Shown here: piece by piece, positions 1-64,000 of the stretch
How positions within the stretch are numbered: position 1 is the stretch's first letter
Layout: every line of letters begins with the position of its first letter
Origin: Gammaproteobacteria bacterium
GTDB lineage: Bacteria > Pseudomonadota > Gammaproteobacteria > Steroidobacterales > Steroidobacteraceae
Direction of reading: 5' to 3'
Assembly (NCBI GenBank): GCA_028293765.1
Contig: JAQGOG010000067.1
Span: 1-64,000 of the forward strand
DNA: 64,000 nt
Translations under genes and position numbers: made by a program
The notes under the pieces: model-generated
What the model was told of the DNA's origin: nothing
Database searches by the model: none
Seen by the model: the letters and a program-made list of their open reading frames with translations, nothing else

Positions 1-159
1 GTTCTGTGGACGACGCTCGAGCTCGTGATGGATCTGTCGAACGGCCGCTACCTGGCACTGGGCCTTCAGAACGAGGAGCCCAGATCGTATGACTTCACAA
101 TCAAGCGCACGGCGTCCGACTATCAGCCCAATGTGCTGCAGCAGAGAGGAGTCAGGTAG
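1..159 (+). CDS. DUF1329 family protein, C-terminal end (partial)
   Basis: The window opens inside an ORF in frame 1 that ends at TAG 157-159, leaving 53 residues. The tail contains SNGRYLALGLQNEE and ends in NVLQQRGVR. This resembles the C-terminus of DUF1329 proteins, predicted outer-membrane or periplasmic proteins of unknown function. The neighbours support the call, because DUF1329 genes are commonly found with a YCF48-type gene and an MMPL transporter, which follow here. The start lies outside the window. The assignment rests on the C-terminal pattern and context only. Confidence 0.7.
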   Translation, partial: VLWTTLELVMDLSNGRYLALGLQNEEPRSYDFTIKRTASDYQPNVLQQRGVR

Positions 160-220
160 AGTTGGGGCGCGCGGGAAGTCGAGCGCCCCCCTTGCACCGT
201 GCGGCAACGGGGCGGGTTCA

Positions 221-295
221 GGGATGACGTTAGCCGTCGCCCGCGCAGCAGGGCGGGAGCTGGGGATGACGTTAGCCGTGGCCCGCGCGGCGGGG
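221..295 (+). repeat. Imperfect 42-bp tandem duplication over a start codon
   Basis: The stretch beginning GGGATGACGTTAGCCGT at 221 recurs at 263 with period 42 and a few mismatches over about 33 bases. Each copy carries an in-frame ATG (224 and 266), so the ORF reads MTLAVARAAG twice. The second copy leads directly into the hydrophobic signal segment of the YCF48-like protein. Confidence 0.85.
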
Positions 296-1372
296 TGCGC
301 TGGTTTCTTCCTCCTCGGCGCCGTTGTTGACTCCCGCGCCCACGCCGAGTCCCCCGCCTTATCTTCCGAGCCGGCGCGCCTTGCGTCTCGGGCGCTACTG
401 ATTGCCCTGGCGTCGGCGGGAGAGCGGCTCGTGGCGGTTGGAGACCGCGGGCACATCCTATTGAGCGACGACAAGGGCCGCACCTGGGTGCAGTCCGAGA
501 GCGTGCCTACGCAAGTGTTGCTTACCGGCGTGTGCTTCGCCGACGCGCGCCGGGGGATCGCTGTCGGTCACGACGAAGTGATCCTGATTACCGAGGACGC
601 CGGGCTGACTTGGAAGCAGACCCATTACTCGCCCGAAGCGCAGCAGCCGCTGTTGGATGTGTGGTGCGGGCAGGGCGGCCGCGCGGTCGCGGTCGGTGCC
701 TACAGCGCGTATTTCAGCAGCGAGGATGGTGGCGCGACCTGGAAGGAGCGCAAGTTCGCGGCGCCGCCGGTGCGCACGCAACCCGTGCAAGCGGGGTCCG
801 CCGACAGCATCGGCGGTGGATTTCACCTGAATCGCATCGTGGCGTCCTCGCCCTCCCGGCTGTACATCGCGGCTGAAGCGGGCCACCTGTACCGCTCGGA
901 TGATGGCGGGGTCGACTGGGTCGAGCTCCCGTCTCCCTATGAAGGGTCCTTCTTTGGAGTGTTGCCGCTCGCTGGAGATGCTTTGTTGGCCTATGGCCTG
1001 CGCGGCAACCTGCTTAGATCCGAGGACGCGGGCCTCACTTGGCAGCGAATCCGGAGCGGGACCGTCGCCATGCTCGATGGCGGCGTGACGTTCGGTAATG
1101 GCGGGGCGCCCACCGCAGTGGCCGTCGTCGGACTGTCGGGAGTCGTGCTCGTCAGCTACGACGGCGGCAAGTCATTCGCGTTGCTGCAGCAGGATGACCG
1201 CAAAGGTCTTTCCGGGGTACTCGCGGTCGGTGCCGGCACACTCCTGACGGTTGGAGAGGGCGGAGCGAAGCTAATTATTTTACGTGCGGACTCCGTGGCC
1301 CGTGGTGTTCGCCCAGCGGTGGTTGCATCAGGCGTTGCGTCCGCCGCGATCGGCGTAGGCGACTCGCGGTGA
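266..1372 (+). CDS. YCF48/BNR-repeat periplasmic protein
   Basis: A 368-residue predicted exported beta-propeller. A signal peptide (hydrophobic core GFFLLGAVV, likely cleavage after AHA near residue 27) precedes repeated blades of the form SxDxGxTW, for example LSDDKGRTW, ITEDAGLTW and SSEDGGATW. This is the pattern of the YCF48/photosystem II assembly factor HCF136-like family. The biochemical role of the bacterial members is unknown. ATG 266 was chosen because GGGAG lies about 8 nt upstream and it gives a normal-length signal peptide; ATG 224, in the first copy of a tandem duplication, is an alternative. The stop overlaps the GTG start of the next gene by 4 bp, so the transporter is probably translationally coupled. 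Confidence 0.85.
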   Translation: MTLAVARAAGCAGFFLLGAVVDSRAHAESPALSSEPARLASRALLIALASAGERLVAVGDRGHILLSDDKGRTWVQSESVPTQVLLTGVCFADARRGIAVGHDEVILITEDAGLTWKQTHYSPEAQQPLLDVWCGQGGRAVAVGAYSAYFSSEDGGATWKERKFAAPPVRTQPVQAGSADSIGGGFHLNRIVASSPSRLYIAAEAGHLYRSDDGGVDWVELPSPYEGSFFGVLPLAGDALLAYGLRGNLLRSEDAGLTWQRIRSGTVAMLDGGVTFGNGGAPTAVAVVGLSGVVLVSYDGGKSFALLQQDDRKGLSGVLAVGAGTLLTVGEGGAKLIILRADSVARGVRPAVVASGVASAAIGVGDSR

Positions 1373-3780
1373 GCGCGACGAGCGGGAGTGTCGTTATCGC
1401 TCGTCTCGAGCGGCTCATATTCGGTCACCGCACGCTCATTCTCGTTTTATTCTCGCTCATTACTGCCGCAATGCTCATTGTGGCGGTACGCGGTCTGCAC
1501 ATCGACGCGTCGTTCACGAAGCAGTTGCCGACGCAGCATGAGTACATGCGCACTTACCTGGACCGGAACGTCGCCGAGTTTCGGGGCGCTAATCGCGTGT
1601 TGATCGCCTTGGTGGCGCGCGACGGCAATATGTTCTCGCCGGATTTCTTCAATGCGCTCCGTAAGGCGACCGACGAAGTCATCGTCATGGACGGCATCGA
1701 CCGCGGGAGTGTGCAATCGCTGTTCACGCCTAACGTTCGTTACCTCGAAGTCGTTGAGGACGGCATCGAAGCGGGCAACGTCATTCCTGCCGACTTCACG
1801 CCGACGCCGGAGGGGATGGCTCGCGTTCGCGACAACATCCTCAAGGCTGGAATCGTCGGCCGGCTGGTGGCGAACGACTTCTCGGGCGCGCTCGTGAGTG
1901 CGATCGTTCTCGAGCAGGACGCGAAGGGACACCCGGTCGATCCGATACGCGTAGCTCACGACCTCGAGCAGAAGGTTCGCGAGCGAATTCGCGGATCGTC
2001 GATGAGCCTACATGGGGCTGCCGCCGGGACGGCCATTGATGCCAACGTTGGACCCGGTGTCGAAGTCCACATCATAGGGTTCGCGAAGGTGATGGGCGAC
2101 ATCGCGGACGGCGCGCTATCCGTAGTGCTGTTCGCGGTCATCACGCTGGTGCTCACGCTGCTAGCTGTATGGGTGTACTGCCTGTCGTTGCGGGTAGCGC
2201 TAGTGCCCGTGGTCTGCTCCGTCATTGCCGTTGTCTGGCAGCTCGGCGTGCTCGTGCTGCTGGGCTACGGCATCGATCCTCTGGGCTTGCTCGTGCCGTT
2301 CCTGATTTTCGCGATCGGCGTGAGTCACGGAGTGCAGAAGATCAGCGCCATCGGTCACGCGGCGCTCGTGGGAACGGATTGCGTGGAGGCCGCGCGCCGC
2401 ACGTTCCGGCAGCTGCTCGTGCCGGCGATCATTGCGCTGCTTGCCGACCTCGTGGGTTTCATCACTATTCTGCTCATCCCAGTGGAGGTCATTCGGGAGA
2501 TGGCGATCACCGCGAGCATCGGGGTTGCAATCGTCATTCTGACCGATCTCGTCCTTCTCCCGGTGCTGGTCTCCTACATCAGCTTCGACCCTGCGTATCG
2601 AGCCCGCGTCGAGCGGCGGCACAGAAGGCTCGCCGGACTCTGGCGCCGAGTGGCGCAGATTACGAGCCGCGGCCCGGCTCTTCTCATCATCGCCAGCGCT
2701 ATGGTGCTCGCACTTCTGGGCTGGTGGAAAGGCCGCGAGACACCGATCGGTGACACGCAGGCGGGCGTGCCCGAGCTGCGCCCGCATTCACGCTATAACC
2801 TCGACAGCGACGTCATCACCTCGAAATTCTCGATCGGTGTCGATGTGCTGACCGTCATCGTGGAGTCCAAGGAGCCGATCTGTGTGAGTCATGACCTGAT
2901 GACCGCGGTCGACCGCTTCGGATGGCACATGCAGAACATTGAGGGCGTGCAGGACGTTCTCACGCTACCGTTCGTCGCCAAGATCGCGATTGCCGGGTGG
3001 AACGAGGGCAGCCTCAAGTGGCGCAGCATTCCGCGGGAGCAGGCGCAGCTCACCCAATCGACGCGTTACATCGAAACGAGCACCGGCCTGTTGAACGCCG
3101 ATTGCAACGCCGTCCCTGTGATGCTGTTCCTCACCGACCACAGGGCCGGAACGATCGAACGGGTGATCGCTGCAGTGAAGCGCTGGCGCACGGAGAATCC
3201 CAGCGCCGGGGCAAAGTTCGAGTTGGCCACTGGCAACGTGGGCGCCATGGCGGCCACCAACGAGACCGTCAAGGCCAAGGAGTTCTGGATCCTCGCCGGC
3301 GTCTTCGCCACCGTCATCGTCATGTGCCTGGTCACTTTCCGCTCGCTGCTGGGCACGATTCTGGTAGTGCTGCCGCTCGCGCTGGTATCGGTACTCGTAT
3401 ACGCCGTAATGGCCATCGTCGGTATCGGCCTCAAGGTATCCACGTTGCCGATGGTCGCCCTCGGCGCCGGCATCGGCGTGGACTACGGCATCTATCTCTT
3501 CAGCCGCATGCAGGAATTCCTGCGTCAAGGCCTCCCGGTCAAAGACGCTTACGAGCGCACGCTGCGCGTCACGGGTGCCAGCATCATCGTCACCGGCATC
3601 ACGCTCGCCATCGGCGTAGCTACATGGGTGTTCTCACCTTTGAAGTTCCAGGCCGACATCGGCGTCATGCTCACTTTCATGTTCCTCGTCAACATGCTCG
3701 CAGCCATCATTCTTCTACCGGCATTGGCGACCTGGCTCATTCGCCCTGTTGCTTGTGCGCCTGCGGTCGCGGCCAGCTAG
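1369..3780 (+). CDS. MMPL/RND-superfamily transporter
   Basis: An 803-residue inner-membrane protein with the duplicated RND layout: one N-terminal TM helix, a periplasmic loop, a five-helix bundle (about residues 240-410), then a second copy of the same arrangement ending near residue 795. Transmembrane acidic patterns such as GAGIGVDYGIYLFSR (second half) match MMPL proteins, which export lipids or other hydrophobic compounds. At about 800 residues it is shorter than tripartite efflux RND pumps (around 1,000), as expected for MMPL. The start is GTG 1369, overlapping the YCF48-like gene. Substrate is unknown; linkage to DUF1329 and YCF48 suggests one envelope transport unit. Confidence 0.9.
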   Translation: MSATSGSVVIARLERLIFGHRTLILVLFSLITAAMLIVAVRGLHIDASFTKQLPTQHEYMRTYLDRNVAEFRGANRVLIALVARDGNMFSPDFFNALRKATDEVIVMDGIDRGSVQSLFTPNVRYLEVVEDGIEAGNVIPADFTPTPEGMARVRDNILKAGIVGRLVANDFSGALVSAIVLEQDAKGHPVDPIRVAHDLEQKVRERIRGSSMSLHGAAAGTAIDANVGPGVEVHIIGFAKVMGDIADGALSVVLFAVITLVLTLLAVWVYCLSLRVALVPVVCSVIAVVWQLGVLVLLGYGIDPLGLLVPFLIFAIGVSHGVQKISAIGHAALVGTDCVEAARRTFRQLLVPAIIALLADLVGFITILLIPVEVIREMAITASIGVAIVILTDLVLLPVLVSYISFDPAYRARVERRHRRLAGLWRRVAQITSRGPALLIIASAMVLALLGWWKGRETPIGDTQAGVPELRPHSRYNLDSDVITSKFSIGVDVLTVIVESKEPICVSHDLMTAVDRFGWHMQNIEGVQDVLTLPFVAKIAIAGWNEGSLKWRSIPREQAQLTQSTRYIETSTGLLNADCNAVPVMLFLTDHRAGTIERVIAAVKRWRTENPSAGAKFELATGNVGAMAATNETVKAKEFWILAGVFATVIVMCLVTFRSLLGTILVVLPLALVSVLVYAVMAIVGIGLKVSTLPMVALGAGIGVDYGIYLFSRMQEFLRQGLPVKDAYERTLRVTGASIIVTGITLAIGVATWVFSPLKFQADIGVMLTFMFLVNMLAAIILLPALATWLIRPVACAPAVAAS

Positions 3781-3935
3781 TCTCCGAACCATGCGTGCGC
3801 TGTTCCGAGGTGTTACGGACGTCCTCGGACGCGCGATGCCGCGGATATGCGGATAGCGCGCGAACTTGCGTCGTGACGCCGTCGCGGGCCTACTATTGCC
3901 GGGTCGGGATTCGCCGACAGTGAAATGGCTGCCCC

Positions 3936-5360
3936 ATGAACGTCGAAGACTTTCGTCGCATCGGTCACGAGCTGATTGATTGGATAGCGGACTACCGCGA
4001 GAAGGCCTATGGGGGCGAATTCCCGGTGATGACACGGGTGGCGCCGGGTGCGGTCAAGGCGGAGCTGCCTGCGGCGCCGCCGGATGCGCCGGAGCCTTTC
4101 GATGCGGTCATGAGGGATCTGAATAACGTCATCGTGCCCGCTTGCACGCACTTTCAGGATCCGCGGTTCTTCGGTTATTTCCCCGCCAACAGCTCCCTGT
4201 CGGCGGTGCTCGGCGACTATGTGAGCACAGGTCTCGCGCAGCTCGGACTCAACTGGCAGGCGAGTCCCGCACTGACGGAGCTGGAAGAGGTCACGGTCGA
4301 CTGGCTGCGGCAGATGTTGGACTTGTCGGCGGCGTGGAGCGGCGTGATTCAGGACACCGCATCGACGACGACACTCGTTGCGCTTTTGTGCGCGCGTGAG
4401 CGAGCCACGAACTACGGTGCCGCCCGCGGCGGCCTGCAGGAGAGCGAGCAGCCGCTCGTTGTTTATGCCTCCAGCCAGAGCCACAGTTCGGTCGACAAAG
4501 CCGCGTTGCTGGCTGGTTTTGGACGCAACAACTTACGTGTCGTACCTGTGAACGATTGCTACGCCATGCGCGCGGATGCGCTGGACGAAGCCATCAGGGC
4601 TGACCGCGCGCGCGGCCTCAAACCGTGTGCGGTCGTTGCGACGACCGGCTCGACCGCGACGACCGCCCTCGATCCTCTGGCAGACATCGCCAAGGTGGCC
4701 AAGGCGCATGGGCTGTGGATGCACGTCGATGCGGCAATGGCCGGGTCGGCGATGATCCTGCCGGAGTGCCGTCAGATGTGGGACGGTGTCGAGCAAGCCG
4801 ATTCGCTCGTCATCAATCCCCACAAGTGGCTCGGCGCTTCGTTCGATGCTTCCGTGTATTTCGTGCGCGACCCTGAACATCTGGTTCGGGTCATGTCGAC
4901 GAACCCGAGTTACCTGCGCACGGCGGCGGACTCCCGGGTGAAAAACTTCCGCGACTGGGGCATTCCCCTGGGCCGACGCTTCCGCGCGCTGAAGTTATGG
5001 TTCCTGATCCGCGAGCAGGGCGTGAGTGGCCTGCAAGCACGCATTCGCCGAGACATCGGGCACGCCCAGTGGTTCGCCACTCAGGTCGACGCCGCTCCCG
5101 CCTGGAAGCGAGTGGCGCCCGCGCCGCTGCAAACAGTTTGCGTACGTCACGAACTACCCGGTCTGAGCGACGATGCGCTGGACACGCACACCCTGGCCTG
5201 GGTCCGCCGCATCAATGAATCCGGCCAAGCCTATCTCACCCCCGCGATGCTCGACGGGCGCTGGATGGTCAGAGTTTCATTCGGCGTCGAGACGACCGAG
5301 CACGAACACGTGGTGCAGCTCTGGAAGCTGATGCAAGACCAGGCCGAAGGGGGAGCCTAA
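3936..5360 (+). CDS. PLP-dependent group II decarboxylase (aromatic amino acid type)
   Basis: A 474-residue fold-type I PLP enzyme resembling aromatic-L-amino-acid decarboxylase. Visible features are FFGYFPANSS (substrate-pocket loop, about 78-87), QSHSSVDKA with the ring-stacking His183, HVDAAMAGSA with Asp265 binding the pyridine nitrogen, and NPHKWL with the Schiff-base Lys297. The loop before IPLGRRFRALK reads VKNFRDWG, placing Phe338 where decarboxylases such as human AADC have the catalytic Tyr (DYRHWQIPLGRRF). In plant enzymes this change produces aldehyde synthases, so simple decarboxylation should not be assumed. The natural substrate is unknown. The gene stands alone on the plus strand and overlaps the convergent DUF2214 gene by 4 bp. 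Confidence 0.88.
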   Translation: MNVEDFRRIGHELIDWIADYREKAYGGEFPVMTRVAPGAVKAELPAAPPDAPEPFDAVMRDLNNVIVPACTHFQDPRFFGYFPANSSLSAVLGDYVSTGLAQLGLNWQASPALTELEEVTVDWLRQMLDLSAAWSGVIQDTASTTTLVALLCARERATNYGAARGGLQESEQPLVVYASSQSHSSVDKAALLAGFGRNNLRVVPVNDCYAMRADALDEAIRADRARGLKPCAVVATTGSTATTALDPLADIAKVAKAHGLWMHVDAAMAGSAMILPECRQMWDGVEQADSLVINPHKWLGASFDASVYFVRDPEHLVRVMSTNPSYLRTAADSRVKNFRDWGIPLGRRFRALKLWFLIREQGVSGLQARIRRDIGHAQWFATQVDAAPAWKRVAPAPLQTVCVRHELPGLSDDALDTHTLAWVRRINESGQAYLTPAMLDGRWMVRVSFGVETTEHEHVVQLWKLMQDQAEGGA

Positions 5361-5827
5361 CCCGATCGCCCGCCGAAATAGCCAAACCCGCGCGCCATCA
5401 GCGGTGCGCAGAACAAAATCACCACGATCCCCGTGAGCTCGAGCATCAGGCACATCCGGGCGCGGCGGATCTGCGCTGCCGACATTTCCGGCGTGCCGCC
5501 TTCCCGGAGCGCCTTGCTCCACGACAGAAACAGCACGGTCGGATAGATCGAGATCACACTCGCGGCCACGAACGCGATGAGCTTGGTGAGAAAGAAGGCA
5601 TTGGCGAAGTAGTAACCCGCGCCCTTCTCGAAGTAGATCGCCCGCAGCAAGCCGACCACGAGCAACACGGTCGCGGCGCTGCCGAAGACCCTATCGGTGC
5701 GCTGGATTCTGCGCGCCTGCACGCTGGTCAGTGGCGGCTTGAACATCGTGACTTCGACAGCCAGCGCGCTCACCAGGGTGAACGCGGCCAAGTGATGCGC
5801 AAACGCCATTACGGCGGGCAGATACAT
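5357..5827 (-). CDS. DUF2214 family membrane protein
   Basis: A 156-residue protein with about four predicted TM helices: residues 5-25, 50-65, 75-100 and 130-150. The opening MYLPAVMAFAHHLAAF with paired histidines, followed by RTDRVFGSAATVLLVVGLLR, matches the DUF2214 family, whose function is unknown. The conserved membrane histidines could bind a cofactor, but that is inference. GGAGG lies about 6 nt upstream of the ATG at 5827. It overlaps the stop of the convergent decarboxylase gene by 4 bp. Confidence 0.8.
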   Translation of the reverse strand: MYLPAVMAFAHHLAAFTLVSALAVEVTMFKPPLTSVQARRIQRTDRVFGSAATVLLVVGLLRAIYFEKGAGYYFANAFFLTKLIAFVAASVISIYPTVLFLSWSKALREGGTPEMSAAQIRRARMCLMLELTGIVVILFCAPLMARGFGYFGGRSG

Positions 5828-5876
5828 TGCAACCTCCTGTCAGGCACGGGATCAGACGCGATCTGACCCATTCCGT

Positions 5877-6302
5877 TCAATCATGCCAGCGCACCTGCTT
5901 GCGCCGCTGCTTGGTCCGCTGCTGGTGGACCTTGCCCTCCAGCCGCCGCTCGCGAGACGCCTTGGTGGGCTTCGTGGCCTTGCGCGTTTTGGGTGCAACG
6001 AGTGCGCGCCGGATGAGGTCCGCGAGCCGCTCGAGCGCTTCGCGGCGATTGTGGTCCTGCGAGCGCTGGTTCCTGGCAATGATGAGGATCGCGCCTTCGT
6101 CCGTGAACCGGCGTCCCGCCAGCACCCGCAGGCGGTTCTTGACGGCATCCGACAGCGCGGTGCTGCCCGCCATGTCGAACCGCAACTGCACGGCGGAGGA
6201 GACCTTGTTGACGTTCTGGCCGCCTGGTCCGGACGCACGCACGAAAGCGAACGACAAGTCGCTGTCGGGGATCACGACACCCGGAGACACCTCAAGAGCC
6301 AT
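5877..6302 (-). CDS. arfB: Alternative ribosome-rescue factor ArfB (YaeJ)
   Basis: A 141-residue peptidyl-tRNA hydrolase of the release-factor superfamily. It carries the catalytic GGQ motif in ASGPGGQNVNKVSSAVQLRF (about residues 28-47). It ends in a basic tail (about 100-141) rich in Arg and Lys. In ArfB this tail enters the empty mRNA channel of stalled ribosomes, allowing GGQ to release the nascent chain. Length and layout agree with E. coli ArfB (140 aa). It is probably a monocistronic rescue gene. Confidence 0.93.
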   Translation of the reverse strand: MALEVSPGVVIPDSDLSFAFVRASGPGGQNVNKVSSAVQLRFDMAGSTALSDAVKNRLRVLAGRRFTDEGAILIIARNQRSQDHNRREALERLADLIRRALVAPKTRKATKPTKASRERRLEGKVHQQRTKQRRKQVRWHD

Positions 6303-6364
6303 GTTAAGAGACCGTCCGGCTAAGAGTGCGCGATGCGCGCGTAGCGGGCGACATCACGAGGCAC

Positions 6365-7744
6365 CTAGTCCTCGCCGCCGAGGGGATCGCCGCCAGGCGG
6401 CTTCGTGCCGCCCTGTCCGCGAGTGACAGTAAGTGCCGGTGCGCGATCCAGCATGCGCAGCTCCCGCTGCGCGACCGGGATCTTGACGCCGTTGGCGCGG
6501 AAGATCTTCCAGATCGCGCGATTCACATCCGAGCGGACATTGTTGACACCGTTCATCGGGTCCGCGATCCAGAAGCGCACTTCGATGCGCATTCCGTAGT
6601 CCTCGAAGGCCATGAGCCGGGTTACCGGCGGCGGGTCCTTAAGGATGCGCGGATGGTGCTCGACCGCCTCGAAGAGCAGCTTGAGTGCGACCTCGGGATC
6701 GTCGTCGTAGCTCACCATGACCGGCAGCCGGATGCGCACCCGCTGATCCGAGTAACTCCAGTTGATCACCGAGTTCGTGATGAGGTTCTGGTTTGGCACC
6801 AGCGTTTCGACGCCGTCACGGTCACGGACGACGACATAGCGGCCGCGCAGCTCCTGCACCCAGCCGAAGTTTTCCGTGCTGGTCCCCGTATGTCCGGTGA
6901 AGCTGATGACGTCCCCTGGCTTGATGGACTTGTCCATCAGGAGCACGAAGCCGCTCACGAAATTGCTGGCGATCGACTGCAGGCCGAAGCCGAGCCCCAG
7001 GCCGATGGCACCGGTCAGCACGTTCAGCGTCGTCACATCGACGCCCGCGGCGTTGATGCCGAGCATGATGCCGAGGCCGACGAGGAAGAAGTACGTGAAT
7101 TTCGAGATCCCGATGCGGGTCGAGACGGCCAGCTGGTCGAGTTTCATGACGCGACGCTCGAAAGCGCGTGCCACCAGGCTCGTCACCACCACGAACGCCG
7201 TGACGATCACCAGGCCCTTCATCAGGGCCCAGAGGCTGAACGTCTTGCCGGGGATGATGTTGATGCGGTTGAGGGTGGTTTCGACCTTGTCGAGCCAGCC
7301 GACCAGCGAGAATCCGATCGTCAGCCAGAGGACGAAGGTGATGCGGTTTTCCCAGGCACGGATCCACGAGTCCGGCCCGAGCATCACCCGCAGCAGGTAC
7401 ACGCCCAGTCGCACGAGGACCAGGGCCGTGGTGAGCTGCAAAGCGACATCAACCGCGGTCGTGGGGGTGCCCAGCATGGCGAGCACCGCGCGCACGATGA
7501 GCAGCACGATGAGCGCGACCAGGAAGGGCGCCAGGAGTACGGTTCCTTCCAACACCCGCAGCTGCCAGACGTCCTGGCGTCCCGGCCCCGAGTTCACGAG
7601 GTGATTTTTGTGCCACGTCCGCGCCACATGGGCGCCCGCGAGCGCAATGAGCCCGGCGAGGACGATTGCGATGACCTCGGTCAGGATCTGCGGCGACGTC
7701 AGCCTGAGAAAAACGCCTTTGAGGGCGCTGTCGGCGTTATCCAT
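6365..7744 (-). CDS. Mechanosensitive channel of the MscS family
   Basis: A 459-residue inner-membrane protein with about six hydrophobic helices in the first 250 residues. The pore helix signature GAIGLGLGFGLQSIASNFVS follows near residues 248-267, then the cytoplasmic beta domain starting DKSIKPGDVI. The Gly/Ala-patterned pore helix and following SNFVSG are typical of MscS. It is larger than E. coli MscS (286 aa) because of extra N-terminal helices. Such channels open on hypo-osmotic shock. Its ATG overlaps the stop of the DUF465 gene by 1 bp, suggesting co-translation. Confidence 0.92.
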   Translation of the reverse strand: MDNADSALKGVFLRLTSPQILTEVIAIVLAGLIALAGAHVARTWHKNHLVNSGPGRQDVWQLRVLEGTVLLAPFLVALIVLLIVRAVLAMLGTPTTAVDVALQLTTALVLVRLGVYLLRVMLGPDSWIRAWENRITFVLWLTIGFSLVGWLDKVETTLNRINIIPGKTFSLWALMKGLVIVTAFVVVTSLVARAFERRVMKLDQLAVSTRIGISKFTYFFLVGLGIMLGINAAGVDVTTLNVLTGAIGLGLGFGLQSIASNFVSGFVLLMDKSIKPGDVISFTGHTGTSTENFGWVQELRGRYVVVRDRDGVETLVPNQNLITNSVINWSYSDQRVRIRLPVMVSYDDDPEVALKLLFEAVEHHPRILKDPPPVTRLMAFEDYGMRIEVRFWIADPMNGVNNVRSDVNRAIWKIFRANGVKIPVAQRELRMLDRAPALTVTRGQGGTKPPGGDPLGGED

Positions 7745-7968
7745 CAGGCATTGAGATCCGGGATCAGCTCACTTTCCACACGCGTGATCTGGTCCTTCAG
7801 CATGAGCTTGCGTTTCTTCAGGCGTTTCAGCTGCAGCTCATCGGCGTGCATGTCGAGCGTCAGGCGAGAGATCACCTCGTCCAGATCACGATGCTCTATG
7901 CGCAGCTGCCGCAACTTTTCGACGTTGCGGAACAGCTCTCGGTCGACGTTGTCTTCGATTTCCGCCAT
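7744..7968 (-). CDS. YdcH/DUF465 family small protein
   Basis: A 74-residue, highly charged, helical protein. The pattern FRNVEKLRQLRIEHRDLDEV followed by LKRLKKRKLMLKDQI is typical of the DUF465 (YdcH) family, which forms short alpha-helical hairpins. Its function is unknown. It lies directly upstream of the MscS-family channel gene with a 1-bp overlap, so the two are probably one transcript. Confidence 0.85.
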   Translation of the reverse strand: MAEIEDNVDRELFRNVEKLRQLRIEHRDLDEVISRLTLDMHADELQLKRLKKRKLMLKDQITRVESELIPDLNA

Positions 7969-8103
7969 GGCGGGTAACGCCTGCGGGCTCCCATCGGCTC
8001 GGAATGGCCTGGATATACGGCGCCGGCCGCTAAATTGCGGCGGCCGTCAGGCGGTAGCTTAGCCGACCGGCGGCAACGGCGCCACGGGAGTTATGATACG
8101 CCC

Positions 8104-8784
8104 ATGTCAGCCGCCGCCGTTGAAAAGCCCGATTGGGGCCATATTGATACCGTTCTGCTCGATCTCGATGGAACGCTCCTCGACCTCGCGTTCGATAACC
8201 ATTTCTGGCTCGAGATCGTGCCCGCTGCCTATGCGGCGTCGCGGTTAACCACCGTTGATGTTGCGCGTATGCAGATAGCCCCCCGGTTTCGCGCCTGTGA
8301 GGGCACGCTGCCTTGGTATTGCATCGAGCACTGGAGCCGCGAGCTCGATCTGGACATCGCGGCGCTCAAGCGCGCCAACACGGCACGGATCGCCTGGCTG
8401 CCGGGCGCGCGGGAATTTCTCGGGCGGCTGCGGGCGAGCGGGAAAAGGCTGATTCTGCTGACGAACTCACATCCGCAGACCCTGCGGATCAAGGATGAGA
8501 AAACCGGCGTCCTGAACTATTTCGACGCCGCGTTCACTTCACACGAGTTCGGCGCACCCAAGGAAGCGGCGCATTTCTGGAAGGCCGTCCGAGCCGTGGA
8601 GCCGTTCGACCCCCGGCGGAGCCTCTTCGCCGACGATAGTCCGGCGGTGCTCCGTGCGGCACAAGGCGTCGGTAGCAGGTGGCTCTACGGCGTTCGTCGC
8701 CCCGACTCCTCGCAGGGCGCCCGTGACCACGACAATGTTTCCGTGGTTGATGCGGTTAGCGACCTCGTCCCCGAGCCTTGCTAG
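8104..8784 (+). CDS. yrfG: HAD-family GMP/IMP nucleotidase (YrfG-like)
   Basis: A 226-residue haloacid-dehalogenase phosphatase. HAD motif I is [15 protein letters not shown] (nucleophile Asp and general acid Asp), motif II is ILLTNSH, and the acidic motif IV is FADDSPAVL. The extended motif I and the Trp-Tyr-Cys segment ([10 protein letters not shown]) are like E. coli YrfG, which dephosphorylates GMP and IMP. ATG 8104 is chosen over an upstream in-frame start because it leaves the usual short N-terminus before motif I. The last 29 bp overlap the convergent rhlB gene. Confidence 0.87.
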
Positions 8785-10090
8785 GAGGCCGTCCGCTGCG
8801 CCCACCGGGGCGACCGCCGCTACCTGAGCCCGGACGCCGGTTGCCGCCTCCTCCGCTTCCTCCGTGCCCTTGGAAGCGTGGACGGGGCCCCTCGGGCGCA
8901 TCGCCCTTTAAAAGCGAGGTGGCGAGTATCTCCGGTGCGATCTGGGACGACGGAATCTTGTGGCCCAGATAGTCCTCGATCTCGGGAAGCGACACGGCGT
9001 ATTCCTCGCAGGCGAAGCTGATCGCGTCGCCTTCGGCGCCGGCCCGGGCCGTGCGCCCGATGCGGTGGACATAGTCCGCGGCGTCCTGCGGCAGGTCGAA
9101 GTTGAAAACGTGGCTCACATCGGGAATGTGCAGGCCACGGGATGCGACATCGGTTGCAATCAGCACCGCCAGATCGCCGTTATGGAAGTCACGCAGGAAG
9201 CGCAGCCGCTTGTTCTGCGGTACGTCGCCGGACAGCGCCTGCGCATGAAAGCCGTTCGCCTTGAGTGTGCTTTCGAGCCGTTCGGCCGCGCGCTTCGTGT
9301 TTACGAAGATCATCGTGCGTCGCGCCTCATGCTGGCGCAGCAGCCCGACGAGCAGCGGGACCTTCTCCTCCATCGAGGGGTAGTAGACGAGCTGGCGCAC
9401 GCGATCGACCGTCATCTTATCGGGCTCGATGCGCACGAGCTCCGGGTTGTTCATATGCTCGTAGGCGAGCTCCAGCACCCGGTAGGAGAGCGTTGCGGAG
9501 AACAGCATCGACTGGCGACGCTCGGGCGGCGGCAGGCGGCGCAGGATATAGCGGATATCGGCGATGAAGCCGAGATCGAACATGCGGTCCGCTTCATCCA
9601 GCACCAGCACCTGCGCGTGCCGCAGGTCGAACACGTGCTGCTTGTAGTAGTCGATCAGGCGGCCGGGGGTACCGATGAGCACATCGATGCCCGCTTCGAG
9701 CTGCTGTCGCTGCTTGTCATAGTCGACGCCGCCGTAGACCACTGCCTGCTTGAGTCCCGTGTGCTTACCCAGGGTCTCGGCATCATGGTGAATCTGCACC
9801 GCGAGCTCCCGGGTCGGGGCTACCACGAGCGCCCGGATCGAGGTCGGAGTGCGGCCAGCTGGAGCGGGGCGCGTGAGCAGCGATTGGTACAGGGCCAGCA
9901 GGAAGGCGGCGGTTTTGCCGGTCCCGGTCTGGGCCTGGCCGGCGACGTCCCGGCCTGCCAGCGCTATGGGCAGGGTCTGTGCCTGGATGGGCGTGCAAAG
10001 TGTGAAGCCCGCCTCGTGGATGCCTTCCATGACGGGCGGGACGAGGCCAAGAGATTGGAATGTATGGGAACTAGGGTGTGTTTCAGTCAT
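8756..10090 (-). CDS. rhlB: DEAD-box RNA helicase RhlB
   Basis: A 444-residue ATP-dependent RNA helicase. Visible motifs: Q motif before [10 protein letters not shown], Walker [16 protein letters not shown] in [16 protein letters not shown] in MLFSATLSY, and [10 protein letters not shown] (motif VI). A Gly/Arg-rich disordered tail fills roughly the last 40 residues. In gammaproteobacteria RhlB unwinds RNA for the RNase E degradosome. The identity as RhlB rather than another Rhl helicase is supported by its position divergent from trxA-rho, as in E. coli. The start is ATG 10090, with a TTG just upstream as alternative. The 3' end overlaps the convergent nucleotidase gene. Confidence 0.93.
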
Positions 10091-10382
10091 CAAATAGGTC
10101 TATAGTGGTGTTCGAAAAGGGTGGTCGGGCCTTGCAAATGCGGCCCGGAAGCGCTAAAAAGCGTTTAAGACAGCGGGCAGACTTCGCTCGCACCTGCCAG
10201 CCAAGTTTCATTTCCCTAAGGCTCGAGCTCATACTCATTTACGAGTCAGTGTAACCGTTTGACGGGTGATTCTGGCATGGCTTTCGCTGCCCCTGCCGAC
10301 CCGCGTGATCGTCTTAAGTCTTCTATCCGAACAAGACAACTCTTTTTTTCACACACTCTGCATTCGACGGAGGTTGAACCGC
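10091..10382. other. Divergent intergenic region rhlB / trxA-rho
   Basis: This 292-bp gap must carry the promoters for rhlB (leftward) and trxA-rho (rightward). I see no strong sigma70 pair or palindrome in it. On the minus strand CTATAGACCTATTTG lies just before the rhlB start, and AT-richer sequence (CTTTTTTTCACAC) precedes trxA. No RNA gene is visible. Confidence 0.5.
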
Positions 10383-10712
10383 GTGAGTAGCCCGCACATC
10401 GTGCACACTACCGATGCCACTTTTTCGCAGGACGTCCTGAAGTCCGACAAGCCCGTTCTCCTGGATTTCTGGGCGGAATGGTGCGGTCCCTGCAAGATGA
10501 TCGCCCCGATCCTCGATGAGATCGCCGGCGAATATCAGGACCGTCTCAAGATCGCCAAGCTCAACATCGACGAAAACCCACAGACACCACCCAAATTCGG
10601 CATTCGCGGCATCCCGACGCTGATTCTCTTCAAGAACGGCACGGTCGAGGCCCAGAAGGTCGGAGCGGTGTCCAAATCTCAACTTTCTGCATTTCTGGAT
10701 AGTAATTTGTGA
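10383..10712 (+). CDS. trxA: Thioredoxin 1
   Basis: A 109-residue cytoplasmic thiol-disulfide reductase, the same length as E. coli TrxA. The redox site is [15 protein letters not shown] (about residues 29-43), and the cis-proline loop is [14 protein letters not shown]. It supplies electrons to reductases such as ribonucleotide reductase and, through DsbD, to the periplasm. The start is GTG 10383, preceded by GGAGG (CGACGGAGGTTGAACC); the longer upstream frame would add residues thioredoxins lack. The stop TGA overlaps the GTG start of rho by 3 bases. Confidence 0.97.
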
Positions 10713-12169
10713 GAGGCTACCTCGGTAATCAGGGTCGTAACCGGCCCAGCAATAACAACAACAAGGGCCCGCGCCACGGTAATCGTGACGGTAACCGCGG
10801 CAACAGCAATGGCGGCGGCCGTCCCGATGAGGTGATGCACGAGGCGGAGCCTTTCGACCCGGACGACGGCGAGATAATCAGTCCGGCAGAGCTCACGCAG
10901 TCGCGCAGCTCGATGAATCTCACCGAGCTGAAGTTGAAGCCGATCCACGACCTGGTGAAGCTCGCGGAGACGATGGGGCTCGACAACCTCGCCCGTTCCC
11001 GCAAGCAGGACATCATCTTCTCGATCCTCAAGGCGCACGCCAGGAACGGGGAGAACATCTACGGCGACGGCGTACTCGAGATTCTGCAGGACGGCTTCGG
11101 CTTCCTGCGCTCGGCCGACGGCTCGTATCTCGCGGGTCCCGACGACATCTACGTGAGCCCGAGCCAGATCCGGCGCTTCAACCTGCGCACCGGCGACACG
11201 ATCTCCGGACTCATCCGTCCGCCGAAAGATGGCGAGCGCTACTTCGCGCTGCTCAAGGTCGGTGAGATCAACTACGACTCACCGGACAGCTCGCGCGGCA
11301 AGGTGCTGTTCGAGAACCTGACGCCGTTCCACCCGACGAAGCGCCTGAAGCTCGAGCGTGGCAATGGCTCCACGGAAGATCTGACTGCCCGCACGATCGA
11401 CCTCGTCGCGCCTATCGGCAAGGGCCAGCGCGGCCTCATCGTCTCCCCGCCGAAAGCCGGCAAGACGATGTTGTTGCAGAACATTGCAACCGCCATCTCC
11501 AACAACCATCCCGAAGTCATCCTCATCGTGCTGCTCATCGACGAGCGGCCCGAGGAAGTCACGGAGATGCAGCGTACGGTGAAGGGCGAAGTCGTTTCGA
11601 GCACGTTCGACGAGCCCGCGGCTCGCCACGTGCAGGTGGCCGAGATGGTCATCGAGAAAGCGAAGCGCCTGGTCGAGCACAAGAAGGACGTCGTGATTCT
11701 GCTCGACTCCATCACCCGCCTCGCGCGTGCCTACAACACCGTAGTGCCTTCATCGGGCAAGGTGTTGACGGGTGGCGTCGACGCCAATGCGCTGCAGCGG
11801 CCGAAGCGCTTCTTCGGTGCCGCGCGCAATATCGAGGAAGGCGGCAGCCTCACGATCCTGGCCACGGCCCTGGTCGACACCGGCTCGAAGATGGACGATG
11901 TCATCTACGAGGAATTCAAGGGCACGGGCAACAGCGAAATTCATCTCGACCGGCGCATCTCCGAAAAGCGCGTCTTCCCGGCGGTCAACATCAACCGCTC
12001 CGGTACGCGTAAGGAAGAGCTCATCACCGACCAGGGTGAGCTCGCGAAGATGTGGATCCTCCGCAAACTCCTGCATCCGATGGATGAGCTCGCGGCCATC
12101 GAATTCCTGCTCGACAAGATGAAAGACACCAAGTCGAACAGCGAGTTCTTCGAGGCGATGAAGCGCTAG
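10709..12169 (+). CDS. rho: Transcription termination factor Rho with N-terminal extension
   Basis: A 486-residue hexameric RNA-dependent ATPase that ends transcription. The conserved protein begins at [15 protein letters not shown] (residue 69). RNA-binding cold-shock domain is at about 115-190, Walker A is [12 protein letters not shown], and the Q/R-loop region includes [11 protein letters not shown]. Residues 1-68 are an extra low-complexity segment rich in Asn, Gly and Arg, then acidic (FDPDDGE). GTG 10709 overlaps the trxA stop; ATG 10913 would give a classical 418-residue Rho. The frame is open throughout the extension. Translational coupling to trxA favours the long form. Confidence 0.95.
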
Positions 12170-12177
12170 CCGTTTGC

Positions 12178-12202
12178 CGCGGCGACGTGCAGCGTCGCCG
12201 CG
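12178..12202 (+). other. Stable hairpin just after rho
   Basis: The arms GCGGCGAC (12179-12186) and GTCGCCGC (12194-12201), extended by one more pair, form a 9-bp GC stem with a 7-nt loop, nine bases after the rho stop. No T-run follows, so it is not a classical intrinsic terminator. It could protect the 3' end of the trxA-rho mRNA. Confidence 0.5.
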
Positions 12203-12370
12203 TACCGACACTGCGGTGAGCGAGACGGAGTTCGTGTCCTTCACGAGCTGCCGTGCCTGGTTGGTCCCGCCACATGATCATGCTCACAGTTGCAGGCTCG
12301 CGACACTGGTACATTCGGGGTGCGAGTCAGTAAGATTCGCGCGCCCCTATTGGCCAGGAGTCCAAGTCGC

Positions 12371-13225
12371 ATGCGCATCTGGCTCGCGCTCGCCGCGGCG
12401 ATCTTCGCATTTCAAGCCGCCCCGGCCCTGGCCGAGCGCGACCCCAACTCGGGAGCGCCCCTGCGCCCGAGCAAGAAGCATGAGACTCCTAGTCCGATTA
12501 CGGATCGTTTCTACGTACGGGGCATCTACTACGCGCCGCACGTGGGCACGCAGATGCACATCGACCCGCACAATGCGCCGGCAGGTGTGACCGGGACCTC
12601 GTTCAATGCCGAGCGGGATCTCGGCCTCAGTAGCCGGCTCCACCAGGGGCGCATGGAGCTCATGTTCCGGCTACGCCAGCGCAACAAGCTGCGCGTCGAT
12701 TTCCTCGAAGTGGACCGTTCCGCCACCCACCTGCTGGCGCAGCCGATCGATTTCGGCGACGTGCACTTCCCCGTCAACTCGCGCGTCTCGAGCTCGCTCG
12801 ACTGGCGCATCTTCGGGCTGACGTACACCTATTCGCTGTATCGCAGCGATCGCCTGGAGATCGGTACGGGTATTGGGATTCACCTGCTGCAGGCCGAGGC
12901 ACGTGCGCAGGAGACCGCTTCGCTGCGTCAGGATGTGTCCGGGGCGGGAGCGTTCCCGACGATTCCGCTCGATTTCGCGTGGCGGATCTCGACTCGCTGG
13001 GCCGTGACCGCGCGGGCGCAGTATCTCCACGCCGCTTTGCATAACTTCGATGGTTGGCTGGCCGACGTCCACGAGGACGTTCAGTATCGCTGGAAGCCGA
13101 ACTTCGCCGTCGGCGTCGGCTACTCGTCCATCCGGGCGAAGCTCGATCTGAACACCGGCAGGTTTCCCGGCGGCTTCTCGCTCAGCCTCGAGGGCCCGGA
13201 AGCGTTTTTCCGAATCAGCTTCTAG
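12371..13225 (+). CDS. Predicted outer-membrane beta-barrel protein
   Basis: A 284-residue protein not recognised as a named family. A clear signal peptide (MRIWLALAAAIFAFQAAPALA, cleavage near residue 21) precedes alternating hydrophobic/polar strands, for example RMELMFRLRQRNKLRVDFLE and FGLTYTYSLYRSDRLEIGTG. It ends in EAFFRISF, with the C-terminal Phe that BAM-dependent barrels usually carry. This suggests a barrel of roughly eight to twelve strands. No enzymatic motif is visible. ATG 12371 was chosen because the signal peptide starts there; the upstream in-frame codons look non-coding. It follows rho by 200 bp. Confidence 0.72.
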   Translation: MRIWLALAAAIFAFQAAPALAERDPNSGAPLRPSKKHETPSPITDRFYVRGIYYAPHVGTQMHIDPHNAPAGVTGTSFNAERDLGLSSRLHQGRMELMFRLRQRNKLRVDFLEVDRSATHLLAQPIDFGDVHFPVNSRVSSSLDWRIFGLTYTYSLYRSDRLEIGTGIGIHLLQAEARAQETASLRQDVSGAGAFPTIPLDFAWRISTRWAVTARAQYLHAALHNFDGWLADVHEDVQYRWKPNFAVGVGYSSIRAKLDLNTGRFPGGFSLSLEGPEAFFRISF

Positions 13226-13238
13226 GCTCCTGCCTGCC

Positions 13239-13460
13239 TCAGGCGGTGCCGACCATACCGCCGAGCACGTGGGCCTGATTCGCGTACTGCTTCCAGTTGC
13301 TCAGGGCGCGTACGAGACGCACGGGCGAGACCATCGCGTCCTCGAGCAGCTCGAAATACTCCTTCCGTGCCAGCAGCGTTGCGGCGACCGATGCGCAGTA
13401 CTGCGTCTCCACCCAGGACGAGATTCGATCGGGACCTTTTGGGCTGGTGCTCATCATCAT
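13239..13460 (-). CDS. Small hypothetical protein (73 aa)
   Basis: I do not recognise this family. The reading frame is supported by a strong Shine-Dalgarno (AGAAGG three bases before the ATG at 13460). The sequence looks helical and amphipathic (RKEYFELLEDAMVSPVRLVR) with no TM segment. It ends in HVLGGMVGTA. The gene is convergent with the outer-membrane barrel gene, 13 bp away. Two plus-strand ORFs covering the same bases lack a ribosome site and look like shadows. Confidence 0.6.
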   Translation of the reverse strand: MMMSTSPKGPDRISSWVETQYCASVAATLLARKEYFELLEDAMVSPVRLVRALSNWKQYANQAHVLGGMVGTA

Positions 13461-13784
13461 GATCCTTCTCCCCTTGCTCTGGTTAAGTTACGCTTGGCTT
13501 TGCCTTGCAACAGGCGTGCCAGTGGTTCGGTTACTCCGCCAGGAGCGCGCCAACCGCGTGCAGATCCTTGAAACCAGAGTATCGAATTTTTTTGTGAACG
13601 CCGTGTGAGGCGGCGGTGACGTGTATGTATTACACCTCTCGGCGTGCAGCAAGCAAGGCCCGGCGATAACGGGACGCGGCGCATGCGTAGCGCGCGTAGC
13701 CGGGGCGGTCCCCTGGAGCCCGCGCCAACGCCCGAGCAGCAGGGCACTTCGCTGAGGAGCGCGAATTGAGTGCAGGCCGTGCAT
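13461..13784. other. Intergenic region, 324 bp
   Basis: This lies between two minus-strand genes and holds the leader of the 73-aa gene. It includes GCGCGTAGCCGGGG near 13682, a motif that recurs in other gaps of the window (46030, and inverted at 59802). I see no convincing gene or terminator. Confidence 0.45.
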
Positions 13785-14237
13785 TCAAGGTGCACTGGTC
13801 ACGTATGCGCGTGAGAAAACCTCCGGCATTCGCGCGGCGCGTCCGGAATCGAGACTGATGCAGACGTACTCGGTACGAGCGCGTGCCAGCGTCTCTCCGT
13901 CGGGCGCGCGCTTTACCTGGAAGCGGCGCTCCACGCGCAACTTCCCGTCGCTGTTGACGATCCAGGTCGCAACTAACACGCGGTCGCCTACTACCGCGGC
14001 GCGCAGGTAGTCGATCTCCGTTCGATGGGCGGCCATGCCACGCCGAATCGCGACACACTGCTCCAAGGTGACGCCCAAAGCCGCCGAATGCGACCAGGCC
14101 GCCCGATCGAACCACGCGAGATACACGGAATTGTTCACGTGCTCGTACGCGTCGATGTCGGCGGGAATGACCTCCAGCGTCACGACATGAGGAGCGTCGA
14201 AGTCCCAGGAAGCTCGCGGACTTGGGTTATCGGACAT
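13785..14237 (-). CDS. Acyl-CoA thioesterase, 4-hydroxybenzoyl-CoA thioesterase fold
   Basis: A 150-residue single hot-dog-domain protein. The N-terminal segment PADIDAYEHVNNSVYLAWFD carries the Asp and His-Val-Asn pattern of YbgC/4HBT thioesterases, which hydrolyse acyl-CoA thioesters. The Asp in DIDAYEHVNN is the likely catalytic residue. Later segments (VVGDRVLVATWIVNSDGKLRVER) match the beta-sheet of the fold. It lies 36 bp downstream of purD on the same strand and may be read through from the pur operon. The substrate cannot be told from sequence. Confidence 0.85.
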   Translation of the reverse strand: MSDNPSPRASWDFDAPHVVTLEVIPADIDAYEHVNNSVYLAWFDRAAWSHSAALGVTLEQCVAIRRGMAAHRTEIDYLRAAVVGDRVLVATWIVNSDGKLRVERRFQVKRAPDGETLARARTEYVCISLDSGRAARMPEVFSRAYVTSAP

Positions 14238-14273
14238 TCGGCTCGAGCCGCGCCACTTCTGAAAGGGGGCGCT

Positions 14274-15581
14274 TTAACGTGCCGGAGACGAGCGTTCGCG
14301 CATCACCGCGCGATAACCAATGTCACGCCGGTATTGCATGCCGGTCCACTTGATCGGCTCGACCAGCGCGTATGCCTCGCGTTGAGCCTCGGCGACCGTC
14401 GTACCTAGCCCGACCGCACACAGCACGCGGCCGCCGTTCGTCAACACCTTGCCCGACTCGAGCCGCGTGCCGGCGTGAAACACTTTGCCCGGAAGACGGG
14501 CCGCGCGGTCCAGCCCTTCGATGACATCGCCTTTGCGCACTGTGTCGGGATAACCCTCAGCGGCCATCACGACTCCGAGGGCCGCTCGCGAATCCCATTC
14601 CGCCGTCACTGTATCCAATCGGCCCGCGACCGCGGCTTCACATAACACCGTGAGGTCCGACTTCAAGCGGGTGATCACCGGCTGCGCTTCCGGGTCGCCG
14701 AAGCGGCAGTTGAATTCGATCACGTTCGGTGTGCCGTCCGGAGCGACCATGATCCCGGCGTAGAGAAAGCCGGTGTATGGCATGCCATCGGCGGCCAGTC
14801 CGCGGATCGTTGGCTCGATCACTTCGCGCATGATGCGGGCGTGAATTTCAGGGGTAACGACCGGGGCCGGCGAATAGGCGCCCATGCCGCCCGTGTTGGG
14901 TCCGCGATCGCCATCGTCACGGCGCTTGTGATCCTGTGATGTGGCGAAAGGGATGATATGAGTCCCATCCGCCATCACGATGAAGCTCGCCTCTTCCCCG
15001 GGCAGAAATTCTTCGATGACCACCTCGCGACCCGCATCCCCGAATCGACCGGCAAACATCGCTTCTGCGATGGCGATGGCCTCTGGCGCGCATTCCGCGA
15101 TCACGACGCCTTTGCCGGCCGCAAGGCCGCTGGCCTTCACGACGATCGGAGCGCTTGCAAACGCGCGTTGGCGGCGTATCCAATCGGGATCGAACGTTTC
15201 ACGCGTGAACGTCGCGGAGCTCGCTGTCGGAATGCCGTGCCGCCGCAGGAAATCCTTCGTGAAGGCCTTGGAGCCTTCCAGCTGCGACGGCGCCCGGGTG
15301 GGTCCGAAGCACTTGAGCCCGTGAGCGGTGAACTCATCCACGATGCCGGCGACGAGTGGGCCTTCAGGCCCGATGACGGTGAGCTCGACTCGCTCCGCCA
15401 ACGCGAGAGCCACGAGTGCGGGAATGTCTTCCACGGGGACATCGACGTTGCGAACTTTCGGTTCGGCCGCCGTACCGGCATTCCCGGGAGCCACGAGCAC
15501 TTCGCTCACACGCGGGGATGCGGCGCACTTCCACGCAAGCGCGTGCTCGCGACCGCCAGAACCGACGATAAGGACTTTCAT
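14274..15581 (-). CDS. purD: Phosphoribosylamine-glycine ligase
   Basis: A 435-residue ATP-grasp enzyme that joins phosphoribosylamine and glycine to give GAR in de novo purine synthesis. The start [18 protein letters not shown] is the family's N-terminal signature; an upstream in-frame extension was rejected. ATP-grasp features include [14 protein letters not shown] and [11 protein letters not shown], and the metal-binding end [15 protein letters not shown] is present. It begins 4 bases after the purH stop, so purHD is a tight operon. Confidence 0.97.
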
Positions 15582-15585
15582 AAGC

Positions 15586-17151
15586 TCAATGTCGGAAGTG
15601 GCGCATGCCGGTGAGCACCATCGCGATGCCGTGCTCGTCGGCGGCGGCGATGACTTCCGCATCCTTCCGGGAGCCGCCGGGTTGGATCACGGCGCGAATC
15701 CCATACTCCGCGGCCACATCGAGGCCGTCGCGGAAGGGAAAGAAGGCGTCGGAGGCCATGACGGACTCCTCGACCTCGAGCCGCTCGTCCGCTGCCTTCA
15801 TTGCGGCGATTCGGGTCGAATAGACGCGGCTCATCTGTCCGGCGCCCACCCCGATCGTGCTCCGATCGCGCGCGAAGACGATCGCGTTGGATTTCACGAA
15901 CTTGCACACGCGCCAGGCGAACATCAGGTCGGCAAGCTCCGCCTGCGACGGCTGCCGGCGTGTGACGACCTTGAGCCCGGCAGCATCGATAGTGCCGCTA
16001 TCGCGCGTCTGCGTGAGCAGTCCCCCGGTGACGCTGCGGTATTCGAGTTCGCCAGTCGGGGCGCGGCTCAGGTCGCCGAGGACCAACACGCGTACATTCG
16101 GCTTCGCCTCCAGCACCTTGGCCGCCTCGGCAGACACCGCCGGGGCGGCAAGAACTTCCACGAACTGGCGATCGACGATCGCCGCAGCTGTTATGGCATC
16201 CAGCTCGCGGTTGAAAGCGATGATGCCGCCGAACGCCGATGTCGGATCCGTGCGGTAGGCGCGATCGTAGGCCTCGAGCGGCGAGGCGGCTGCGGCCGCG
16301 CCGCACGGGTTGGCGTGCTTGACGATGACACAGGCGGGCTCGGTGAATTGCCGCACACACTCGACGGCAGTGTCCGCGTCGGCGATGTTGTTGAACGACA
16401 GATCCTTACCTTGCAGGACCGACGCGGTGGCAACACTCGCGCCCCTGGGCACCGGATCGCGGTAGAACGCCGCGTGCTGATGCGGGTTTTCGCCGTAGCG
16501 CAGGTCCTGCACCTTGTCGAACACCAACGGCAATGTCGTTGGAAAGCGCTCCGTGTTGACCTGGTGACGGTCGGACAGGTAACTGGCGACCATCGTGTCA
16601 TAACGCGCCGTGTGCGCGAACGCCTTGGCGGCGAGATGCGAACGCATCGCCAGCGTCGTGCAGCCGTCGTGCGCCACCAACTCCTGCAGCAGCGCCGGAT
16701 AGTCCGACGGATCTACCGCCACCGACACCGATTCATGATTCTTTGCCGCAGCACGGAGCATGGCCGGTCCACCGATGTCGATGTTCTCAATGGCCTCGGC
16801 ATAGCCGCAGTCGGGCCGCGAGACGGTTTCGGCGAACGGGTAGAGGTTGACCACCAGGAGGTCGATCGGCGCGATCTGGTGGAGCGCCATGACGGCGTCG
16901 TCCACACCGCGGCGGCCGAGTAATCCGCCGTGAATCTTCGGATGCAGCGTCTTGACGCGACCGTCCATGATTTCCGGAAAGCCCGTGTAGCTCGCGACTT
17001 CCCGGACCACCAGGCCCGCGCTCGCCAGCAATCGGGCGGTGCCGCCCGTCGAGAGGATTTCGACATTCCGGCTCGCCAGCGCGCGCGCGAGTTCAACGAG
17101 GCCCGTCTTGTCGGAAACGGAAAGCAGTGCGCGGCGTATGGGCAGCAACAT
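15586..17151 (-). CDS. purH: Bifunctional AICAR transformylase/IMP cyclohydrolase
   Basis: A 521-residue enzyme for the last two steps of IMP synthesis. The N-terminal IMP cyclohydrolase domain (about 1-200) opens with [20 protein letters not shown] and includes STGGTARLL. The transformylase domain follows, with [23 protein letters not shown] and SNAIVFARD near the C-terminal half. Length matches the family (about 525). It is preceded by fis and followed by purD, the dusB-fis-purH-purD order seen in pseudomonads and relatives. Confidence 0.97.
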
Positions 17152-17166
17152 GACTGCTGGCGGGCC

Positions 17167-17472
17167 TCAGCCCCCGAGGCCGAACTGCTTCAACTTCTTG
17201 CGCAGGGTGCCGCGGTTGATCCCCAGGATGCCCGCGGCGCGGCTCTGATTACCCTCCGCATAGTCGAGCACCACACGGAACAGCGGTTCCTCGACCTCAC
17301 GCAATACCAGATCGTAAAGATGCGCGGGCCGGTGGCCATTCAGGCTCGTGAAGTAGTCGCTCAGCGCGCGCTCTGCGTGGCTGCGCAGCGGCAGCTCGCG
17401 TCCATTGAGTCTGGTAGCTGTGGGCCGCCCCGCGGAACTCTCGCGAGCTCGAGTCTTCTTTTTTGCTGTCAT
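17167..17472 (-). CDS. fis: DNA-binding protein Fis
   Basis: A 101-residue nucleoid protein. The C-terminal helix-turn-helix GNQSRAAGILGINRGTLRKK is diagnostic, and the dimerisation region VLREVEEPLFRVVLDYA precedes it. The basic, Ser-rich N-terminus (MTAKKKTRARESS) replaces the beta-hairpin arms of E. coli Fis. Fis bends DNA and controls growth-phase transcription. It lies 27 bp after dusB, and co-transcription with dusB is the usual arrangement. Confidence 0.96.
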   Translation of the reverse strand: MTAKKKTRARESSAGRPTATRLNGRELPLRSHAERALSDYFTSLNGHRPAHLYDLVLREVEEPLFRVVLDYAEGNQSRAAGILGINRGTLRKKLKQFGLGG

Positions 17473-17499
17473 CTGAAGCCCCCAAAAAAAATCGCTGCG

Positions 17500-18504
17500 T
17501 CAGGCCGCCTGCGCGGCCTCATCCGCCCACTCATCGAAATGTTTGCCCGCCAGCGCGAACTGCGCAGCCGTGCTTGCAGCTCCCATGAGATCGCGGCGGA
17601 TCTGCGCCGAATCCGGAAAGCACTGTTCGCAATACCAGCCGAGATGTTTGCGCGCGATCCGGACTCCGGTTACCTCGCCATAGAAGACGTACAAGGAGTC
17701 GAGATGCGCAAGGATGATATCACGCACCTCCGCGCGCGAGAGTGCGGCATGAGTTTTTCCGCCGGGCGGCCCACCGCCGGTGAGAAACGCGTTGACAGAG
17801 CGAAAGATCCATGGCGCCCCATGGCTCGCGCGGCCGAGCATTACTGCGTCGGCACCGGTGAAATCAAGGACTTCGCGAGCCTTTTGGGGCGTGTCGATGT
17901 CACCGTTCGCAAAGACTGGAATTCCGATTGCGGATTTGATATCGCGAATGGTCTCGTACTCGGCGGCGCCGTCATAAAAATCCGCCCGCGTACGGCCATG
18001 GACGGCGAGTGCCTGAATGCCGCAACTCTCCGCAATGCGCGCGATGTTTACCCCATTGCGATGCTCACGGTCCCAACCCGTACGGATCTTGAGCGTTACG
18101 GGCGCGTTCACCGCGCCCACAACCGCATCGAGTATGCGCGCCACGAGCGACTCATCTTTGAGCAGGGCCGAGCCACACAGCTTGCCGCAGACCTTCTTTG
18201 CAGGACAGCCCATATTCAGGTCGATGATCTGCGCGCCCTGGTCGACATTGAGACGGGCGGCTTCCGCGAGAGCCACGGGATCGGCGCCGGCGAGTTGCAC
18301 TACGCGCGGTTCGGGCTCGCCTTCGTGACTCATGCGGAGTCGCGATTTAGGGGTGTTCCACAGTCGGGTGTCCGACGTCAACATCTCGGAGGCCGCCAGG
18401 CCCGCACCGAGTTCGCGGCACAAAATACGGAAGGGACGATCCGTGACTCCGGCCATTGGCGCAAGCACGACAGAGGAGGGCAGGACGTAGGGTCCGATAC
18501 GCAT
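17500..18504 (-). CDS. dusB: tRNA-dihydrouridine synthase B
   Basis: A 334-residue FMN enzyme that reduces uridine to dihydrouridine in the tRNA D-loop. Signatures: APMAGVTDRPFRILCRELGA at the N-terminus, DLNMGCPAKKV with the catalytic Cys, KIRTGWD and HGRTRADFYDG. The neighbouring fis gene identifies it as DusB rather than DusA or DusC. It starts 15 bp after the stop of the zinc-ribbon gene. Confidence 0.96.
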   Translation of the reverse strand: MRIGPYVLPSSVVLAPMAGVTDRPFRILCRELGAGLAASEMLTSDTRLWNTPKSRLRMSHEGEPEPRVVQLAGADPVALAEAARLNVDQGAQIIDLNMGCPAKKVCGKLCGSALLKDESLVARILDAVVGAVNAPVTLKIRTGWDREHRNGVNIARIAESCGIQALAVHGRTRADFYDGAAEYETIRDIKSAIGIPVFANGDIDTPQKAREVLDFTGADAVMLGRASHGAPWIFRSVNAFLTGGGPPGGKTHAALSRAEVRDIILAHLDSLYVFYGEVTGVRIARKHLGWYCEQCFPDSAQIRRDLMGAASTAAQFALAGKHFDEWADEAAQAA

Positions 18505-18519
18505 GAGTGCGGAATTCTT

Positions 18520-20058
18520 TCAGCGTGAGGCGGAGTCGTTGGCGCACGCGGTGCCACCAGCGGGAGCGGGAAGGCAGGCGTCGATTTCGAATCCAACGGC
18601 GTTGGAGCCGGGGTCCACGAAGGCCATCTCGGCGTCGATGCGTTGTCCGGCAGACAGGAACGATGACGCTGGGATGGCGCGCGGCAGGTAGTTTTGCGGC
18701 GAGACGTCCCGCGCGGCGATCCGGTTGCCGAAGCGATCCTGCAAGGTCACTCGCAGCAGGGGCATGGGCTGCGCCTGATGAGCTCCGTTCTTGACGCTCG
18801 CACGCACCATGATCTGGCCGGCGCCGGCCGAATCCACCGCGGCGCCGAGTTGACGCACGTCATAGGCGTGGAGGTCCCATCGCGGTGTGAGCCGCACGCC
18901 GAGTGCCGAGTAAAGCGCCGTGATAGGTTTGTTAAGTTGGGCATTCGCCGCCAGATCGTTGCGATAATGATTCACGATCTGTGCCGCCAGCAGGATGACG
19001 AGAGCGCCCGCCCCCGCGGTCCACAAGGTAGCCGAACTCGCCGGCGTTCGCGTGTCTGATGGTCCTAACTCGCCGGGCGCCACCCGCGCGCGCGCCACCG
19101 TTGCGGACGCTTGCGGCGGCGGGTCCAGAGCGAACGCAAAGGGTGTTGCGTTTTCGCGGGCCTGTGAACGTGGGGCAACGCGCGCTTCCGCAGGTGCTTT
19201 GGGCTGCGCAGCAGATTTCGTCGGAGGCGCGAATTGCGGTTGTTGTGGAATCGAGGGGGCGGGCATCCGTGGGGCCACCATCCGCGAGGTGGCCGTCCGC
19301 CTGGCCTGCGGCGCCGGTCGTGGCTGTTGCTCGCCTTGCGACAGCGGCTCGTCAGAGTGGCCAACCGCGGGACGGACATCTGCCTCACTTGCAATGTTAT
19401 TTTCGTGGGGCCGGTCATCCGCGGGGTGGCCATCCGCCGATTCCAACTCCGCGGCGGCGTCGACGTCGCTCGGCCGGGTGGTCGCAGCGCGGTTAGCCGC
19501 TCCGCGCATCGTCAGCTGCCGCATCGCGGCGGTCGCCGAAAGAAAGTCGGCGTCGAGCTCTATATCGCCCTGGGTATCGGGCGCGCGGTGCCGGATGCCA
19601 GACGCGCCGGCCGTCCCGGCTGGCGGGCGTGCCGCGGTCTTCTGCTCTATCGAGCGGCCGGCCGCCAGCGCGGCTTCTTCGCTCTGCAGAACGATTGCTT
19701 TGAAAGTACCGGTCGCCGCCGTCCACTCCGGGTTCGGCGGGGGTTCGACAAACACCTTATTGACGTCCGCCGCGGCCGGATTGAACTCGAGCGCGTCCTC
19801 CGGGATCGGTTCATCGTCGTCGCCCTCCGCCTGGATCGAGTCCAGCGGGGGCCCCGGGGGCGGTGTCGGAGCCGGTGCCGGAGCGGGCGGTGCCGCTGCC
19901 TGCGCCGCAGCACTTGCCGATTGGCGATCCTCGGAGAGCCGGGCGAGGGCGTTGAATACGTTGGAGCAGCGCCCGCAACGGACGTAGCCCTGCGCTACGC
20001 GGAGATCGGCGGCGGTGACGACCAGCGTCAGGGCGCATTTTGGGCAGACTGTAAACAT
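18520..20058 (-). CDS. Zinc-ribbon and DUF3426 membrane protein
   Basis: A 512-residue protein with three parts. An N-terminal zinc ribbon has CPKC and CGRC pairs (residues 5-8 and about 32-35). A long Pro/Ala-rich low-complexity region spans about 50-345. A single TM helix (about 345-365, GAGALVILLAAQIV) is followed by a DUF3426 domain to the end (ASVKNGAHQAQPMPLLRVTL). This is the architecture of the MJ0042/DUF3426 proteins found between prmA and dusB in many gammaproteobacteria. The function is unknown. The linker is long and probably disordered. Confidence 0.85.
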   Translation of the reverse strand: MFTVCPKCALTLVVTAADLRVAQGYVRCGRCSNVFNALARLSEDRQSASAAAQAAAPPAPAPAPTPPPGPPLDSIQAEGDDDEPIPEDALEFNPAAADVNKVFVEPPPNPEWTAATGTFKAIVLQSEEAALAAGRSIEQKTAARPPAGTAGASGIRHRAPDTQGDIELDADFLSATAAMRQLTMRGAANRAATTRPSDVDAAAELESADGHPADDRPHENNIASEADVRPAVGHSDEPLSQGEQQPRPAPQARRTATSRMVAPRMPAPSIPQQPQFAPPTKSAAQPKAPAEARVAPRSQARENATPFAFALDPPPQASATVARARVAPGELGPSDTRTPASSATLWTAGAGALVILLAAQIVNHYRNDLAANAQLNKPITALYSALGVRLTPRWDLHAYDVRQLGAAVDSAGAGQIMVRASVKNGAHQAQPMPLLRVTLQDRFGNRIAARDVSPQNYLPRAIPASSFLSAGQRIDAEMAFVDPGSNAVGFEIDACLPAPAGGTACANDSASR

Positions 20059-20091
20059 TAAAGAGCTTAGGAGCCTCCTAAACCGCTGCCG

Positions 20092-20970
20092 TCAAAGACG
20101 CCGTCCGGCCAAGCCGACCCAACCCTCGCGGTGTCCGAAGGGGCGTATATCAAAGCACGTGCTGTAAGCGCGTGTCACGTCGGAAACCTCCTGTTCCAGA
20201 AGTCCGGCCAGGACCAAGTCGCCGCCCGGGCGGACGAGGGCGGAGAAGCGTGGCGCCAGCTCACACAGGGGACCGGAGAGAATATTCGATAGCAGGACAT
20301 CCACGCCATGCGGCAGAGCATCTGCTGAGTTGTGAATGTGAACGAGCGCGCTCATTCCGTTGGCTTCCGAGTTGTCTCTCGTGGCGATGAGGGCTTGGGG
20401 ATCGATATCGAAACAGTCGGCGGACGCCGCGCCCAGCTTGACGCTTGCGACACCCAGAACACCCGAGCCACAGCCGTAATCGATGACTCGCGCCCCTTCG
20501 ACGAGACTTCGGTCCAACCACTCGAGGCATAACGCCGTCGTGGGATGGGTGCCGGTCCCGAACGCGAGACCGGGGTCCATCTGCACGACAACGGCTCCCG
20601 GTTCTGCCACGCGCTCGTGATGCGGGCAGATCCACAGCCGTTCGCCGAAGCGCATGGCATGGAAGTCTTTCAACCATTCACGTTCCCAGATTCGGTCCGC
20701 GACCGCCCGTGCCTGGACGAGCTCGGGCGAAATGCCGAGCGCGGCGCTCAGGATCCGAACGAGCTCCTCTGGTTCGGCGGCGGCATCGAACAATGCCTGC
20801 AGACGGGTAGCGGGCCACAGGCGGAACTCACCCGGCAGCGGTTCCAGCACCGGATCGTCGCGTGAATCGACGAACGTGACAGCACTGGCGCCGCACTCGA
20901 AGCAGGCCGCCTCCGCCGCCTCCGGCTCGAGCGGCCCCAGATCGAATGACAGCTCGACGAAAGAAGTCAC
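20092..20970 (-). CDS. prmA: Ribosomal protein L11 methyltransferase
   Basis: A 292-residue SAM-dependent enzyme that trimethylates ribosomal protein L11. Signatures: DPGLAFGTGTHPTTALCLEW in the active-site loop, DYGCGSGVLGVASVKLGA for SAM binding, and LLSNILSGPL (an NIL-type motif IV). The N-terminal substrate domain occupies about 1-85. GTG 20970 fits the family's start, with GGGAAG upstream; an in-frame GTG at 20991 would add seven residues. Its place after accC is conserved in pseudomonads and relatives. Confidence 0.95.
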   Translation of the reverse strand: MTSFVELSFDLGPLEPEAAEAACFECGASAVTFVDSRDDPVLEPLPGEFRLWPATRLQALFDAAAEPEELVRILSAALGISPELVQARAVADRIWEREWLKDFHAMRFGERLWICPHHERVAEPGAVVVQMDPGLAFGTGTHPTTALCLEWLDRSLVEGARVIDYGCGSGVLGVASVKLGAASADCFDIDPQALIATRDNSEANGMSALVHIHNSADALPHGVDVLLSNILSGPLCELAPRFSALVRPGGDLVLAGLLEQEVSDVTRAYSTCFDIRPFGHREGWVGLAGRRL

Positions 20971-21072
20971 TTTGTGGTCTTCCCGGTCCACCGGCGCGCC
21001 GTGGGGAGTGGATACTCCCGTATCCAGACCGCCCGTGAAACGATCTCTCGCCCGCGCGCGAACCTTATCGGT

Positions 21073-22416
21073 CTATCGGAGCCCCAGGCGCCGCTCGAGA
21101 TAGTGAATGTCCGTGCCGCCTTTCTGAAACGCTGCGTGGTTGCAGATTTCCTGGTGGAGCGCGACGTTGGTCCGGATGCCTTCGATCACCATCTCCGCGA
21201 GCGCGTTCTTCATGCGGGCGATAGCCGTCTCCCGGGTGTCACCGTGGGCAATGATCTTGCCTATGAGCGAGTCGTAGTTCGGCGGCACGTTGTAGCCCGA
21301 ATACACGTGGCTATCCACACGGATTCCCGGGCCGCCCGGCGCGTGCCAGAGGCGAATCGGCCCCGGCGACGGCATGAAGGTCTTCGCATCTTCAGCGTTG
21401 ATGCGGCACTCGATCGCATGTCCGCGGATCTGCACGTCGCTCTGGACGTAAGGGAGCCGCTCGCCGCTGGCGATGAGCAGCTGCGCCTTCACCAGGTCGA
21501 TGCCTGTGATGAGCTCGGTGACCGGGTGTTCCACCTGGATCCGGGTATTCATCTCGATGAAGTAGAACTCATTGTCCTGGTAAAGGAACTCGAGCGTCCC
21601 CGCGCTCCGGTACCCGACCGCACGGCAGGCCTCGATGCAACGATCGCCCATGATGCGCCGCTGGCGAGCCGTGATGCCTGGCGCGGGGGCCTCCTCGATC
21701 ACCTTCTGGTGCCGCCGCTGCATGGAGCAGTCCCGCTCACCGAGATGAATGACATTGCCATGGCCGTCGGCGAGCACTTGGAACTCGATGTGCCGGGGCC
21801 GCTCCAGGAATTTCTCCATGTAGACGGCGTCGTTGCCGAATGCCGCGCGCGCCTCGGCCTTGGTGATACCGATCGCGTTCAGAAGCGAGGCCTCGCTGTG
21901 CACGACCCGCATGCCGCGTCCGCCACCGCCCCCCGACGCCTTGATGATGATCGGATAACCGATGTCGCGGGCGATGCGCAGGTTCTCGTCGGGATCCTCG
22001 CCAAGCGGCCCATCGGAACCGGGAACACACGGTACCCCGTGCGACTTCATGACCCGGATGGCCGAGACCTTGTCGCCCATGGTGCGGATGGTCTCCGCCT
22101 TGGGTCCAACAAACACGAAGCCGCTCTTTTCCACCCGCTCCGCGAAATCGGCGTTCTCCGAAAGGAAGCCGTACCCCGGGTGGATCGCGACCGAATCGGT
22201 GACCTCCGCGGCGCTGATGATCGCCGGCATATTGAGGTAGCTCCCCTGCGACGGGGGCGGACCGATGCAGACGGACTCGTCCGCCAGCAATACGTGCTTG
22301 AGGCTGTAATCCGCCGTGGAGTGCACGGCGACCGTCTTGATCCCCAACTCGCGGCAGGCGCGCAGGATTCGCAGCGCGATCTCGCCGCGGTTGGCGATAA
22401 CGACCTTCTCCAGCAT
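21073..22416 (-). CDS. accC: Acetyl-CoA carboxylase, biotin carboxylase subunit
   Basis: A 447-residue ATP-grasp enzyme that carboxylates biotin on AccB in the first step of fatty-acid synthesis. Signatures: [48 protein letters not shown] (ATP loop) and [14 protein letters not shown] (catalytic region). The start is ATG 22416; the longer open frame upstream overlaps accB and is not used. It begins 11 bp after the accB stop, so the two are co-transcribed. Confidence 0.97.
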
Positions 22417-22427
22417 GGCCAAGGCGC

Positions 22428-22907
22428 TTATTCGACTACGAACAGCGGCTGGCCGAACTCGACGGGGTCGCCGTTCCTGGCCATGATCGAGGTGACCCTG
22501 CCGGCCTTGTCGGCCTCGATCTGATTCATCATCTTCATTGCTTCGATGATGCACAGGACTTGGCCCACCTTGATCTCGTCGCCGATCTCGATGAAGGACT
22601 TGGCACCCGGCGAGGGCGACGCGTAGAAGGTGCCCACCATCGGGGCCGTAATCACGTGCTCGTTGGGTTTCGGCTTGCCGGCGGCGCTCTCGGCAACCGG
22701 GGCCGCCACGGCCTTGACCGGAGCCTCGAGTTGCGGGCTCATGGCCATTGGCAGGCTGCCCATGTGGGAATAGTGCGGGTATCCGCCGGCCGATGCGGGC
22801 GGCATGCGGCTGATGCGTACGGCTTCCTCTCCCTCCTTGATCTCGATCTCCGCGATGCCGGATTCCTCGAGCAGCTCGATCAGTTTTTTGATTTTTCGAA
22901 TGTCCAT
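22428..22907 (-). CDS. accB: Biotin carboxyl carrier protein
   Basis: A 159-residue carrier subunit of acetyl-CoA carboxylase. The N-terminal helix [20 protein letters not shown] is typical. A Pro/Ala-rich linker follows (about 40-80). The C-terminal lipoyl-like domain carries the biotinylation motif [15 protein letters not shown] with the target Lys. It is 45 bp downstream of aroQ. In E. coli AccB represses its own operon; whether that holds here cannot be seen. Confidence 0.97.
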
Positions 22908-22952
22908 GCCGGGAATGCTCCCCTCAATTTCGAATGATCGGTGATAAGTGGT

Positions 22953-23396
22953 CTAGGGACGCGCGAGCTGGCGCACTGCGGCGCGGACCGCCAGCTCATA
23001 GCCGAAGGCGCCCAGGCCGGCGATGACGCCGACCGCGATATCGGAAAAATAGGAATGCCGTCGGAACGGCTCGCGCGCCTGCGTGTTCGACAGATGCAGC
23101 TCAATGAACGGCAGCTTTACGCCCAGGATGGCGTCGCGCAGGGCAACGCTGGTGTGCGTGAACGCACCGGGATTGAAGATCAGGAATTCGACCCCGTCCG
23201 CGGAGCTGCGATGAATACGCTCGATGAGCTCGTGTTCTGCGTTGCTCTGGAACGCGCTGAGCTCGTGCCCCGCCTCCCGTGCGAGCTCCACGGCCCGCTT
23301 CTCGATGGATTCGAGCGTGCAGCTTCCGTAGAGGCCGGGTTCGCGGCTGCCGAGCAGGTTCAGATTCGGGCCGTTCAACAACAGCACTCGAGCCAT
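22953..23396 (-). CDS. aroQ: 3-dehydroquinate dehydratase, type II
   Basis: A 147-residue enzyme of the shikimate pathway (3-dehydroquinate to 3-dehydroshikimate). Signatures: [20 protein letters not shown] with the catalytic Tyr region, [17 protein letters not shown], and [15 protein letters not shown] with the general-acid His. The length is standard for the dodecameric type II family. It is the first gene of the aroQ-accB-accC set, and a possible operator lies about 220 bp upstream. Confidence 0.97.
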
Positions 23397-23666
23397 GTAG
23401 GTCTACTTCTTAATCTGGCTGACAGGCGCCTGCGGCCCGCAATGAGCCGGCGCGTTCAGCGGCCACGCGGGAGCCGGTTCGACGCGCAGGCTGAGGCCTC
23501 CCCAGCAAAACGCGTGACTCTTGCTCGCGAAACAGGTCGGTTCTTGGGGCGAAGGTTCGCTCGTCATTCCACTAAGTGGCGTCAGCGGCGCGGTTCGGAA
23601 ACGGTCGCGAATGTAACCTAATTCGAGGCGATTAGGGTACTTCTTGATTCGATTTGCGAGGATCGG
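23397..23666 (-). promoter_or_regulatory. Leader region of aroQ-accB-accC
   Basis: This 270-bp gap on the minus strand separates the TlpA-like gene from aroQ and is the likely promoter region of the aroQ-acc operon. It contains the inverted repeat at 23613-23640. A near-direct repeat TACTTCTT[G/A]AT also occurs at 23638 and 23404. No clear sigma70 pair or ORF is visible. Confidence 0.45.
23613..23640 (-). promoter_or_regulatory. Operator-like inverted repeat upstream of aroQ-accBC
   Basis: On the minus strand it reads GTACCCTAAT, 8 bases, ATTAGGTTAC. The 10-bp arms pair except at one position. It is AT-richer than its surroundings, has no T-run and sits 27 bp after the upstream stop, which fits a protein-binding site better than a terminator. 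The cognate regulator is unknown. Confidence 0.5.
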
Positions 23667-24410
23667 TCAGGTACGGGGAGGGTCGTCCCGAGGCTGGACG
23701 GCGCTCTGCCGGGCGTGTTCCGCTTCGAGCCGCGCGACGTCGGCCGCAGCCCGTTGCCGGGCGGCGGTGAGCTCGAGCCGGCCCTCATCCACGTCGTGGA
23801 GCCGGTCGAGGATGACGTTGGCTTCATCCCGGCGCAGCTCGCCGACTTTCACCGTGAAGATCCGCCCCTGGCGGTCGGCGAACACGGTGAAGGGGAAAAC
23901 GGTATCCATGCCGAAGGCGTCGATGGCGGCCATGCCATCCTTCTCCCCAATCAGTACAGGATAGTCGATGCCGATCTGGTGCGTGTATTCGATGACGGCA
24001 GCGCGGAAATCGACTGCGATCCCGATGACTTCCAGCGCTTCGCCCGAACGCTCGCGACGCAGGCTTTTCAGCAGCGGGATCTCCCGGCGGCAGGGGTCGC
24101 ACCACGTCGCCCAGAAATTCACCATCAGCGGGCGACCTTTCCAGTCCGAGAGCTTGTGCTGGGCGCCTCCGCTATCGGCCATCGAGACTTCGGGCAGACG
24201 CTCGGGAATTTTTCGGGCCGGCGGGGCCGAGCCATCCGATTCCGCAGCTGACGGCCGGGAGCGCACCGTTGGCGACTGGATGGCCGTGAGGCTGGAGGTG
24301 CGCGCTCCCAACAGGCGATACGCGAGAAAGCCCCCCGCGCCGGCGGCTGTCAGGAAAGCGATTGCTACAACGACCTGCGCGAGGGCCGTTCGCATGATGG
24401 AACCCGTCAC
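23667..24410 (-). CDS. TlpA/ResA-type thiol-disulfide oxidoreductase
   Basis: A 247-residue membrane-anchored thioredoxin-fold protein. An N-terminal hydrophobic segment (about residues 9-34) is followed by a Ser/Pro-rich linker, then the domain with NFWATWCDPCRREIPLL (CxxC) and TVFPFTVFADRQG (cis-Pro loop). After the domain comes a charged helix-forming tail (about 205-247, ELTAARQRAAADVARLEAEH). It overlaps the dsbD stop with its GTG at 24410 (ATG 24395 is an alternative), so it is probably a DsbD electron acceptor used in periplasmic or cytochrome c thiol reduction. The specific partner is unknown. Confidence 0.85.
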   Translation of the reverse strand: MTGSIMRTALAQVVVAIAFLTAAGAGGFLAYRLLGARTSSLTAIQSPTVRSRPSAAESDGSAPPARKIPERLPEVSMADSGGAQHKLSDWKGRPLMVNFWATWCDPCRREIPLLKSLRRERSGEALEVIGIAVDFRAAVIEYTHQIGIDYPVLIGEKDGMAAIDAFGMDTVFPFTVFADRQGRIFTVKVGELRRDEANVILDRLHDVDEGRLELTAARQRAAADVARLEAEHARQSAVQPRDDPPRT

Positions 24411-26359
24411 GGTTCGAAAGTCGGGATGAGGCGCCCTGCGACCGGCGGTGCGTTCGTGGCGGCGCGTTCTTCGAGTTTCGCTGTTGAGTGCAGCGCTTCC
24501 TTCGCGCGGGAAGCAAACGCGTCTGCCTTCATATAACCCACGACCCGGTAGTTGGCTCGCTCTTCGCCATCGAGGCCATAGAAAGCGATGGTCGGTGGCC
24601 CGAAGATTCCGAAGTGCTTCAGCAGCGCCTGATCGTCGGTGTCGTTGGCAGTAACGTCCGCACGCAGCAGCACGGTGCGGTCGAGGGCTGTCTGTACACC
24701 GGCGTCGCTGAACGTGTACTTCTCCATTTCCTTACACGATGCGCACCACGTGGCGTAAAAGTCGACCAGAACGGTGCGACCCTGTGACTTCGCGTCCGCC
24801 ACTTCCCGCTGCAGGTCTGCGACCGACTTGATCGTGCGGAAGGGCAAGTCGCGGTGATTGCCAGCGATCGCGGAGAATGGCGCAAGCGGGTCGGTACCGC
24901 CGAGCGCGGAGCCCGCGATCAGCACCAAACCGTACACGCCCACGGCAACTCCGGCGCCTCGCAACATCCACACGGTCGCGGAAATCTTGCGGGTCTCCGA
25001 CCAGAGCAGCCACGCGCAGATCAGCGCGGGAATGGCCCACAGCAGGAGCGTGAATCGTTCGGGCACGATCCTGGCCAGCATCCAGGCGGCAACTCCCAGC
25101 ATCATGACGCCGAACAGCTTCTTGACCGTGTCCATCCACGGTCCGGCCTTAGGCAGCAGTTTGCCCGCGGAGGCGCCGACGATGAGGAGCGGCGTGCCCA
25201 TGCCGATGCTCATCGCGAATAGCGCCGAGGCCCCGCGTGCGATTTGTCCCGTCTGGCCTATTACGACGAGGGCGCCCACTAGCGCCGGACCCACGCAGGT
25301 GGTGACGATGAGTGCCGAGAGGACGCCCATCAAGGCGACCCCGCCGAAGGTGCCGGCCGATTGCCGGTTGCTGATGTTGGCGACCCGCGTCTGGATGGCG
25401 ACTGGCATCTGCAAGGTGAAGAGTCCGAACATGGACAGCGCCAGAACCACGAACAGCGCCGCGAACAGGACGAGAATCCAGGGCTGCTGGAATACCGTCT
25501 GCACTTGTTTGCCAGCGGCCGCGCAGAGCGCGCCGGCCAGTGTGTAGGTGAACGCCATTCCCAGCACGTAGGTCAAGGACAGCGCAAACGCCCGGCCAGT
25601 CGTTACGTTCTTACCCTGTCCCGCGATGATGCCGGAGAGGATCGGAACCATCGGCAGCACGCAGGGCGTGAAGGCGAGCACGAGGCCGGCGAGGAAGAAG
25701 GCCCCTAGCATCAGAAAGGTGTTTCCCGACCGGATGAGCGAGGCGAACTTGTCCTGCTCGGAGACGAAGGGCTGCGCGATGCCCTTGCCCGCGCTGCCGA
25801 TGCTGCTGCTCGCGCTGCCGCCTTGTCCTGGCGGCAGGCTCACCGTGACCGTTTTCGTGATCGGCGGATAGCACAGGCCGGCGGTGGCACATCCCTGGTA
25901 GGTCACCTGCAGCGGCAGTGCCAGTTGTGCTCCGGCGGAGCGGGCTACCGGAACCCCGGCGACCAGCTCGCGGTGATAGACCTCCTGCTTGCCGAAGTAG
26001 TCGTCGGTCTTGGTTTCCCCGGTGGGCATTTCCAGGGCGCCCAGTTGCGCCTGGGCACTGCTGGTAGCGGCTTTCACGCGGCCGCGATAAAGGTAGTATC
26101 CGTCCGCGATCTGCCAGATGAGCCGCACATGATCGGGACCGTCGGGGATCGCGTCAAAGCGGAAGGCCTCATCGGGCGGCAGGAAATCGTCGCCGCTCGA
26201 CTTGATTCCGCTGCGCCCGAGAACGGCATCGATGCCGCGGGGGGTCAGCGAGGACGACGCCTCAGCCGGTGCCGCCGCCTGGGCCGCGCTCACGCCCAGC
26301 CAAAGCAGGGCGGGCAGCAGAAGGTGACGGGCAATATGTTTAATCGTGGTCGATTTCAT
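24407..26359 (-). CDS. dsbD: Thiol:disulfide interchange protein DsbD
   Basis: A 650-residue inner-membrane protein that carries electrons from cytoplasmic thioredoxin to the periplasm. A signal peptide (ending AAQAAA) precedes the alpha domain with paired cysteines in TYQGCATAGLCYPPITK. Eight TM helices follow, with redox cysteines in AFTPCVLPMVPILSG and VTTCVGPALVGAL. The C-terminal gamma thioredoxin domain carries TWCASCKEMEKY. All six expected redox cysteines are present. The start is ATG 26359. It is coupled to the downstream TlpA-like gene. Confidence 0.96.
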   Translation of the reverse strand: MKSTTIKHIARHLLLPALLWLGVSAAQAAAPAEASSSLTPRGIDAVLGRSGIKSSGDDFLPPDEAFRFDAIPDGPDHVRLIWQIADGYYLYRGRVKAATSSAQAQLGALEMPTGETKTDDYFGKQEVYHRELVAGVPVARSAGAQLALPLQVTYQGCATAGLCYPPITKTVTVSLPPGQGGSASSSIGSAGKGIAQPFVSEQDKFASLIRSGNTFLMLGAFFLAGLVLAFTPCVLPMVPILSGIIAGQGKNVTTGRAFALSLTYVLGMAFTYTLAGALCAAAGKQVQTVFQQPWILVLFAALFVVLALSMFGLFTLQMPVAIQTRVANISNRQSAGTFGGVALMGVLSALIVTTCVGPALVGALVVIGQTGQIARGASALFAMSIGMGTPLLIVGASAGKLLPKAGPWMDTVKKLFGVMMLGVAAWMLARIVPERFTLLLWAIPALICAWLLWSETRKISATVWMLRGAGVAVGVYGLVLIAGSALGGTDPLAPFSAIAGNHRDLPFRTIKSVADLQREVADAKSQGRTVLVDFYATWCASCKEMEKYTFSDAGVQTALDRTVLLRADVTANDTDDQALLKHFGIFGPPTIAFYGLDGEERANYRVVGYMKADAFASRAKEALHSTAKLEERAATNAPPVAGRLIPTFEP

Positions 26360-26599
26360 GGAATGGCGATCCGCAGCCATGAACGAGAAGGTGCCTCGAA
26401 AGACGGCGAGTATAGGCAATGGGATGATTTCCGGTACTCGGAGCCGGTGAAGTGACTCACGCCGCATTTCCAGGTCCCCGGGCCCGGTCCCGGACGTTTT
26501 GACGGCTGGCGGGCGTTCCGGTTCACCCGCGCGCCGTTCCCGTTCGGCTCCGGGCCAGGCGTTCCCGGCGTCCGACCCCCAAAAATAATGCCCGGACGA

Positions 26600-26625
26600 C
26601 TTGAATTCGCGGGTTCGCTCCCTAT
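26600..26625 (+). promoter_or_regulatory. Sigma32-type heat-shock promoter of groESL
   Basis: CTTGAA at 26600-26605 and CCCTAT at 26620-26625 are 14 bp apart. This matches the RpoH consensus (CTTGAAA, 11-16 bp, CCCCAT-T). It lies about 90 bp upstream of groES and immediately before the CIRCE element. Confidence 0.75.
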
Positions 26626-26627
26626 CA

Positions 26628-26654
26628 TTAGCAGCCACGTCGGGGGAGTGCTAA
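26628..26654 (+). promoter_or_regulatory. CIRCE element (HrcA operator)
   Basis: TTAGCAGCC, 9 bases, GAGTGCTAA. The right arm is a perfect CIRCE half-site. The left arm matches 7 of 9 bases of the consensus TTAGCACTC. The 9-bp spacing is exact. It sits just downstream of the sigma32 -10 element, where HrcA binding would block transcription start. Confidence 0.85.
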
Positions 26655-26715
26655 TAGCCCCCGTCGGCTGTTGGCAAAAAATCCTATTCATTTCAGTTCA
26701 TCTAAGGAGCTTCCC

Positions 26716-27009
26716 ATGAAGATTCGTCCTCTTCATGACCGCGTCATCGTGAAACGTCTGGAGGAGGAACGCACCTCTCCGGGCGGAATATTGATTCCCG
26801 ATACCGCGGCCGAAAAGCCGGTACAGGGAAAGATCGTAGCGGTCGGTAAAGGCAAAATTCTCGAAGACGGCCAGGTCCGTGCTCTCGACGTAAAGATCGG
26901 CGACAAGATCCTGTTCGGCAAGTACAGCGGAACGGAAGTGAAAGTCGACGGTGAAGATCTCGTGGTCATGCGTGAAGAAGACGTCATGGCCGTGATTGAA
27001 GGCAAGTAA
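26716..27009 (+). CDS. groES: Co-chaperonin GroES
   Basis: A 97-residue heptameric lid of the GroEL chaperonin. [18 protein letters not shown] is the family N-terminus, and the mobile loop is [24 protein letters not shown] lies 7 nt before ATG 26716; the upstream in-frame ATG at 26671 lies in the leader and was rejected. It is followed by groEL after 15 bp and is probably under both RpoH and HrcA control. Confidence 0.98.
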
Positions 27010-28668
<1,659 letters not shown>

Positions 28669-28670
28669 GA

Positions 28671-28686
28671 ACCTCTCGAAAGAGGT
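28671..28686 (+). other. Short hairpin after groEL
   Basis: ACCTCT-CGAA-AGAGGT is a perfect 6-bp stem with a tetraloop, beginning two bases after the groEL stop. There is no following T-run, so it more likely affects 3'-end stability than termination. Confidence 0.45.
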
Positions 28687-28734
28687 ATCGATTCTGTAAT
28701 AAACAATCGTTACTCTTTCGATATTGGTTTAGGA

Positions 28735-28765
28735 GTTCGCGCCCTGCGCCCTGCAGGGCGCGAAC
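28735..28765 (+). other. 12-bp inverted repeat between groEL and its terminator
   Basis: GTTCGCGCCCTG and CAGGGCGCGAAC are perfect complements separated by 7 nt (CGCCCTG). The core also contains the 16-bp palindrome at 28746-28761. It is not followed by T residues. It could be an RNA stability hairpin or a dyad site. Confidence 0.6.
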
Positions 28766-28811
28766 TTCGAAAGACGCGGAACAAGACCCCCTATTCCGCG
28801 CAACACCTCAG

Positions 28812-28838
28812 GCCCCGCTTTATGCGGGGCTTTTTTTT
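28812..28838 (+). terminator. Rho-independent terminator of groESL
   Basis: GCCCCGC, loop TTTAT, GCGGGGC, followed by eight T residues. This is a textbook intrinsic terminator about 145 bp past the groEL stop. Confidence 0.9.
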
Positions 28839-29280
28839 GCGTCGCAAAATTCTGGCGTTCCCGCAAGTCGACTGTCTGCCGTTGTCGCGCGGGTTAGAAC
28901 GTAGCGTTCGGGCCGCGAAATGCCTCGCGTGGTCTTCGCAAGTTGTCGGATGTTGTACTGCGCTGCTCGTCTCCTTCGTGACGCAACTGGCGCTGGAGAT
29001 GAACGGTACGACGGCTGTCAGCGCCGTTGCGGGCGCCGGGCAGTACGACACCGCGATGAAGTGTTTACGGCGAAGCGGCTGGCCATCCTGCTCAGCAACT
29101 GAACGATTCGCGCTCCGCCTCGAGGGCTGTCTTCAGGGGCCGACAGGTGCGAGCCGCGCTCACTGCCGTTGCAGCGCCGGTGCCGAAGTTTCTTTCTTCG
29201 GGCCTCCGTGAGGTTTATGTTGTGGGTTACTTTCGTGGGCCTGTCCGTGAAAGAGATGGAAGTTCGAAGGAGACCTCACC
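28839..29280 (+). other. Unassigned region between the groESL terminator and the next gene
   Basis: About 440 bp. A 129-codon open frame (28822-29211) includes a hydrophobic stretch (VVGCCTALLVSFVTQLALEM), but it starts inside the terminator and has no ribosome site. I see no RNA gene. The right end carries the leader of the following gene, with GAAGGAG at about 29264. Confidence 0.4.
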
Positions 29281-30273
29281 ATGGCTGCTTATGTTACATA
29301 CGAGCGTTCGCAACGGGCCACGCAGCGGCGACTGCCGGGCGGACTGATTGGCCTGGCAGGCATCGTGCTGCTCGGCACCGCCGCATGCAGCAATCTTGGC
29401 GTCGGGGGGCAGAATGAAATGGCCTGGGCTCGGGCGGCGCTCGAGCGCAATGGAAGTCTCGAAATCGTGGCCGCGGATCAGCAGACCAGTACGTTCACCG
29501 TGCGTTTGAAGAACTCCGGCGAGTTGCGCATGATTCGCGTCGATCAAGTTGTCGGTGGCCCGCCTTGGACGCTGGAGTCAGCTGAGCGCAGCGGCGCAAG
29601 TTCGACGACTACCGCAACCTCAGGCTCATCGCCGCCACCGGCGGAGCCTCCAGCGGAGGCGAATGCGCCCGCGGGCTTGTCCACGTCGCCGAGCAACAAT
29701 TCGCTCGCGGCCCGGGACGAGCCAGCCACCGCGCCGGCGCCGGCGGGTGCCCTGCCGAAGGAGCTGAAATCCACGACCGCCGCTTCGGACACGGAAGCAT
29801 CGGCCCACAGCGATGTGGCATCGACCATGCCGGGAGAGCGGGTGCTCGAATCGGGTCCCGGCTACGCCATCAAGACGGCATCGAAGGGTGCTCCCGCCAA
29901 TCCACGCGCGGAGCGTGAGAAATCGTCCACGACGACCGCGGCCATGGAGCGGCGTCACGACCCGATCATCTGCCAGGGCGAGCGCCTCTTGCAGATCGAC
30001 AATCGGAATCTGGAGTTCGACGGCGATGCCGTGTCCGCCGAGGATGGCTGTGAGATTCACATCACGAACAGCCACATCACTGCGAAGGGCGTGGGCGTCT
30101 CCGCTCGTCACGCGAACGTGCACATCGAAAACAGCCAGATAGAAGGCGACGCGGCTTCGATCAACGTCTCCGAAGGCGCGCAGGTCTATGCGTCCTCGTC
30201 CAAGTTCAAGGGCATGAGCCGCCGTCTCGACAACTCGTCCTTTCATGACCTCGGTGGCAATGTCTGGAATTGA
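29281..30273 (+). CDS. Predicted lipoprotein with C-terminal beta-helix-like repeats
   Basis: A 330-residue protein of no recognised family. The N-terminus has a basic region, a hydrophobic core (GLIGLAGIVLLG) and TAACSNLG, which could serve as a lipobox. Residues about 45-95 form a small folded region (LEIVAADQQTSTFTVRLKNS). A Ser/Pro/Ala-rich linker spans about 100-220. Residues about 228-320 contain repeating short strands (EIHITNSHITAKG, NVHIENSQIEGD, YASSSKFKG), like right-handed parallel beta-helix proteins. GGAG lies about 9 nt upstream of the ATG. An envelope role is inferred; no catalytic motif is visible. Confidence 0.65.
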   Translation: MAAYVTYERSQRATQRRLPGGLIGLAGIVLLGTAACSNLGVGGQNEMAWARAALERNGSLEIVAADQQTSTFTVRLKNSGELRMIRVDQVVGGPPWTLESAERSGASSTTTATSGSSPPPAEPPAEANAPAGLSTSPSNNSLAARDEPATAPAPAGALPKELKSTTAASDTEASAHSDVASTMPGERVLESGPGYAIKTASKGAPANPRAEREKSSTTTAAMERRHDPIICQGERLLQIDNRNLEFDGDAVSAEDGCEIHITNSHITAKGVGVSARHANVHIENSQIEGDAASINVSEGAQVYASSSKFKGMSRRLDNSSFHDLGGNVWN

Positions 30274-30312
30274 CGCTTGCGGTGCGATCCCCGGCCTTAC
30301 CCTGATTGGACC

Positions 30313-30340
30313 TTGGCCCCGTCTCGCGACGGATTACACT
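30313..30340 (+). promoter_or_regulatory. Possible sigma70 promoter of glnE
   Basis: TTGGCC (30313-30318) and TACACT (30335-30340) are 16 bp apart and lie 35 bp upstream of the glnE ATG. Neither hexamer is perfect, so this is tentative. Confidence 0.35.
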
Positions 30341-30374
30341 ATCGCCGGTTCAATAACTCGAGTCCGGCATCGTC

Positions 30375-33311
30375 ATGCATCCGTTCCGCGAGGGGTTTAC
30401 TGCGAGCGATGAACTAACCGCGTCGACGCAGCGCGCGCTCGACGCGATTCATGCGAACGAGTCCGCCGCTGCGGCGCTCTCAGCCGCCCCCGCTGCCATC
30501 CGCGACTCGCTGCCTCTCGTGCTTGCGGGGAGCGATTTCGTGGCGCGATCCTGCGCTCGCGACGGAAAACTACTGGCGGATCTGATCGCGCGGAACGACT
30601 TGCAACGGAAGCTCTCCGCGGGAGATTTTGCCGCCCGTGCTCCGGCCTTGCCGCCGGATGTCGCGACCCCTGAAAGCGAAATGTTGATGCGGCTGCGCTG
30701 CTGGCGCCGTCATGAGATGGTGCGTATCGCGTGGCGCGATCTGGCCGGTTGGGCTGACCTCGCGGAAACGCTGAGCGACCTGTCAGCCTTCGCGGATGCA
30801 GTGATCGACGTGGCCCTGCAATACGCCCGACGTGCGCTGGTCGCCCGTTACGGGGAGCCGCGTGCCGCCGACGCCACCGTGCAACCCCTCATTGTCATCG
30901 GGATGGGCAAGCTGGGAGGCGGCGAGCTCAATTTTTCCTCCGACGTCGATCTCGTTCTGTTGTTTCCCGAACATGGCGAAACGGACGGCGCGCGTCAGAT
31001 CGCGAACCAGGAGTTCTTCACGCGCCTCGGCCAGGCGCTCATCCGCCTGTTGGGAGCGCCGACTCACGACGGTCTGGTGTTGCGGGTCGACATGCGACTG
31101 CGCCCCTTCGGCGACAGCGGTCCACTGGTCTCGAGCTTTGCTTCATTCGAGGATTACCTGCCGCGCCACGGGCGCGACTGGGAGCGTTACGCCTACGTGA
31201 AGGCGCGGGCAATCACTGCCCCGGAGCGGTACGCAGAAGTTCATGCATCGGCGGTCCGACCCTTCGTCTATCGAAGGTATCTCGATTACGGCGTGTTCGA
31301 GAGTCTTCGGGAAATGAAAGCACTGATCGAGCGCGAGGTAGAGCGCCGCGAACTCGCCGATCACGTCAAGCTCGGCCCCGGGGGGATCCGCGAGATCGAG
31401 TTTATGGTGCAGGCCCTGCAGCTCATCCGTGGAGGGCAGGATCGGCGGCTGCAGACGCCCTCGCTGTTGAAGGCGCTCGGCCTCCTTGAAAACTGGAAGC
31501 TGCTGCCGTCCGGAGTAGTCGACGAGCTGCGCGCGGCGTACATCTACCTGCGCCGCCTGGAGAACCGCCTTCAGATGCTCGGGGACTCGCAGGTTCACCG
31601 CCTGCCGGCAGATGAGCTGGCACGTGAGCGCGTTACGCTCGCCATGGGAGCAGCCGATTGGGCCGCTTTCATGCGCGAGCTGAACGGGCATCGCGGCCGC
31701 GTGAGCCGGCATTTCCGGCTCGTGGTTTTCGGCGGAGCCGAGCGGGACAACGGTGCCGTGAAGATCGACCTGGGCCGGTTCTGGGATAGCCAGGCAGAGA
31801 CGGCGGTGCTCGCGGAGTCACTGGCCCGCGCCGGATTCGCCGCCAGCGACGAGGTCGCGCGCCTGCTGCTCGAACTGCGCGCGTCCGCCCTGGTTCGTAA
31901 GCTCGATGAGCCCGGACGCAAGCGGCTGCAGGCGCTGCTGCCGCCGCTCCTGGCGGATGTAGTGGTTGCCGGCCACGCGGACAAGGATGCGCAGTTGCCG
32001 GTGTTGCGCAGAGTGTTGCGGATAATAGAAGCGATCGGACAGCGTTCGGCGTATTTCGCGTTGTTGCACGAGAACAGTATCGCCCGGTCGCGGCTCGTCG
32101 AGCTTTGCGGCCACGGCGATTTTCTTGCGAGCCAGATTGCTTCGCATCCGCTGCTGCTCGATGAGCTCATTGACGAGCGTCTGCTGGCCGAGTTGCCCGA
32201 TCGAGCGAGTCTGGCGCGCGAGCTGGTCACGCGGCTGGAGCAGCTGAGCGACGACGATCCCGAGCATCAGGTCGAGGCACTCCGGCATTTCCAGCGTGCC
32301 GCGGTCTTTCGGGTCGCGGTGGCGGACCTGACGGGGAGGATTCCGGTCATGCGTGTGAGCGACCGGCTCACCGAGATCGCGGAACTCATCGTCGAGCAAG
32401 CGATCGAGCTCGGCTGGCGGCAGATCACCGCGCAGTTCGGCGTCCCGATGTGCGGGGAGGGCGCTGACAGGCGACCGGTGAGCATCTGCGCGGTGGGCTA
32501 CGGCAAGCTCGGTGGAATGGAGCTCGGCTATTCGTCCGATCTCGATCTCGTCTTCCTCCACGACTCCCGCGGCGAGCAGCAGGAGACGGCCGGTGTCCCG
32601 GGGATAGCCGCCCCGCCGATCGACAACCAGGTCTTCTTTGTCCGGCTCGCGCAACGGATCGTGCACCTGCTGACGATGCATTCCGCTGCCGGCAGGCTCT
32701 ATGAGGTCGACGTGCGCCTGAGACCGAGCGGTAAGGGTGGTCTGCTGGTAACCAGCATCCGTGCCTTCGCCGACTATCAGCGGCAGGATGCGTGGACCTG
32801 GGAGCACCAGGCGCTGCTGCACGCCCGTGCGGTGGCGGGTGCTGTGGCTCTGCGTGCCGAATTCGAGAGCGTCCGCCTCGAGGTGCTGGCCAATCACGTA
32901 CGGCGTGACAGCCTCCGCAGCGAAGTGCGCAACATGCGGGAGCGGATGCGCAAAGAGCTCTCGAAGGGAACCACCACCCAGTTCGACATCAAGCAGGATG
33001 CCGGCGGAGTCGCCGATATCGAATTCCTCGCGCAATACTGGGCGCTGCGGTGGGCGCGGGAGTATCCGCCGGTGGCCCTGTTCTCCGACACCATCCGGCA
33101 GCTGGAATCGGTTGCTTCAGCCGATCTCGTGCCGCAGGCGACGGTTGATGTGCTGACCGGCGCCTATCAGGCGTTCCGCGGGCGGTCGCACCATCTCGCC
33201 CTCGCGGGGGCCGAGCCCATCGTCCCTGCAACTGAGTTCGTTGCGGAGCGGACCGCCGTGACTCGCATCTGGAACGAGGCGATGGCTGAGGAGCCATCGA
33301 GGGGGTCCTAG
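30375..33311 (+). CDS. glnE: Glutamine synthetase adenylyltransferase/adenylyl-removing enzyme
   Basis: A 978-residue bifunctional regulator that adenylylates and deadenylylates glutamine synthetase in response to PII. It has two nucleotidyltransferase domains. The N-terminal one carries GMGKLGGGELNFSSDVDLVL (about 176-195). The C-terminal one carries GYGKLGGMELGYSSDLDLVF (about 711-730). Both keep the Gly-rich loop and the paired Asp of the active site. Length is typical (about 950). No glutamine synthetase gene is in the window. Confidence 0.97.
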   Translation: MHPFREGFTASDELTASTQRALDAIHANESAAAALSAAPAAIRDSLPLVLAGSDFVARSCARDGKLLADLIARNDLQRKLSAGDFAARAPALPPDVATPESEMLMRLRCWRRHEMVRIAWRDLAGWADLAETLSDLSAFADAVIDVALQYARRALVARYGEPRAADATVQPLIVIGMGKLGGGELNFSSDVDLVLLFPEHGETDGARQIANQEFFTRLGQALIRLLGAPTHDGLVLRVDMRLRPFGDSGPLVSSFASFEDYLPRHGRDWERYAYVKARAITAPERYAEVHASAVRPFVYRRYLDYGVFESLREMKALIEREVERRELADHVKLGPGGIREIEFMVQALQLIRGGQDRRLQTPSLLKALGLLENWKLLPSGVVDELRAAYIYLRRLENRLQMLGDSQVHRLPADELARERVTLAMGAADWAAFMRELNGHRGRVSRHFRLVVFGGAERDNGAVKIDLGRFWDSQAETAVLAESLARAGFAASDEVARLLLELRASALVRKLDEPGRKRLQALLPPLLADVVVAGHADKDAQLPVLRRVLRIIEAIGQRSAYFALLHENSIARSRLVELCGHGDFLASQIASHPLLLDELIDERLLAELPDRASLARELVTRLEQLSDDDPEHQVEALRHFQRAAVFRVAVADLTGRIPVMRVSDRLTEIAELIVEQAIELGWRQITAQFGVPMCGEGADRRPVSICAVGYGKLGGMELGYSSDLDLVFLHDSRGEQQETAGVPGIAAPPIDNQVFFVRLAQRIVHLLTMHSAAGRLYEVDVRLRPSGKGGLLVTSIRAFADYQRQDAWTWEHQALLHARAVAGAVALRAEFESVRLEVLANHVRRDSLRSEVRNMRERMRKELSKGTTTQFDIKQDAGGVADIEFLAQYWALRWAREYPPVALFSDTIRQLESVASADLVPQATVDVLTGAYQAFRGRSHHLALAGAEPIVPATEFVAERTAVTRIWNEAMAEEPSRGS

Positions 33312-33325
33312 CTCCGGCTGACAGG

Positions 33326-33331
33326 TATAAT
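33326..33331 (+). promoter_or_regulatory. -10 element before the zinc-ribbon gene
   Basis: A perfect TATAAT lies 35 bp upstream of the next ATG. No good -35 is seen at 17 bp, so the promoter may rely on an activator. Confidence 0.4.
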
Positions 33332-33366
33332 CCGCACAACGCTTCAACTGTCTCGAAAGTCATCCC

Positions 33367-33564
33367 ATGGCCGCGACGACCCAGCCGCTCATTCAGCCGA
33401 ACGCGCAGAACCAGTACGACGTCACTGCCGAGGACCTGCCGCTTTCCTGTCCTATGCCGGAGATGTACCTGTGGAATTCGCATCCGCGGGTCTACCTACC
33501 GATTGAGGCAACGGGCTGGGCGAAATGCCCTTATTGCGGGGCGGAGTACGCGCTAAAGGAATGA
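33367..33564 (+). CDS. Zinc-finger protein of the zf-CHCC (NDUFS6-like) family
   Basis: A 65-residue protein. The core runs from LSCPMPEMYLWNSHPRVYLP to AKCPYCGAEY, giving Cys, His and a CxxC pair that fit the CHCC zinc site. The family is related to the NDUFS6 subunit of complex I; the bacterial role is not well defined. It stands alone between glnE and the GGDEF-EAL gene. Confidence 0.85.
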   Translation: MAATTQPLIQPNAQNQYDVTAEDLPLSCPMPEMYLWNSHPRVYLPIEATGWAKCPYCGAEYALKE

Positions 33565-33614
33565 GCGCCCGCCGCGGCTATCTCGCCGGGTAGCGGCGCG
33601 ACACTGCGGGCGAT

Positions 33615-35927
33615 CTATGCCGCCAGCGACAGGAGCTGCGGCTTGCCGACCGCGAAGCCCTGGACGTAATCGACCCCCATGCGGCGCGCGGTGTCGAGAG
33701 TCGCGTCGTCCTCCACCTGTTCGGCGATGACCTTGAAGTTGAGGGTACGCGCGAGCTTGATCATCGCGGTGACCATCGCCTGATTGACCGAATCCCGATC
33801 GAGGTTGCGCATGAACGAACCGTCGATCTTCAGGTAATCCATCGGCAGGTTCTTCAGATTCGAGAAAGAGCCCACGCCGGAGCCGAAGTCGTCGAGGGCG
33901 AACTGACAGCCCATGCCGTGCAGCACCCCGACGAAACGGCGTGCATGATCGAGATTGGCCACGACCGCGGTCTCGGTGATCTCGAAGCAGACCTGCGCGG
34001 GGTTGACGCCGGTGCTGTCCAGACACTCCACGACGAATTCGAGGAACTGCACATCCGCGAGCGTCTGGCCGGATACGTTGATTGCGACGCTGCGGTTTGA
34101 AGGAACCGGGATAGCGCCGCGTCCCAGCGCGGCCAGCGTAGTCTGCACGACCCAACGGTCGACGAGCCCCATGAGCCGATAGCGCTCCGCAGCCCGTACG
34201 AATTCTGCCGGCGGCACTTCATGTCCAGCCTCGTCCTGCAGGCGTACGAGCACTTCCATCGCCGGCCCGCCGCCGTCCTGGCCATAGGCCGCAACGATAG
34301 GCTGATGATAAAGCTGGAATCGATTTTCCTTCAGCGCGCCCTGCAGACGCTGCAGCCACTGGATCTCGCCCGTATGACGGGCGAGCGCCTCGTCACGAGC
34401 GGAGTACACGACGACGCGGCCCGATCCCTGCTTCTTCGCGACATAACAGGCGGAGTCGGCCGCCGCGAGGAGCTCCTCGAGCCCCCCGCTCTCGCGTGAG
34501 ATCTCGACCAGGCCGACTGAGACGCCGATGTTGAAGATCTTGTCCTTCCAGACAAAACGATAGTCGCCGACCGCGCGGCAGACGTCGTCCGCGATCTGAC
34601 GAGCCTTCTCGAGCGGGCAACCCATGAGGAGCATGCCGAATTCGTCCCCTCCGAGGCGCGCGACCGTATCGCTGTCCCGGACGGCATCGCGCAGGAGCTT
34701 GGCCACTTCGCGCAGCATGCTGTCGCCCGCGAGATGGCCGCTGGTGTCGTTCACGACCTTGAAGCGGTCGAGATCCAGGTAACAGAGTACGTGTTGTCCA
34801 TCACCGCGATGGCCACTCTCGGTCGCCTCTTCGAGGCGACGCTCGAATTCGCGGCGGTTGACGAGGCCGGTCAGTGCATCGTGCGTCGCCTGGTACGACA
34901 TCTGACGGGCCAGACCGCGAAGCTCCGTCACGTCATGCAGCAGGATCACCGCGCCGACGAGCTCCGAGGCCTCGTTTCGGATCGGGGACGCCGACAACTC
35001 AATCGAGCGCTCATTCCCATTTGCACGCGAGACCAGCAGCGCGCGGCGGCTCAGGTTAACTGGAGCGCCGCTCGTGAGCGCCTGCCGCACCGGATCGGAA
35101 AGCAGCCGCCGGTCCGTTTCGTCCACGAGACTGACGACGTCCTCGAGAGTCTTGCCGACCACCTGTTGGGCAACACTACCCGATAGGTGCTCCGCGGCCG
35201 GATTCATGTAGGTGATGTGGCCTTCTGCGTTCGTCGCGATGATGGCTTCGGCGAGCGAGTTGAGTGCGAGCAGGTGCGTCGACGGCTCGCCGGCGCTCTC
35301 CAGGCGCAAGGCCCGGACCGTCTGCGTCGGTATGATCTCCACGCCCGTGATGAGCAGCGCGTTGGCGCCTTCGTATTCGACGCTGACGGAAGCGATCTCG
35401 AGGCGGCTCACCTGCCCCTGCAGCCCGACCATCTCGATCTCGTAGCGTTCGGCGGTTTCCTCGCCTGCGAGGCGCCGCCGGATGTTCTCATTCACGAGCT
35501 CGGAGTACTCGGGGGGCACCAGATCGCCGAGCCGCCGGCCGATGAGCTCGACGCGGTCGACACCGACGAAGCTCGCAAACTGACGGTTGGTGTACAGGAT
35601 CACGTCGCGATGCACGAGCACGGCCTCGTGGATGCGATCGCCGAGATCGGCAAACACTTTGGGCGATGCGCGCGCGCCCTCGCGGTCCCCGGCGGCGGCG
35701 GAGGCACGTGTCAACAGATGGTTGATGGAGGTGACGAGCGCTGAGACTTCCGGCTTGTCGGTGCGCGAATCGACCCGCCCTTCCAGGCGGCCGCCGATCG
35801 CGATGCGCTGCAATTGCCGGGACAATTCCCCAACGCTTTGCAACTCGCGCCGCTGCAGCCAATACAGCACGAAGAGAAGCGTGGCGACGAGCGCGAACAG
35901 GAGGCACAACAGCCCGACGATCGACAT
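33615..35927 (-). CDS. PAS-GGDEF-EAL cyclic-di-GMP enzyme with N-terminal TM anchor
   Basis: A 770-residue signalling protein. The order is a TM helix (about 3-22), a HAMP-like segment, two PAS domains (about 100-200 and 215-335), GGDEF (about 345-505) and EAL (about 515-765). The cyclase motif RLGGDEFG is intact, with an RDSD inhibitory site five residues before it. The phosphodiesterase motif reads EVLVRL rather than EAL, but the other key motifs remain: ITET, LDDFGSG, YLKIDGSF and IAEQVED. Both activities are therefore plausible. The only extracytoplasmic part is very short, so the sensing is probably through the PAS domains. Confidence 0.92.
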   Translation of the reverse strand: MSIVGLLCLLFALVATLLFVLYWLQRRELQSVGELSRQLQRIAIGGRLEGRVDSRTDKPEVSALVTSINHLLTRASAAAGDREGARASPKVFADLGDRIHEAVLVHRDVILYTNRQFASFVGVDRVELIGRRLGDLVPPEYSELVNENIRRRLAGEETAERYEIEMVGLQGQVSRLEIASVSVEYEGANALLITGVEIIPTQTVRALRLESAGEPSTHLLALNSLAEAIIATNAEGHITYMNPAAEHLSGSVAQQVVGKTLEDVVSLVDETDRRLLSDPVRQALTSGAPVNLSRRALLVSRANGNERSIELSASPIRNEASELVGAVILLHDVTELRGLARQMSYQATHDALTGLVNRREFERRLEEATESGHRGDGQHVLCYLDLDRFKVVNDTSGHLAGDSMLREVAKLLRDAVRDSDTVARLGGDEFGMLLMGCPLEKARQIADDVCRAVGDYRFVWKDKIFNIGVSVGLVEISRESGGLEELLAAADSACYVAKKQGSGRVVVYSARDEALARHTGEIQWLQRLQGALKENRFQLYHQPIVAAYGQDGGGPAMEVLVRLQDEAGHEVPPAEFVRAAERYRLMGLVDRWVVQTTLAALGRGAIPVPSNRSVAINVSGQTLADVQFLEFVVECLDSTGVNPAQVCFEITETAVVANLDHARRFVGVLHGMGCQFALDDFGSGVGSFSNLKNLPMDYLKIDGSFMRNLDRDSVNQAMVTAMIKLARTLNFKVIAEQVEDDATLDTARRMGVDYVQGFAVGKPQLLSLAA

Positions 35928-36146
35928 CTAAGTTCTTAAGCCTTCAGCTTGTGGGCGAACTTCCGAGGACACTCTAATTCATTTTTTGGTGTCTCGGATT
36001 GCGGACACCTGCAGCATAACTGACGCCGCCGGTCGCTCCGCCGGTATTTGACCATATCTCGTCGCAAGTCTGCTTGGCAGGCCGGTGGAAAACCCTTAAC
36101 TTCTGAGGCCTTTCCAACGCCACGCAATAAGTTCAATCGGAGTGCC

Positions 36147-36803
36147 ATGACGATACTGACGGCCGATGCCCGCGAACAGATGATCGAGCAGCAGGTGCGC
36201 GCCTGGGACGTGCTGGACGAGCGCGTTCTACAGATATTCCGCCGGGTGTCGCGCGAGCACTTCGCCCCCGAGCAGCAGCGTTTCCGCGCGTACGCCGACG
36301 CCGAGGTGCCCCTGCCGCACGGCCAGCACATGTTGCGTCCGAGTGTCGTAGGTCGATTGCTGCAGGCACTCGAGCTCACTGGCAACGAACACGTGCTCGA
36401 AATTGGCACGGGGTCGGGATTCATCACGGCATGTCTGCGCACGGTGGCCTCGAAGGTGCGCTCGGTGGAGGTGTTCCCCGAGCTAGCCGAACTGGCTCGC
36501 CGCAATCTTTCGACCTTGGACCTTCGCGATATCGACGTCGTGACCGCGGATGCGATGCAACTCGACACCGGGACCCGATACGGCGCCATCGCCGTCACCG
36601 CCTCGCTGCCGGTCTATGACGATCGATTTCAGAAGCAGCTGGAGATCGGCGGCCGCCTTTTCGTGGTCGTCGGCGAGGCGCCGGTCATGGACGCCCGTCT
36701 CATCCGTCGTACAGGAGAGGGGACCTGGACTTCCGAGAGCCTGTTCGAGACCGTGGTCGATCCTCTGGTGAACGCGCACCGTTTGCCGGAATTCAGGTTC
36801 TAA
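36147..36803 (+). CDS. Protein-L-isoaspartate O-methyltransferase family protein
   Basis: A 218-residue Pcm-like SAM methyltransferase. Signatures: RVSREHFAPEQQR, the substrate-loop region PLPHGQHMLRPSVVGRLLQAL, and the SAM motif VLEIGTGSGFITACL. True Pcm proteins carry QTISQP at the loop; here it is HGQHMLRP, so isoaspartate repair is not certain. It is 117 bp upstream of tolC, an arrangement seen in other gammaproteobacteria and likely co-transcribed. ATG 36147 was chosen as the family start. Confidence 0.87.
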   Translation: MTILTADAREQMIEQQVRAWDVLDERVLQIFRRVSREHFAPEQQRFRAYADAEVPLPHGQHMLRPSVVGRLLQALELTGNEHVLEIGTGSGFITACLRTVASKVRSVEVFPELAELARRNLSTLDLRDIDVVTADAMQLDTGTRYGAIAVTASLPVYDDRFQKQLEIGGRLFVVVGEAPVMDARLIRRTGEGTWTSESLFETVVDPLVNAHRLPEFRF

Positions 36804-36920
36804 ACGCTCGCGGCTCGCGCAGCGTCCAAGGACTACTGCTGTTGGGCCGCCGAGCTTAGGTGATAGTCGGACATAACACCTAGGTTTGAGCGTACTGCGT
36901 TGAATTTAAAGGGAATAGCA

Positions 36921-38534
36921 ATGATTCGTGGCAATTTGATCCGGGCGGAATTGAGCGTCTCGCAGCCCGGTGCGTGCCCACTGCGCGGGCAGCGGCGCAA
37001 TCTCCTGAGCGGCTTGAGCCTGACAATTGCGTTGCTCATGCTGGGGAGTACAGCTCCCGCCAAGGATCTGCTCGGTGTGTACGAGGACGCTCTGCGGAGC
37101 GATCCGCAGCTCCGCGGGGCAGATGCCAACCGGCTGGCCTCGCGCGAATCACGCCCGCAGGCGCTGGCTGCGTTGCTGCCGCAGGTCAACGGTACCGCCG
37201 CCTACACCCGCAACAAGTCGACCGGAACGCAGGCACAATTCGGCTTCGATTCGATCACCGGGGCCCCGATAGTCGAGCCCCTGCAAGCCACGATCGACTC
37301 CACGCAGAAGCAGTGGGCCCTCAATCTCCGCGAAAACCTGTTTTCGTGGGCCAACTGGCAGACGCTCAAAGCCGCCGATAGCCAGGTCGCGCAGGCGGAG
37401 GCCACTTACCAGGCCGCCGAACAGAGTCTGATCCTTCGAGTCTCCCAGGCTTATTTCAACGTGCTGGCCGCCCAGGACGGCCTGGAGGCACAGCAGGCGT
37501 CTCTGGAGGCCATCTCCCGTCAGCTCGACCAGGCCAACAAGCGCTTCGACGTGGGCCTCATTGCCATCACCGATGTGCAGGAGGCGAAAGCAGCGCGCGA
37601 CACCGCCGCGGCCGCCGTGATCGCCGCCAAACGCACGCTGGCCACCACGGAAGACCAGCTTCAGGAAATCACCGATCAGAAGTACGATGCGCTCTCGAAG
37701 CCGGGCACGGAAATGCCGCTCAACATGCCCGAACCCTCGGATGAGAACCGGTGGGTCGAGATCTCGCTCGATCAGAATCTCTCGCTGATTTCGAGCCGCT
37801 TGGCGGCCGACATCGCGCGCGATAACGTGCGAGTCGCCTTTGGGGGCCATTTGCCGATTCTCGATCTGGTGGCGAGCAGGTCGTACGTGACTTCAAATGC
37901 CGACGAGACATTTGGCGGCATTCCATTCAACAACGTCCCCGGACGCACCAACGACAGGCAATTGTCACTGCAGGTCACCGTACCGATTTTCAGCGGTGGC
38001 CTGACGCAATCCCGTGTGCGTCAAAGCCAGTACCTCTGGATCGCCGCCAAGGAGCAGGTGACGCAGGCCTCTCGCGCCACGGAGCGCCAGGCCCGGGACG
38101 CCTATCTTGGTGTCATCAGCGGAATTGCTCGCGTACAAGCCCTGCGGCAGGCACTTGAGTCTAGCCAGACGGCGCTGAGAGCCACCGAGGCGGGCTATGA
38201 GGTAGGGACGCGTACGGCGGTGGATGTCCTCAACGCTCGCCGGACACTCGTTCAAGCGCAGACGGACTATTCGGGCAGTCGCTATGACTACATCGTGAGC
38301 GTTATTCAGCTTCGACTCGCGGCTGGGAATCTCGACCGTGCGCAACTCGCGCAGATAAACGGCTGGCTCGCCGTGTCTGCTCCCACGTCGCCTCGCGTGG
38401 AGACGCCGGAGAGTCTTGCGCCGACCGTGCCGCCAAGCTCATCGCAGCCTTCGACCCCGCCGGCAAATCCTGCGTCCGTACTACCGCCGCCCGGGACGCC
38501 GCAGCCGCAGGGGGGGCAACCGCGTTCGCCGTAG
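36921..38534 (+). CDS. tolC: TolC family outer-membrane channel
   Basis: A 537-residue outer-membrane efflux duct. A signal peptide with hydrophobic core GLSLTIALLMLG precedes two homologous OEP repeats (about 55-265 and 290-480). Characteristic segments are LLGVYEDALRSDPQLRGADA, LFSWANWQTLKAADSQVAQA and RTAVDVLNARRTLVQAQTDY. The last 55 residues or so are a Pro/Ser-rich tail (TPESLAPTVPPSSSQPSTPP) that TolC of E. coli lacks in this form. AAGGG lies 8 nt before ATG 36921. It may serve the MMPL pump or other exporters. Confidence 0.93.
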   Translation: MIRGNLIRAELSVSQPGACPLRGQRRNLLSGLSLTIALLMLGSTAPAKDLLGVYEDALRSDPQLRGADANRLASRESRPQALAALLPQVNGTAAYTRNKSTGTQAQFGFDSITGAPIVEPLQATIDSTQKQWALNLRENLFSWANWQTLKAADSQVAQAEATYQAAEQSLILRVSQAYFNVLAAQDGLEAQQASLEAISRQLDQANKRFDVGLIAITDVQEAKAARDTAAAAVIAAKRTLATTEDQLQEITDQKYDALSKPGTEMPLNMPEPSDENRWVEISLDQNLSLISSRLAADIARDNVRVAFGGHLPILDLVASRSYVTSNADETFGGIPFNNVPGRTNDRQLSLQVTVPIFSGGLTQSRVRQSQYLWIAAKEQVTQASRATERQARDAYLGVISGIARVQALRQALESSQTALRATEAGYEVGTRTAVDVLNARRTLVQAQTDYSGSRYDYIVSVIQLRLAAGNLDRAQLAQINGWLAVSAPTSPRVETPESLAPTVPPSSSQPSTPPANPASVLPPPGTPQPQGGQPRSP

Positions 38535-38648
38535 CCCCCGGGCTGGGAGCCTCGGCTTGAGGGCCTCGCACTTAGCCGGCAAACGCGGAGCTGAGTCGGG
38601 ATCGGACTCGGTGCTGATGCGGCGCTGACCCGGAAGGCAGGTCGGCTG

Positions 38649-39920
38649 TCACTGCTCCAGCAATGGGACGATCAGTCCCATCAGCTTCACGAGCGCACCC
38701 CGGTTGGCGTCGACGAAGGTGCGCCCCTCCGCTCCAATGTGGGCGCGGGCGGCGGAATCCGAAAGAAGTGCGGCCACCCGCTCACCGAGCTCCTGCGGGC
38801 CATTCACGACCTCGGCGGCGCCGCGTGCGATGAGGAGCCGCGCGATGTCCTCGCTGTTGAAGTTGTTCGGGCCGGTCAGGATCGGCAGCCCGAGTGCCGC
38901 CGGCTCCAGCAAATTGTGGCCGCCGACCGGCACGAGACTGCCCCCGACAAAGGCAACATCGGCGGCCGCATAGAAGTCGAGCAACTCACCCAGCGTGTCG
39001 AGCAGCAGGACTTCCGCCTGTTCGATCGCCTGCGCCGCGGGTTGCTGTGAGCGACGGATGAATCTCACTCCCTCTCGCTCCAACGCCGTAGCCACTTCGC
39101 CGAATCGGTTGGGATGGCGTGGCGCCATGACCAGTAAGGCACGCCGATGAATGTTACGTACGCGTTTGTGCGCTTCTATTAACGCCTCTTCCTCTCCGCC
39201 TCCATGCGTGCTGCCTGCCGTCCATACGGGACGTCCAGCGGCGTAGTGCTCCCGCAACCGCCGACCGCGATCGGCAATGTCCGCCGGCACCGTGAAATCG
39301 AACTTCAAGTTGCCCGTCACATGGGTACTGTCGGGATCCGCGCCGAGTGAGCGGAAGCGATCCGCATCGACTTCGCCCTGCGCAGCAACCACGACACCTT
39401 GGGACAGCGTCTCACTGAAAAGAGCGCCGAGTCGCCGATAGTGCCCGACAGAGCGTGGCGACAGCCGTGCGCTCGCGAGCACCAGGGGCACACGGCGACG
39501 GCCGCATTCGCGATACAAATTCGGCCACAGCTCAGTCTCGAAAATCACTGCGAGGCGCGGACGAACCCTCGAGAAGAACCGTCGCACGGAGCCGGGCAGG
39601 TCATACGGAAGGTAACGGACCTGCGCCAGGTCCTTGAACAGCAAGCGGGCTCGGTTCGCGCCGGTAGGAGTGAAGGTTGTGACGACGATCGGAACGTGCG
39701 GGTAACTGTTGCGAAGAGCGCTCACCAACGCGGCAGCTGCCTGCACCTCTCCCATGGACACCGCATGCACCCATATGCACGTCGTCTCGAGCGTCGGCCC
39801 AAAGCCGAACCGCTCGCCGAAGTTGTGCCAGTAGCTGCGATCGCGCAACCCGCGCACCAGCAGGGCGACGGAAATCAGAGGCGCCGCGAGATAGGCGAGG
39901 AGGGTGTAGATGAAGCGCAA
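38649..39920 (-). CDS. waaA: 3-deoxy-D-manno-octulosonic acid transferase
   Basis: A 423-residue GT30 enzyme that adds Kdo to lipid A precursor at the inner membrane. An N-terminal hydrophobic helix (FIYTLLAYLAAPLISVALL) is followed by WHNFGERFGFGP and WVHAVSMGEVQAA (nucleotide-sugar fold), VTTFTPTGANRARLL, and a C-terminal domain with FVGGSLVPVGGHNLLEPAALG. The start chosen is TTG 39920, with AGGA five bases upstream and 10 bp after the kinase gene; an ATG at 39980 would overlap that gene by 50 bp. Confidence 0.94.
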   Translation of the reverse strand: MRFIYTLLAYLAAPLISVALLVRGLRDRSYWHNFGERFGFGPTLETTCIWVHAVSMGEVQAAAALVSALRNSYPHVPIVVTTFTPTGANRARLLFKDLAQVRYLPYDLPGSVRRFFSRVRPRLAVIFETELWPNLYRECGRRRVPLVLASARLSPRSVGHYRRLGALFSETLSQGVVVAAQGEVDADRFRSLGADPDSTHVTGNLKFDFTVPADIADRGRRLREHYAAGRPVWTAGSTHGGGEEEALIEAHKRVRNIHRRALLVMAPRHPNRFGEVATALEREGVRFIRRSQQPAAQAIEQAEVLLLDTLGELLDFYAAADVAFVGGSLVPVGGHNLLEPAALGLPILTGPNNFNSEDIARLLIARGAAEVVNGPQELGERVAALLSDSAARAHIGAEGRTFVDANRGALVKLMGLIVPLLEQ

Positions 39921-39930
39921 ACGGATCCTG

Positions 39931-40695
39931 TCAACTCGCCGGTGACAGGGGCTGTTCGCCGGAAGCTTGCCGATAGCCATCGAGGAGGCCGTGCCAGTCC
40001 GCCTCCGCGAAGCGATCGCGCGGCATCGCGTAGGTGATTTTTTCCAGCGACCGGCGCAGGCGCACGAGGTTGCTGTCGCGCCAGAGTCCGCCTTTACGCA
40101 GCTGGCAGCGATCGAAGTCGATCAGATAAACCGCATCCTCGCTCAACAGCACGTTGTGAGCATTCAGATCCGCATGGCACACGCCGAGGTCGTGAAATCT
40201 GCGGATGCAGCGTCCGATCAGAATCCACGTGAGGATGGAGAGGGCGCCCTTGACCAGACACTCGGCTAAAGACCCTACCGTGGGGAGGCGCTCCGTGATG
40301 AGGTCGCCGGTGTAAGTGAGACCCTCATGTACGTAGCGGGCCGCAATGGGCGCCGGGACCGGAAGTCCCGCGCGGTGCAAGCGATACGTGAGCTGCCATT
40401 CAGCAAACGGCCGTGTGCCCTCTTCCCCGCGCCAGATATAGCGATCGGTAGAGACGTGTGCGATCAGGCCGCCCCGCCGATAGTGGCGCAGCACCAGGTG
40501 CTTGCCGGCGGTCTTGAAGTAATGAGTGGTCCCGCGACCCCGCGCGGTGCCCTCGAGCTCGCCGCGGGACTTCCAATAGCCGGGATCGAACCAGGCCGGC
40601 GCCAAATTGTTCGCCCGCGAGGCATCGTATAGCATGGCGCCGCCCGCGAGGGCGCTGTGTTTCACTTCAGAGCCGAGCGGCCAACGCCCGCTCAT
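39931..40695 (-). CDS. kdkA: 3-deoxy-D-manno-octulosonic acid kinase
   Basis: A 254-residue kinase of the Kdo kinase/WaaP group, which phosphorylates Kdo in the LPS inner core. The kinase-like signature is FHDLGVCHADLNAHNVLLSE (HxDxxxxN) followed by VYLIDFDRCQLR (metal-binding Asp). The N-terminal segment KHLVLRHYRRGGLIA carries the probable ATP-site Lys. The adjacent waaA supports Kdo as the substrate. The start is ATG 40695, leaving only 15 bp to the divergent heptosyltransferase gene. Confidence 0.88.
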   Translation of the reverse strand: MSGRWPLGSEVKHSALAGGAMLYDASRANNLAPAWFDPGYWKSRGELEGTARGRGTTHYFKTAGKHLVLRHYRRGGLIAHVSTDRYIWRGEEGTRPFAEWQLTYRLHRAGLPVPAPIAARYVHEGLTYTGDLITERLPTVGSLAECLVKGALSILTWILIGRCIRRFHDLGVCHADLNAHNVLLSEDAVYLIDFDRCQLRKGGLWRDSNLVRLRRSLEKITYAMPRDRFAEADWHGLLDGYRQASGEQPLSPAS

Positions 40696-40710
40696 CGACG
40701 CAAATCCATC

Positions 40711-41754
40711 ATGCTGCCTCTTGCCGAACCGCCACGCAGTATCTGCATCCTGAGACTGTCGGCACTTGGCGATACCTGTCACGTCGTGCCGATCGTGCGC
40801 ACGTTACAGCATGTGTGGCCGGCAACGCAGCTGACGTGGATCGTAGGTAAGGCCGAAGCGCGCCTCATGAGTCTCGTCGATGGCGTCGAGTTTATCACTG
40901 TGGACAAGCGCGCCGGCTTTGGGGCACGTCACGCTCTGAGGGAACAGCTTCGCGGTCGTCGATTCGACGTGCTGCTTCATATGCAACTCGCTCTGCGGGC
41001 AAGCCTCATCGCACGGAGTGTGCCGGCAACGGTGAAACTGGGTTTCGATCGCGCGCGGGCGCGCGATCTGCAATGGATGTTCACGAATGCGCGCATTGCC
41101 CCGCGCACTCGCGAGCATGTGCTCGACAGTTTCTTCGGCTTTCTGGCGGCGCTGGGCATAAAAGACCGGCAGGTGCGCTGGGATATACCGCTTCCTGAGA
41201 GCGCACGCGCGTATGCCGAAGGGCTGATCCCTGACAAGCAACCCACCCTGATCATCAGTCCCTGCTCGAGCCACGTGCGGCGCAACTGGCGCGCGGAACG
41301 GTACGCGGCGATTGCCGATCACGCGGCACGCCGTTATGGAATGCGAGTCATTCTGTGTGGCGGACCGAGCAAGCTCGAGCTGGAAACGGGCGCCGCCATC
41401 GAGAAAGCCGCGAACACCGAGCTCACCAATCAAATCGGCCGCGATACGCTGCCGGAATTGCTGGCGCTGCTGGCGCGCGCAACCGTGCTTCTGACTCCCG
41501 ATTCCGGGCCTGCCCACATGGCGACGATGGTCGGTACTCCCGTGCTGGGACTCTATGCGGCCACGAATCCCGCGCGCAGCGGCCCCTATCTGTCGCGCCT
41601 GTGGTGCGTCGATGCCTACCCTGAAGCCGCCCGCCGCTTTCGCGGACGCTCGCCCGACAAATTACCGTGGACCGAGAAGATCGAGGCCCGTGGCATCATG
41701 GACCTCATCAGCGTCGAGCGGGTCGCCGCGAAGCTCGACGAGTTGTTACGATAA
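40711..41754 (+). CDS. Glycosyltransferase family 9 (heptosyltransferase-like)
   Basis: A 347-residue ADP-heptose:LPS heptosyltransferase-type enzyme. The N-terminal ILRLSALGDTCHVVPIVRTL and C-terminal LLTPDSGPAHMATMVGTPVLGLYAATNP are GT9 hallmarks, the latter forming the ADP-heptose site. Its position beside waaA and the Kdo kinase suggests it adds the first heptose to Kdo (WaaC-like), but WaaF cannot be excluded. ATG 40711 is the start. The next gene begins 6 bp after its stop. Confidence 0.9.
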   Translation: MLPLAEPPRSICILRLSALGDTCHVVPIVRTLQHVWPATQLTWIVGKAEARLMSLVDGVEFITVDKRAGFGARHALREQLRGRRFDVLLHMQLALRASLIARSVPATVKLGFDRARARDLQWMFTNARIAPRTREHVLDSFFGFLAALGIKDRQVRWDIPLPESARAYAEGLIPDKQPTLIISPCSSHVRRNWRAERYAAIADHAARRYGMRVILCGGPSKLELETGAAIEKAANTELTNQIGRDTLPELLALLARATVLLTPDSGPAHMATMVGTPVLGLYAATNPARSGPYLSRLWCVDAYPEAARRFRGRSPDKLPWTEKIEARGIMDLISVERVAAKLDELLR

Positions 41755-41759
41755 GCCCC

Positions 41760-42152
41760 ATGAAAGACATCCTGGTACCCCTCTCGCCCGGTGAGTTGCT
41801 GGATAAGATCACGATCCTGCGCATCAAGGTCGCCCGTATCCTGGATGCCGGCAAGGTTGCGAACGTGCGGCTCGAGCTCGATCTGCTGGAGAAAACCTGG
41901 CGCGATTCCGGCTGCGCTGCTTTCGACGTCGCGCGCGACGAGCGCGCCCTCCAGGACGTGAACGAGCGCCTGTGGGATGTCGAGGATCTCATTCGCGAGA
42001 AGGAAGCGAAGCAGACGTTCGATCGCGAATTCATCGACCTCGCCCGCTCGGTCTATATCTCGAACGACGAACGCGCCGCCATCAAGAAGCGCGTCAACGT
42101 GCACCTCGGCTCGCGGCTGGTGGAAGAGAAGTCCTACAAGCCCTACCGCTAG
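41760..42152 (+). CDS. DUF6165 family protein
   Basis: A 130-residue protein. It reads MKDILVPLSPGELLDKITIL at the start and ends in LVEEKSYKPYR, the pattern of DUF6165, a family common in LPS/glycosyltransferase neighbourhoods. It is predicted helical, with charged repeats (DVNERLWDVEDLIREKEAKQ) and no membrane segment. Its function is unknown. It is translated as a unit with the GT9 gene, separated by only 5 bp. Confidence 0.8.
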   Translation: MKDILVPLSPGELLDKITILRIKVARILDAGKVANVRLELDLLEKTWRDSGCAAFDVARDERALQDVNERLWDVEDLIREKEAKQTFDREFIDLARSVYISNDERAAIKKRVNVHLGSRLVEEKSYKPYR

Positions 42153-42424
42153 CGTTCCCTGCCAGCGGCGGGTCGCTAGCGGACAATTCCTTACTTTTCC
42201 ATGACTTACGATAGGGCTGCGACGCAACAGTCGGGTCTGGCGCAATACTTATGGCCTTTCAAGGGGTTCGGTCGGAAAGCGGGTGTTATGGCGGCCCGTT
42301 GTAGGTGCGCCCCAACAACCAACAGCACTCGGCGGACGCGCAGGCAGTGCAAGCCAGCTACGGTCGTGGTAAGAAGAGCGCCGGGTCCAAGCACCCTAAC
42401 GAAAAGCAGGGGCGCACCTAGCGT
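42153..42424. other. Intergenic region with a large inverted repeat
   Basis: A 272-bp gap that contains the 119-bp stem-loop at 42302-42420. A short GTG frame (42305-42421) lies exactly inside it but has no ribosome site. I see nothing else. Confidence 0.45.
42302..42420. repeat. 12-bp inverted repeat bounding a 119-bp element
   Basis: TAGGTGCGCCCC (42302-42313) and GGGGCGCACCTA (42409-42420) are perfect complements separated by 95 bp. The right arm ends 4 bp before the ATG of the next gene. The structure could be a small non-autonomous repeat or a leader stem. Confidence 0.65.
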
Positions 42425-42724
42425 ATGCAACTTGCCAGTATATGGCGTGAGCATTTAGCCGCAGGTTGTCCTCGCGAGCTCGCCGGCGTCGAGATCGCCG
42501 GCAGCGATGCGCGCACCCTCGATGCCGAGATCAACGCGTGCGTCAGCGCGCTGATCTGTCGTTCGATGACGGTGGACGGGCGGATTGAACGCCGCCTCAC
42601 CGAAATCTGCACCGCACTGACCTATAAGCAGGCGGAGGCGGTCGAACCGGTCGCGACCTACTGCGCACGTCTCAACCGTCTCGTCAGTGCCGTTCTCACC
42701 GAATCTCGAGCTGGCCGCGCCTGA
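42425..42724 (+). CDS. Hypothetical protein (99 aa)
   Basis: I do not recognise this family. The frame has strong third-position GC typical of coding sequence here. The protein is mostly helical: IWREHLAAGCPRELAG, then RTLDAEINACVSALIC, ending ATYCARLNRLVSAVLTESRA. It contains five cysteines and no membrane segment. The upstream inverted repeat ends just before its ATG. The neighbour downstream is a single-domain response regulator. Confidence 0.55.
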   Translation: MQLASIWREHLAAGCPRELAGVEIAGSDARTLDAEINACVSALICRSMTVDGRIERRLTEICTALTYKQAEAVEPVATYCARLNRLVSAVLTESRAGRA

Positions 42725-42975
42725 CTAAGGCCCCTGGCTGGCCGCCGGCCTTGCCGACCGCGCCTGACCGGCCGAGCTCGGCTTCCACGTGATCTCCGCG
42801 CAACCGGCATCGCTCGATTTCTTTGACATAACGTGACGTGACGGGGTGGCGCGAGCACCTCGTCCCAGGCGATCATTCCCCTGACCATTGCCAAGCCCGT
42901 TCCCGTGCCCGCACGGATCTTGCTACGAGGCTCCTGATGGCTTTAGCTAGACCCGTGTGGGAAGCAGGGGAGATC

Positions 42976-43371
42976 ATGATGGAAGACGTGCCTCACGCCG
43001 AGATTCCGCTCACGGTGCTGGTCGTAGACGACCAGGCGGATTCGGCCGATGCGGTCGCATTCATGCTGTCGCTGATGGGACATGACGTCCACACGGCGTA
43101 CGGCCCGCGCGAAGCCTTAGATAAGTTTCGCCTGGTGCAGCCCACCGTGGTGTTCATGGATATCAGCATGCCCGAGCTCAGCGGGCTCGAGGCCGCGGCG
43201 CGGATCCGATCGATGCCGGAAGGCACCTCCACCACGATCATCGCGCTTACGGGGCTCGGCCATGAGGCGGATCGCCGCCGCTCACGCGAAGCGAGTATCG
43301 ACCATCATCTGGTGAAGCCCGCCTCCCCGACGGTATTACATCGGCTGCTGAGCGCCATCCACCCGGGCTAG
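42976..43371 (+). CDS. Single-domain response regulator (CheY-like)
   Basis: A 131-residue receiver domain. Acidic pocket LVVDDQADS (about 15-23), phospho-acceptor Asp62 in VVFMDISMPELSG, switch Thr in IIALTGLG and conserved Lys in HLVKPAS. No output domain. AGGGGAG precedes ATG 42976 (a second ATG follows at 42979). No kinase adjoins it; the nearest is the receiver-bearing kinase at 48972-50234. It is probably part of a phosphorelay or acts by protein contact. Confidence 0.85.
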   Translation: MMEDVPHAEIPLTVLVVDDQADSADAVAFMLSLMGHDVHTAYGPREALDKFRLVQPTVVFMDISMPELSGLEAAARIRSMPEGTSTTIIALTGLGHEADRRRSREASIDHHLVKPASPTVLHRLLSAIHPG

Positions 43372-43575
43372 GGCGGCGCCTGCCCATAAGACGTCGGTAA
43401 GCAACGCGCGCAATCGATAAAGGGCGCGGCAAATTTCCGTGCCCCCCACACTGTTTTGGCGCGCGGCCGAGCGGGTAAAGCCGCGCGTGGGTCCCCGCAC
43501 GCATCGCCCGGAGCAAATGGGCGGAGTGCGTGTGCCGGAGGCCACAGCCCGAAGCGCATGGCCCTTTTGCTAGCG

Positions 43576-43597
43576 GGCAAAAGCCGCGCCTTTTGCC
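43576..43597. repeat. Palindromic element, GGCAAAAG / CTTTTGCC
   Basis: An 8-bp perfect stem with a 6-nt loop CCGCGC. The core AAAAGCC[G/A]CGCCTTTT is shared with the palindrome at 59861-59890. Confidence 0.65.
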
Positions 43598-43598
43598 A

Positions 43599-43653
43599 GG
43601 GGCGCCCGCGGGCCTATAAGCATCTGTCGGACGGCCCGCGGGCTAGGCGCCCC
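43599..43653. repeat. Long GC-rich inverted repeat
   Basis: GGGGCGCCCGCGGGCC (43599-43614) pairs with GGCCCGCGGGC-TA-GGCGCCCC (43633-43653), the right arm carrying extra bases. The loop is 18 nt. It directly abuts the preceding palindrome. Confidence 0.65.
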
Positions 43654-43666
43654 CGACTGCGCGCCC

Positions 43667-43697
43667 CGGTTGAAAGGCCGCAGGCCGTTTTCAACCG
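43667..43697. repeat. Palindrome CGGTTGAAA / TTTCAACCG
   Basis: A 9-bp perfect outer stem enclosing GGCCGCAGGCC, which itself pairs GGCC/GGCC. It lies just upstream of the hppA terminator in the same convergent gap. Confidence 0.65.
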
Positions 43698-43703
43698 CCC
43701 AAT

Positions 43704-43733
43704 AAAAAAGGGGCCGGGCAAGTGCTCGACCCC
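43704..43733 (-). terminator. Rho-independent terminator of hppA
   Basis: On the minus strand the arms GGGGTCG and CGGCCCC form a 7-bp stem (one G-T pair) with a 10-nt loop, followed by six T residues. It lies about 40 bp past the hppA stop. Confidence 0.7.
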
Positions 43734-43773
43734 CCTCCACACGCGGCAGGCGCGCGTCCGTTAAACGTCGAAT

Positions 43774-45843
43774 CTAAAGCAGCGGTACGAGCAGCAACGC
43801 GACGATGTTGATGATCTTGATGAGCGGGTTGATGGCCGGGCCCGCCGTGTCCTTATAGGGGTCGCCAACGGTGTCGCCGGTCACGGCCGCCTTGTGCGCG
43901 TCCGAGCCCTTGCCGCCGAAGTTACCCTCTTCGATGTACTTCTTAGCGTTATCCCACGCTCCGCCGCCGGTGGTCATCGAGATCGCGACGAACAGTCCCG
44001 TGACAATCGTGCCGATCAGCAGGCCGCCGAGCGCCTTGATGCCCGAACCCGGCCCCATGGCGATATTCAGGGCGAACACGAGCACGATGGGTACGAGAAT
44101 GGGCAGCAGCGAAGGAATGATCATCTCGCGGATGGCGGCCTTCGTCAGCAGGTCCACCGCCCGGGAGTAATCCGGCTTCGCCGTGCCTTCCATGATCCCC
44201 TTGATCTCGCGGAACTGGCGGCGTACCTCGACCACCACGGAGCCCGCGGCGCGGCCCACGGCCTCCATCGCCATGGCGCCGAAGAGATAGGGCACGAGAC
44301 CGCCGATGAAGAGGCCGATGATCACGGCCGGATCGGAGAGCGAGAACTCCACGAGCTTGCCGACTGCCTCCAGGTTATGAGTGTAGTCGGCAAACAGGAC
44401 GAGCGCGGCGAGACCGGCGGAGCCGATCGCGTAGCCTTTGGTGACCGCCTTGGTCGTGTTGCCGACAGCGTCCAGAGGGTCGGTAACGTCGCGGACACTT
44501 TTCGGGAGGCCGGCCATCTCGGCGATACCACCAGCGTTATCCGTGATCGGGCCGTAGGCATCCAACGCCACGATCATGCCCGTCATCGAGAGCATTGCAG
44601 TTGCGGCCGTCGCAATGCCGTACAGGCCGATGCCGTGCATCTGGCCGAGCTCGTAAGCGCCCCAGATTGCAATACACACGGCGAGCACCGGCAAGGCCGT
44701 GGACTTCATCGACACGCCCAATCCGGCGATCATGTTCGTGGCATGCCCGGTCTGTGATGCCGCGGCGATTTTACGTACCGGGCCATACTCGGTCGCCGTG
44801 TAGTACTCGGTAATGAGGATCATCGCCGCCGTGAGGCCGAGGCCCACCAGTGTGCAGCCGTACAGAGCGCCCGCCTGTGTCGGCATGAGCTGGTGGGTGA
44901 TGAAGTAGAAGGCGACGGCCGATACGATTCCCGAGACGATCACGCCCTTGTAGAGCGCGTTCATGATCTTGCCGCCTTCGCTGGCCTTCACGAAGAACGT
45001 GCCGATGATCGAGGAGACGATCGATGCCGAGCCGAGTGCGAGGGGATAGATTACGGCGTTGAGCGCCGCGGCTTCACCCGCATTTGCAAAAAGCAAACCC
45101 CCCAGGACCATGGTTGCCACAAGGGTCACGGCGTAGGTCTCGAAGAGGTCAGCCGCCATGCCCGCGCAATCGCCGACGTTGTCGCCTACGTTGTCCGCGA
45201 TCACCGCTGGATTACGCGGGTCATCTTCCGGAATTCCCGCTTCGACCTTACCGACGAGGTCCGCGCCAACGTCGGCGCCCTTCGTGAAGATGCCGCCGCC
45301 CAAACGCGCGAAGATCGAGATGAGCGAGCCACCGAACGCAAGGCCGACGAGCGCATGGAGCGCGCCTTCTTCACCGATGGACGGGAACTGCCGCAACACT
45401 GCGAAGTAACCGGCGACACCGATGAGGCCGAGGCCGACTACGAGCATTCCGGTGATCGCCCCGCCGCGGAATGCAACCTGGAGCGCGGCGTTCACGCCGT
45501 GCGTTGCCGCTTGAGCTGTGCGTACATTCGCGCGCACGGAGATGTTCATCCCGATGTAGCCGGTAAGACCCGACAGGATGGCCCCGATGGCGAAGCCGAC
45601 AGCTGTCGGCCAGCCGATGGGGGAGAAGCCGAGAGCGGCAAACAACACGATGCCGACGATCAGGATCGTGGAGTACTGGCGATTGAGATAAGCCTGCGCG
45701 CCGGCCTGAATGGCCGCCGCGATCTCCTGCATGCGGGCATTGCCCGCGGGCAGACGAAGAATCGACATCATCGAGAATATGCCGTAGAGAACGGCGAGAA
45801 CACCGGCAGCGATCGCGAGCCACAGCCACGTGGTGGGATCCAT
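43774..45843 (-). CDS. hppA: Membrane-bound proton-pumping pyrophosphatase
   Basis: A 689-residue integral membrane enzyme, about 16 TM helices, that couples PPi hydrolysis to H+ export. Substrate motifs: [20 protein letters not shown] and [19 protein letters not shown] (about 182-236), plus the C-terminal KKYIEEG and [20 protein letters not shown]. Lys465 in [10 protein letters not shown] is the residue that marks K+-independent H+-PPases (Ala in K+-dependent forms). It lies near pfp, so PPi economy looks linked to glycolysis. A terminator follows the gene. Confidence 0.96.
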
Positions 45844-46141
45844 CAGCGAACCTCCCTCAACCAGCCTGAGTTAAAAAATTTTAGTTCGTTGGCGGGCTCG
45901 AACGACGGACATCACGGTCGTCCGACCGCTGAAAAGGCGGCGGACTATAACACGATGAAGAACGCCGCTCATGCGCAGCCCTGGGGCCCATAAGTGGGGC
46001 GGCGTCGCCCGGAGCCCGTAAGCTGGGAGCGCGTAGCCCGGGACGACCGCGCCCGCGGTGCGATGTTCGTCCGATTGAGCCAAACAGGCTCCGCACCCGG
46101 AGTTCATTACACGCCCCCTTCGTACCGCCTCGCCCGAGACG
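45844..46141. other. Intergenic region hppA / pfp
   Basis: A 298-bp gap between two minus-strand genes. It holds the leader of hppA, with GGAGG about 6 nt upstream of the start, and a pair of imperfect 30-bp direct repeats at 45983-46042. No ORF is supported. Confidence 0.5.
45983..46042. repeat. Two imperfect 30-bp direct repeats
   Basis: Unit 1 begins at GGGGCCCATAAGTGGGG (45983) and unit 2 at GGAGCCCGTAAGCTGGGAG (46011). Both continue into GCG[C/G]GT[A/C]GCCCGG. They differ at several positions and by a short indel. Confidence 0.6.
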
Positions 46142-47413
46142 CTAGATTGTGAAATCGCTCTTTACTTTCTTGCGCACCGCCACACCCTTGATCTGCACGT
46201 AGTCCGGCAGTCCGTCCTTGTAGGGCGGATAGGCTTCGCCGGCGATCAACGGTTGCAGATAGCGGCGGCACGCGGCAGTGATACCGAAGCCATCTTCGGT
46301 GATGTATTCGCGCGGTACCTTCTTTTCTTTGTTCGCGACTTCCGCGAGCGGCACGTGGCCGATGACCCACTTGTACGGTTTCGAGGCCTTGCGGACGATG
46401 GTCGGCATCACGGCGTTGACGCCTTTCACGGCGAGCTCGACGGCTGCTTTGCCCACGGCGTAGGCCTGATCGGAGTCAACTTTGGATGCGATGTGACGGG
46501 CGGAGCGCTGCAGGTAATCCGCCACGGCCCAGTGATACTTGTAGCCGTGCGCCTCCCGGATCATGTTGGCGACCACGGGCGCGACACCGCCAAGTTGTGT
46601 ATGTCCGAAAGCGTCTTTCGTCCCCGCGTCGGCCAGAAATTTCCCGTCTGCGGTTGCGGCGCCTTCGGAAACGACGATGACGCAGTAACCGCAGTCCGCG
46701 ACGGACTGCTTCACTTTGTCGAGGAACTTCTGTTGTTCAAACGGAATTTCCGGGAAGAGAATGATATGCGGAGCTTCGTTCGGCCTGGTGCCCGCGAGCC
46801 CCCCCGCAGCGGCAATCCAACCTGCGTGGCGTCCCATGACCTCGAATACGAAGACTTTCGTCGATGTGCGCGCCATCGAGGCGACGTCGAGCGCCGCTTC
46901 GCGAGTGGACACCGCTACGTACTTCGCCACGGAACCGAAACCTGGGCAGCAGTCAGTGTGCGGTAGATCGTTGTCGACCGTCTTCGGCACACCAACGCAG
47001 GTGATGGGGTAGCCGAGAGACTCGCCGATCTGCGAGACCTTCAGCGCGGTGTCCATCGAATCGTTGCCGCCGTTATAGAAAAAATAGCCGATCTCGTGAG
47101 CGCGGAATACTTCGATCAGGCGCTCGTACTCGGCACGGTTCTGCTCGAGTCCCTTGAGCTTGAAGCGCGCCGAGCCGAAAGCGCCGGCCGGCGTGTGGCG
47201 GAGGCCGCGGATGGTAGCAGTGCTCTCGCGGCTAACATCGATGAGGTCCTCCGTGAGAGCACCGATGATGCCGTGGCGTCCCGCGTAGACCTTCCCGATA
47301 TATTTCGACTGCTTCATCGCGGTCTCGATGACCCCGCACGCCGAAGCATTGATGACGGCGGACACTCCGCCCGACTGGGCATAGAACGCGTTCTTCTTGA
47401 CGGTCTTCTTCAT
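46142..47413 (-). CDS. pfp: Pyrophosphate-dependent 6-phosphofructokinase
   Basis: A 423-residue reversible enzyme that phosphorylates fructose 6-phosphate with PPi. GGNDSMDT (115-122) and PKTVDNDL with Lys144 mark the PPi-dependent class; ATP-dependent enzymes carry Gly at both discriminating sites. MGRHAGWIAA forms part of the sugar-phosphate site. The start is ATG 47413 (MKKTVKKNAFYAQSGG). It lies 298 bp upstream of hppA on the same strand and divergent from adk. Co-location of pfp and hppA is known in methanotrophs. Confidence 0.94.
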   Translation of the reverse strand: MKKTVKKNAFYAQSGGVSAVINASACGVIETAMKQSKYIGKVYAGRHGIIGALTEDLIDVSRESTATIRGLRHTPAGAFGSARFKLKGLEQNRAEYERLIEVFRAHEIGYFFYNGGNDSMDTALKVSQIGESLGYPITCVGVPKTVDNDLPHTDCCPGFGSVAKYVAVSTREAALDVASMARTSTKVFVFEVMGRHAGWIAAAGGLAGTRPNEAPHIILFPEIPFEQQKFLDKVKQSVADCGYCVIVVSEGAATADGKFLADAGTKDAFGHTQLGGVAPVVANMIREAHGYKYHWAVADYLQRSARHIASKVDSDQAYAVGKAAVELAVKGVNAVMPTIVRKASKPYKWVIGHVPLAEVANKEKKVPREYITEDGFGITAACRRYLQPLIAGEAYPPYKDGLPDYVQIKGVAVRKKVKSDFTI

Positions 47414-47701
47414 GGTGTTGGCGGCCGGACAATTTGTGGCGGGCAAGAATAGCGCAGCCGATGCACCTTGCGCATATTGCGGACCGGCCTAGGGGACCGC
47501 GCACGACTCGGCCGGCCCGGCAATGGACGTGCGGGGCAAACTGCACACCGGCGCCTTATGAGCCCCGCCCGGGATCGTGCGCGCCTGCAGCGGCTGCTCG
47601 CGTGAAGGCGACCGTCAGGCAGTCAGATGCCGTTTGACCTCTTATGGGGCGGCCGGTAACGTGGCGAGCCTTTCGCGGCCACGGGATCGGTCTCTTAAAA
47701 C
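47414..47701. other. Divergent intergenic region pfp / adk
   Basis: A 288-bp GC-rich gap that must hold the promoters of pfp (left) and adk (right). A candidate adk promoter is listed separately. I see no RNA gene or ORF. Confidence 0.5.
47634..47662 (+). promoter_or_regulatory. Possible sigma70 promoter of adk
   Basis: TTGACC (47634-47639), a 17-bp spacer, then TAACGT (47657-47662), ending 39 bp before the adk ATG. The -35 is good and the spacing is optimal, but the -10 keeps only the key T, A and T positions. Confidence 0.4.
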
Positions 47702-48775
47702 ATGCGCATCGTTCTATTGGGCGCGCCCGGCTCCGGCAAGGGCACCCAGTCTCAGCGGCTCGTCGAGCGGCACGGTATCCCCCAGATATCCACGGGAGAT
47801 TTGCTGCGCGCGGCGGTCACCAATGGCACCGATCTTGGGCTCAAGGCCAAGGAAGCCATGGATTCGGGCCGGCTGGTCGACGACGACATCGTGCTTGGGA
47901 TGATTCGCGAGCGGCTGAGCGAGCCCGACGCCCAGCGGGGCTTCATCCTCGACGGCTTTCCACGCAACCTCGCCCAGGCGCGGGCGCTCGATACCCTTCT
48001 CAGCGAGCTGGGAAAGCCGCTGGATGCCGTTGTACAGATGGATGTGGATTACGGTGAGCTTACGCGTCGGATATCCGGACGACGTACCTGCGCCGATTGC
48101 GGCCGAGTATTCAATCTCCTCACGTGCCCACCGGGGCAGGCCGAGAAGGACACCTGCCCGAAGACTGGCGGCCCGCATCGCCTTTTCCAGCGTCCGGACG
48201 ACAACGAAGCGACGGTGGCGGAGCGTCTCAAGGTGTATGACGAGAAGACGAAGCCGCTGATCGAATTTTACAGAACGCAGGGCGCCCTGCGCTCGATCGA
48301 CGCCGAGGGAGAGGTCGACAAGGTGACCGGGCGGCTGGAAGAAGCCCTCAAGTCGCCCCCGGGCTCTACAGCGCCAACCACGAAGCCAAAGCCAGCAGCG
48401 CGCCAGCCGACGCGCAAGCCCGAGCCGAAAGTCGCAGCGAATTCGAAGGGCGAAGGCGCAGCGAAGGGTAAAGGCAAAGACAACGCGGACGGCAAGAGCG
48501 GGGCGAAGCCCAAGACCCAACGCGCGGCCAAGTCAAACCCCGTTGCCGCCAAACGAGCACCTGGCAAGGCCGCTGGAACGGCAAAGCGCGCGCCCGCGAA
48601 GACTCGCAGCCCGAAGAAATCCCCCTCCCGTCAGGGCGGGACCGCGCGGGTCGGCGCCGCTAAAAAGAGCGGCACGTGGAAAAGTGCGGCGAACCAGCTT
48701 GCAAAGAAAAAGTCTGGCAAGAAAGCCGCTGGGCAGAAGGCTCCGGGAAAGAAAAAGGCCGGCAAGAAACGCTAA
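47702..48775 (+). CDS. adk: Adenylate kinase with lysine-rich C-terminal tail
   Basis: A 357-residue protein; usual bacterial adenylate kinases are about 215. Residues 1-218 are a normal core: P-loop GAPGSGKGTQ (7-16), STGDLLRAAV (AMP site), DGFPRNLAQA, a long LID (126-165) and the QRPDDNEATVAERL segment. It equilibrates ATP+AMP with 2 ADP. LID cysteines at 130, 133, 142 and 152 with Thr155 give only part of the usual four-Cys zinc site. Residues 219-357 are low-complexity, about a quarter Lys with Ala/Pro/Gly (AAKKSG, KKSGKKAAGQ), like histone H1 or AlgP. Same frame, no stop or frameshift between. Confidence 0.95.
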   Translation: MRIVLLGAPGSGKGTQSQRLVERHGIPQISTGDLLRAAVTNGTDLGLKAKEAMDSGRLVDDDIVLGMIRERLSEPDAQRGFILDGFPRNLAQARALDTLLSELGKPLDAVVQMDVDYGELTRRISGRRTCADCGRVFNLLTCPPGQAEKDTCPKTGGPHRLFQRPDDNEATVAERLKVYDEKTKPLIEFYRTQGALRSIDAEGEVDKVTGRLEEALKSPPGSTAPTTKPKPAARQPTRKPEPKVAANSKGEGAAKGKGKDNADGKSGAKPKTQRAAKSNPVAAKRAPGKAAGTAKRAPAKTRSPKKSPSRQGGTARVGAAKKSGTWKSAANQLAKKKSGKKAAGQKAPGKKKAGKKR

Positions 48776-48825
48776 CGTGCCGTCTCACGCGCCGGCGACG
48801 CCAAATTCACCAACGCGGGGGCGCG

Positions 48826-48976
48826 GCGACAGCGGGCCAGGGCGACAATACGATGCCAGCGACAGTGGCCCGGCACGACAACGGGCAGCAGGGCTTCTAA
48901 CTGGGCGCGGGTATCGGGATGGCGATGCTGGCGACCGTGGCCCCCGGCGCGACAACGCGGGGCCCCGGCTTCTAGC
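48826..48976. repeat. Imperfect tandem repeats between adk and a kinase gene
   Basis: The unit GATGC[C/T][A/G]GCGAC[A/C]GTGGCCC...CGACAACG...GGCTTCTA occurs at 48852-48901 and 48924-48976; a shorter related segment (GCGACAGCGGGCC) precedes at 48831. The last unit includes the stop codon (48972-48974) of the minus-strand kinase gene. Confidence 0.6.
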
Positions 48977-50234
48977 TCAGCAGGGGCTCCGGGAGGGCGA
49001 TGCTCGCTTCGCGGCCGGCCAGGCGAGCGACCACCTTCACCAGCTCATCGGGTTCGACGGGCTTCGAGAGATGCATCTGGAATCCGGCCTCGCGAGCGCG
49101 CGCGGCGTCCTCCGGCCGAGAGTATGCGGTCAGCGCCGCCGCCGGCAGATCTTCCGGGCTGGTCGTCGAACGCACGGCCCGGATCAGCTCATAGCCGTCG
49201 CGGCCGGGCATGCTCACGTCCGAGATCAGCACATGGGGATTGAAGGCGCCGAGGGTCGCAAGCGCGGCTTCGACCGATGGCGCGGCCGCCACCTGCGCCT
49301 GGCTGTCGCCGAGTACCCGCCTGAGCAGATCCAAGGTGTCCGGCTCGTCATCCACGACGAGCACGCGTAAGCCGGTCAAGTTCACCTGGTAACCGTGTAT
49401 TTCCGCGGCTGGACCGTGCTCCTGCGGTTCGTCTTCTGCGGCGACTCCATTTCGATTGTCCAGCTCATCGCGTGGGGCGACCCGAGGCAGAAGGACCGTG
49501 AAAGTGGCGCCATGATTCAAGCCGGCGCTGGTCGCGGCGACCGTCCCACCGTGCAGTTCCACGAGCCGCTTCGCAAGCGAAAGCCCCAGCCCCAGGCCCG
49601 AGTAGCGATGCTCGTCCGGCGCCTCGGCGCGCCAGAAGCGGTCGAATACGTACGGGAGGAGTTCGTTGGCGATCCCGGCGCCGGTATCGCTGACGGCGAT
49701 CTGGCACTGGCCGCCTGCGGTCCGTACCGTGACTTTCGCCCGGCCGCCACGCGGCGTGAACTTGATCGCGTTGCTGAGCAGATGCCAGACAACCTGTTGA
49801 AGTCGTTGCGGATCGCCGAAAACGAGGCACTCCGGCGTCGCCAGATGCTTTTCGAGGATGACGCCCTTGCTGCCGGCTGACGGCTGCAGGATATCGAGCG
49901 CCGCTTCGACGATTTCGCAGATGTCCGTCTCTTCGGGATCCACGCGGATCTTGCCGGTCGAGACGGCGCTCAGGTCGAGCAGATCATCGACGATGTGTGC
50001 CAGCAGCCGCGCGTTGCGCGCTATGGTCTGGCCACCGGACTGCGTTTCTTCGACTCCGAGGCGGCCCAGCTCCATGAGCCGGGACCAGCCCAGAATGGCG
50101 TTGAGGGGCGCGCGCAGCTCGTGACCGAGGGCTTCCAGGAATTCATCCTTCAGCCTTCCGCTGCGCTCGGCTTCAATACGTGCGGTGCGCTCGCTGGCGA
50201 GCAGGGCACGCAGCTGCTGTAGGGGTTCATCCAT
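48972..50234 (-). CDS. Hybrid sensor histidine kinase with C-terminal receiver
   Basis: A 420-residue protein. A short coiled-coil N-terminus (about 1-30) leads into the HisKA domain with H38 in EFLEALGHELRAPLNAILGW. HATPase follows (about 140-265: SNAIKFTP, VSDTGAGI, GLGLGLSLAKRLVELHGG), then a linker and a receiver domain (about 295-410) with VDDEPDT, LISDVSMPGRDG (phospho-Asp) and LSKPVEP. No TM or PAS input domain, so it is probably cytoplasmic and driven by a partner. ATG 50234 was chosen over an upstream TTG. It is near an orphan receiver protein 5 kb away. Confidence 0.9.
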   Translation of the reverse strand: MDEPLQQLRALLASERTARIEAERSGRLKDEFLEALGHELRAPLNAILGWSRLMELGRLGVEETQSGGQTIARNARLLAHIVDDLLDLSAVSTGKIRVDPEETDICEIVEAALDILQPSAGSKGVILEKHLATPECLVFGDPQRLQQVVWHLLSNAIKFTPRGGRAKVTVRTAGGQCQIAVSDTGAGIANELLPYVFDRFWRAEAPDEHRYSGLGLGLSLAKRLVELHGGTVAATSAGLNHGATFTVLLPRVAPRDELDNRNGVAAEDEPQEHGPAAEIHGYQVNLTGLRVLVVDDEPDTLDLLRRVLGDSQAQVAAAPSVEAALATLGAFNPHVLISDVSMPGRDGYELIRAVRSTTSPEDLPAAALTAYSRPEDAARAREAGFQMHLSKPVEPDELVKVVARLAGREASIALPEPLLS

Positions 50235-50279
50235 AACGCCCAACGATAGCAAGCGCGGTGCCCCCGGGATACCCGAGTT

Positions 50280-51362
50280 TCAAAGCGCCGCCAACATCTG
50301 CTCGCCGACGACGCCGCGCCGCCAGCCCCGCAGCACGGCGACGTCCTGCCGGCCGTCCGCGAGTTGCTCGAGATCGCGCCGGGTCGCCAGGATCTCGGGG
50401 CTCAGGTTCAGATCGGCGGCGATCGACTGGTTGAGCACACCTAGTTTTTTCACCAGGGCGGTCTTCAGGGGATCGGGCCGTTGCCGTCCCTGGATGGCCG
50501 GGGCCGGATCGGCGATTTCCGCCGCGCGCACGCACGCGAGCAAATCTTCGCTGCAATGCTTCACGACGCCGGCCGGCAGTTCTGCCATCGCAGCCAGCGC
50601 TTCGACCGAGCGAGGCACCTGCAGAACGATCTCACGCAATGCCGTGTCATCGAGAATCCAGCCTCGCGGGCGGTTGCGCTCGATAGCGCGGCGCTCGCGC
50701 CAGGCCGCAAGCTCGCGCGCAAGGCGGATGCGCGCCTCATCGAGGCCGCGCAGTCCCTTTACGCGCAGCCATGCCTGCTCCGGCTCTGTCGTGAAGCTGC
50801 GGGTGTCGTCCAATGCGGCGAGCTCCTCGGCCAGCCACGTGAGTCGACCTAGCTTTTGCAGCTGCTCCTCCAGCAGAGATTTGAGGGGCAACAGATAGCG
50901 CACGTCATCCAGTGCGTACTCGATCTGCTCGGGCGACAGCGGCCGGCGGGACCAGTCCGTGCGCGTGTGAGTTTTCGCCAGCTCATGTCCGATCAACCGG
51001 CGGACGAGCTCGGCATAACCGACCTGTGCGGGCAGGCCGGTGAGCGCGGCGGCGATCTGCGTATCAAACACCGGCCGCACCAGGCCGGCGACGGGAAACA
51101 GCACCTCGATGTCCTGGCGAGAGGCGTGCATGACCTTGACGATTCCCGGCGCCGTGAGCGCACGAGCGATCGGCGTGAGATCGGGGAGGGCGATGGGGTC
51201 GACGCATGTGGCGTCGCTATCGGACGACACCTGCACGAGGCAGAGCTCGGCGCGATAGGTGCGCTCCCGCAGGAACTCGGTGTCGAGGCCTATGCCCTCG
51301 AGCGTGTCGAGACGCGTGCCAAGCTCGGCAAGGGCTTGGGATGTCGTGACTATGGGCTGCAA
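50280..51362 (-). CDS. rnd: Ribonuclease D
   Basis: A 360-residue 3'-5' exoribonuclease that trims tRNA precursors. DEDD motifs: GIGLDTEFLRERTY (Exo I), VMHASRQDIEVLF (Exo II) and EYALDDVRYLLPL (Exo III). Two C-terminal HRDC-type helical regions follow (about 205-360). The start is uncertain: TTG 51362 matches the family's short N-terminus, while GTG 51398 would add 12 residues. It is divergent from the membrane-protein gene at 51431. Confidence 0.92.
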   Translation of the reverse strand: MQPIVTTSQALAELGTRLDTLEGIGLDTEFLRERTYRAELCLVQVSSDSDATCVDPIALPDLTPIARALTAPGIVKVMHASRQDIEVLFPVAGLVRPVFDTQIAAALTGLPAQVGYAELVRRLIGHELAKTHTRTDWSRRPLSPEQIEYALDDVRYLLPLKSLLEEQLQKLGRLTWLAEELAALDDTRSFTTEPEQAWLRVKGLRGLDEARIRLARELAAWRERRAIERNRPRGWILDDTALREIVLQVPRSVEALAAMAELPAGVVKHCSEDLLACVRAAEIADPAPAIQGRQRPDPLKTALVKKLGVLNQSIAADLNLSPEILATRRDLEQLADGRQDVAVLRGWRRGVVGEQMLAAL

Positions 51363-51430
51363 CGGGTTTGATGATGACCTGTACAATCGGGCGCGCACAT
51401 TATGCGAGTCGAGCGACAGTACCGAAAGCC

Positions 51431-51946
51431 ATGAAGGAGCTCATTCAGCTCTTTACGCAAATTACGCTGCTCCGCAGAGGGCCCCAGGACCTGCCGGCCT
51501 CTCCGTTGCTGCTGGCGCTGACCGTCGCCGGATATTTCGTCGTGAACTTCCTCGTGAGCGCCCTGATGCCCCCCGTCGCGGGCTGGCCCGGGCATCTGGC
51601 CATCGACGTGGCATTCCAGCTCGTATGGTACGTCCTGCTGCTGCGCCTCGCCGGTAAGTCCGAGCGTACCCTGCAGACCACCACGGCCGTTTTTGGCTTC
51701 CAGGCAGTGCTTTCGCCCCTGTTGGTCCTCTCCGAATGGCTCATGCGCCGCTTCGCGCAGGATACGACCTGGCAGTTTCCGGTGACGCTGATGGGGCTCG
51801 TGCTCGTCATCTGGGTGATCGCCGCCAACAGTCACGTGGTGAAGGCCGCCCTCGAATGGTCGAGCCCGGCGAGCGTCGCGCTCGTGATCCTCCAGATTCT
51901 CGCCGGACAGATCCTGCTGTTCGCCCTCTTTCCCGCCAGCACCTGA
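51431..51946 (+). CDS. Hypothetical inner-membrane protein (171 aa)
   Basis: A conserved-looking membrane protein of no named family that I recognise. Four or five predicted TM helices: about 25-45, 52-70, 82-100, 115-135 and 147-168. It begins MKELIQLFTQITLLRRGPQD with an amphipathic cytoplasmic helix and ends at the last TM (ILAGQILLFALFPAST). The next gene, mpl, starts 8 bp later, suggesting an envelope-linked operon. Confidence 0.65.
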   Translation: MKELIQLFTQITLLRRGPQDLPASPLLLALTVAGYFVVNFLVSALMPPVAGWPGHLAIDVAFQLVWYVLLLRLAGKSERTLQTTTAVFGFQAVLSPLLVLSEWLMRRFAQDTTWQFPVTLMGLVLVIWVIAANSHVVKAALEWSSPASVALVILQILAGQILLFALFPAST

Positions 51947-51954
51947 CATTTCCG

Positions 51955-53355
51955 ATGCACGTACATATCCTTGGAATCAGCGGTACATTCATGGGTGGCA
52001 TCGCCGCCATCGCCCGGGCGGCCGGCCATCGCGTGACCGGCTCCGATCGCAACGTCTACCCGCCCATGAGCACGCAGCTCGAGGCGCTCGGGATCGATGT
52101 GATCCAGGGGTTCGAGGCGGAGCAGCTGGACCCGGCGCCCGACATCGTGGTCGTGGGTAACGTCATGACGCGGGGGCAGCCGGTCGTCGAGGCCCTTCTC
52201 GAGCGCGGGCTGCCCTACGCCTCGGGACCTGAGTGGCTGTCGCGAGAAGTGCTCAAGGAGCGCTGGGTGCTCGCGGTCGCCGGCACACACGGCAAGACGA
52301 CGACCTCCTCTGTATTGGCGTGGATTCTCGAACACGCGGGCCTCGCGCCCGGGTTCCTGATCGGGGGCGTGCCGGCGAACTTCGATACGAGCGCGCGGCT
52401 CGGGCGCGATCCATTCTTCGTGATCGAGGCTGACGAGTACGACACCGCATTCTTCGACAAACGGGCGAAGTTCGTGCACTACCGTCCGCGTACCGTAATC
52501 CTCAACAACCTCGAGTACGACCATGCGGATATCTATCCGGACGTCGCCTCGATCCAGCGGCAGTTTCATCATCTCGTGCGCATCGTGCCTGGCGGTGGAC
52601 GCATCGTCTGGAACGCGAGCGATGTGCGCCTTCAGGAAACGCTCGCCATGGGCTGTTGGACGCCGAGAGAAGGCTTTGCGCGCGCGGATGGCAAGGACGT
52701 GTTGTGGACCGCCAGGCCGGTCGGCGTCGTGGACGATTACTCGCAGTTCGAAGTGCTCGAAGCGGGGCGGCCCCGTGGCACGGTGCAGTGGTCGCTGATC
52801 GGCGCTCACAACATGGAGAATGCGCTAGCGGCGATCGCCGCTGCTCGCCACGCCGGCGTCACCGTCGAGCATGCGATCGACGCGCTGCAGTCATTCGAGG
52901 GAATTGCGCGCCGCATGCAGGTGCGAGGCGAGATCAACGGCGTCCGCGTCTACGACGACTTCGCGCACCATCCCACCGCCATCGCCACGACCTTGGACGG
53001 CCTGCGCCGACGGGTCGGTCGCGCCCGGATCATTGCCGTACTCGAGCCTCGCTCAAACACAATGCGTATGGGTGTGCACCAGGATACGTTGGCGGCTTCG
53101 CTCGCGGGTGCAGACGAGGTCTGGCTATATACTCCTGCGGACATCGGTTGGAATGCTGGGGCAGTTGTTGCCTCGCTCGGCGCTCGCGGGCACGCCAGTC
53201 ACGATGTGAATACCCTCGCCAGCAACCTTGCCAAGACGGCTCGTGCCGGTGATCACGTGCTCATCATGAGCAATGGCGGGTTCGACGGCTTACACGGGAA
53301 GCTGCTCGCAGCGCTCGAGCGGACGACTCAGGTCGAGACGAGCCAGGACGCATGA
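51955..53355 (+). CDS. mpl: UDP-MurNAc:L-Ala-gamma-D-Glu-meso-DAP ligase
   Basis: A 466-residue Mur-ligase-family enzyme that attaches recycled murein tripeptide to UDP-MurNAc. It opens HVHILGISGTFMGGIAAIAR. The ATP P-loop is AGTHGKTTTSSVLAWIL (about 103-119); central and C-terminal domains follow, with NNLEYDHADIYP, LIGAHNMENALAA and YDDFAHHPTAI. The initial GISGTFMGG distinguishes Mpl from MurC (GIGGxGMSG). It is preceded closely by a membrane protein gene and followed by a Lon-N-domain gene 10 bp away. Confidence 0.94.
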   Translation: MHVHILGISGTFMGGIAAIARAAGHRVTGSDRNVYPPMSTQLEALGIDVIQGFEAEQLDPAPDIVVVGNVMTRGQPVVEALLERGLPYASGPEWLSREVLKERWVLAVAGTHGKTTTSSVLAWILEHAGLAPGFLIGGVPANFDTSARLGRDPFFVIEADEYDTAFFDKRAKFVHYRPRTVILNNLEYDHADIYPDVASIQRQFHHLVRIVPGGGRIVWNASDVRLQETLAMGCWTPREGFARADGKDVLWTARPVGVVDDYSQFEVLEAGRPRGTVQWSLIGAHNMENALAAIAAARHAGVTVEHAIDALQSFEGIARRMQVRGEINGVRVYDDFAHHPTAIATTLDGLRRRVGRARIIAVLEPRSNTMRMGVHQDTLAASLAGADEVWLYTPADIGWNAGAVVASLGARGHASHDVNTLASNLAKTARAGDHVLIMSNGGFDGLHGKLLAALERTTQVETSQDA

Positions 53356-53365
53356 GTCAACGCGC

Positions 53366-53992
53366 ATGAGTCAGGCAAAAACGTCGGGACTCATGCATAC
53401 GGAAGCGGCGGGACCTGGTGCACTACCGCTCTTTCCATTGAACACTGTGTTATTTCCCGGCGGCGCGCTGCCCTTGCGCATCTTCGAGACACGCTACGTC
53501 GATATGGTGCGCCGCTGCATGCGGGACGCCAGTCCGTTTGGGGTCGTGTTGATCCGTTCTGGTAGCGAAGTGGGCACGGTTGCCGATACGGCAGACCTCG
53601 GCACTACCGCACGCATAGTGGATTTCGACGCGATGCCTGACGGTCTGCTGGGCATCACGTGCAGGGGCGATCGCAAGTTCCGCGTGATCAAACGCTGGCA
53701 GCAGAGCGACGGGCTCAACCTGGGCGATATCGAATATCTACCGCCGGAAGAGGCTGTAGGGCTGCCCGACGAGTACCGGCACCTGGGTGAGTTGCTGCGT
53801 CAAATACTGCCGGAGCTCGGCGAGCTGTACGCCGATGTGAGCGGGGATTTTGCTGACGCGTCGTGGGTAAGCTGCCGCCTGGCTGAGATTCTGCCGCTCA
53901 CTCTGTCCGACAGGCTCGGACTTCTCGAGCTGGACGATCCGCTCGTGCGGCTGTCGAAGCTGAGTCCGCTCGTGCGGCGTGTGGACATTTGA
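53366..53992 (+). CDS. Lon substrate-binding (LON_N) domain protein
   Basis: A 208-residue protein consisting of the Lon N-terminal domain without the ATPase or protease. The start of the domain is ALPLFPLNTVLFPGGALPLRIFE, with the conserved RYVDMVRRCM after it. The role of stand-alone LON_N proteins is not established; binding of unfolded substrates is inferred. ATG 53366 was chosen; ATG 53393 is possible. It starts 10 bp after mpl and ends 10 bp before the M19 gene, so it is within an operon. Confidence 0.87.
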   Translation: MSQAKTSGLMHTEAAGPGALPLFPLNTVLFPGGALPLRIFETRYVDMVRRCMRDASPFGVVLIRSGSEVGTVADTADLGTTARIVDFDAMPDGLLGITCRGDRKFRVIKRWQQSDGLNLGDIEYLPPEEAVGLPDEYRHLGELLRQILPELGELYADVSGDFADASWVSCRLAEILPLTLSDRLGLLELDDPLVRLSKLSPLVRRVDI

Positions 53993-54002
53993 AGGGGAAC
54001 CG

Positions 54003-55223
54003 ATGCAAGTAAACGAATCGATCCGGCGCCATGTGCCGTTGGATCGCCGCGATTTCCTCGCGCTCGCGGCAAGTGTTGTAGCAGCGCCGGCAGCGCTCGC
54101 GGCGCAGCCTGCCGTTCCCCGCCGCTCCGCGCCGCGAATGACCGCCGCACCCTGGAGCAATGCGATCATCGTCAACGCCCTCGGCGGCCTGGAAAACCCC
54201 AACTCCATCGCGCCGGCAGATCCAGGCGCGCACACCCAGGCGGTGCAGGGTTTCGAGGCGCTTACGCTCGACGAGCGGACCGTGCGCGAGGCACACGCAG
54301 CCGGGCTGACGGCCGTCAACGTCACGATAGGCTATGTGGCCGGCAACATGGACCCGTTCGAGTACACAATGGCGCAGCTCGGCGAATGGGAGGCGTTGAT
54401 CCGCGCGAATCCCAAGGACCTGCTGAAGATCTATTCGGCTGCCGACATTCTCCGGGCGCAGGCGGAGCGCCGGATCGGAGTGATCTACGGGTTCCAGAAC
54501 GCGACGATGGTCGGCACGAAGCCCGAGCGCGTCGATATCTTCTCGGACCTTGGCGTACGTGTCGTGCAGCTCACTTACAACCCGGCGAATCCGCTGGGCG
54601 ACGGCTCGATGGCACAGGAGAATCGCGGGCTGACGACGTTGGGTCACGAGGTCGTGGAGCGGCTCAACGCGAACCGGCTCATGGTCGACCTTTCTCACAG
54701 CGGACAGCAGACGTGCGTGGACGCGGCGCGCAGCTCGAAACAACCGATCTCGATCAATCACACCGGCTGCCGTGCCCTCAACGACGTCCCGCGCAACAAG
54801 ACCGACGAAGAGCTGCGGCTCGTGGCTTCGAATGGCGGCTTTGTCGGCATCTACTTCATGCCGTTCCTGAATCCATCCGGTCATGCAACGGCCGAAGACG
54901 TCGTCGCGCACATTGATCACGCGGTGAACGTGTGCGGCGAAGATCATGTCGGTATCGGAACGGATGGCTCGGTGACTTCGATCGACGATCTGGAAGCGTA
55001 CAAGGGGCGTCTGGCCAAGGAGATCGCGGCGCGGCGCGCCGCAGGCATCAGCGCCGCGGGCGAGCGCCCCGATACCTTTCCGTTCGTGGTCGACCTGCGC
55101 GGCGTCAACCAGTTTCGCGAGCTTGCCGATCGGTTGCAGCAGCGCGGTTACACGCCCAGCCGCATCGAAAAGATACTGGGACGCAACTTCCTGCGGTTTG
55201 CGAATGAGGTGTGGGGCGCTTAG
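54003..55223 (+). CDS. M19 (membrane dipeptidase) family protein with atypical metal site
   Basis: A 406-residue exported protein. The N-terminus LDRRDFLALAASVVAAPAAL is a probable Tat signal. The fold matches peptidase family M19: MVDLSHSG with His232, ISINHTGC with His253, DVPRN with Arg264 and a later GIGTDGS. The usual alpha-metal HxD near the start of the barrel is replaced by IIVNALGGL (about 55-63), and the bridging Glu of the IEG motif reads GFQN (163-166). Zinc binding and dipeptidase activity are therefore doubtful as annotated. It is the fourth gene of the mpl-LON_N run. Confidence 0.8.
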   Translation: MQVNESIRRHVPLDRRDFLALAASVVAAPAALAAQPAVPRRSAPRMTAAPWSNAIIVNALGGLENPNSIAPADPGAHTQAVQGFEALTLDERTVREAHAAGLTAVNVTIGYVAGNMDPFEYTMAQLGEWEALIRANPKDLLKIYSAADILRAQAERRIGVIYGFQNATMVGTKPERVDIFSDLGVRVVQLTYNPANPLGDGSMAQENRGLTTLGHEVVERLNANRLMVDLSHSGQQTCVDAARSSKQPISINHTGCRALNDVPRNKTDEELRLVASNGGFVGIYFMPFLNPSGHATAEDVVAHIDHAVNVCGEDHVGIGTDGSVTSIDDLEAYKGRLAKEIAARRAAGISAAGERPDTFPFVVDLRGVNQFRELADRLQQRGYTPSRIEKILGRNFLRFANEVWGA

Positions 55224-55253
55224 GAGTCGGACACGACGAGCCGACGGGCGGGC

Positions 55254-56021
55254 TCAGCTGGGCAGACCCTTGCTGCGCATGTAGAGCTGCAGGTATTTGC
55301 GGCGCACGTAGTTCGCCTCGATGAGGGCGAACACGAGCCCGCGCCAGCCGTCGAGAAAGCCGAGCCGCAGGAGGTAGCCGCGCACGAAGCGCCACTGCGG
55401 ATTGATCAGGACCTTCCCGAGGCCGCAGCGCTTGCCGCGGCTGTAGAGTGCCTGCGCCATGAGATCGGCGTAGCGCTGCATCCGGACGAGGTGGTCCGTC
55501 AGATTGCGGTAGGAATAGTGCTCGAGATGGCCACGCAGCTTGCCGACGCGGCCGTTCACGCGCGTATTCTCATGAATCTCGTACCCCGTCCAGCCGCCGC
55601 GACGGCGGTCGAAGAGGCGCACGAGCCGATCGGGATAGGCATTTCCGTGACGCAGGAAGCGGCCGAAGTAATCCGTGATGCGGGGGACCGACCAGCCGGC
55701 AAAGCCTTCGAAGCCGGTCCCGCGGAGTGCTTCGATTTCGGCCCGCAGCCCCGGGCTCACGCGCTCGTCGGCGTCGAGGCACAGCACCCAGTCGTTGCTG
55801 GCGCTATCCACGGCAAATTGCTTCTGTGAACGGTATCCGGGCCAGTCGCGCTCGAGGACACGTGCACCGAGGCTAGCCGCGATCTGGCGCGTGGCGTCCG
55901 TCGAGTGCGAATCCACGAGGATGATCTCATCACAGAAGCTTACTGAGCGCAGGCACGCCTCGATCCGATCGGCTTCGTTGAAAGTGATGATGCATGCCGA
56001 CAGGCCACTCCGACTCGCCAC
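55254..56021 (-). CDS. Glycosyltransferase family 2 (LPS core type)
   Basis: A 255-residue inverting GT2 enzyme like WaaE/LgtF core glucosyltransferases. Nucleotide-sugar motifs: LSACIITFNEADRIEACLRS, EIILVDSHSTDATRQIA and VLCLDADERVSP (DxD-type metal site). GTG 56021 has GAGG at a 5-nt spacing, so it is preferred to GTG 56027. It ends in a basic tail (RKYLQLYMRSKGLPS), typical of membrane-associated GT2 proteins. It is divergent from a GT4 gene. Confidence 0.88.
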   Translation of the reverse strand: MASRSGLSACIITFNEADRIEACLRSVSFCDEIILVDSHSTDATRQIAASLGARVLERDWPGYRSQKQFAVDSASNDWVLCLDADERVSPGLRAEIEALRGTGFEGFAGWSVPRITDYFGRFLRHGNAYPDRLVRLFDRRRGGWTGYEIHENTRVNGRVGKLRGHLEHYSYRNLTDHLVRMQRYADLMAQALYSRGKRCGLGKVLINPQWRFVRGYLLRLGFLDGWRGLVFALIEANYVRRKYLQLYMRSKGLPS

Positions 56022-56063
56022 ACGCACCTCGTTTCGTCGCTTGGGGGCTTTAGAATACCCCCA

Positions 56064-57128
56064 ATGAGCTCCACCCTGTTCTTTGACCCGGCGTGCCAGC
56101 AGCCCTACGACACCAGGACCTTGCGGCAGCAGGCCATGGGCGGAACGGAGGCGAGCGTCACACGCGTTGCCGACGCACTCGAAGCGTTAGTGGTCCAGCA
56201 CAACCGCACGGAAGTCTACGGCCGCTACCGTCCACCGGAACGCAATACCGGTGTCACGAACGTCGTCATCAATCGCGATTCGCGCGCCTTGCCCAGGGTG
56301 CGGGACCTTTATCCGAATGCGCGTGTCCATTTGTGGCTGCACGATCAACTCAATCCCGGCTCTAAACGCGCCGGCTGGCTCGCATCGACTGCCGATCTGC
56401 TGCGGAAACTTCAAGTGACGATCGTTTGCGTGTCGGATTCACAGCGGCGCGGGGTGGAGGCCACGCTTCGCGGCATGCGGGCGGCGGATCTGGTGCGTGC
56501 CTGCACGATCTACAACCCGATCGACGACGCGCTCGCTCCGGACGGCTCGCCCGTCGATGAGAGCAAGCTCGTGTTCTTCTCCTCGCCCAACAAGGGCCTC
56601 AAGTTCACGTTGGATGCCTTTCGCGCTTTGCGGCGGCAGATGCCGGATCTGCGGCTCGTGGTCGGCAATCCCGGCTACAAGGTCCGCAAGTCCTCTGTCA
56701 TCGACGGCGTCGAATACCTGGGGCCGCAGCCGCAAGAGCGTATCCACGCGGAAGTGCGCACGGCGCTGTGCACATTTTTTCCGAATTTCGTAATCCCCGA
56801 GACATTCGGGCTGGTCTTCGCTGAGTCCCACGCCGTCGGCACGCCGGTGTTGACGCACGATTGCGGCGCGGCGGCCGAAGTCATCGGCGATCCGAATCAG
56901 ATACTTCCGGTCACGTTGGCTCAACGCATTTACGAAGGCGCGCTCAGCCACGTGTCGCCGCAGTGGCGCAGCGGTCCGGCAAGCCTCGCGGCCTCCTTTG
57001 GCCTATTCGATTCCCATGTCGAGCGGGTTCGCGCCTGGCGCTCGGGGGAACGGCCGCATACGGCACCCGACCCGCGTTTTCGATTAGCGGCGGTCGCGGA
57101 GAGATGGCGCGCTTTACTCGCGCGCTGA
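56064..57128 (+). CDS. Glycosyltransferase, GT4-like fold
   Basis: A 354-residue predicted glycosyltransferase. QQAMGGTEASVTRVADAL (about 22-39) is a common N-terminal donor-loop pattern, and the C-terminal FFPNFVIPETFGLVFAESHA with the conserved Glu and GTPVLTHDCGAAAEVIG is the GT-B donor site of GT4 enzymes. The substrate is unknown; the location between GT2 and GT9 genes suggests LPS core or surface glycan assembly. Confidence 0.85.
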   Translation: MSSTLFFDPACQQPYDTRTLRQQAMGGTEASVTRVADALEALVVQHNRTEVYGRYRPPERNTGVTNVVINRDSRALPRVRDLYPNARVHLWLHDQLNPGSKRAGWLASTADLLRKLQVTIVCVSDSQRRGVEATLRGMRAADLVRACTIYNPIDDALAPDGSPVDESKLVFFSSPNKGLKFTLDAFRALRRQMPDLRLVVGNPGYKVRKSSVIDGVEYLGPQPQERIHAEVRTALCTFFPNFVIPETFGLVFAESHAVGTPVLTHDCGAAAEVIGDPNQILPVTLAQRIYEGALSHVSPQWRSGPASLAASFGLFDSHVERVRAWRSGERPHTAPDPRFRLAAVAERWRALLAR

Positions 57129-57225
57129 ACAATTCGCGGGGGACGACCGCAGTAGGCGAGCATTGGTCGGACAGGCTCCTGGCAGGTGAGCTCTTGGGCG
57201 CCGGCGCGGAACGCGTCGCCGCGAG

Positions 57226-58299
57226 TCAAGGCGGTTGCTTCATCCGCTCGAGCAGCGAGCGCCAGGTATCGAACACCGTATCAACGGCGATCTGATCCAG
57301 GCGTTTCGAGACGGGTGGGCCCCCGATGCCGAGAACTGGGGAGCCGGAGGAGCTTCGTGGCAGCCACTGCGCCTGCGAGTGACCGCCGAACATGACAACC
57401 AGCGGCAGGCCCAGCGCGGCGGCCGCATGGGCCGGCCCGGTGTCTACCGAGATCATGCTATGCGCCGCCTGGCAAAGCGCGAGCAGCCGCCCCAACGGAA
57501 GCTCGGCCGTAAACACCGCCGGCAATTTCGTGGCCGCATGGATCCAACCGAGCAGCACGGTTTCCCGTGGCGCGCCACATAACACGATGGCAGCCTCGGG
57601 CGCGTGCGCATGGATTTTCTGTAGCAGTCCGGCCCATCGCTCGATCGGCCACGCCTTGTCGTCGAGCGGGGAGACGCGCAGCTTACTGCCGCGCATCGTG
57701 CGGCGATTGCCCGGCTGCACGAGTATGATCGGGCGCTTCGACCAGCCCTGCGAAGCGATCCAGGCATCGCAATCCGCGCGAGCGGTAGCGGACACCTCGA
57801 GGCGCGGCGCGCAGAGCGGATTCACCGCCGGCCATGGATAGTCGGTCTCGCGCAGCGCCGCCGGTGTCAGCCGTCCGAAACTGACCAATTTGTCGACCCA
57901 GTGCGGCTCGCGACAGCTCGGCTCAGCGGCGATGAACAGGCAGCGTGCGGGATCGGTGCCGCTCAGAGTCAACAGGCGACGGATTCGCGCGAGCTTGCGG
58001 CGATCGGTTTCGCAGACGTAGATCGGATCGGTGCCGTCCCGGCGCAATGCCCAGAGTACCCGCCACCACGCAACATCAAAAAAGAACGGCGTGTAGCGGC
58101 GCAGGCAGTGGACCCGCGCGACGTCCCGATGGGCCCGGTAGATTTCCGCGATCCACGAGCCCGCGCCGATCAACTGGCACGGGCTTCCGTAACGCCGGTG
58201 CAGAATATCGAGCAGTGCGCTGAGGAGAATCAGATCGCCGACCCGGCCGAACCAGATGACGATCGGTTGCCGGGTCGGCACTGACAGGGTGGCTGACAT
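57226..58299 (-). CDS. Glycosyltransferase family 9 protein
   Basis: A 357-residue heptosyltransferase-like enzyme. PIVIWFGRVGDLILLSALLD near the N-terminus and MISVDTGPAHAAAALGLPLVVMFG near the C-terminus are the two GT9 sites. The mid-part carries WPIERWAGLL. It resembles LPS core heptosyltransferases but the sugar and acceptor cannot be told. ATG 58299 starts 10 bp after the stop of the small gene 58310-58717, so they are co-transcribed. Confidence 0.85.
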   Translation of the reverse strand: MSATLSVPTRQPIVIWFGRVGDLILLSALLDILHRRYGSPCQLIGAGSWIAEIYRAHRDVARVHCLRRYTPFFFDVAWWRVLWALRRDGTDPIYVCETDRRKLARIRRLLTLSGTDPARCLFIAAEPSCREPHWVDKLVSFGRLTPAALRETDYPWPAVNPLCAPRLEVSATARADCDAWIASQGWSKRPIILVQPGNRRTMRGSKLRVSPLDDKAWPIERWAGLLQKIHAHAPEAAIVLCGAPRETVLLGWIHAATKLPAVFTAELPLGRLLALCQAAHSMISVDTGPAHAAAALGLPLVVMFGGHSQAQWLPRSSSGSPVLGIGGPPVSKRLDQIAVDTVFDTWRSLLERMKQPP

Positions 58300-58309
58300 C
58301 CGTGCAAGC

Positions 58310-58717
58310 TTACGGTGGTTGTGAGCGACTGGCACCTCCTGTTGCTGGGGTGACGAAGCTATTGTTCGTACTGCGCTGCTCCGGTGTGAGCAGACCCATC
58401 CGCTCGAGCCGCGCTTCGATGGCGCGCAGGGTGCGGCCGTGTCGCGCGGCGATTTCCATCAACGGCTCGCCAGATCTAAATACCGTGACGAGCGTGGCCT
58501 CCTCGTTCGCGTTCCAGGAGCGGCCGACGTTACCGGGCAGTTGCGCGCGCCGCTGCGCGCGAGCCGCCGTTTGTTCCAGCGCCGCTACGCCCGCGAGCAG
58601 TGCGCGCAGCACATCAGCCTGCTGCAGCACCGTGCCGGGTGCCAGGTCCTCGCCCGTCAGGGGATCGATACCCTGGACGAGTGCCTGAAGAATGTGCCGG
58701 GCCCGCTGTTCCTTCAT
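58310..58717 (-). CDS. Conserved small protein with SANT/HTH-like C-terminal half
   Basis: A 135-residue protein. The N-terminal half is helical (MKEQRARHILQALVQGIDPL, ADVLRALLAGVAALEQ). The C-terminal half SWNANEEATLVTVFRSGEPL plus RHGRTLRAIEARLERMGLL resembles Myb/SANT or helix-turn-helix segments in short bacterial proteins. DNA binding is inferred. AGAGGG lies upstream of ATG 58717. It precedes the GT9 gene by 10 bp. Confidence 0.7.
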   Translation of the reverse strand: MKEQRARHILQALVQGIDPLTGEDLAPGTVLQQADVLRALLAGVAALEQTAARAQRRAQLPGNVGRSWNANEEATLVTVFRSGEPLMEIAARHGRTLRAIEARLERMGLLTPEQRSTNNSFVTPATGGASRSQPP

Positions 58718-58879
58718 GTGAGATCCCTCTTTGGTTTTGAAGACGCGCTCATTCTCGGCCGGTCGCCATTACGCTCACTAGATGAACAGCCTCCGCGTTC
58801 GTACAGATTTGCGTGGCCGCGCTGCCACCCGTACTGTACGTGCCCTTCGCATCGCGATTTTCGGGAGCCCGTCCGACCC

Positions 58880-59788
58880 ATGCGCGCGTTTGCCAGTTTT
58901 CTCGGGCTGTTCCTCGTGGCCTTCGTCGTGGTCGCGCTATGCACCTATCCGGCGTGGCTGCTGTTGCATCCGCATTTCGACTTCCCTTTCCATCGCATAG
59001 GCGAGCGTATCGGCATGCTCGGGCTGTTGGTGGGTTTCGTGCTGGTGGCACGCCGCCTCGGGCTCGCGGACCGCGCGAGCCTCGGATATGGAGCGCCGCG
59101 GCGGGAGTTCGTGCGCGAGATGTCGATCGGCCTGGGGCTCGGGGCCGCGACGATGTTGGCCGTGGTCGGGATCATGGCGGCGCTCGGCCTGTTGGAATGG
59201 AGGAGCGGGGCGGAGCTGGGCGCGGGGGCACTCGCCCAGCTCGTCGTGGCGCGGCTGGTGAGCGGACTTGCGGTGGCGTTCATCGAGGAGACGTTTCTGC
59301 GCGGCGCCATGTTCACCGGCATTCAGCGCGAGGCGGGGACGCGAGCCGCGATCGTGCTCACCGCCGTCCTGTACTCGGCGACCCATTTCTTCGGCAAATT
59401 CCGCATTCCGCCCGAGCTGGTCACCGCTTGGAGCGGTGTCGATCTGCTGGCCGGGACGTTGCACTCGTTCGCCAATCCGCTCGGCATGATGGATGCGTTC
59501 CTCTGCCTGGCCGCGGTTGGCGTCGTGCTGGCGGTCGTGCGCGCCGTCACGGGCAATATCGCCGCGTGTCTTGGGCTGCACGCCGGCTGGGTCTGGGTGA
59601 TGTTGGTGGCTCACGAGCTGTCGGAGCCGGTCGAGGCGTCGCCGCTCAGGTTCCTGCTGAGCCGCTTCGATGGGTTCGTGGGCTGGCTGGTGCTGGCCTG
59701 GACAGTGGTGATGGGTATTGGACTGTGGGGTTTCTACTCGCGCAGACGCGGGCACGCAGCCAGCGGCATTCGAAGTAATGTCTGCTGA
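58880..59788 (+). CDS. CPBP-family intramembrane metalloprotease
   Basis: A 302-residue membrane protein with about eight TM helices. CPBP/ABI motifs are visible: FIEETFLRGAMF (EExxxR), SATHFFGKF (motif with His) and LGLHAGWVW (motif with His). Such proteins cleave membrane substrates or confer bacteriocin immunity in other bacteria. ATG 58880 was chosen where the signal/TM segment begins; the longer frame upstream overlaps the preceding gene's antisense. Substrate unknown. Confidence 0.88.
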   Translation: MRAFASFLGLFLVAFVVVALCTYPAWLLLHPHFDFPFHRIGERIGMLGLLVGFVLVARRLGLADRASLGYGAPRREFVREMSIGLGLGAATMLAVVGIMAALGLLEWRSGAELGAGALAQLVVARLVSGLAVAFIEETFLRGAMFTGIQREAGTRAAIVLTAVLYSATHFFGKFRIPPELVTAWSGVDLLAGTLHSFANPLGMMDAFLCLAAVGVVLAVVRAVTGNIAACLGLHAGWVWVMLVAHELSEPVEASPLRFLLSRFDGFVGWLVLAWTVVMGIGLWGFYSRRRGHAASGIRSNVC

Positions 59789-59824
59789 AAGCGCCGCAGG
59801 CTACGCGCCCCGGGCGACTTTCAG
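59785..59824. repeat. Palindromic element CTGAAAG / CTTTCAG
   Basis: A 7-bp outer stem enclosing CGCCGCAGGCTACGCGCCCCGGGCGA. It begins at the stop codon of the CPBP gene. The GAAAG-CGCCGC-[A/G]GG core recurs at 59916-59943. Confidence 0.6.
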
Positions 59825-59860
59825 CCAATCAAAGCCCTCGCCGACAACTGGCCCGCATTT

Positions 59861-59890
59861 CGCGACCAAAAGCCACGCCTTTTGGTCGCG
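59861..59890. repeat. Palindromic element CGCGACCAAAAG / CTTTTGGTCGCG
   Basis: A perfect 12-bp stem with a 6-nt loop CCACGC. The same AAAAGCC[A/G]CGCCTTTT core occurs at 43576-43597. Confidence 0.75.
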
Positions 59891-59915
59891 TGCCCGCCCC
59901 GCCCTAGGCGCGCTC

Positions 59916-59943
59916 GCCGAAAGCGCCGCGGGCGACTTTCGGC
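59916..59943. repeat. Palindromic element GCCGAAAG / CTTTCGGC
   Basis: A perfect 8-bp stem around the loop CGCCGCGGGCGA, ending 13 bp before the TraB/GumN stop in the convergent gap. It is a near copy of the element at 59785-59824. Confidence 0.7.
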
Positions 59944-59956
59944 CCATTAGATCAGA

Positions 59957-60826
59957 CTAATTCAACGCTTCGGCCTTGAATCCGTCGCGGCGCATGAGCT
60001 CGAGCAGGCCGCCGTCGCCGACGAGGTGCAGCGCGCCGACCACGACGAAGTAGTTGTCCTTGGCTTTCAGGAGCTTCTCGATCTGCGGCACCCAGCGCTT
60101 GTTACGATCGCTCACGAGGGTGCGGTAGAGCGCGGGGAACGACTTGTATTCGTCGCCGAGGAGCGCGGCGAGTTTGGCGGAATCGCCCGCGCGCCAGGCG
60201 GACACCACGGATTGCGTCTCGCTGCCAACTTCATGCATTTCGGTCACGATGAGGTCGAGGAAGCGCGCCTGTTCCGGAGGCGATAGTGTCTCGAAAACGC
60301 CGAGCTGCTCCGACATCGTCTCGAGTCCGCTCGTCGGCTTGCCGTCCGTCTGCGCCCGGCGCTCGAGCTGCTGCTCGACGCCCGCCTGGCTGTCGAAACC
60401 GAGTTGCGCGTACTGCAGCTCCATGAGCTGCAGTCCCAGCACCCAGGGCGCTAGCTTGTCCGCCACTTCCATCGGCAGCCCGAGGCGAGCGGCTTCGGCG
60501 CAGACACGCCGATAGCGCTCTTCGCCTATGGTCTTGCGCAGGCTGCTGTCTTCGGGAAGCATGCCGTGCTCCATCATCCAGCCCGCCGCCTCCATTGGGT
60601 CGAGCTTGCCGAGGTCGAGCTCCATGACCAGCGCCTGGGATCCCGTGTAGGCACGGTCGAATGCCGCCGGCAGCGTGGAGTCATTTGCCTTCAGCAGGTG
60701 GACGGAGCCCGCGACGTAGACCGTGTTGTGCTCACCGTGAATCGCCCAGACGGGACTCCCGGCGTGTGCCGTCAGGCAGCCGAGCAGACCGAGCGCCAAG
60801 ACCCGGCAGCACTTTTTTCTACCCAC
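59957..60826 (-). CDS. TraB/GumN family protein
   Basis: A 289-residue predicted exported protein. The signal peptide (CRVLALGLLGCLTAHAG) is followed by HNTVYVAGSVHLLKANDSTL, the family's conserved N-terminal GxxH motif, and near the end NYFVVVGALHLVGDGGLLEL, its C-terminal motif. TraB/GumN proteins are suspected metalloproteases, unproven in general. GTG 60826 has GGAGG four bases upstream. The gene begins inside the 3' end of the cpdA-like gene (55-bp overlap), implying translational coupling. Confidence 0.83.
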   Translation of the reverse strand: MGRKKCCRVLALGLLGCLTAHAGSPVWAIHGEHNTVYVAGSVHLLKANDSTLPAAFDRAYTGSQALVMELDLGKLDPMEAAGWMMEHGMLPEDSSLRKTIGEERYRRVCAEAARLGLPMEVADKLAPWVLGLQLMELQYAQLGFDSQAGVEQQLERRAQTDGKPTSGLETMSEQLGVFETLSPPEQARFLDLIVTEMHEVGSETQSVVSAWRAGDSAKLAALLGDEYKSFPALYRTLVSDRNKRWVPQIEKLLKAKDNYFVVVGALHLVGDGGLLELMRRDGFKAEALN

Positions 60827-61569
60827 ACAACCTCCGTCAGTAGCGATCCATCCGCCCGCAGCTCGAACGTCCGATAGCCCGGCGGCTGCCGGTCGACCGC
60901 GAACTCGTCCGCGTGGGGCAGAAATTGCGCGCACGTGGCTGGGGTGGCGAGCAGCCGCACGCCATTGCGCAGCCCGTCGTAACTCTGATGCACGTGGCCC
61001 CAGACGATCGCCCTTACATTACGGTGCCGGTCGACGGTTTGCAGAAATTCGTCAGCGTTCTCGAGGCCGACGCGATCGAGCCAGCGGCTTTCCATCCCGA
61101 TCGGATGGTGATGCAGGCTGACCAGGCAGTGACGGTTACCCGCGGTGGCGAGCGCTCCTTCCAGAGCAGTGAGGCTCTGTGCGCTCAAGCGGCCGCTCGC
61201 GGAACCCGGAATGCAGCTGTCGAGCAATACAATGCGCCAGAGCCCCAGGTCGACGTGGCCGCCGAGTACGAACGGAGCACGATCGAGCTCACGACGCATC
61301 GCTTCCGGCTCGTCGTGATTGCCCGGCAGGCAAAGCACGGGCAGCCCGAGTCCGCCGAACAGGCGCCGGAAGTGCACGTAGCCCGCGGGATCGTCCTGTA
61401 CGATGTCTCCGGTGACAAGGACCGCGGCAGGCGGCCAGTCGCGCGCCTGGGCGTGCGCAAGCGTCGCCGTAAGCGCGGGCAGAGTCGCGATCCCGCGCAA
61501 CGATTCCGTCTCGCTGCCGTAGAGGTGCGGGTCGGTGAAGTGTGTGAGACGCAATACGCTCATATCCAT
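60772..61569 (-). CDS. cpdA: Metallophosphoesterase, CpdA-like 3',5'-cAMP phosphodiesterase
   Basis: A 265-residue calcineurin-like phosphoesterase. The metal-site motifs are in order: THFTDPHLYG (DxH), VTGDIVQD (GDxxxD), LPGNHDEP (GNHD), VSLHHHPIG (H-H) and WGHVHQSYDG (GHxH). This resembles class III cyclic-nucleotide phosphodiesterases such as CpdA; cAMP as substrate is inferred from the overall motif pattern. ATG 61569 was chosen (another ATG two codons later). It overlaps the downstream TraB/GumN gene. Confidence 0.85.
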   Translation of the reverse strand: MDMSVLRLTHFTDPHLYGSETESLRGIATLPALTATLAHAQARDWPPAAVLVTGDIVQDDPAGYVHFRRLFGGLGLPVLCLPGNHDEPEAMRRELDRAPFVLGGHVDLGLWRIVLLDSCIPGSASGRLSAQSLTALEGALATAGNRHCLVSLHHHPIGMESRWLDRVGLENADEFLQTVDRHRNVRAIVWGHVHQSYDGLRNGVRLLATPATCAQFLPHADEFAVDRQPPGYRTFELRADGSLLTEVVWVEKSAAGSWRSVCSAA

Positions 61570-61947
61570 CGTGCCTGCCGCATTACAGTCGGTGAAGGGA
61601 CCACCGCGGACGGGCCTCAGTTCCTTTGGCCACGGTCTCTCGGTGCGTGGAAATCGTAGCAGAGAGCCCATGGTCTGCTGCAGTGAACTGGGTCGCTTGA
61701 TGAGGCCCGGAAATGCACGGCATGACGCAGTACGCGCTTATTCGGTCCGATAATGTGAAGCCGCCCACGCGGGTCGAAGTGCCGCATCTGGTGTGACTCG
61801 CGATAAGTCATGTCGGTTAAGCCCGACATCTCGATTGAGCATCCGGCGCGTCTAGTGGAAAATGCGCGGCCCTTTCACCTGAACGCCGCGCGCACGCTAG
61901 CGCTTTCCGCCAGAAAACACGCGGCCACGAGCCGCCTAAAGAGCCGC

Positions 61948-63951
61948 ATGACTACACGTCGAGAACTTGCCAATACCATTCGTGCGCTCTCCATGGACGC
62001 CGTGCAGCGTGCCAATTCCGGGCACCCGGGCATGCCGATGGGTATGGCCGACATCGCGCAGGTTCTCTGGGGCGACTTCCTCAAGCACAATCCGGGCAAT
62101 CCGTTGTGGGTCGACCGCGATCGGTTCGTGCTGTCGAATGGGCACGGCTCGATGTTGCTGTATTCGCTTCTGTATCTCACGGGGTATCCGCTCGGGCTCG
62201 AGGAGATCAAGAACTTTCGTCAGTTCGGGAGCCGCACGGCCGGCCATCCGGAACATGAGCCCGCGCTCGGTATCGAGACGACGACCGGTCCTCTCGGCCA
62301 GGGTCTTGCCAACGCTGTCGGCATGGCGCTTGCGGAGAAGATGCTCGCCGCGCAGTTCAATCGTCCGGGACTCGAGATCGTCGATCACCATACCTACGTG
62401 TTTGCCGGCGATGGCTGCCTCATGGAAGGCATTTCGCACGAGGCGTGCTCCTTCGCGGGTACGCACGGCCTCGGCAAGCTCATCGTGTTCTACGACGATA
62501 ACGGCATCTCAATCGACGGTAAGTTAGGCGGCTGGTTCAGCGACGATACGGCCAAACGCTTCGAGGCCTACCACTGGCACGTGGTGCCGAACGTCGACGG
62601 TAACGATGCGGATGCCGTTCTCGCCGCGATTCAAGCCGCGCGTGCCGAAACGTCGCGGCCCTCGCTGATCTGCTGCAAGACCATCATCGGTTGGGGGGCG
62701 CCCAACAAACAGGGTACCGCGGCCACTCACGGGGAGGCGCTCGGGGCGGACGAAGTGGCCGCCACGCGCAAGGCGCTGGGCTGGCCGTACGAGCCGTTCG
62801 TGGTACCGGATGAGCTGCGTACCGCATGGGATCACCGCCGGCAGGGCGCTGCCTCGGAGGCAGCCTGGCGTGAGTTGTTCGGCCGTTATCGAACGGCGCA
62901 TCCGGAGCTCGCACGGGAATTCGACCGCCGCGTGCGCGGCGAGTTGGCGCAGAGTTGGAAAGAAACGGCGGCACAGTGCCTCGATACGCTGCTCGAGCAG
63001 ACCGCGCCGCAGGCCACCCGGCAGGCCTCGCAAGCGGTGTTGAACCTCATCGGGCCCGCCTTGACCGAGATCCTGGGCGGGTCGGCCGATCTGACCCCCT
63101 CGAACAACACGTTCTTCAAGGGCGCGCGCACGGTCTCGAAAGAGGACGCGAGCGGCAACTACATTCACTACGGCGTGCGCGAGTTCGGCATGACGGCTCT
63201 GATGAATGGCATCTCCCTACATGGCGGCTTCGTGCCTTACGGCGGCACATTCCTCGTTTTCTCGGACTACGCCCGTAATGCCATACGGCTTGCGTGCCTG
63301 ATGAGCGTGCGGGTCGTATTGGTTTACACCCACGACTCCATCGGTCTGGGTGAGGACGGCCCGACTCACCAGCCGGTCGAGCATCTCACGGCGCTGCGCG
63401 CGATTCCGAACATGAGCCTGTGGCGGCCCTGCGATGCCGCTGAAACGGCTATCGCGTGGACCGCGGGCATCGAACGGCACGGACCCACCGCGTTGGTCTT
63501 CACGCGACAGGCTCTGCCGCAGCAACCCCGGACGCCGCTGCAGGTGGCCAATATCCGCCGGGGCGGGTACACATTGATCGATTGCAGTGGCACACCCGAA
63601 TGCATCGTCATCGCCACCGGGTCGGAAGTGGGCATCGCCGCGGAGGCCGTGCAGGCCCTGAACTCGAGCGGCCGGCGGGTGCGCCTGGTGTCCATGCCCT
63701 CGACAGAGGCTTTCGATGCCCAGGACGAGGCGTACCGCGAAAGCGTCCTGCCGCCGGGAATCCGGCGGCGGCTTGCGGTCGAAGCCGGTGCTACTCTCTT
63801 CTGGTGGCGTTACGTGGGCACCGAGGGCAGGGTGCTGGGTATAGACCGCTTCGGCGCCTCGGGGAAGGTGTCGGACCTGTTTCCCCACTTCGGTTTCACG
63901 GTCGATAATGTCACGCGACTCATCAGCGAGCTGCTCAAGTTCCCGAATTAA
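61948..63951 (+). CDS. tkt: Transketolase
   Basis: A 667-residue thiamine-diphosphate enzyme of the pentose phosphate and Calvin-type cycles. The N-terminal [20 protein letters not shown] is followed by the ThDP motif [15 protein letters not shown]...YDDNGIS, and the C-terminal half contains [22 protein letters not shown] 61948 is preferred because the 46 residues before it are not seen in transketolases. The GAPDH gene begins 24 bp later, so these are central-carbon genes in one unit. Confidence 0.96.
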
Positions 63952-63975
63952 CTTTACGAATGAGGAAATGAGGTC

Positions 63976-64000
63976 ATGGCAATCAAGGTCGGCATCAACG
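63976..64000 (+). CDS. gap: Glyceraldehyde-3-phosphate dehydrogenase, N-terminal start (partial)
   Basis: Only the first eight codons are in the window, reading MAIKVGIN, the beginning of the GAPDH Rossmann fold. GAGG occurs at 63962-63965 and AGG at 63971. Synteny with tkt supports the call. An erythrose-4-phosphate dehydrogenase of the same fold is possible. Confidence 0.7.

Follow-up and report, generated by a model that had tools for sequence, protein, structure and literature searches.

In the window, the 64,000-nucleotide stretch of gammaproteobacterial DNA analysed here, adk encodes an adenylate kinase (Adk) that continues in frame into a long, lysine-rich C-terminal tail. We put at roughly 60% the probability that this polycationic tail, which is predicted to be disordered, has been selected as a low-specificity electrostatic tether holding Adk on a polyanion inside the cell, most probably nucleic acid. 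Carrying dozens of positive charges, the tail would be expected to bind polyanions and to discriminate little among them, the most likely ligand being nucleoid DNA or RNA and ribosomes, with polyphosphate (polyP) as a possible extra, and an enzyme held at such a surface would balance ATP, ADP and AMP there.

The open reading frame at 47702-48775 on the forward strand begins with an ATG at 47702, ends with a TAA and encodes 357 amino acids (Table 1). It is a complete adenylate kinase, and ATP:AMP phosphotransfer is predicted from its sequence. Pfam ADK matches residues 5-194 (182 bits, cut-off 26.8) and ADK_lid residues 127-166 (30.4 bits, cut-off 26.6), while the NCBIfam model PRK00279.1-2 spans residues 1-217 (275.6 bits, cut-off 251). 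In a 28-row alignment of cores the residues G7, P9, G10, G12, K13, G14 and T15 are invariant, as are R36, R88, R123, R164 and R175; the P-loop and the conserved Arg and Asp positions of the core are the expected catalytic sites. The frame is the single Pfam ADK match in its own genome. AlphaFold2 gives the core blocks pLDDT values of 87-96, and net charge is -3 in the core and +38 in the tail. The in-frame fusion of a complete Adk core with a long tail, proposed in the first-pass annotation, is upheld, with Pfam and NCBIfam covering the core and an extension of 141 amino acids following it.

Table 1. Features of the adk locus in the window; the first residues of the tail overlap the end of the core by definition, residue 217 being common to both.
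Feature	Coordinates	Strand	Basis and remarks
hppA, membrane H+-translocating pyrophosphatase	43774..45843	-	Pfam H_PPase; conserved neighbourhood
pfp-like phosphofructokinase, ORF as listed	46142..47446	-	Pfam PFK; divergent neighbour of adk
Adenylate kinase core, residues 1-217	47702..48352	+	Pfam, NCBIfam, 28-row alignment, AlphaFold2
Polycationic tail, residues 217-357	48350..48772	+	Composition; no Pfam family; predicted disorder
TAA stop after tail	48773..48775	+	Direct reading of sequence
Hybrid histidine kinase, between adk and rnd	48972..50252	-	Pfam HisKA, HATPase_c, Response_reg
rnd (ribonuclease D-like), convergent with adk	50280..51398	-	Pfam DNA_pol_A_exo1, HRDC

The tail contains 33 Lys, 9 Arg, 29 Ala, 17 Gly and 15 Pro, with two Asp and two Glu. 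Lysine thus makes up 23% of its residues, which bears out the earlier estimate of about a quarter, and Lys plus Arg 30%. This last fraction (0.298) is the lowest among 49 family tails, in a tail with four acidic residues, and for that reason the window tail may be under weaker selection than the tails of its relatives. The likeness to histone H1 and AlgP tails that had been suggested also stands in general character, the tail being long, Lys/Ala/Pro-rich and predicted to be intrinsically disordered (its blocks were modelled by AlphaFold2 at pLDDT 45-56, without secondary structure). Pfam holds no family that matches the tail, and the sole NCBIfam match to it, the histone-H1-like model NF038053, reaches 14.4 bits (E 0.034) against a cut-off of 80. 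Reading of the translation revealed no KPAA array in the window tail; nine Lys fall within 20 residues, and the longest Lys run is three. DNA repeat expansion finds little support in the window tail, where TRF at score 30 returned one 29-base array of 2.5 copies near the tail start and no further repeats.

Within a 319 kb sample of the same genome (the window and 20 further contig stretches, together about 5% of the genome), no frame but adk has a comparable segment, and searching the own genome with the tail by itself gave three further matches, all weak (E 0.3 to 2.7). Across family loci totalling 1.10 Mb, comparable segments occur in 48 adk frames and in 10 frames that are not adk; several of these ten sit at tailed adk loci and look like shifted frames of tails.

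The Adk query matched 181 of 200 family genomes, and our family counts use 148 of the 181, among the matches listed, leaving out loci cut by a contig end or with an incomplete core. A basic tail is present in 45 of the 148 and absent from 103, at one orthologous pfp/adk/rnd locus, and as most family members do without it the tail is not needed for catalysis. Tail lengths are bimodal, at 34 and then 55-227 aa in tailed genomes and 0-16 aa in tailless ones except for G101. In that genome, counted as tailless, the adk frame (L135) extends 226 aa into antisense rnd and gains no Lys, a stop-loss extension. Eleven of the 33 rows from the window's own genus are tailed, and the closest relative (L032) has a core that is 92% identical and a tail of 131 aa. 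The named relatives are metagenome-derived, several of them labelled Steroidobacteraceae.

A tree of 158 cores, 49 of them from tailed proteins, was built without tail residues from the 148 genomes together with the other G042 copy and nine named loci. It requires at least 12 changes of tail state, 5 of which well-supported branches make unavoidable, whereas shuffled labels need 42 on average, and whole clades retain the tail although its sequence gets remade. The two adk copies of G042 (L181 and L231) have cores that are 97% identical and tails that are 54% identical and differ in length, reflecting either rapid turnover of the tail or the binning of two strains into one genome.

Beyond the family, a class-level search matched 343 of 369 genomes. 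Among the 116 class places at the top of the matches listed, the open frame is at least 290 aa in 72 and below 260 aa in 37. Sixty loci were picked from those 72 long frames, and 58 of the 60, a proportion that is not a prevalence, have Lys-rich tails of 89-318 aa with net charges of +19 to +112. L300 is tailless, L329 failed the tail filter owing to a masked run, yet is tailed in the enlarged tree, and L293 and L320 extend beyond the ends of their contigs, so that their tails may be longer. The class search counted one Adk match only in 32 of the 58 tailed genomes; the tailed enzyme is therefore often the sole Adk. Acidic residues are commoner in these class tails than in those of the family (D+E mean 4.7%, maximum 13%), and many of the class tails show obvious AKKK repeats. 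With the 60 class cores added, the tree requires 12 changes (6 forced), which fits an old tail with losses on a tree that covers only long-frame loci from the class.

At the level of the phylum, 10 of 398 genomes scored above the cut-off of PRK13808 (NF010381; 335 positions), which we take to be a Bradyrhizobium-lineage model with Bradyrhizobium-like matches, and all ten have Lys/Ala-rich tails on a shorter Adk core. Like the window Adk, the PRK13808 enzyme consists of a core followed by a Lys/Ala-rich tail, roughly 100 aa in its length, but its core is shorter (about 190 aa) and without the long lid; the window protein scores 212.1 bits against a cut-off of 426 and is not a member. No study of the function of the PRK13808 enzyme came to light. 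We report these alphaproteobacterial-type Adk tails as independent cases.

The order hppA (-), pfp (-), adk (+), rnd (-), mpl (+) is common to tailed and tailless family loci, within the fetched flanks. The pfp gene, the product of which is presumably pyrophosphate-dependent, adjoins adk in most family loci and lies in the fetched flank of 39 of the 58 tailed class loci. Rearrangement as the origin of the tail was rejected on the strength of this neighbourhood, which, as far as the flanks go, is the same with and without a tail. Between the core end and the rnd stop lie a median of 30 nt at 105 tailless loci and of 308.5 nt at 44 tailed ones; this distance tracks tail length (rho 0.82), while the leftover spacing before rnd is similar (medians 14 and 26 nt). 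Since the spacing grows with tail length and the leftover is alike, the tail represents additional coding DNA. We also rejected readthrough or a separate downstream gene; the query does align past residue 218 through stops in many tailless relatives, but these alignments are spurious, the downstream frames being the antisense of the convergent rnd. In the window (43774-51398), hppA and pfp form a pyrophosphate-economy pair divergent from adk. The histidine kinase gene is missing from most family loci.

Long basic chains could also bind acidic lipids or acidic protein surfaces, and the conserved presence of pfp and hppA beside adk is what a tail acting on the enzyme itself, or on a protein or membrane partner, might lead one to expect, whether it served catalysis, solubility, assembly or docking near the H+-pyrophosphatase on the acidic membrane. 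We think such a role quite unlikely. The tailless relatives keep the same neighbourhood, the modelled tail has no predicted structure (though fuzzy contacts would still be possible), and the tailed Adks of alphaproteobacterial type carry their tails on a shorter core.

Selection on the tail appears to act on its charge. Across the 49 family tails, the coding frame has 24.5% K, 40.5% K+R, 0.7% D+E and zero stops, while the other two forward frames have 3.9% and 2.6% K with 81 and 70 stops; K in the family cores is 3.1%. Openness of the tail frame proves little by itself, since one reverse frame has only 7 stops. Over 107 tails, which are mutually related so that nominal p values overstate, K+R is 0.393 +/- 0.068 with no GC3 trend (rho -0.04), although core GC3 ranges from 0.24 to 0.98, and K/(K+R) declines with GC3 (rho -0.59, n = 107, counting both L073 and L299, apparently one contig as both are 58726 bases).

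Similar indications, tempered by high dS and by uncertain pairwise alignment of the tails, come from 12 hand-picked sister pairs. In 11 of the 12, all except L161/L164, dN is higher for the tail than for the core, and tail dN/dS is 0.06-0.39. Tail differences of any kind between K/R and D/E number three in the 12 pairs, two of them from the window's own pair. A K-R and a K-E difference each need one A-G change, and the one-base differences of these two kinds stand at 10:0 in the tails (p 0.002), against 3 and 2 in the cores. A charge density that holds steady as length and sequence drift, together with this ratio, argues against neutral repeat junk.

The wide variation in length and sequence, the at least 12 state changes on the tree, the AKKK units of many class tails and the position of the window tail as the least basic of the 49 could nonetheless be accommodated by a mostly neutral tail, i.e., low-complexity DNA whose expansion and contraction after a housekeeping gene are tolerated. 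We hold this to be very doubtful, given a stop-free basic coding frame set against the many stops of the other forward frames, a charge density independent of GC3, the absence of one-base K-E differences, a dN/dS below 0.4 in all 12 pairs and the near lack of repeat structure in the window tail. The unconstrained repeat expansion that the first-pass annotation had allowed for is likewise disfavoured by the recurrence of tails, their steady charge density, their few acidic residues and the want of one-base K-E changes. Its proposal that a functional tail should recur in relatives with conserved length and Lys content held in part: composition is kept, whereas sequence differs a good deal, length runs from 34 to 318 aa and 103 of the 148 family genomes have no tail.

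The tether reading has a precedent in AlgP of P. aeruginosa, the KPAA-tailed protein which, according to the passages of the study on which we draw, binds DNA and associates with polyP granules, the spacing of which needs the AlgP tail; adenylate kinase does not figure in those passages (PMC9239181). AlgP and PhaF of Pseudomonas share with the window Adk a long, disordered, Lys/Ala/Pro-rich C-terminal tail, disorder being predicted in the latter, but their N-terminal parts are non-enzymes and their tails are regular KPAA repeats, of a kind that the window tail lacks. Actinobacterial topoisomerase I, as described in part of a further study, resembles the window Adk as an enzyme with a Lys-rich C-terminal extension, and its Lys repeats raise processivity on DNA (PMC7398561); the topoisomerase core, however, already acts on DNA, and the Adk core does not. 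EngA and SrmB of P. aeruginosa, in the relevant passages, bind polyP non-covalently through 9 Lys in 20 residues, including four consecutive (PMC12077175). The window tail has the same C-terminal Lys density, but the EngA and SrmB stretches are short, contain KKKK and sit on other core enzymes, while the window tail has at most three Lys in a row. Lys-rich regions are linked to nucleic-acid binding in a survey of prokaryotic low-complexity regions, in the passages of which adenylate kinase goes unmentioned (PMC6821194).

These likenesses to AlgP and to polyP-binding proteins, together with PPK1 and PPK2 matches in the window's own genome, suit a tether specific to polyP, in which Adk would sit on polyP granules and turn PPK2-made ADP into ATP. 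We regard this as unlikely. Neither PPK1 nor PPK2 was matched in 5 of the 45 tailed genomes (G003, G022, G036, G042 and G151), one of which is listed as 99% complete, or in 9 of the 103 tailless genomes, and on the tree, where only 5 supported independent pairs were available, the tail showed no link to PPK2, to PPK1 or to the presence of either. The window tail is also without a four-Lys run. The PPK-less tailed genomes weaken polyP as the sole ligand and, with no PPK-tail link on the tree, favour nucleic acid or ribosomes, which would be the more general candidates.

The first-pass suggestion that the tail could tether Adk to nucleic acid, ribosomes or polyanions is in keeping with these observations. 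For the tether as such, we infer that the cell produces the tail, that the tail attaches to a polyanion there and that what is gained is the placement of Adk. Counting against it are the 103 tailless genomes among 148 and the unconserved sequence and length of the tail, as well as the low basicity of the window tail and the less purely basic tails of the class.

The Adk core, H1-like tails and one other tailed-Adk lineage with an NCBI model are already known. Our literature search of open-licence papers found no report of an Adk with a Lys-rich tail. More tentatively, with the odds somewhat against it, this may be a large and apparently unreported gammaproteobacterial family of self-localising Adks, in which the enzyme of a pfp-adk divergon carries a polycationic anchor that selection would keep for its charge density alone and that would fix the adenylate balance of the cell at one of its polyanionic bodies, be it nucleoid, polysomes or polyP, an arrangement that would have arisen separately on the alphaproteobacterial-type Adk. 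Adenylate kinase is usually viewed as diffusing freely; if an anchor on it is indeed widespread, many bacteria would set ATP/ADP/AMP equilibration at a chosen surface. Tailed and tailless orthologs at one locus provide a natural comparison for the purpose of the tail, and the tails offer a clear case in which net charge is seemingly what selection acts on, with sequence, length and the Lys:Arg ratio left to drift.

Five class tails (L296, L308, L310, L317 and L318) have in common a P-S/T-L-E-D-L-x-K-K-V-M-A-A-A-like motif between the core and the Lys-rich part, perhaps a small helix or a docking site.
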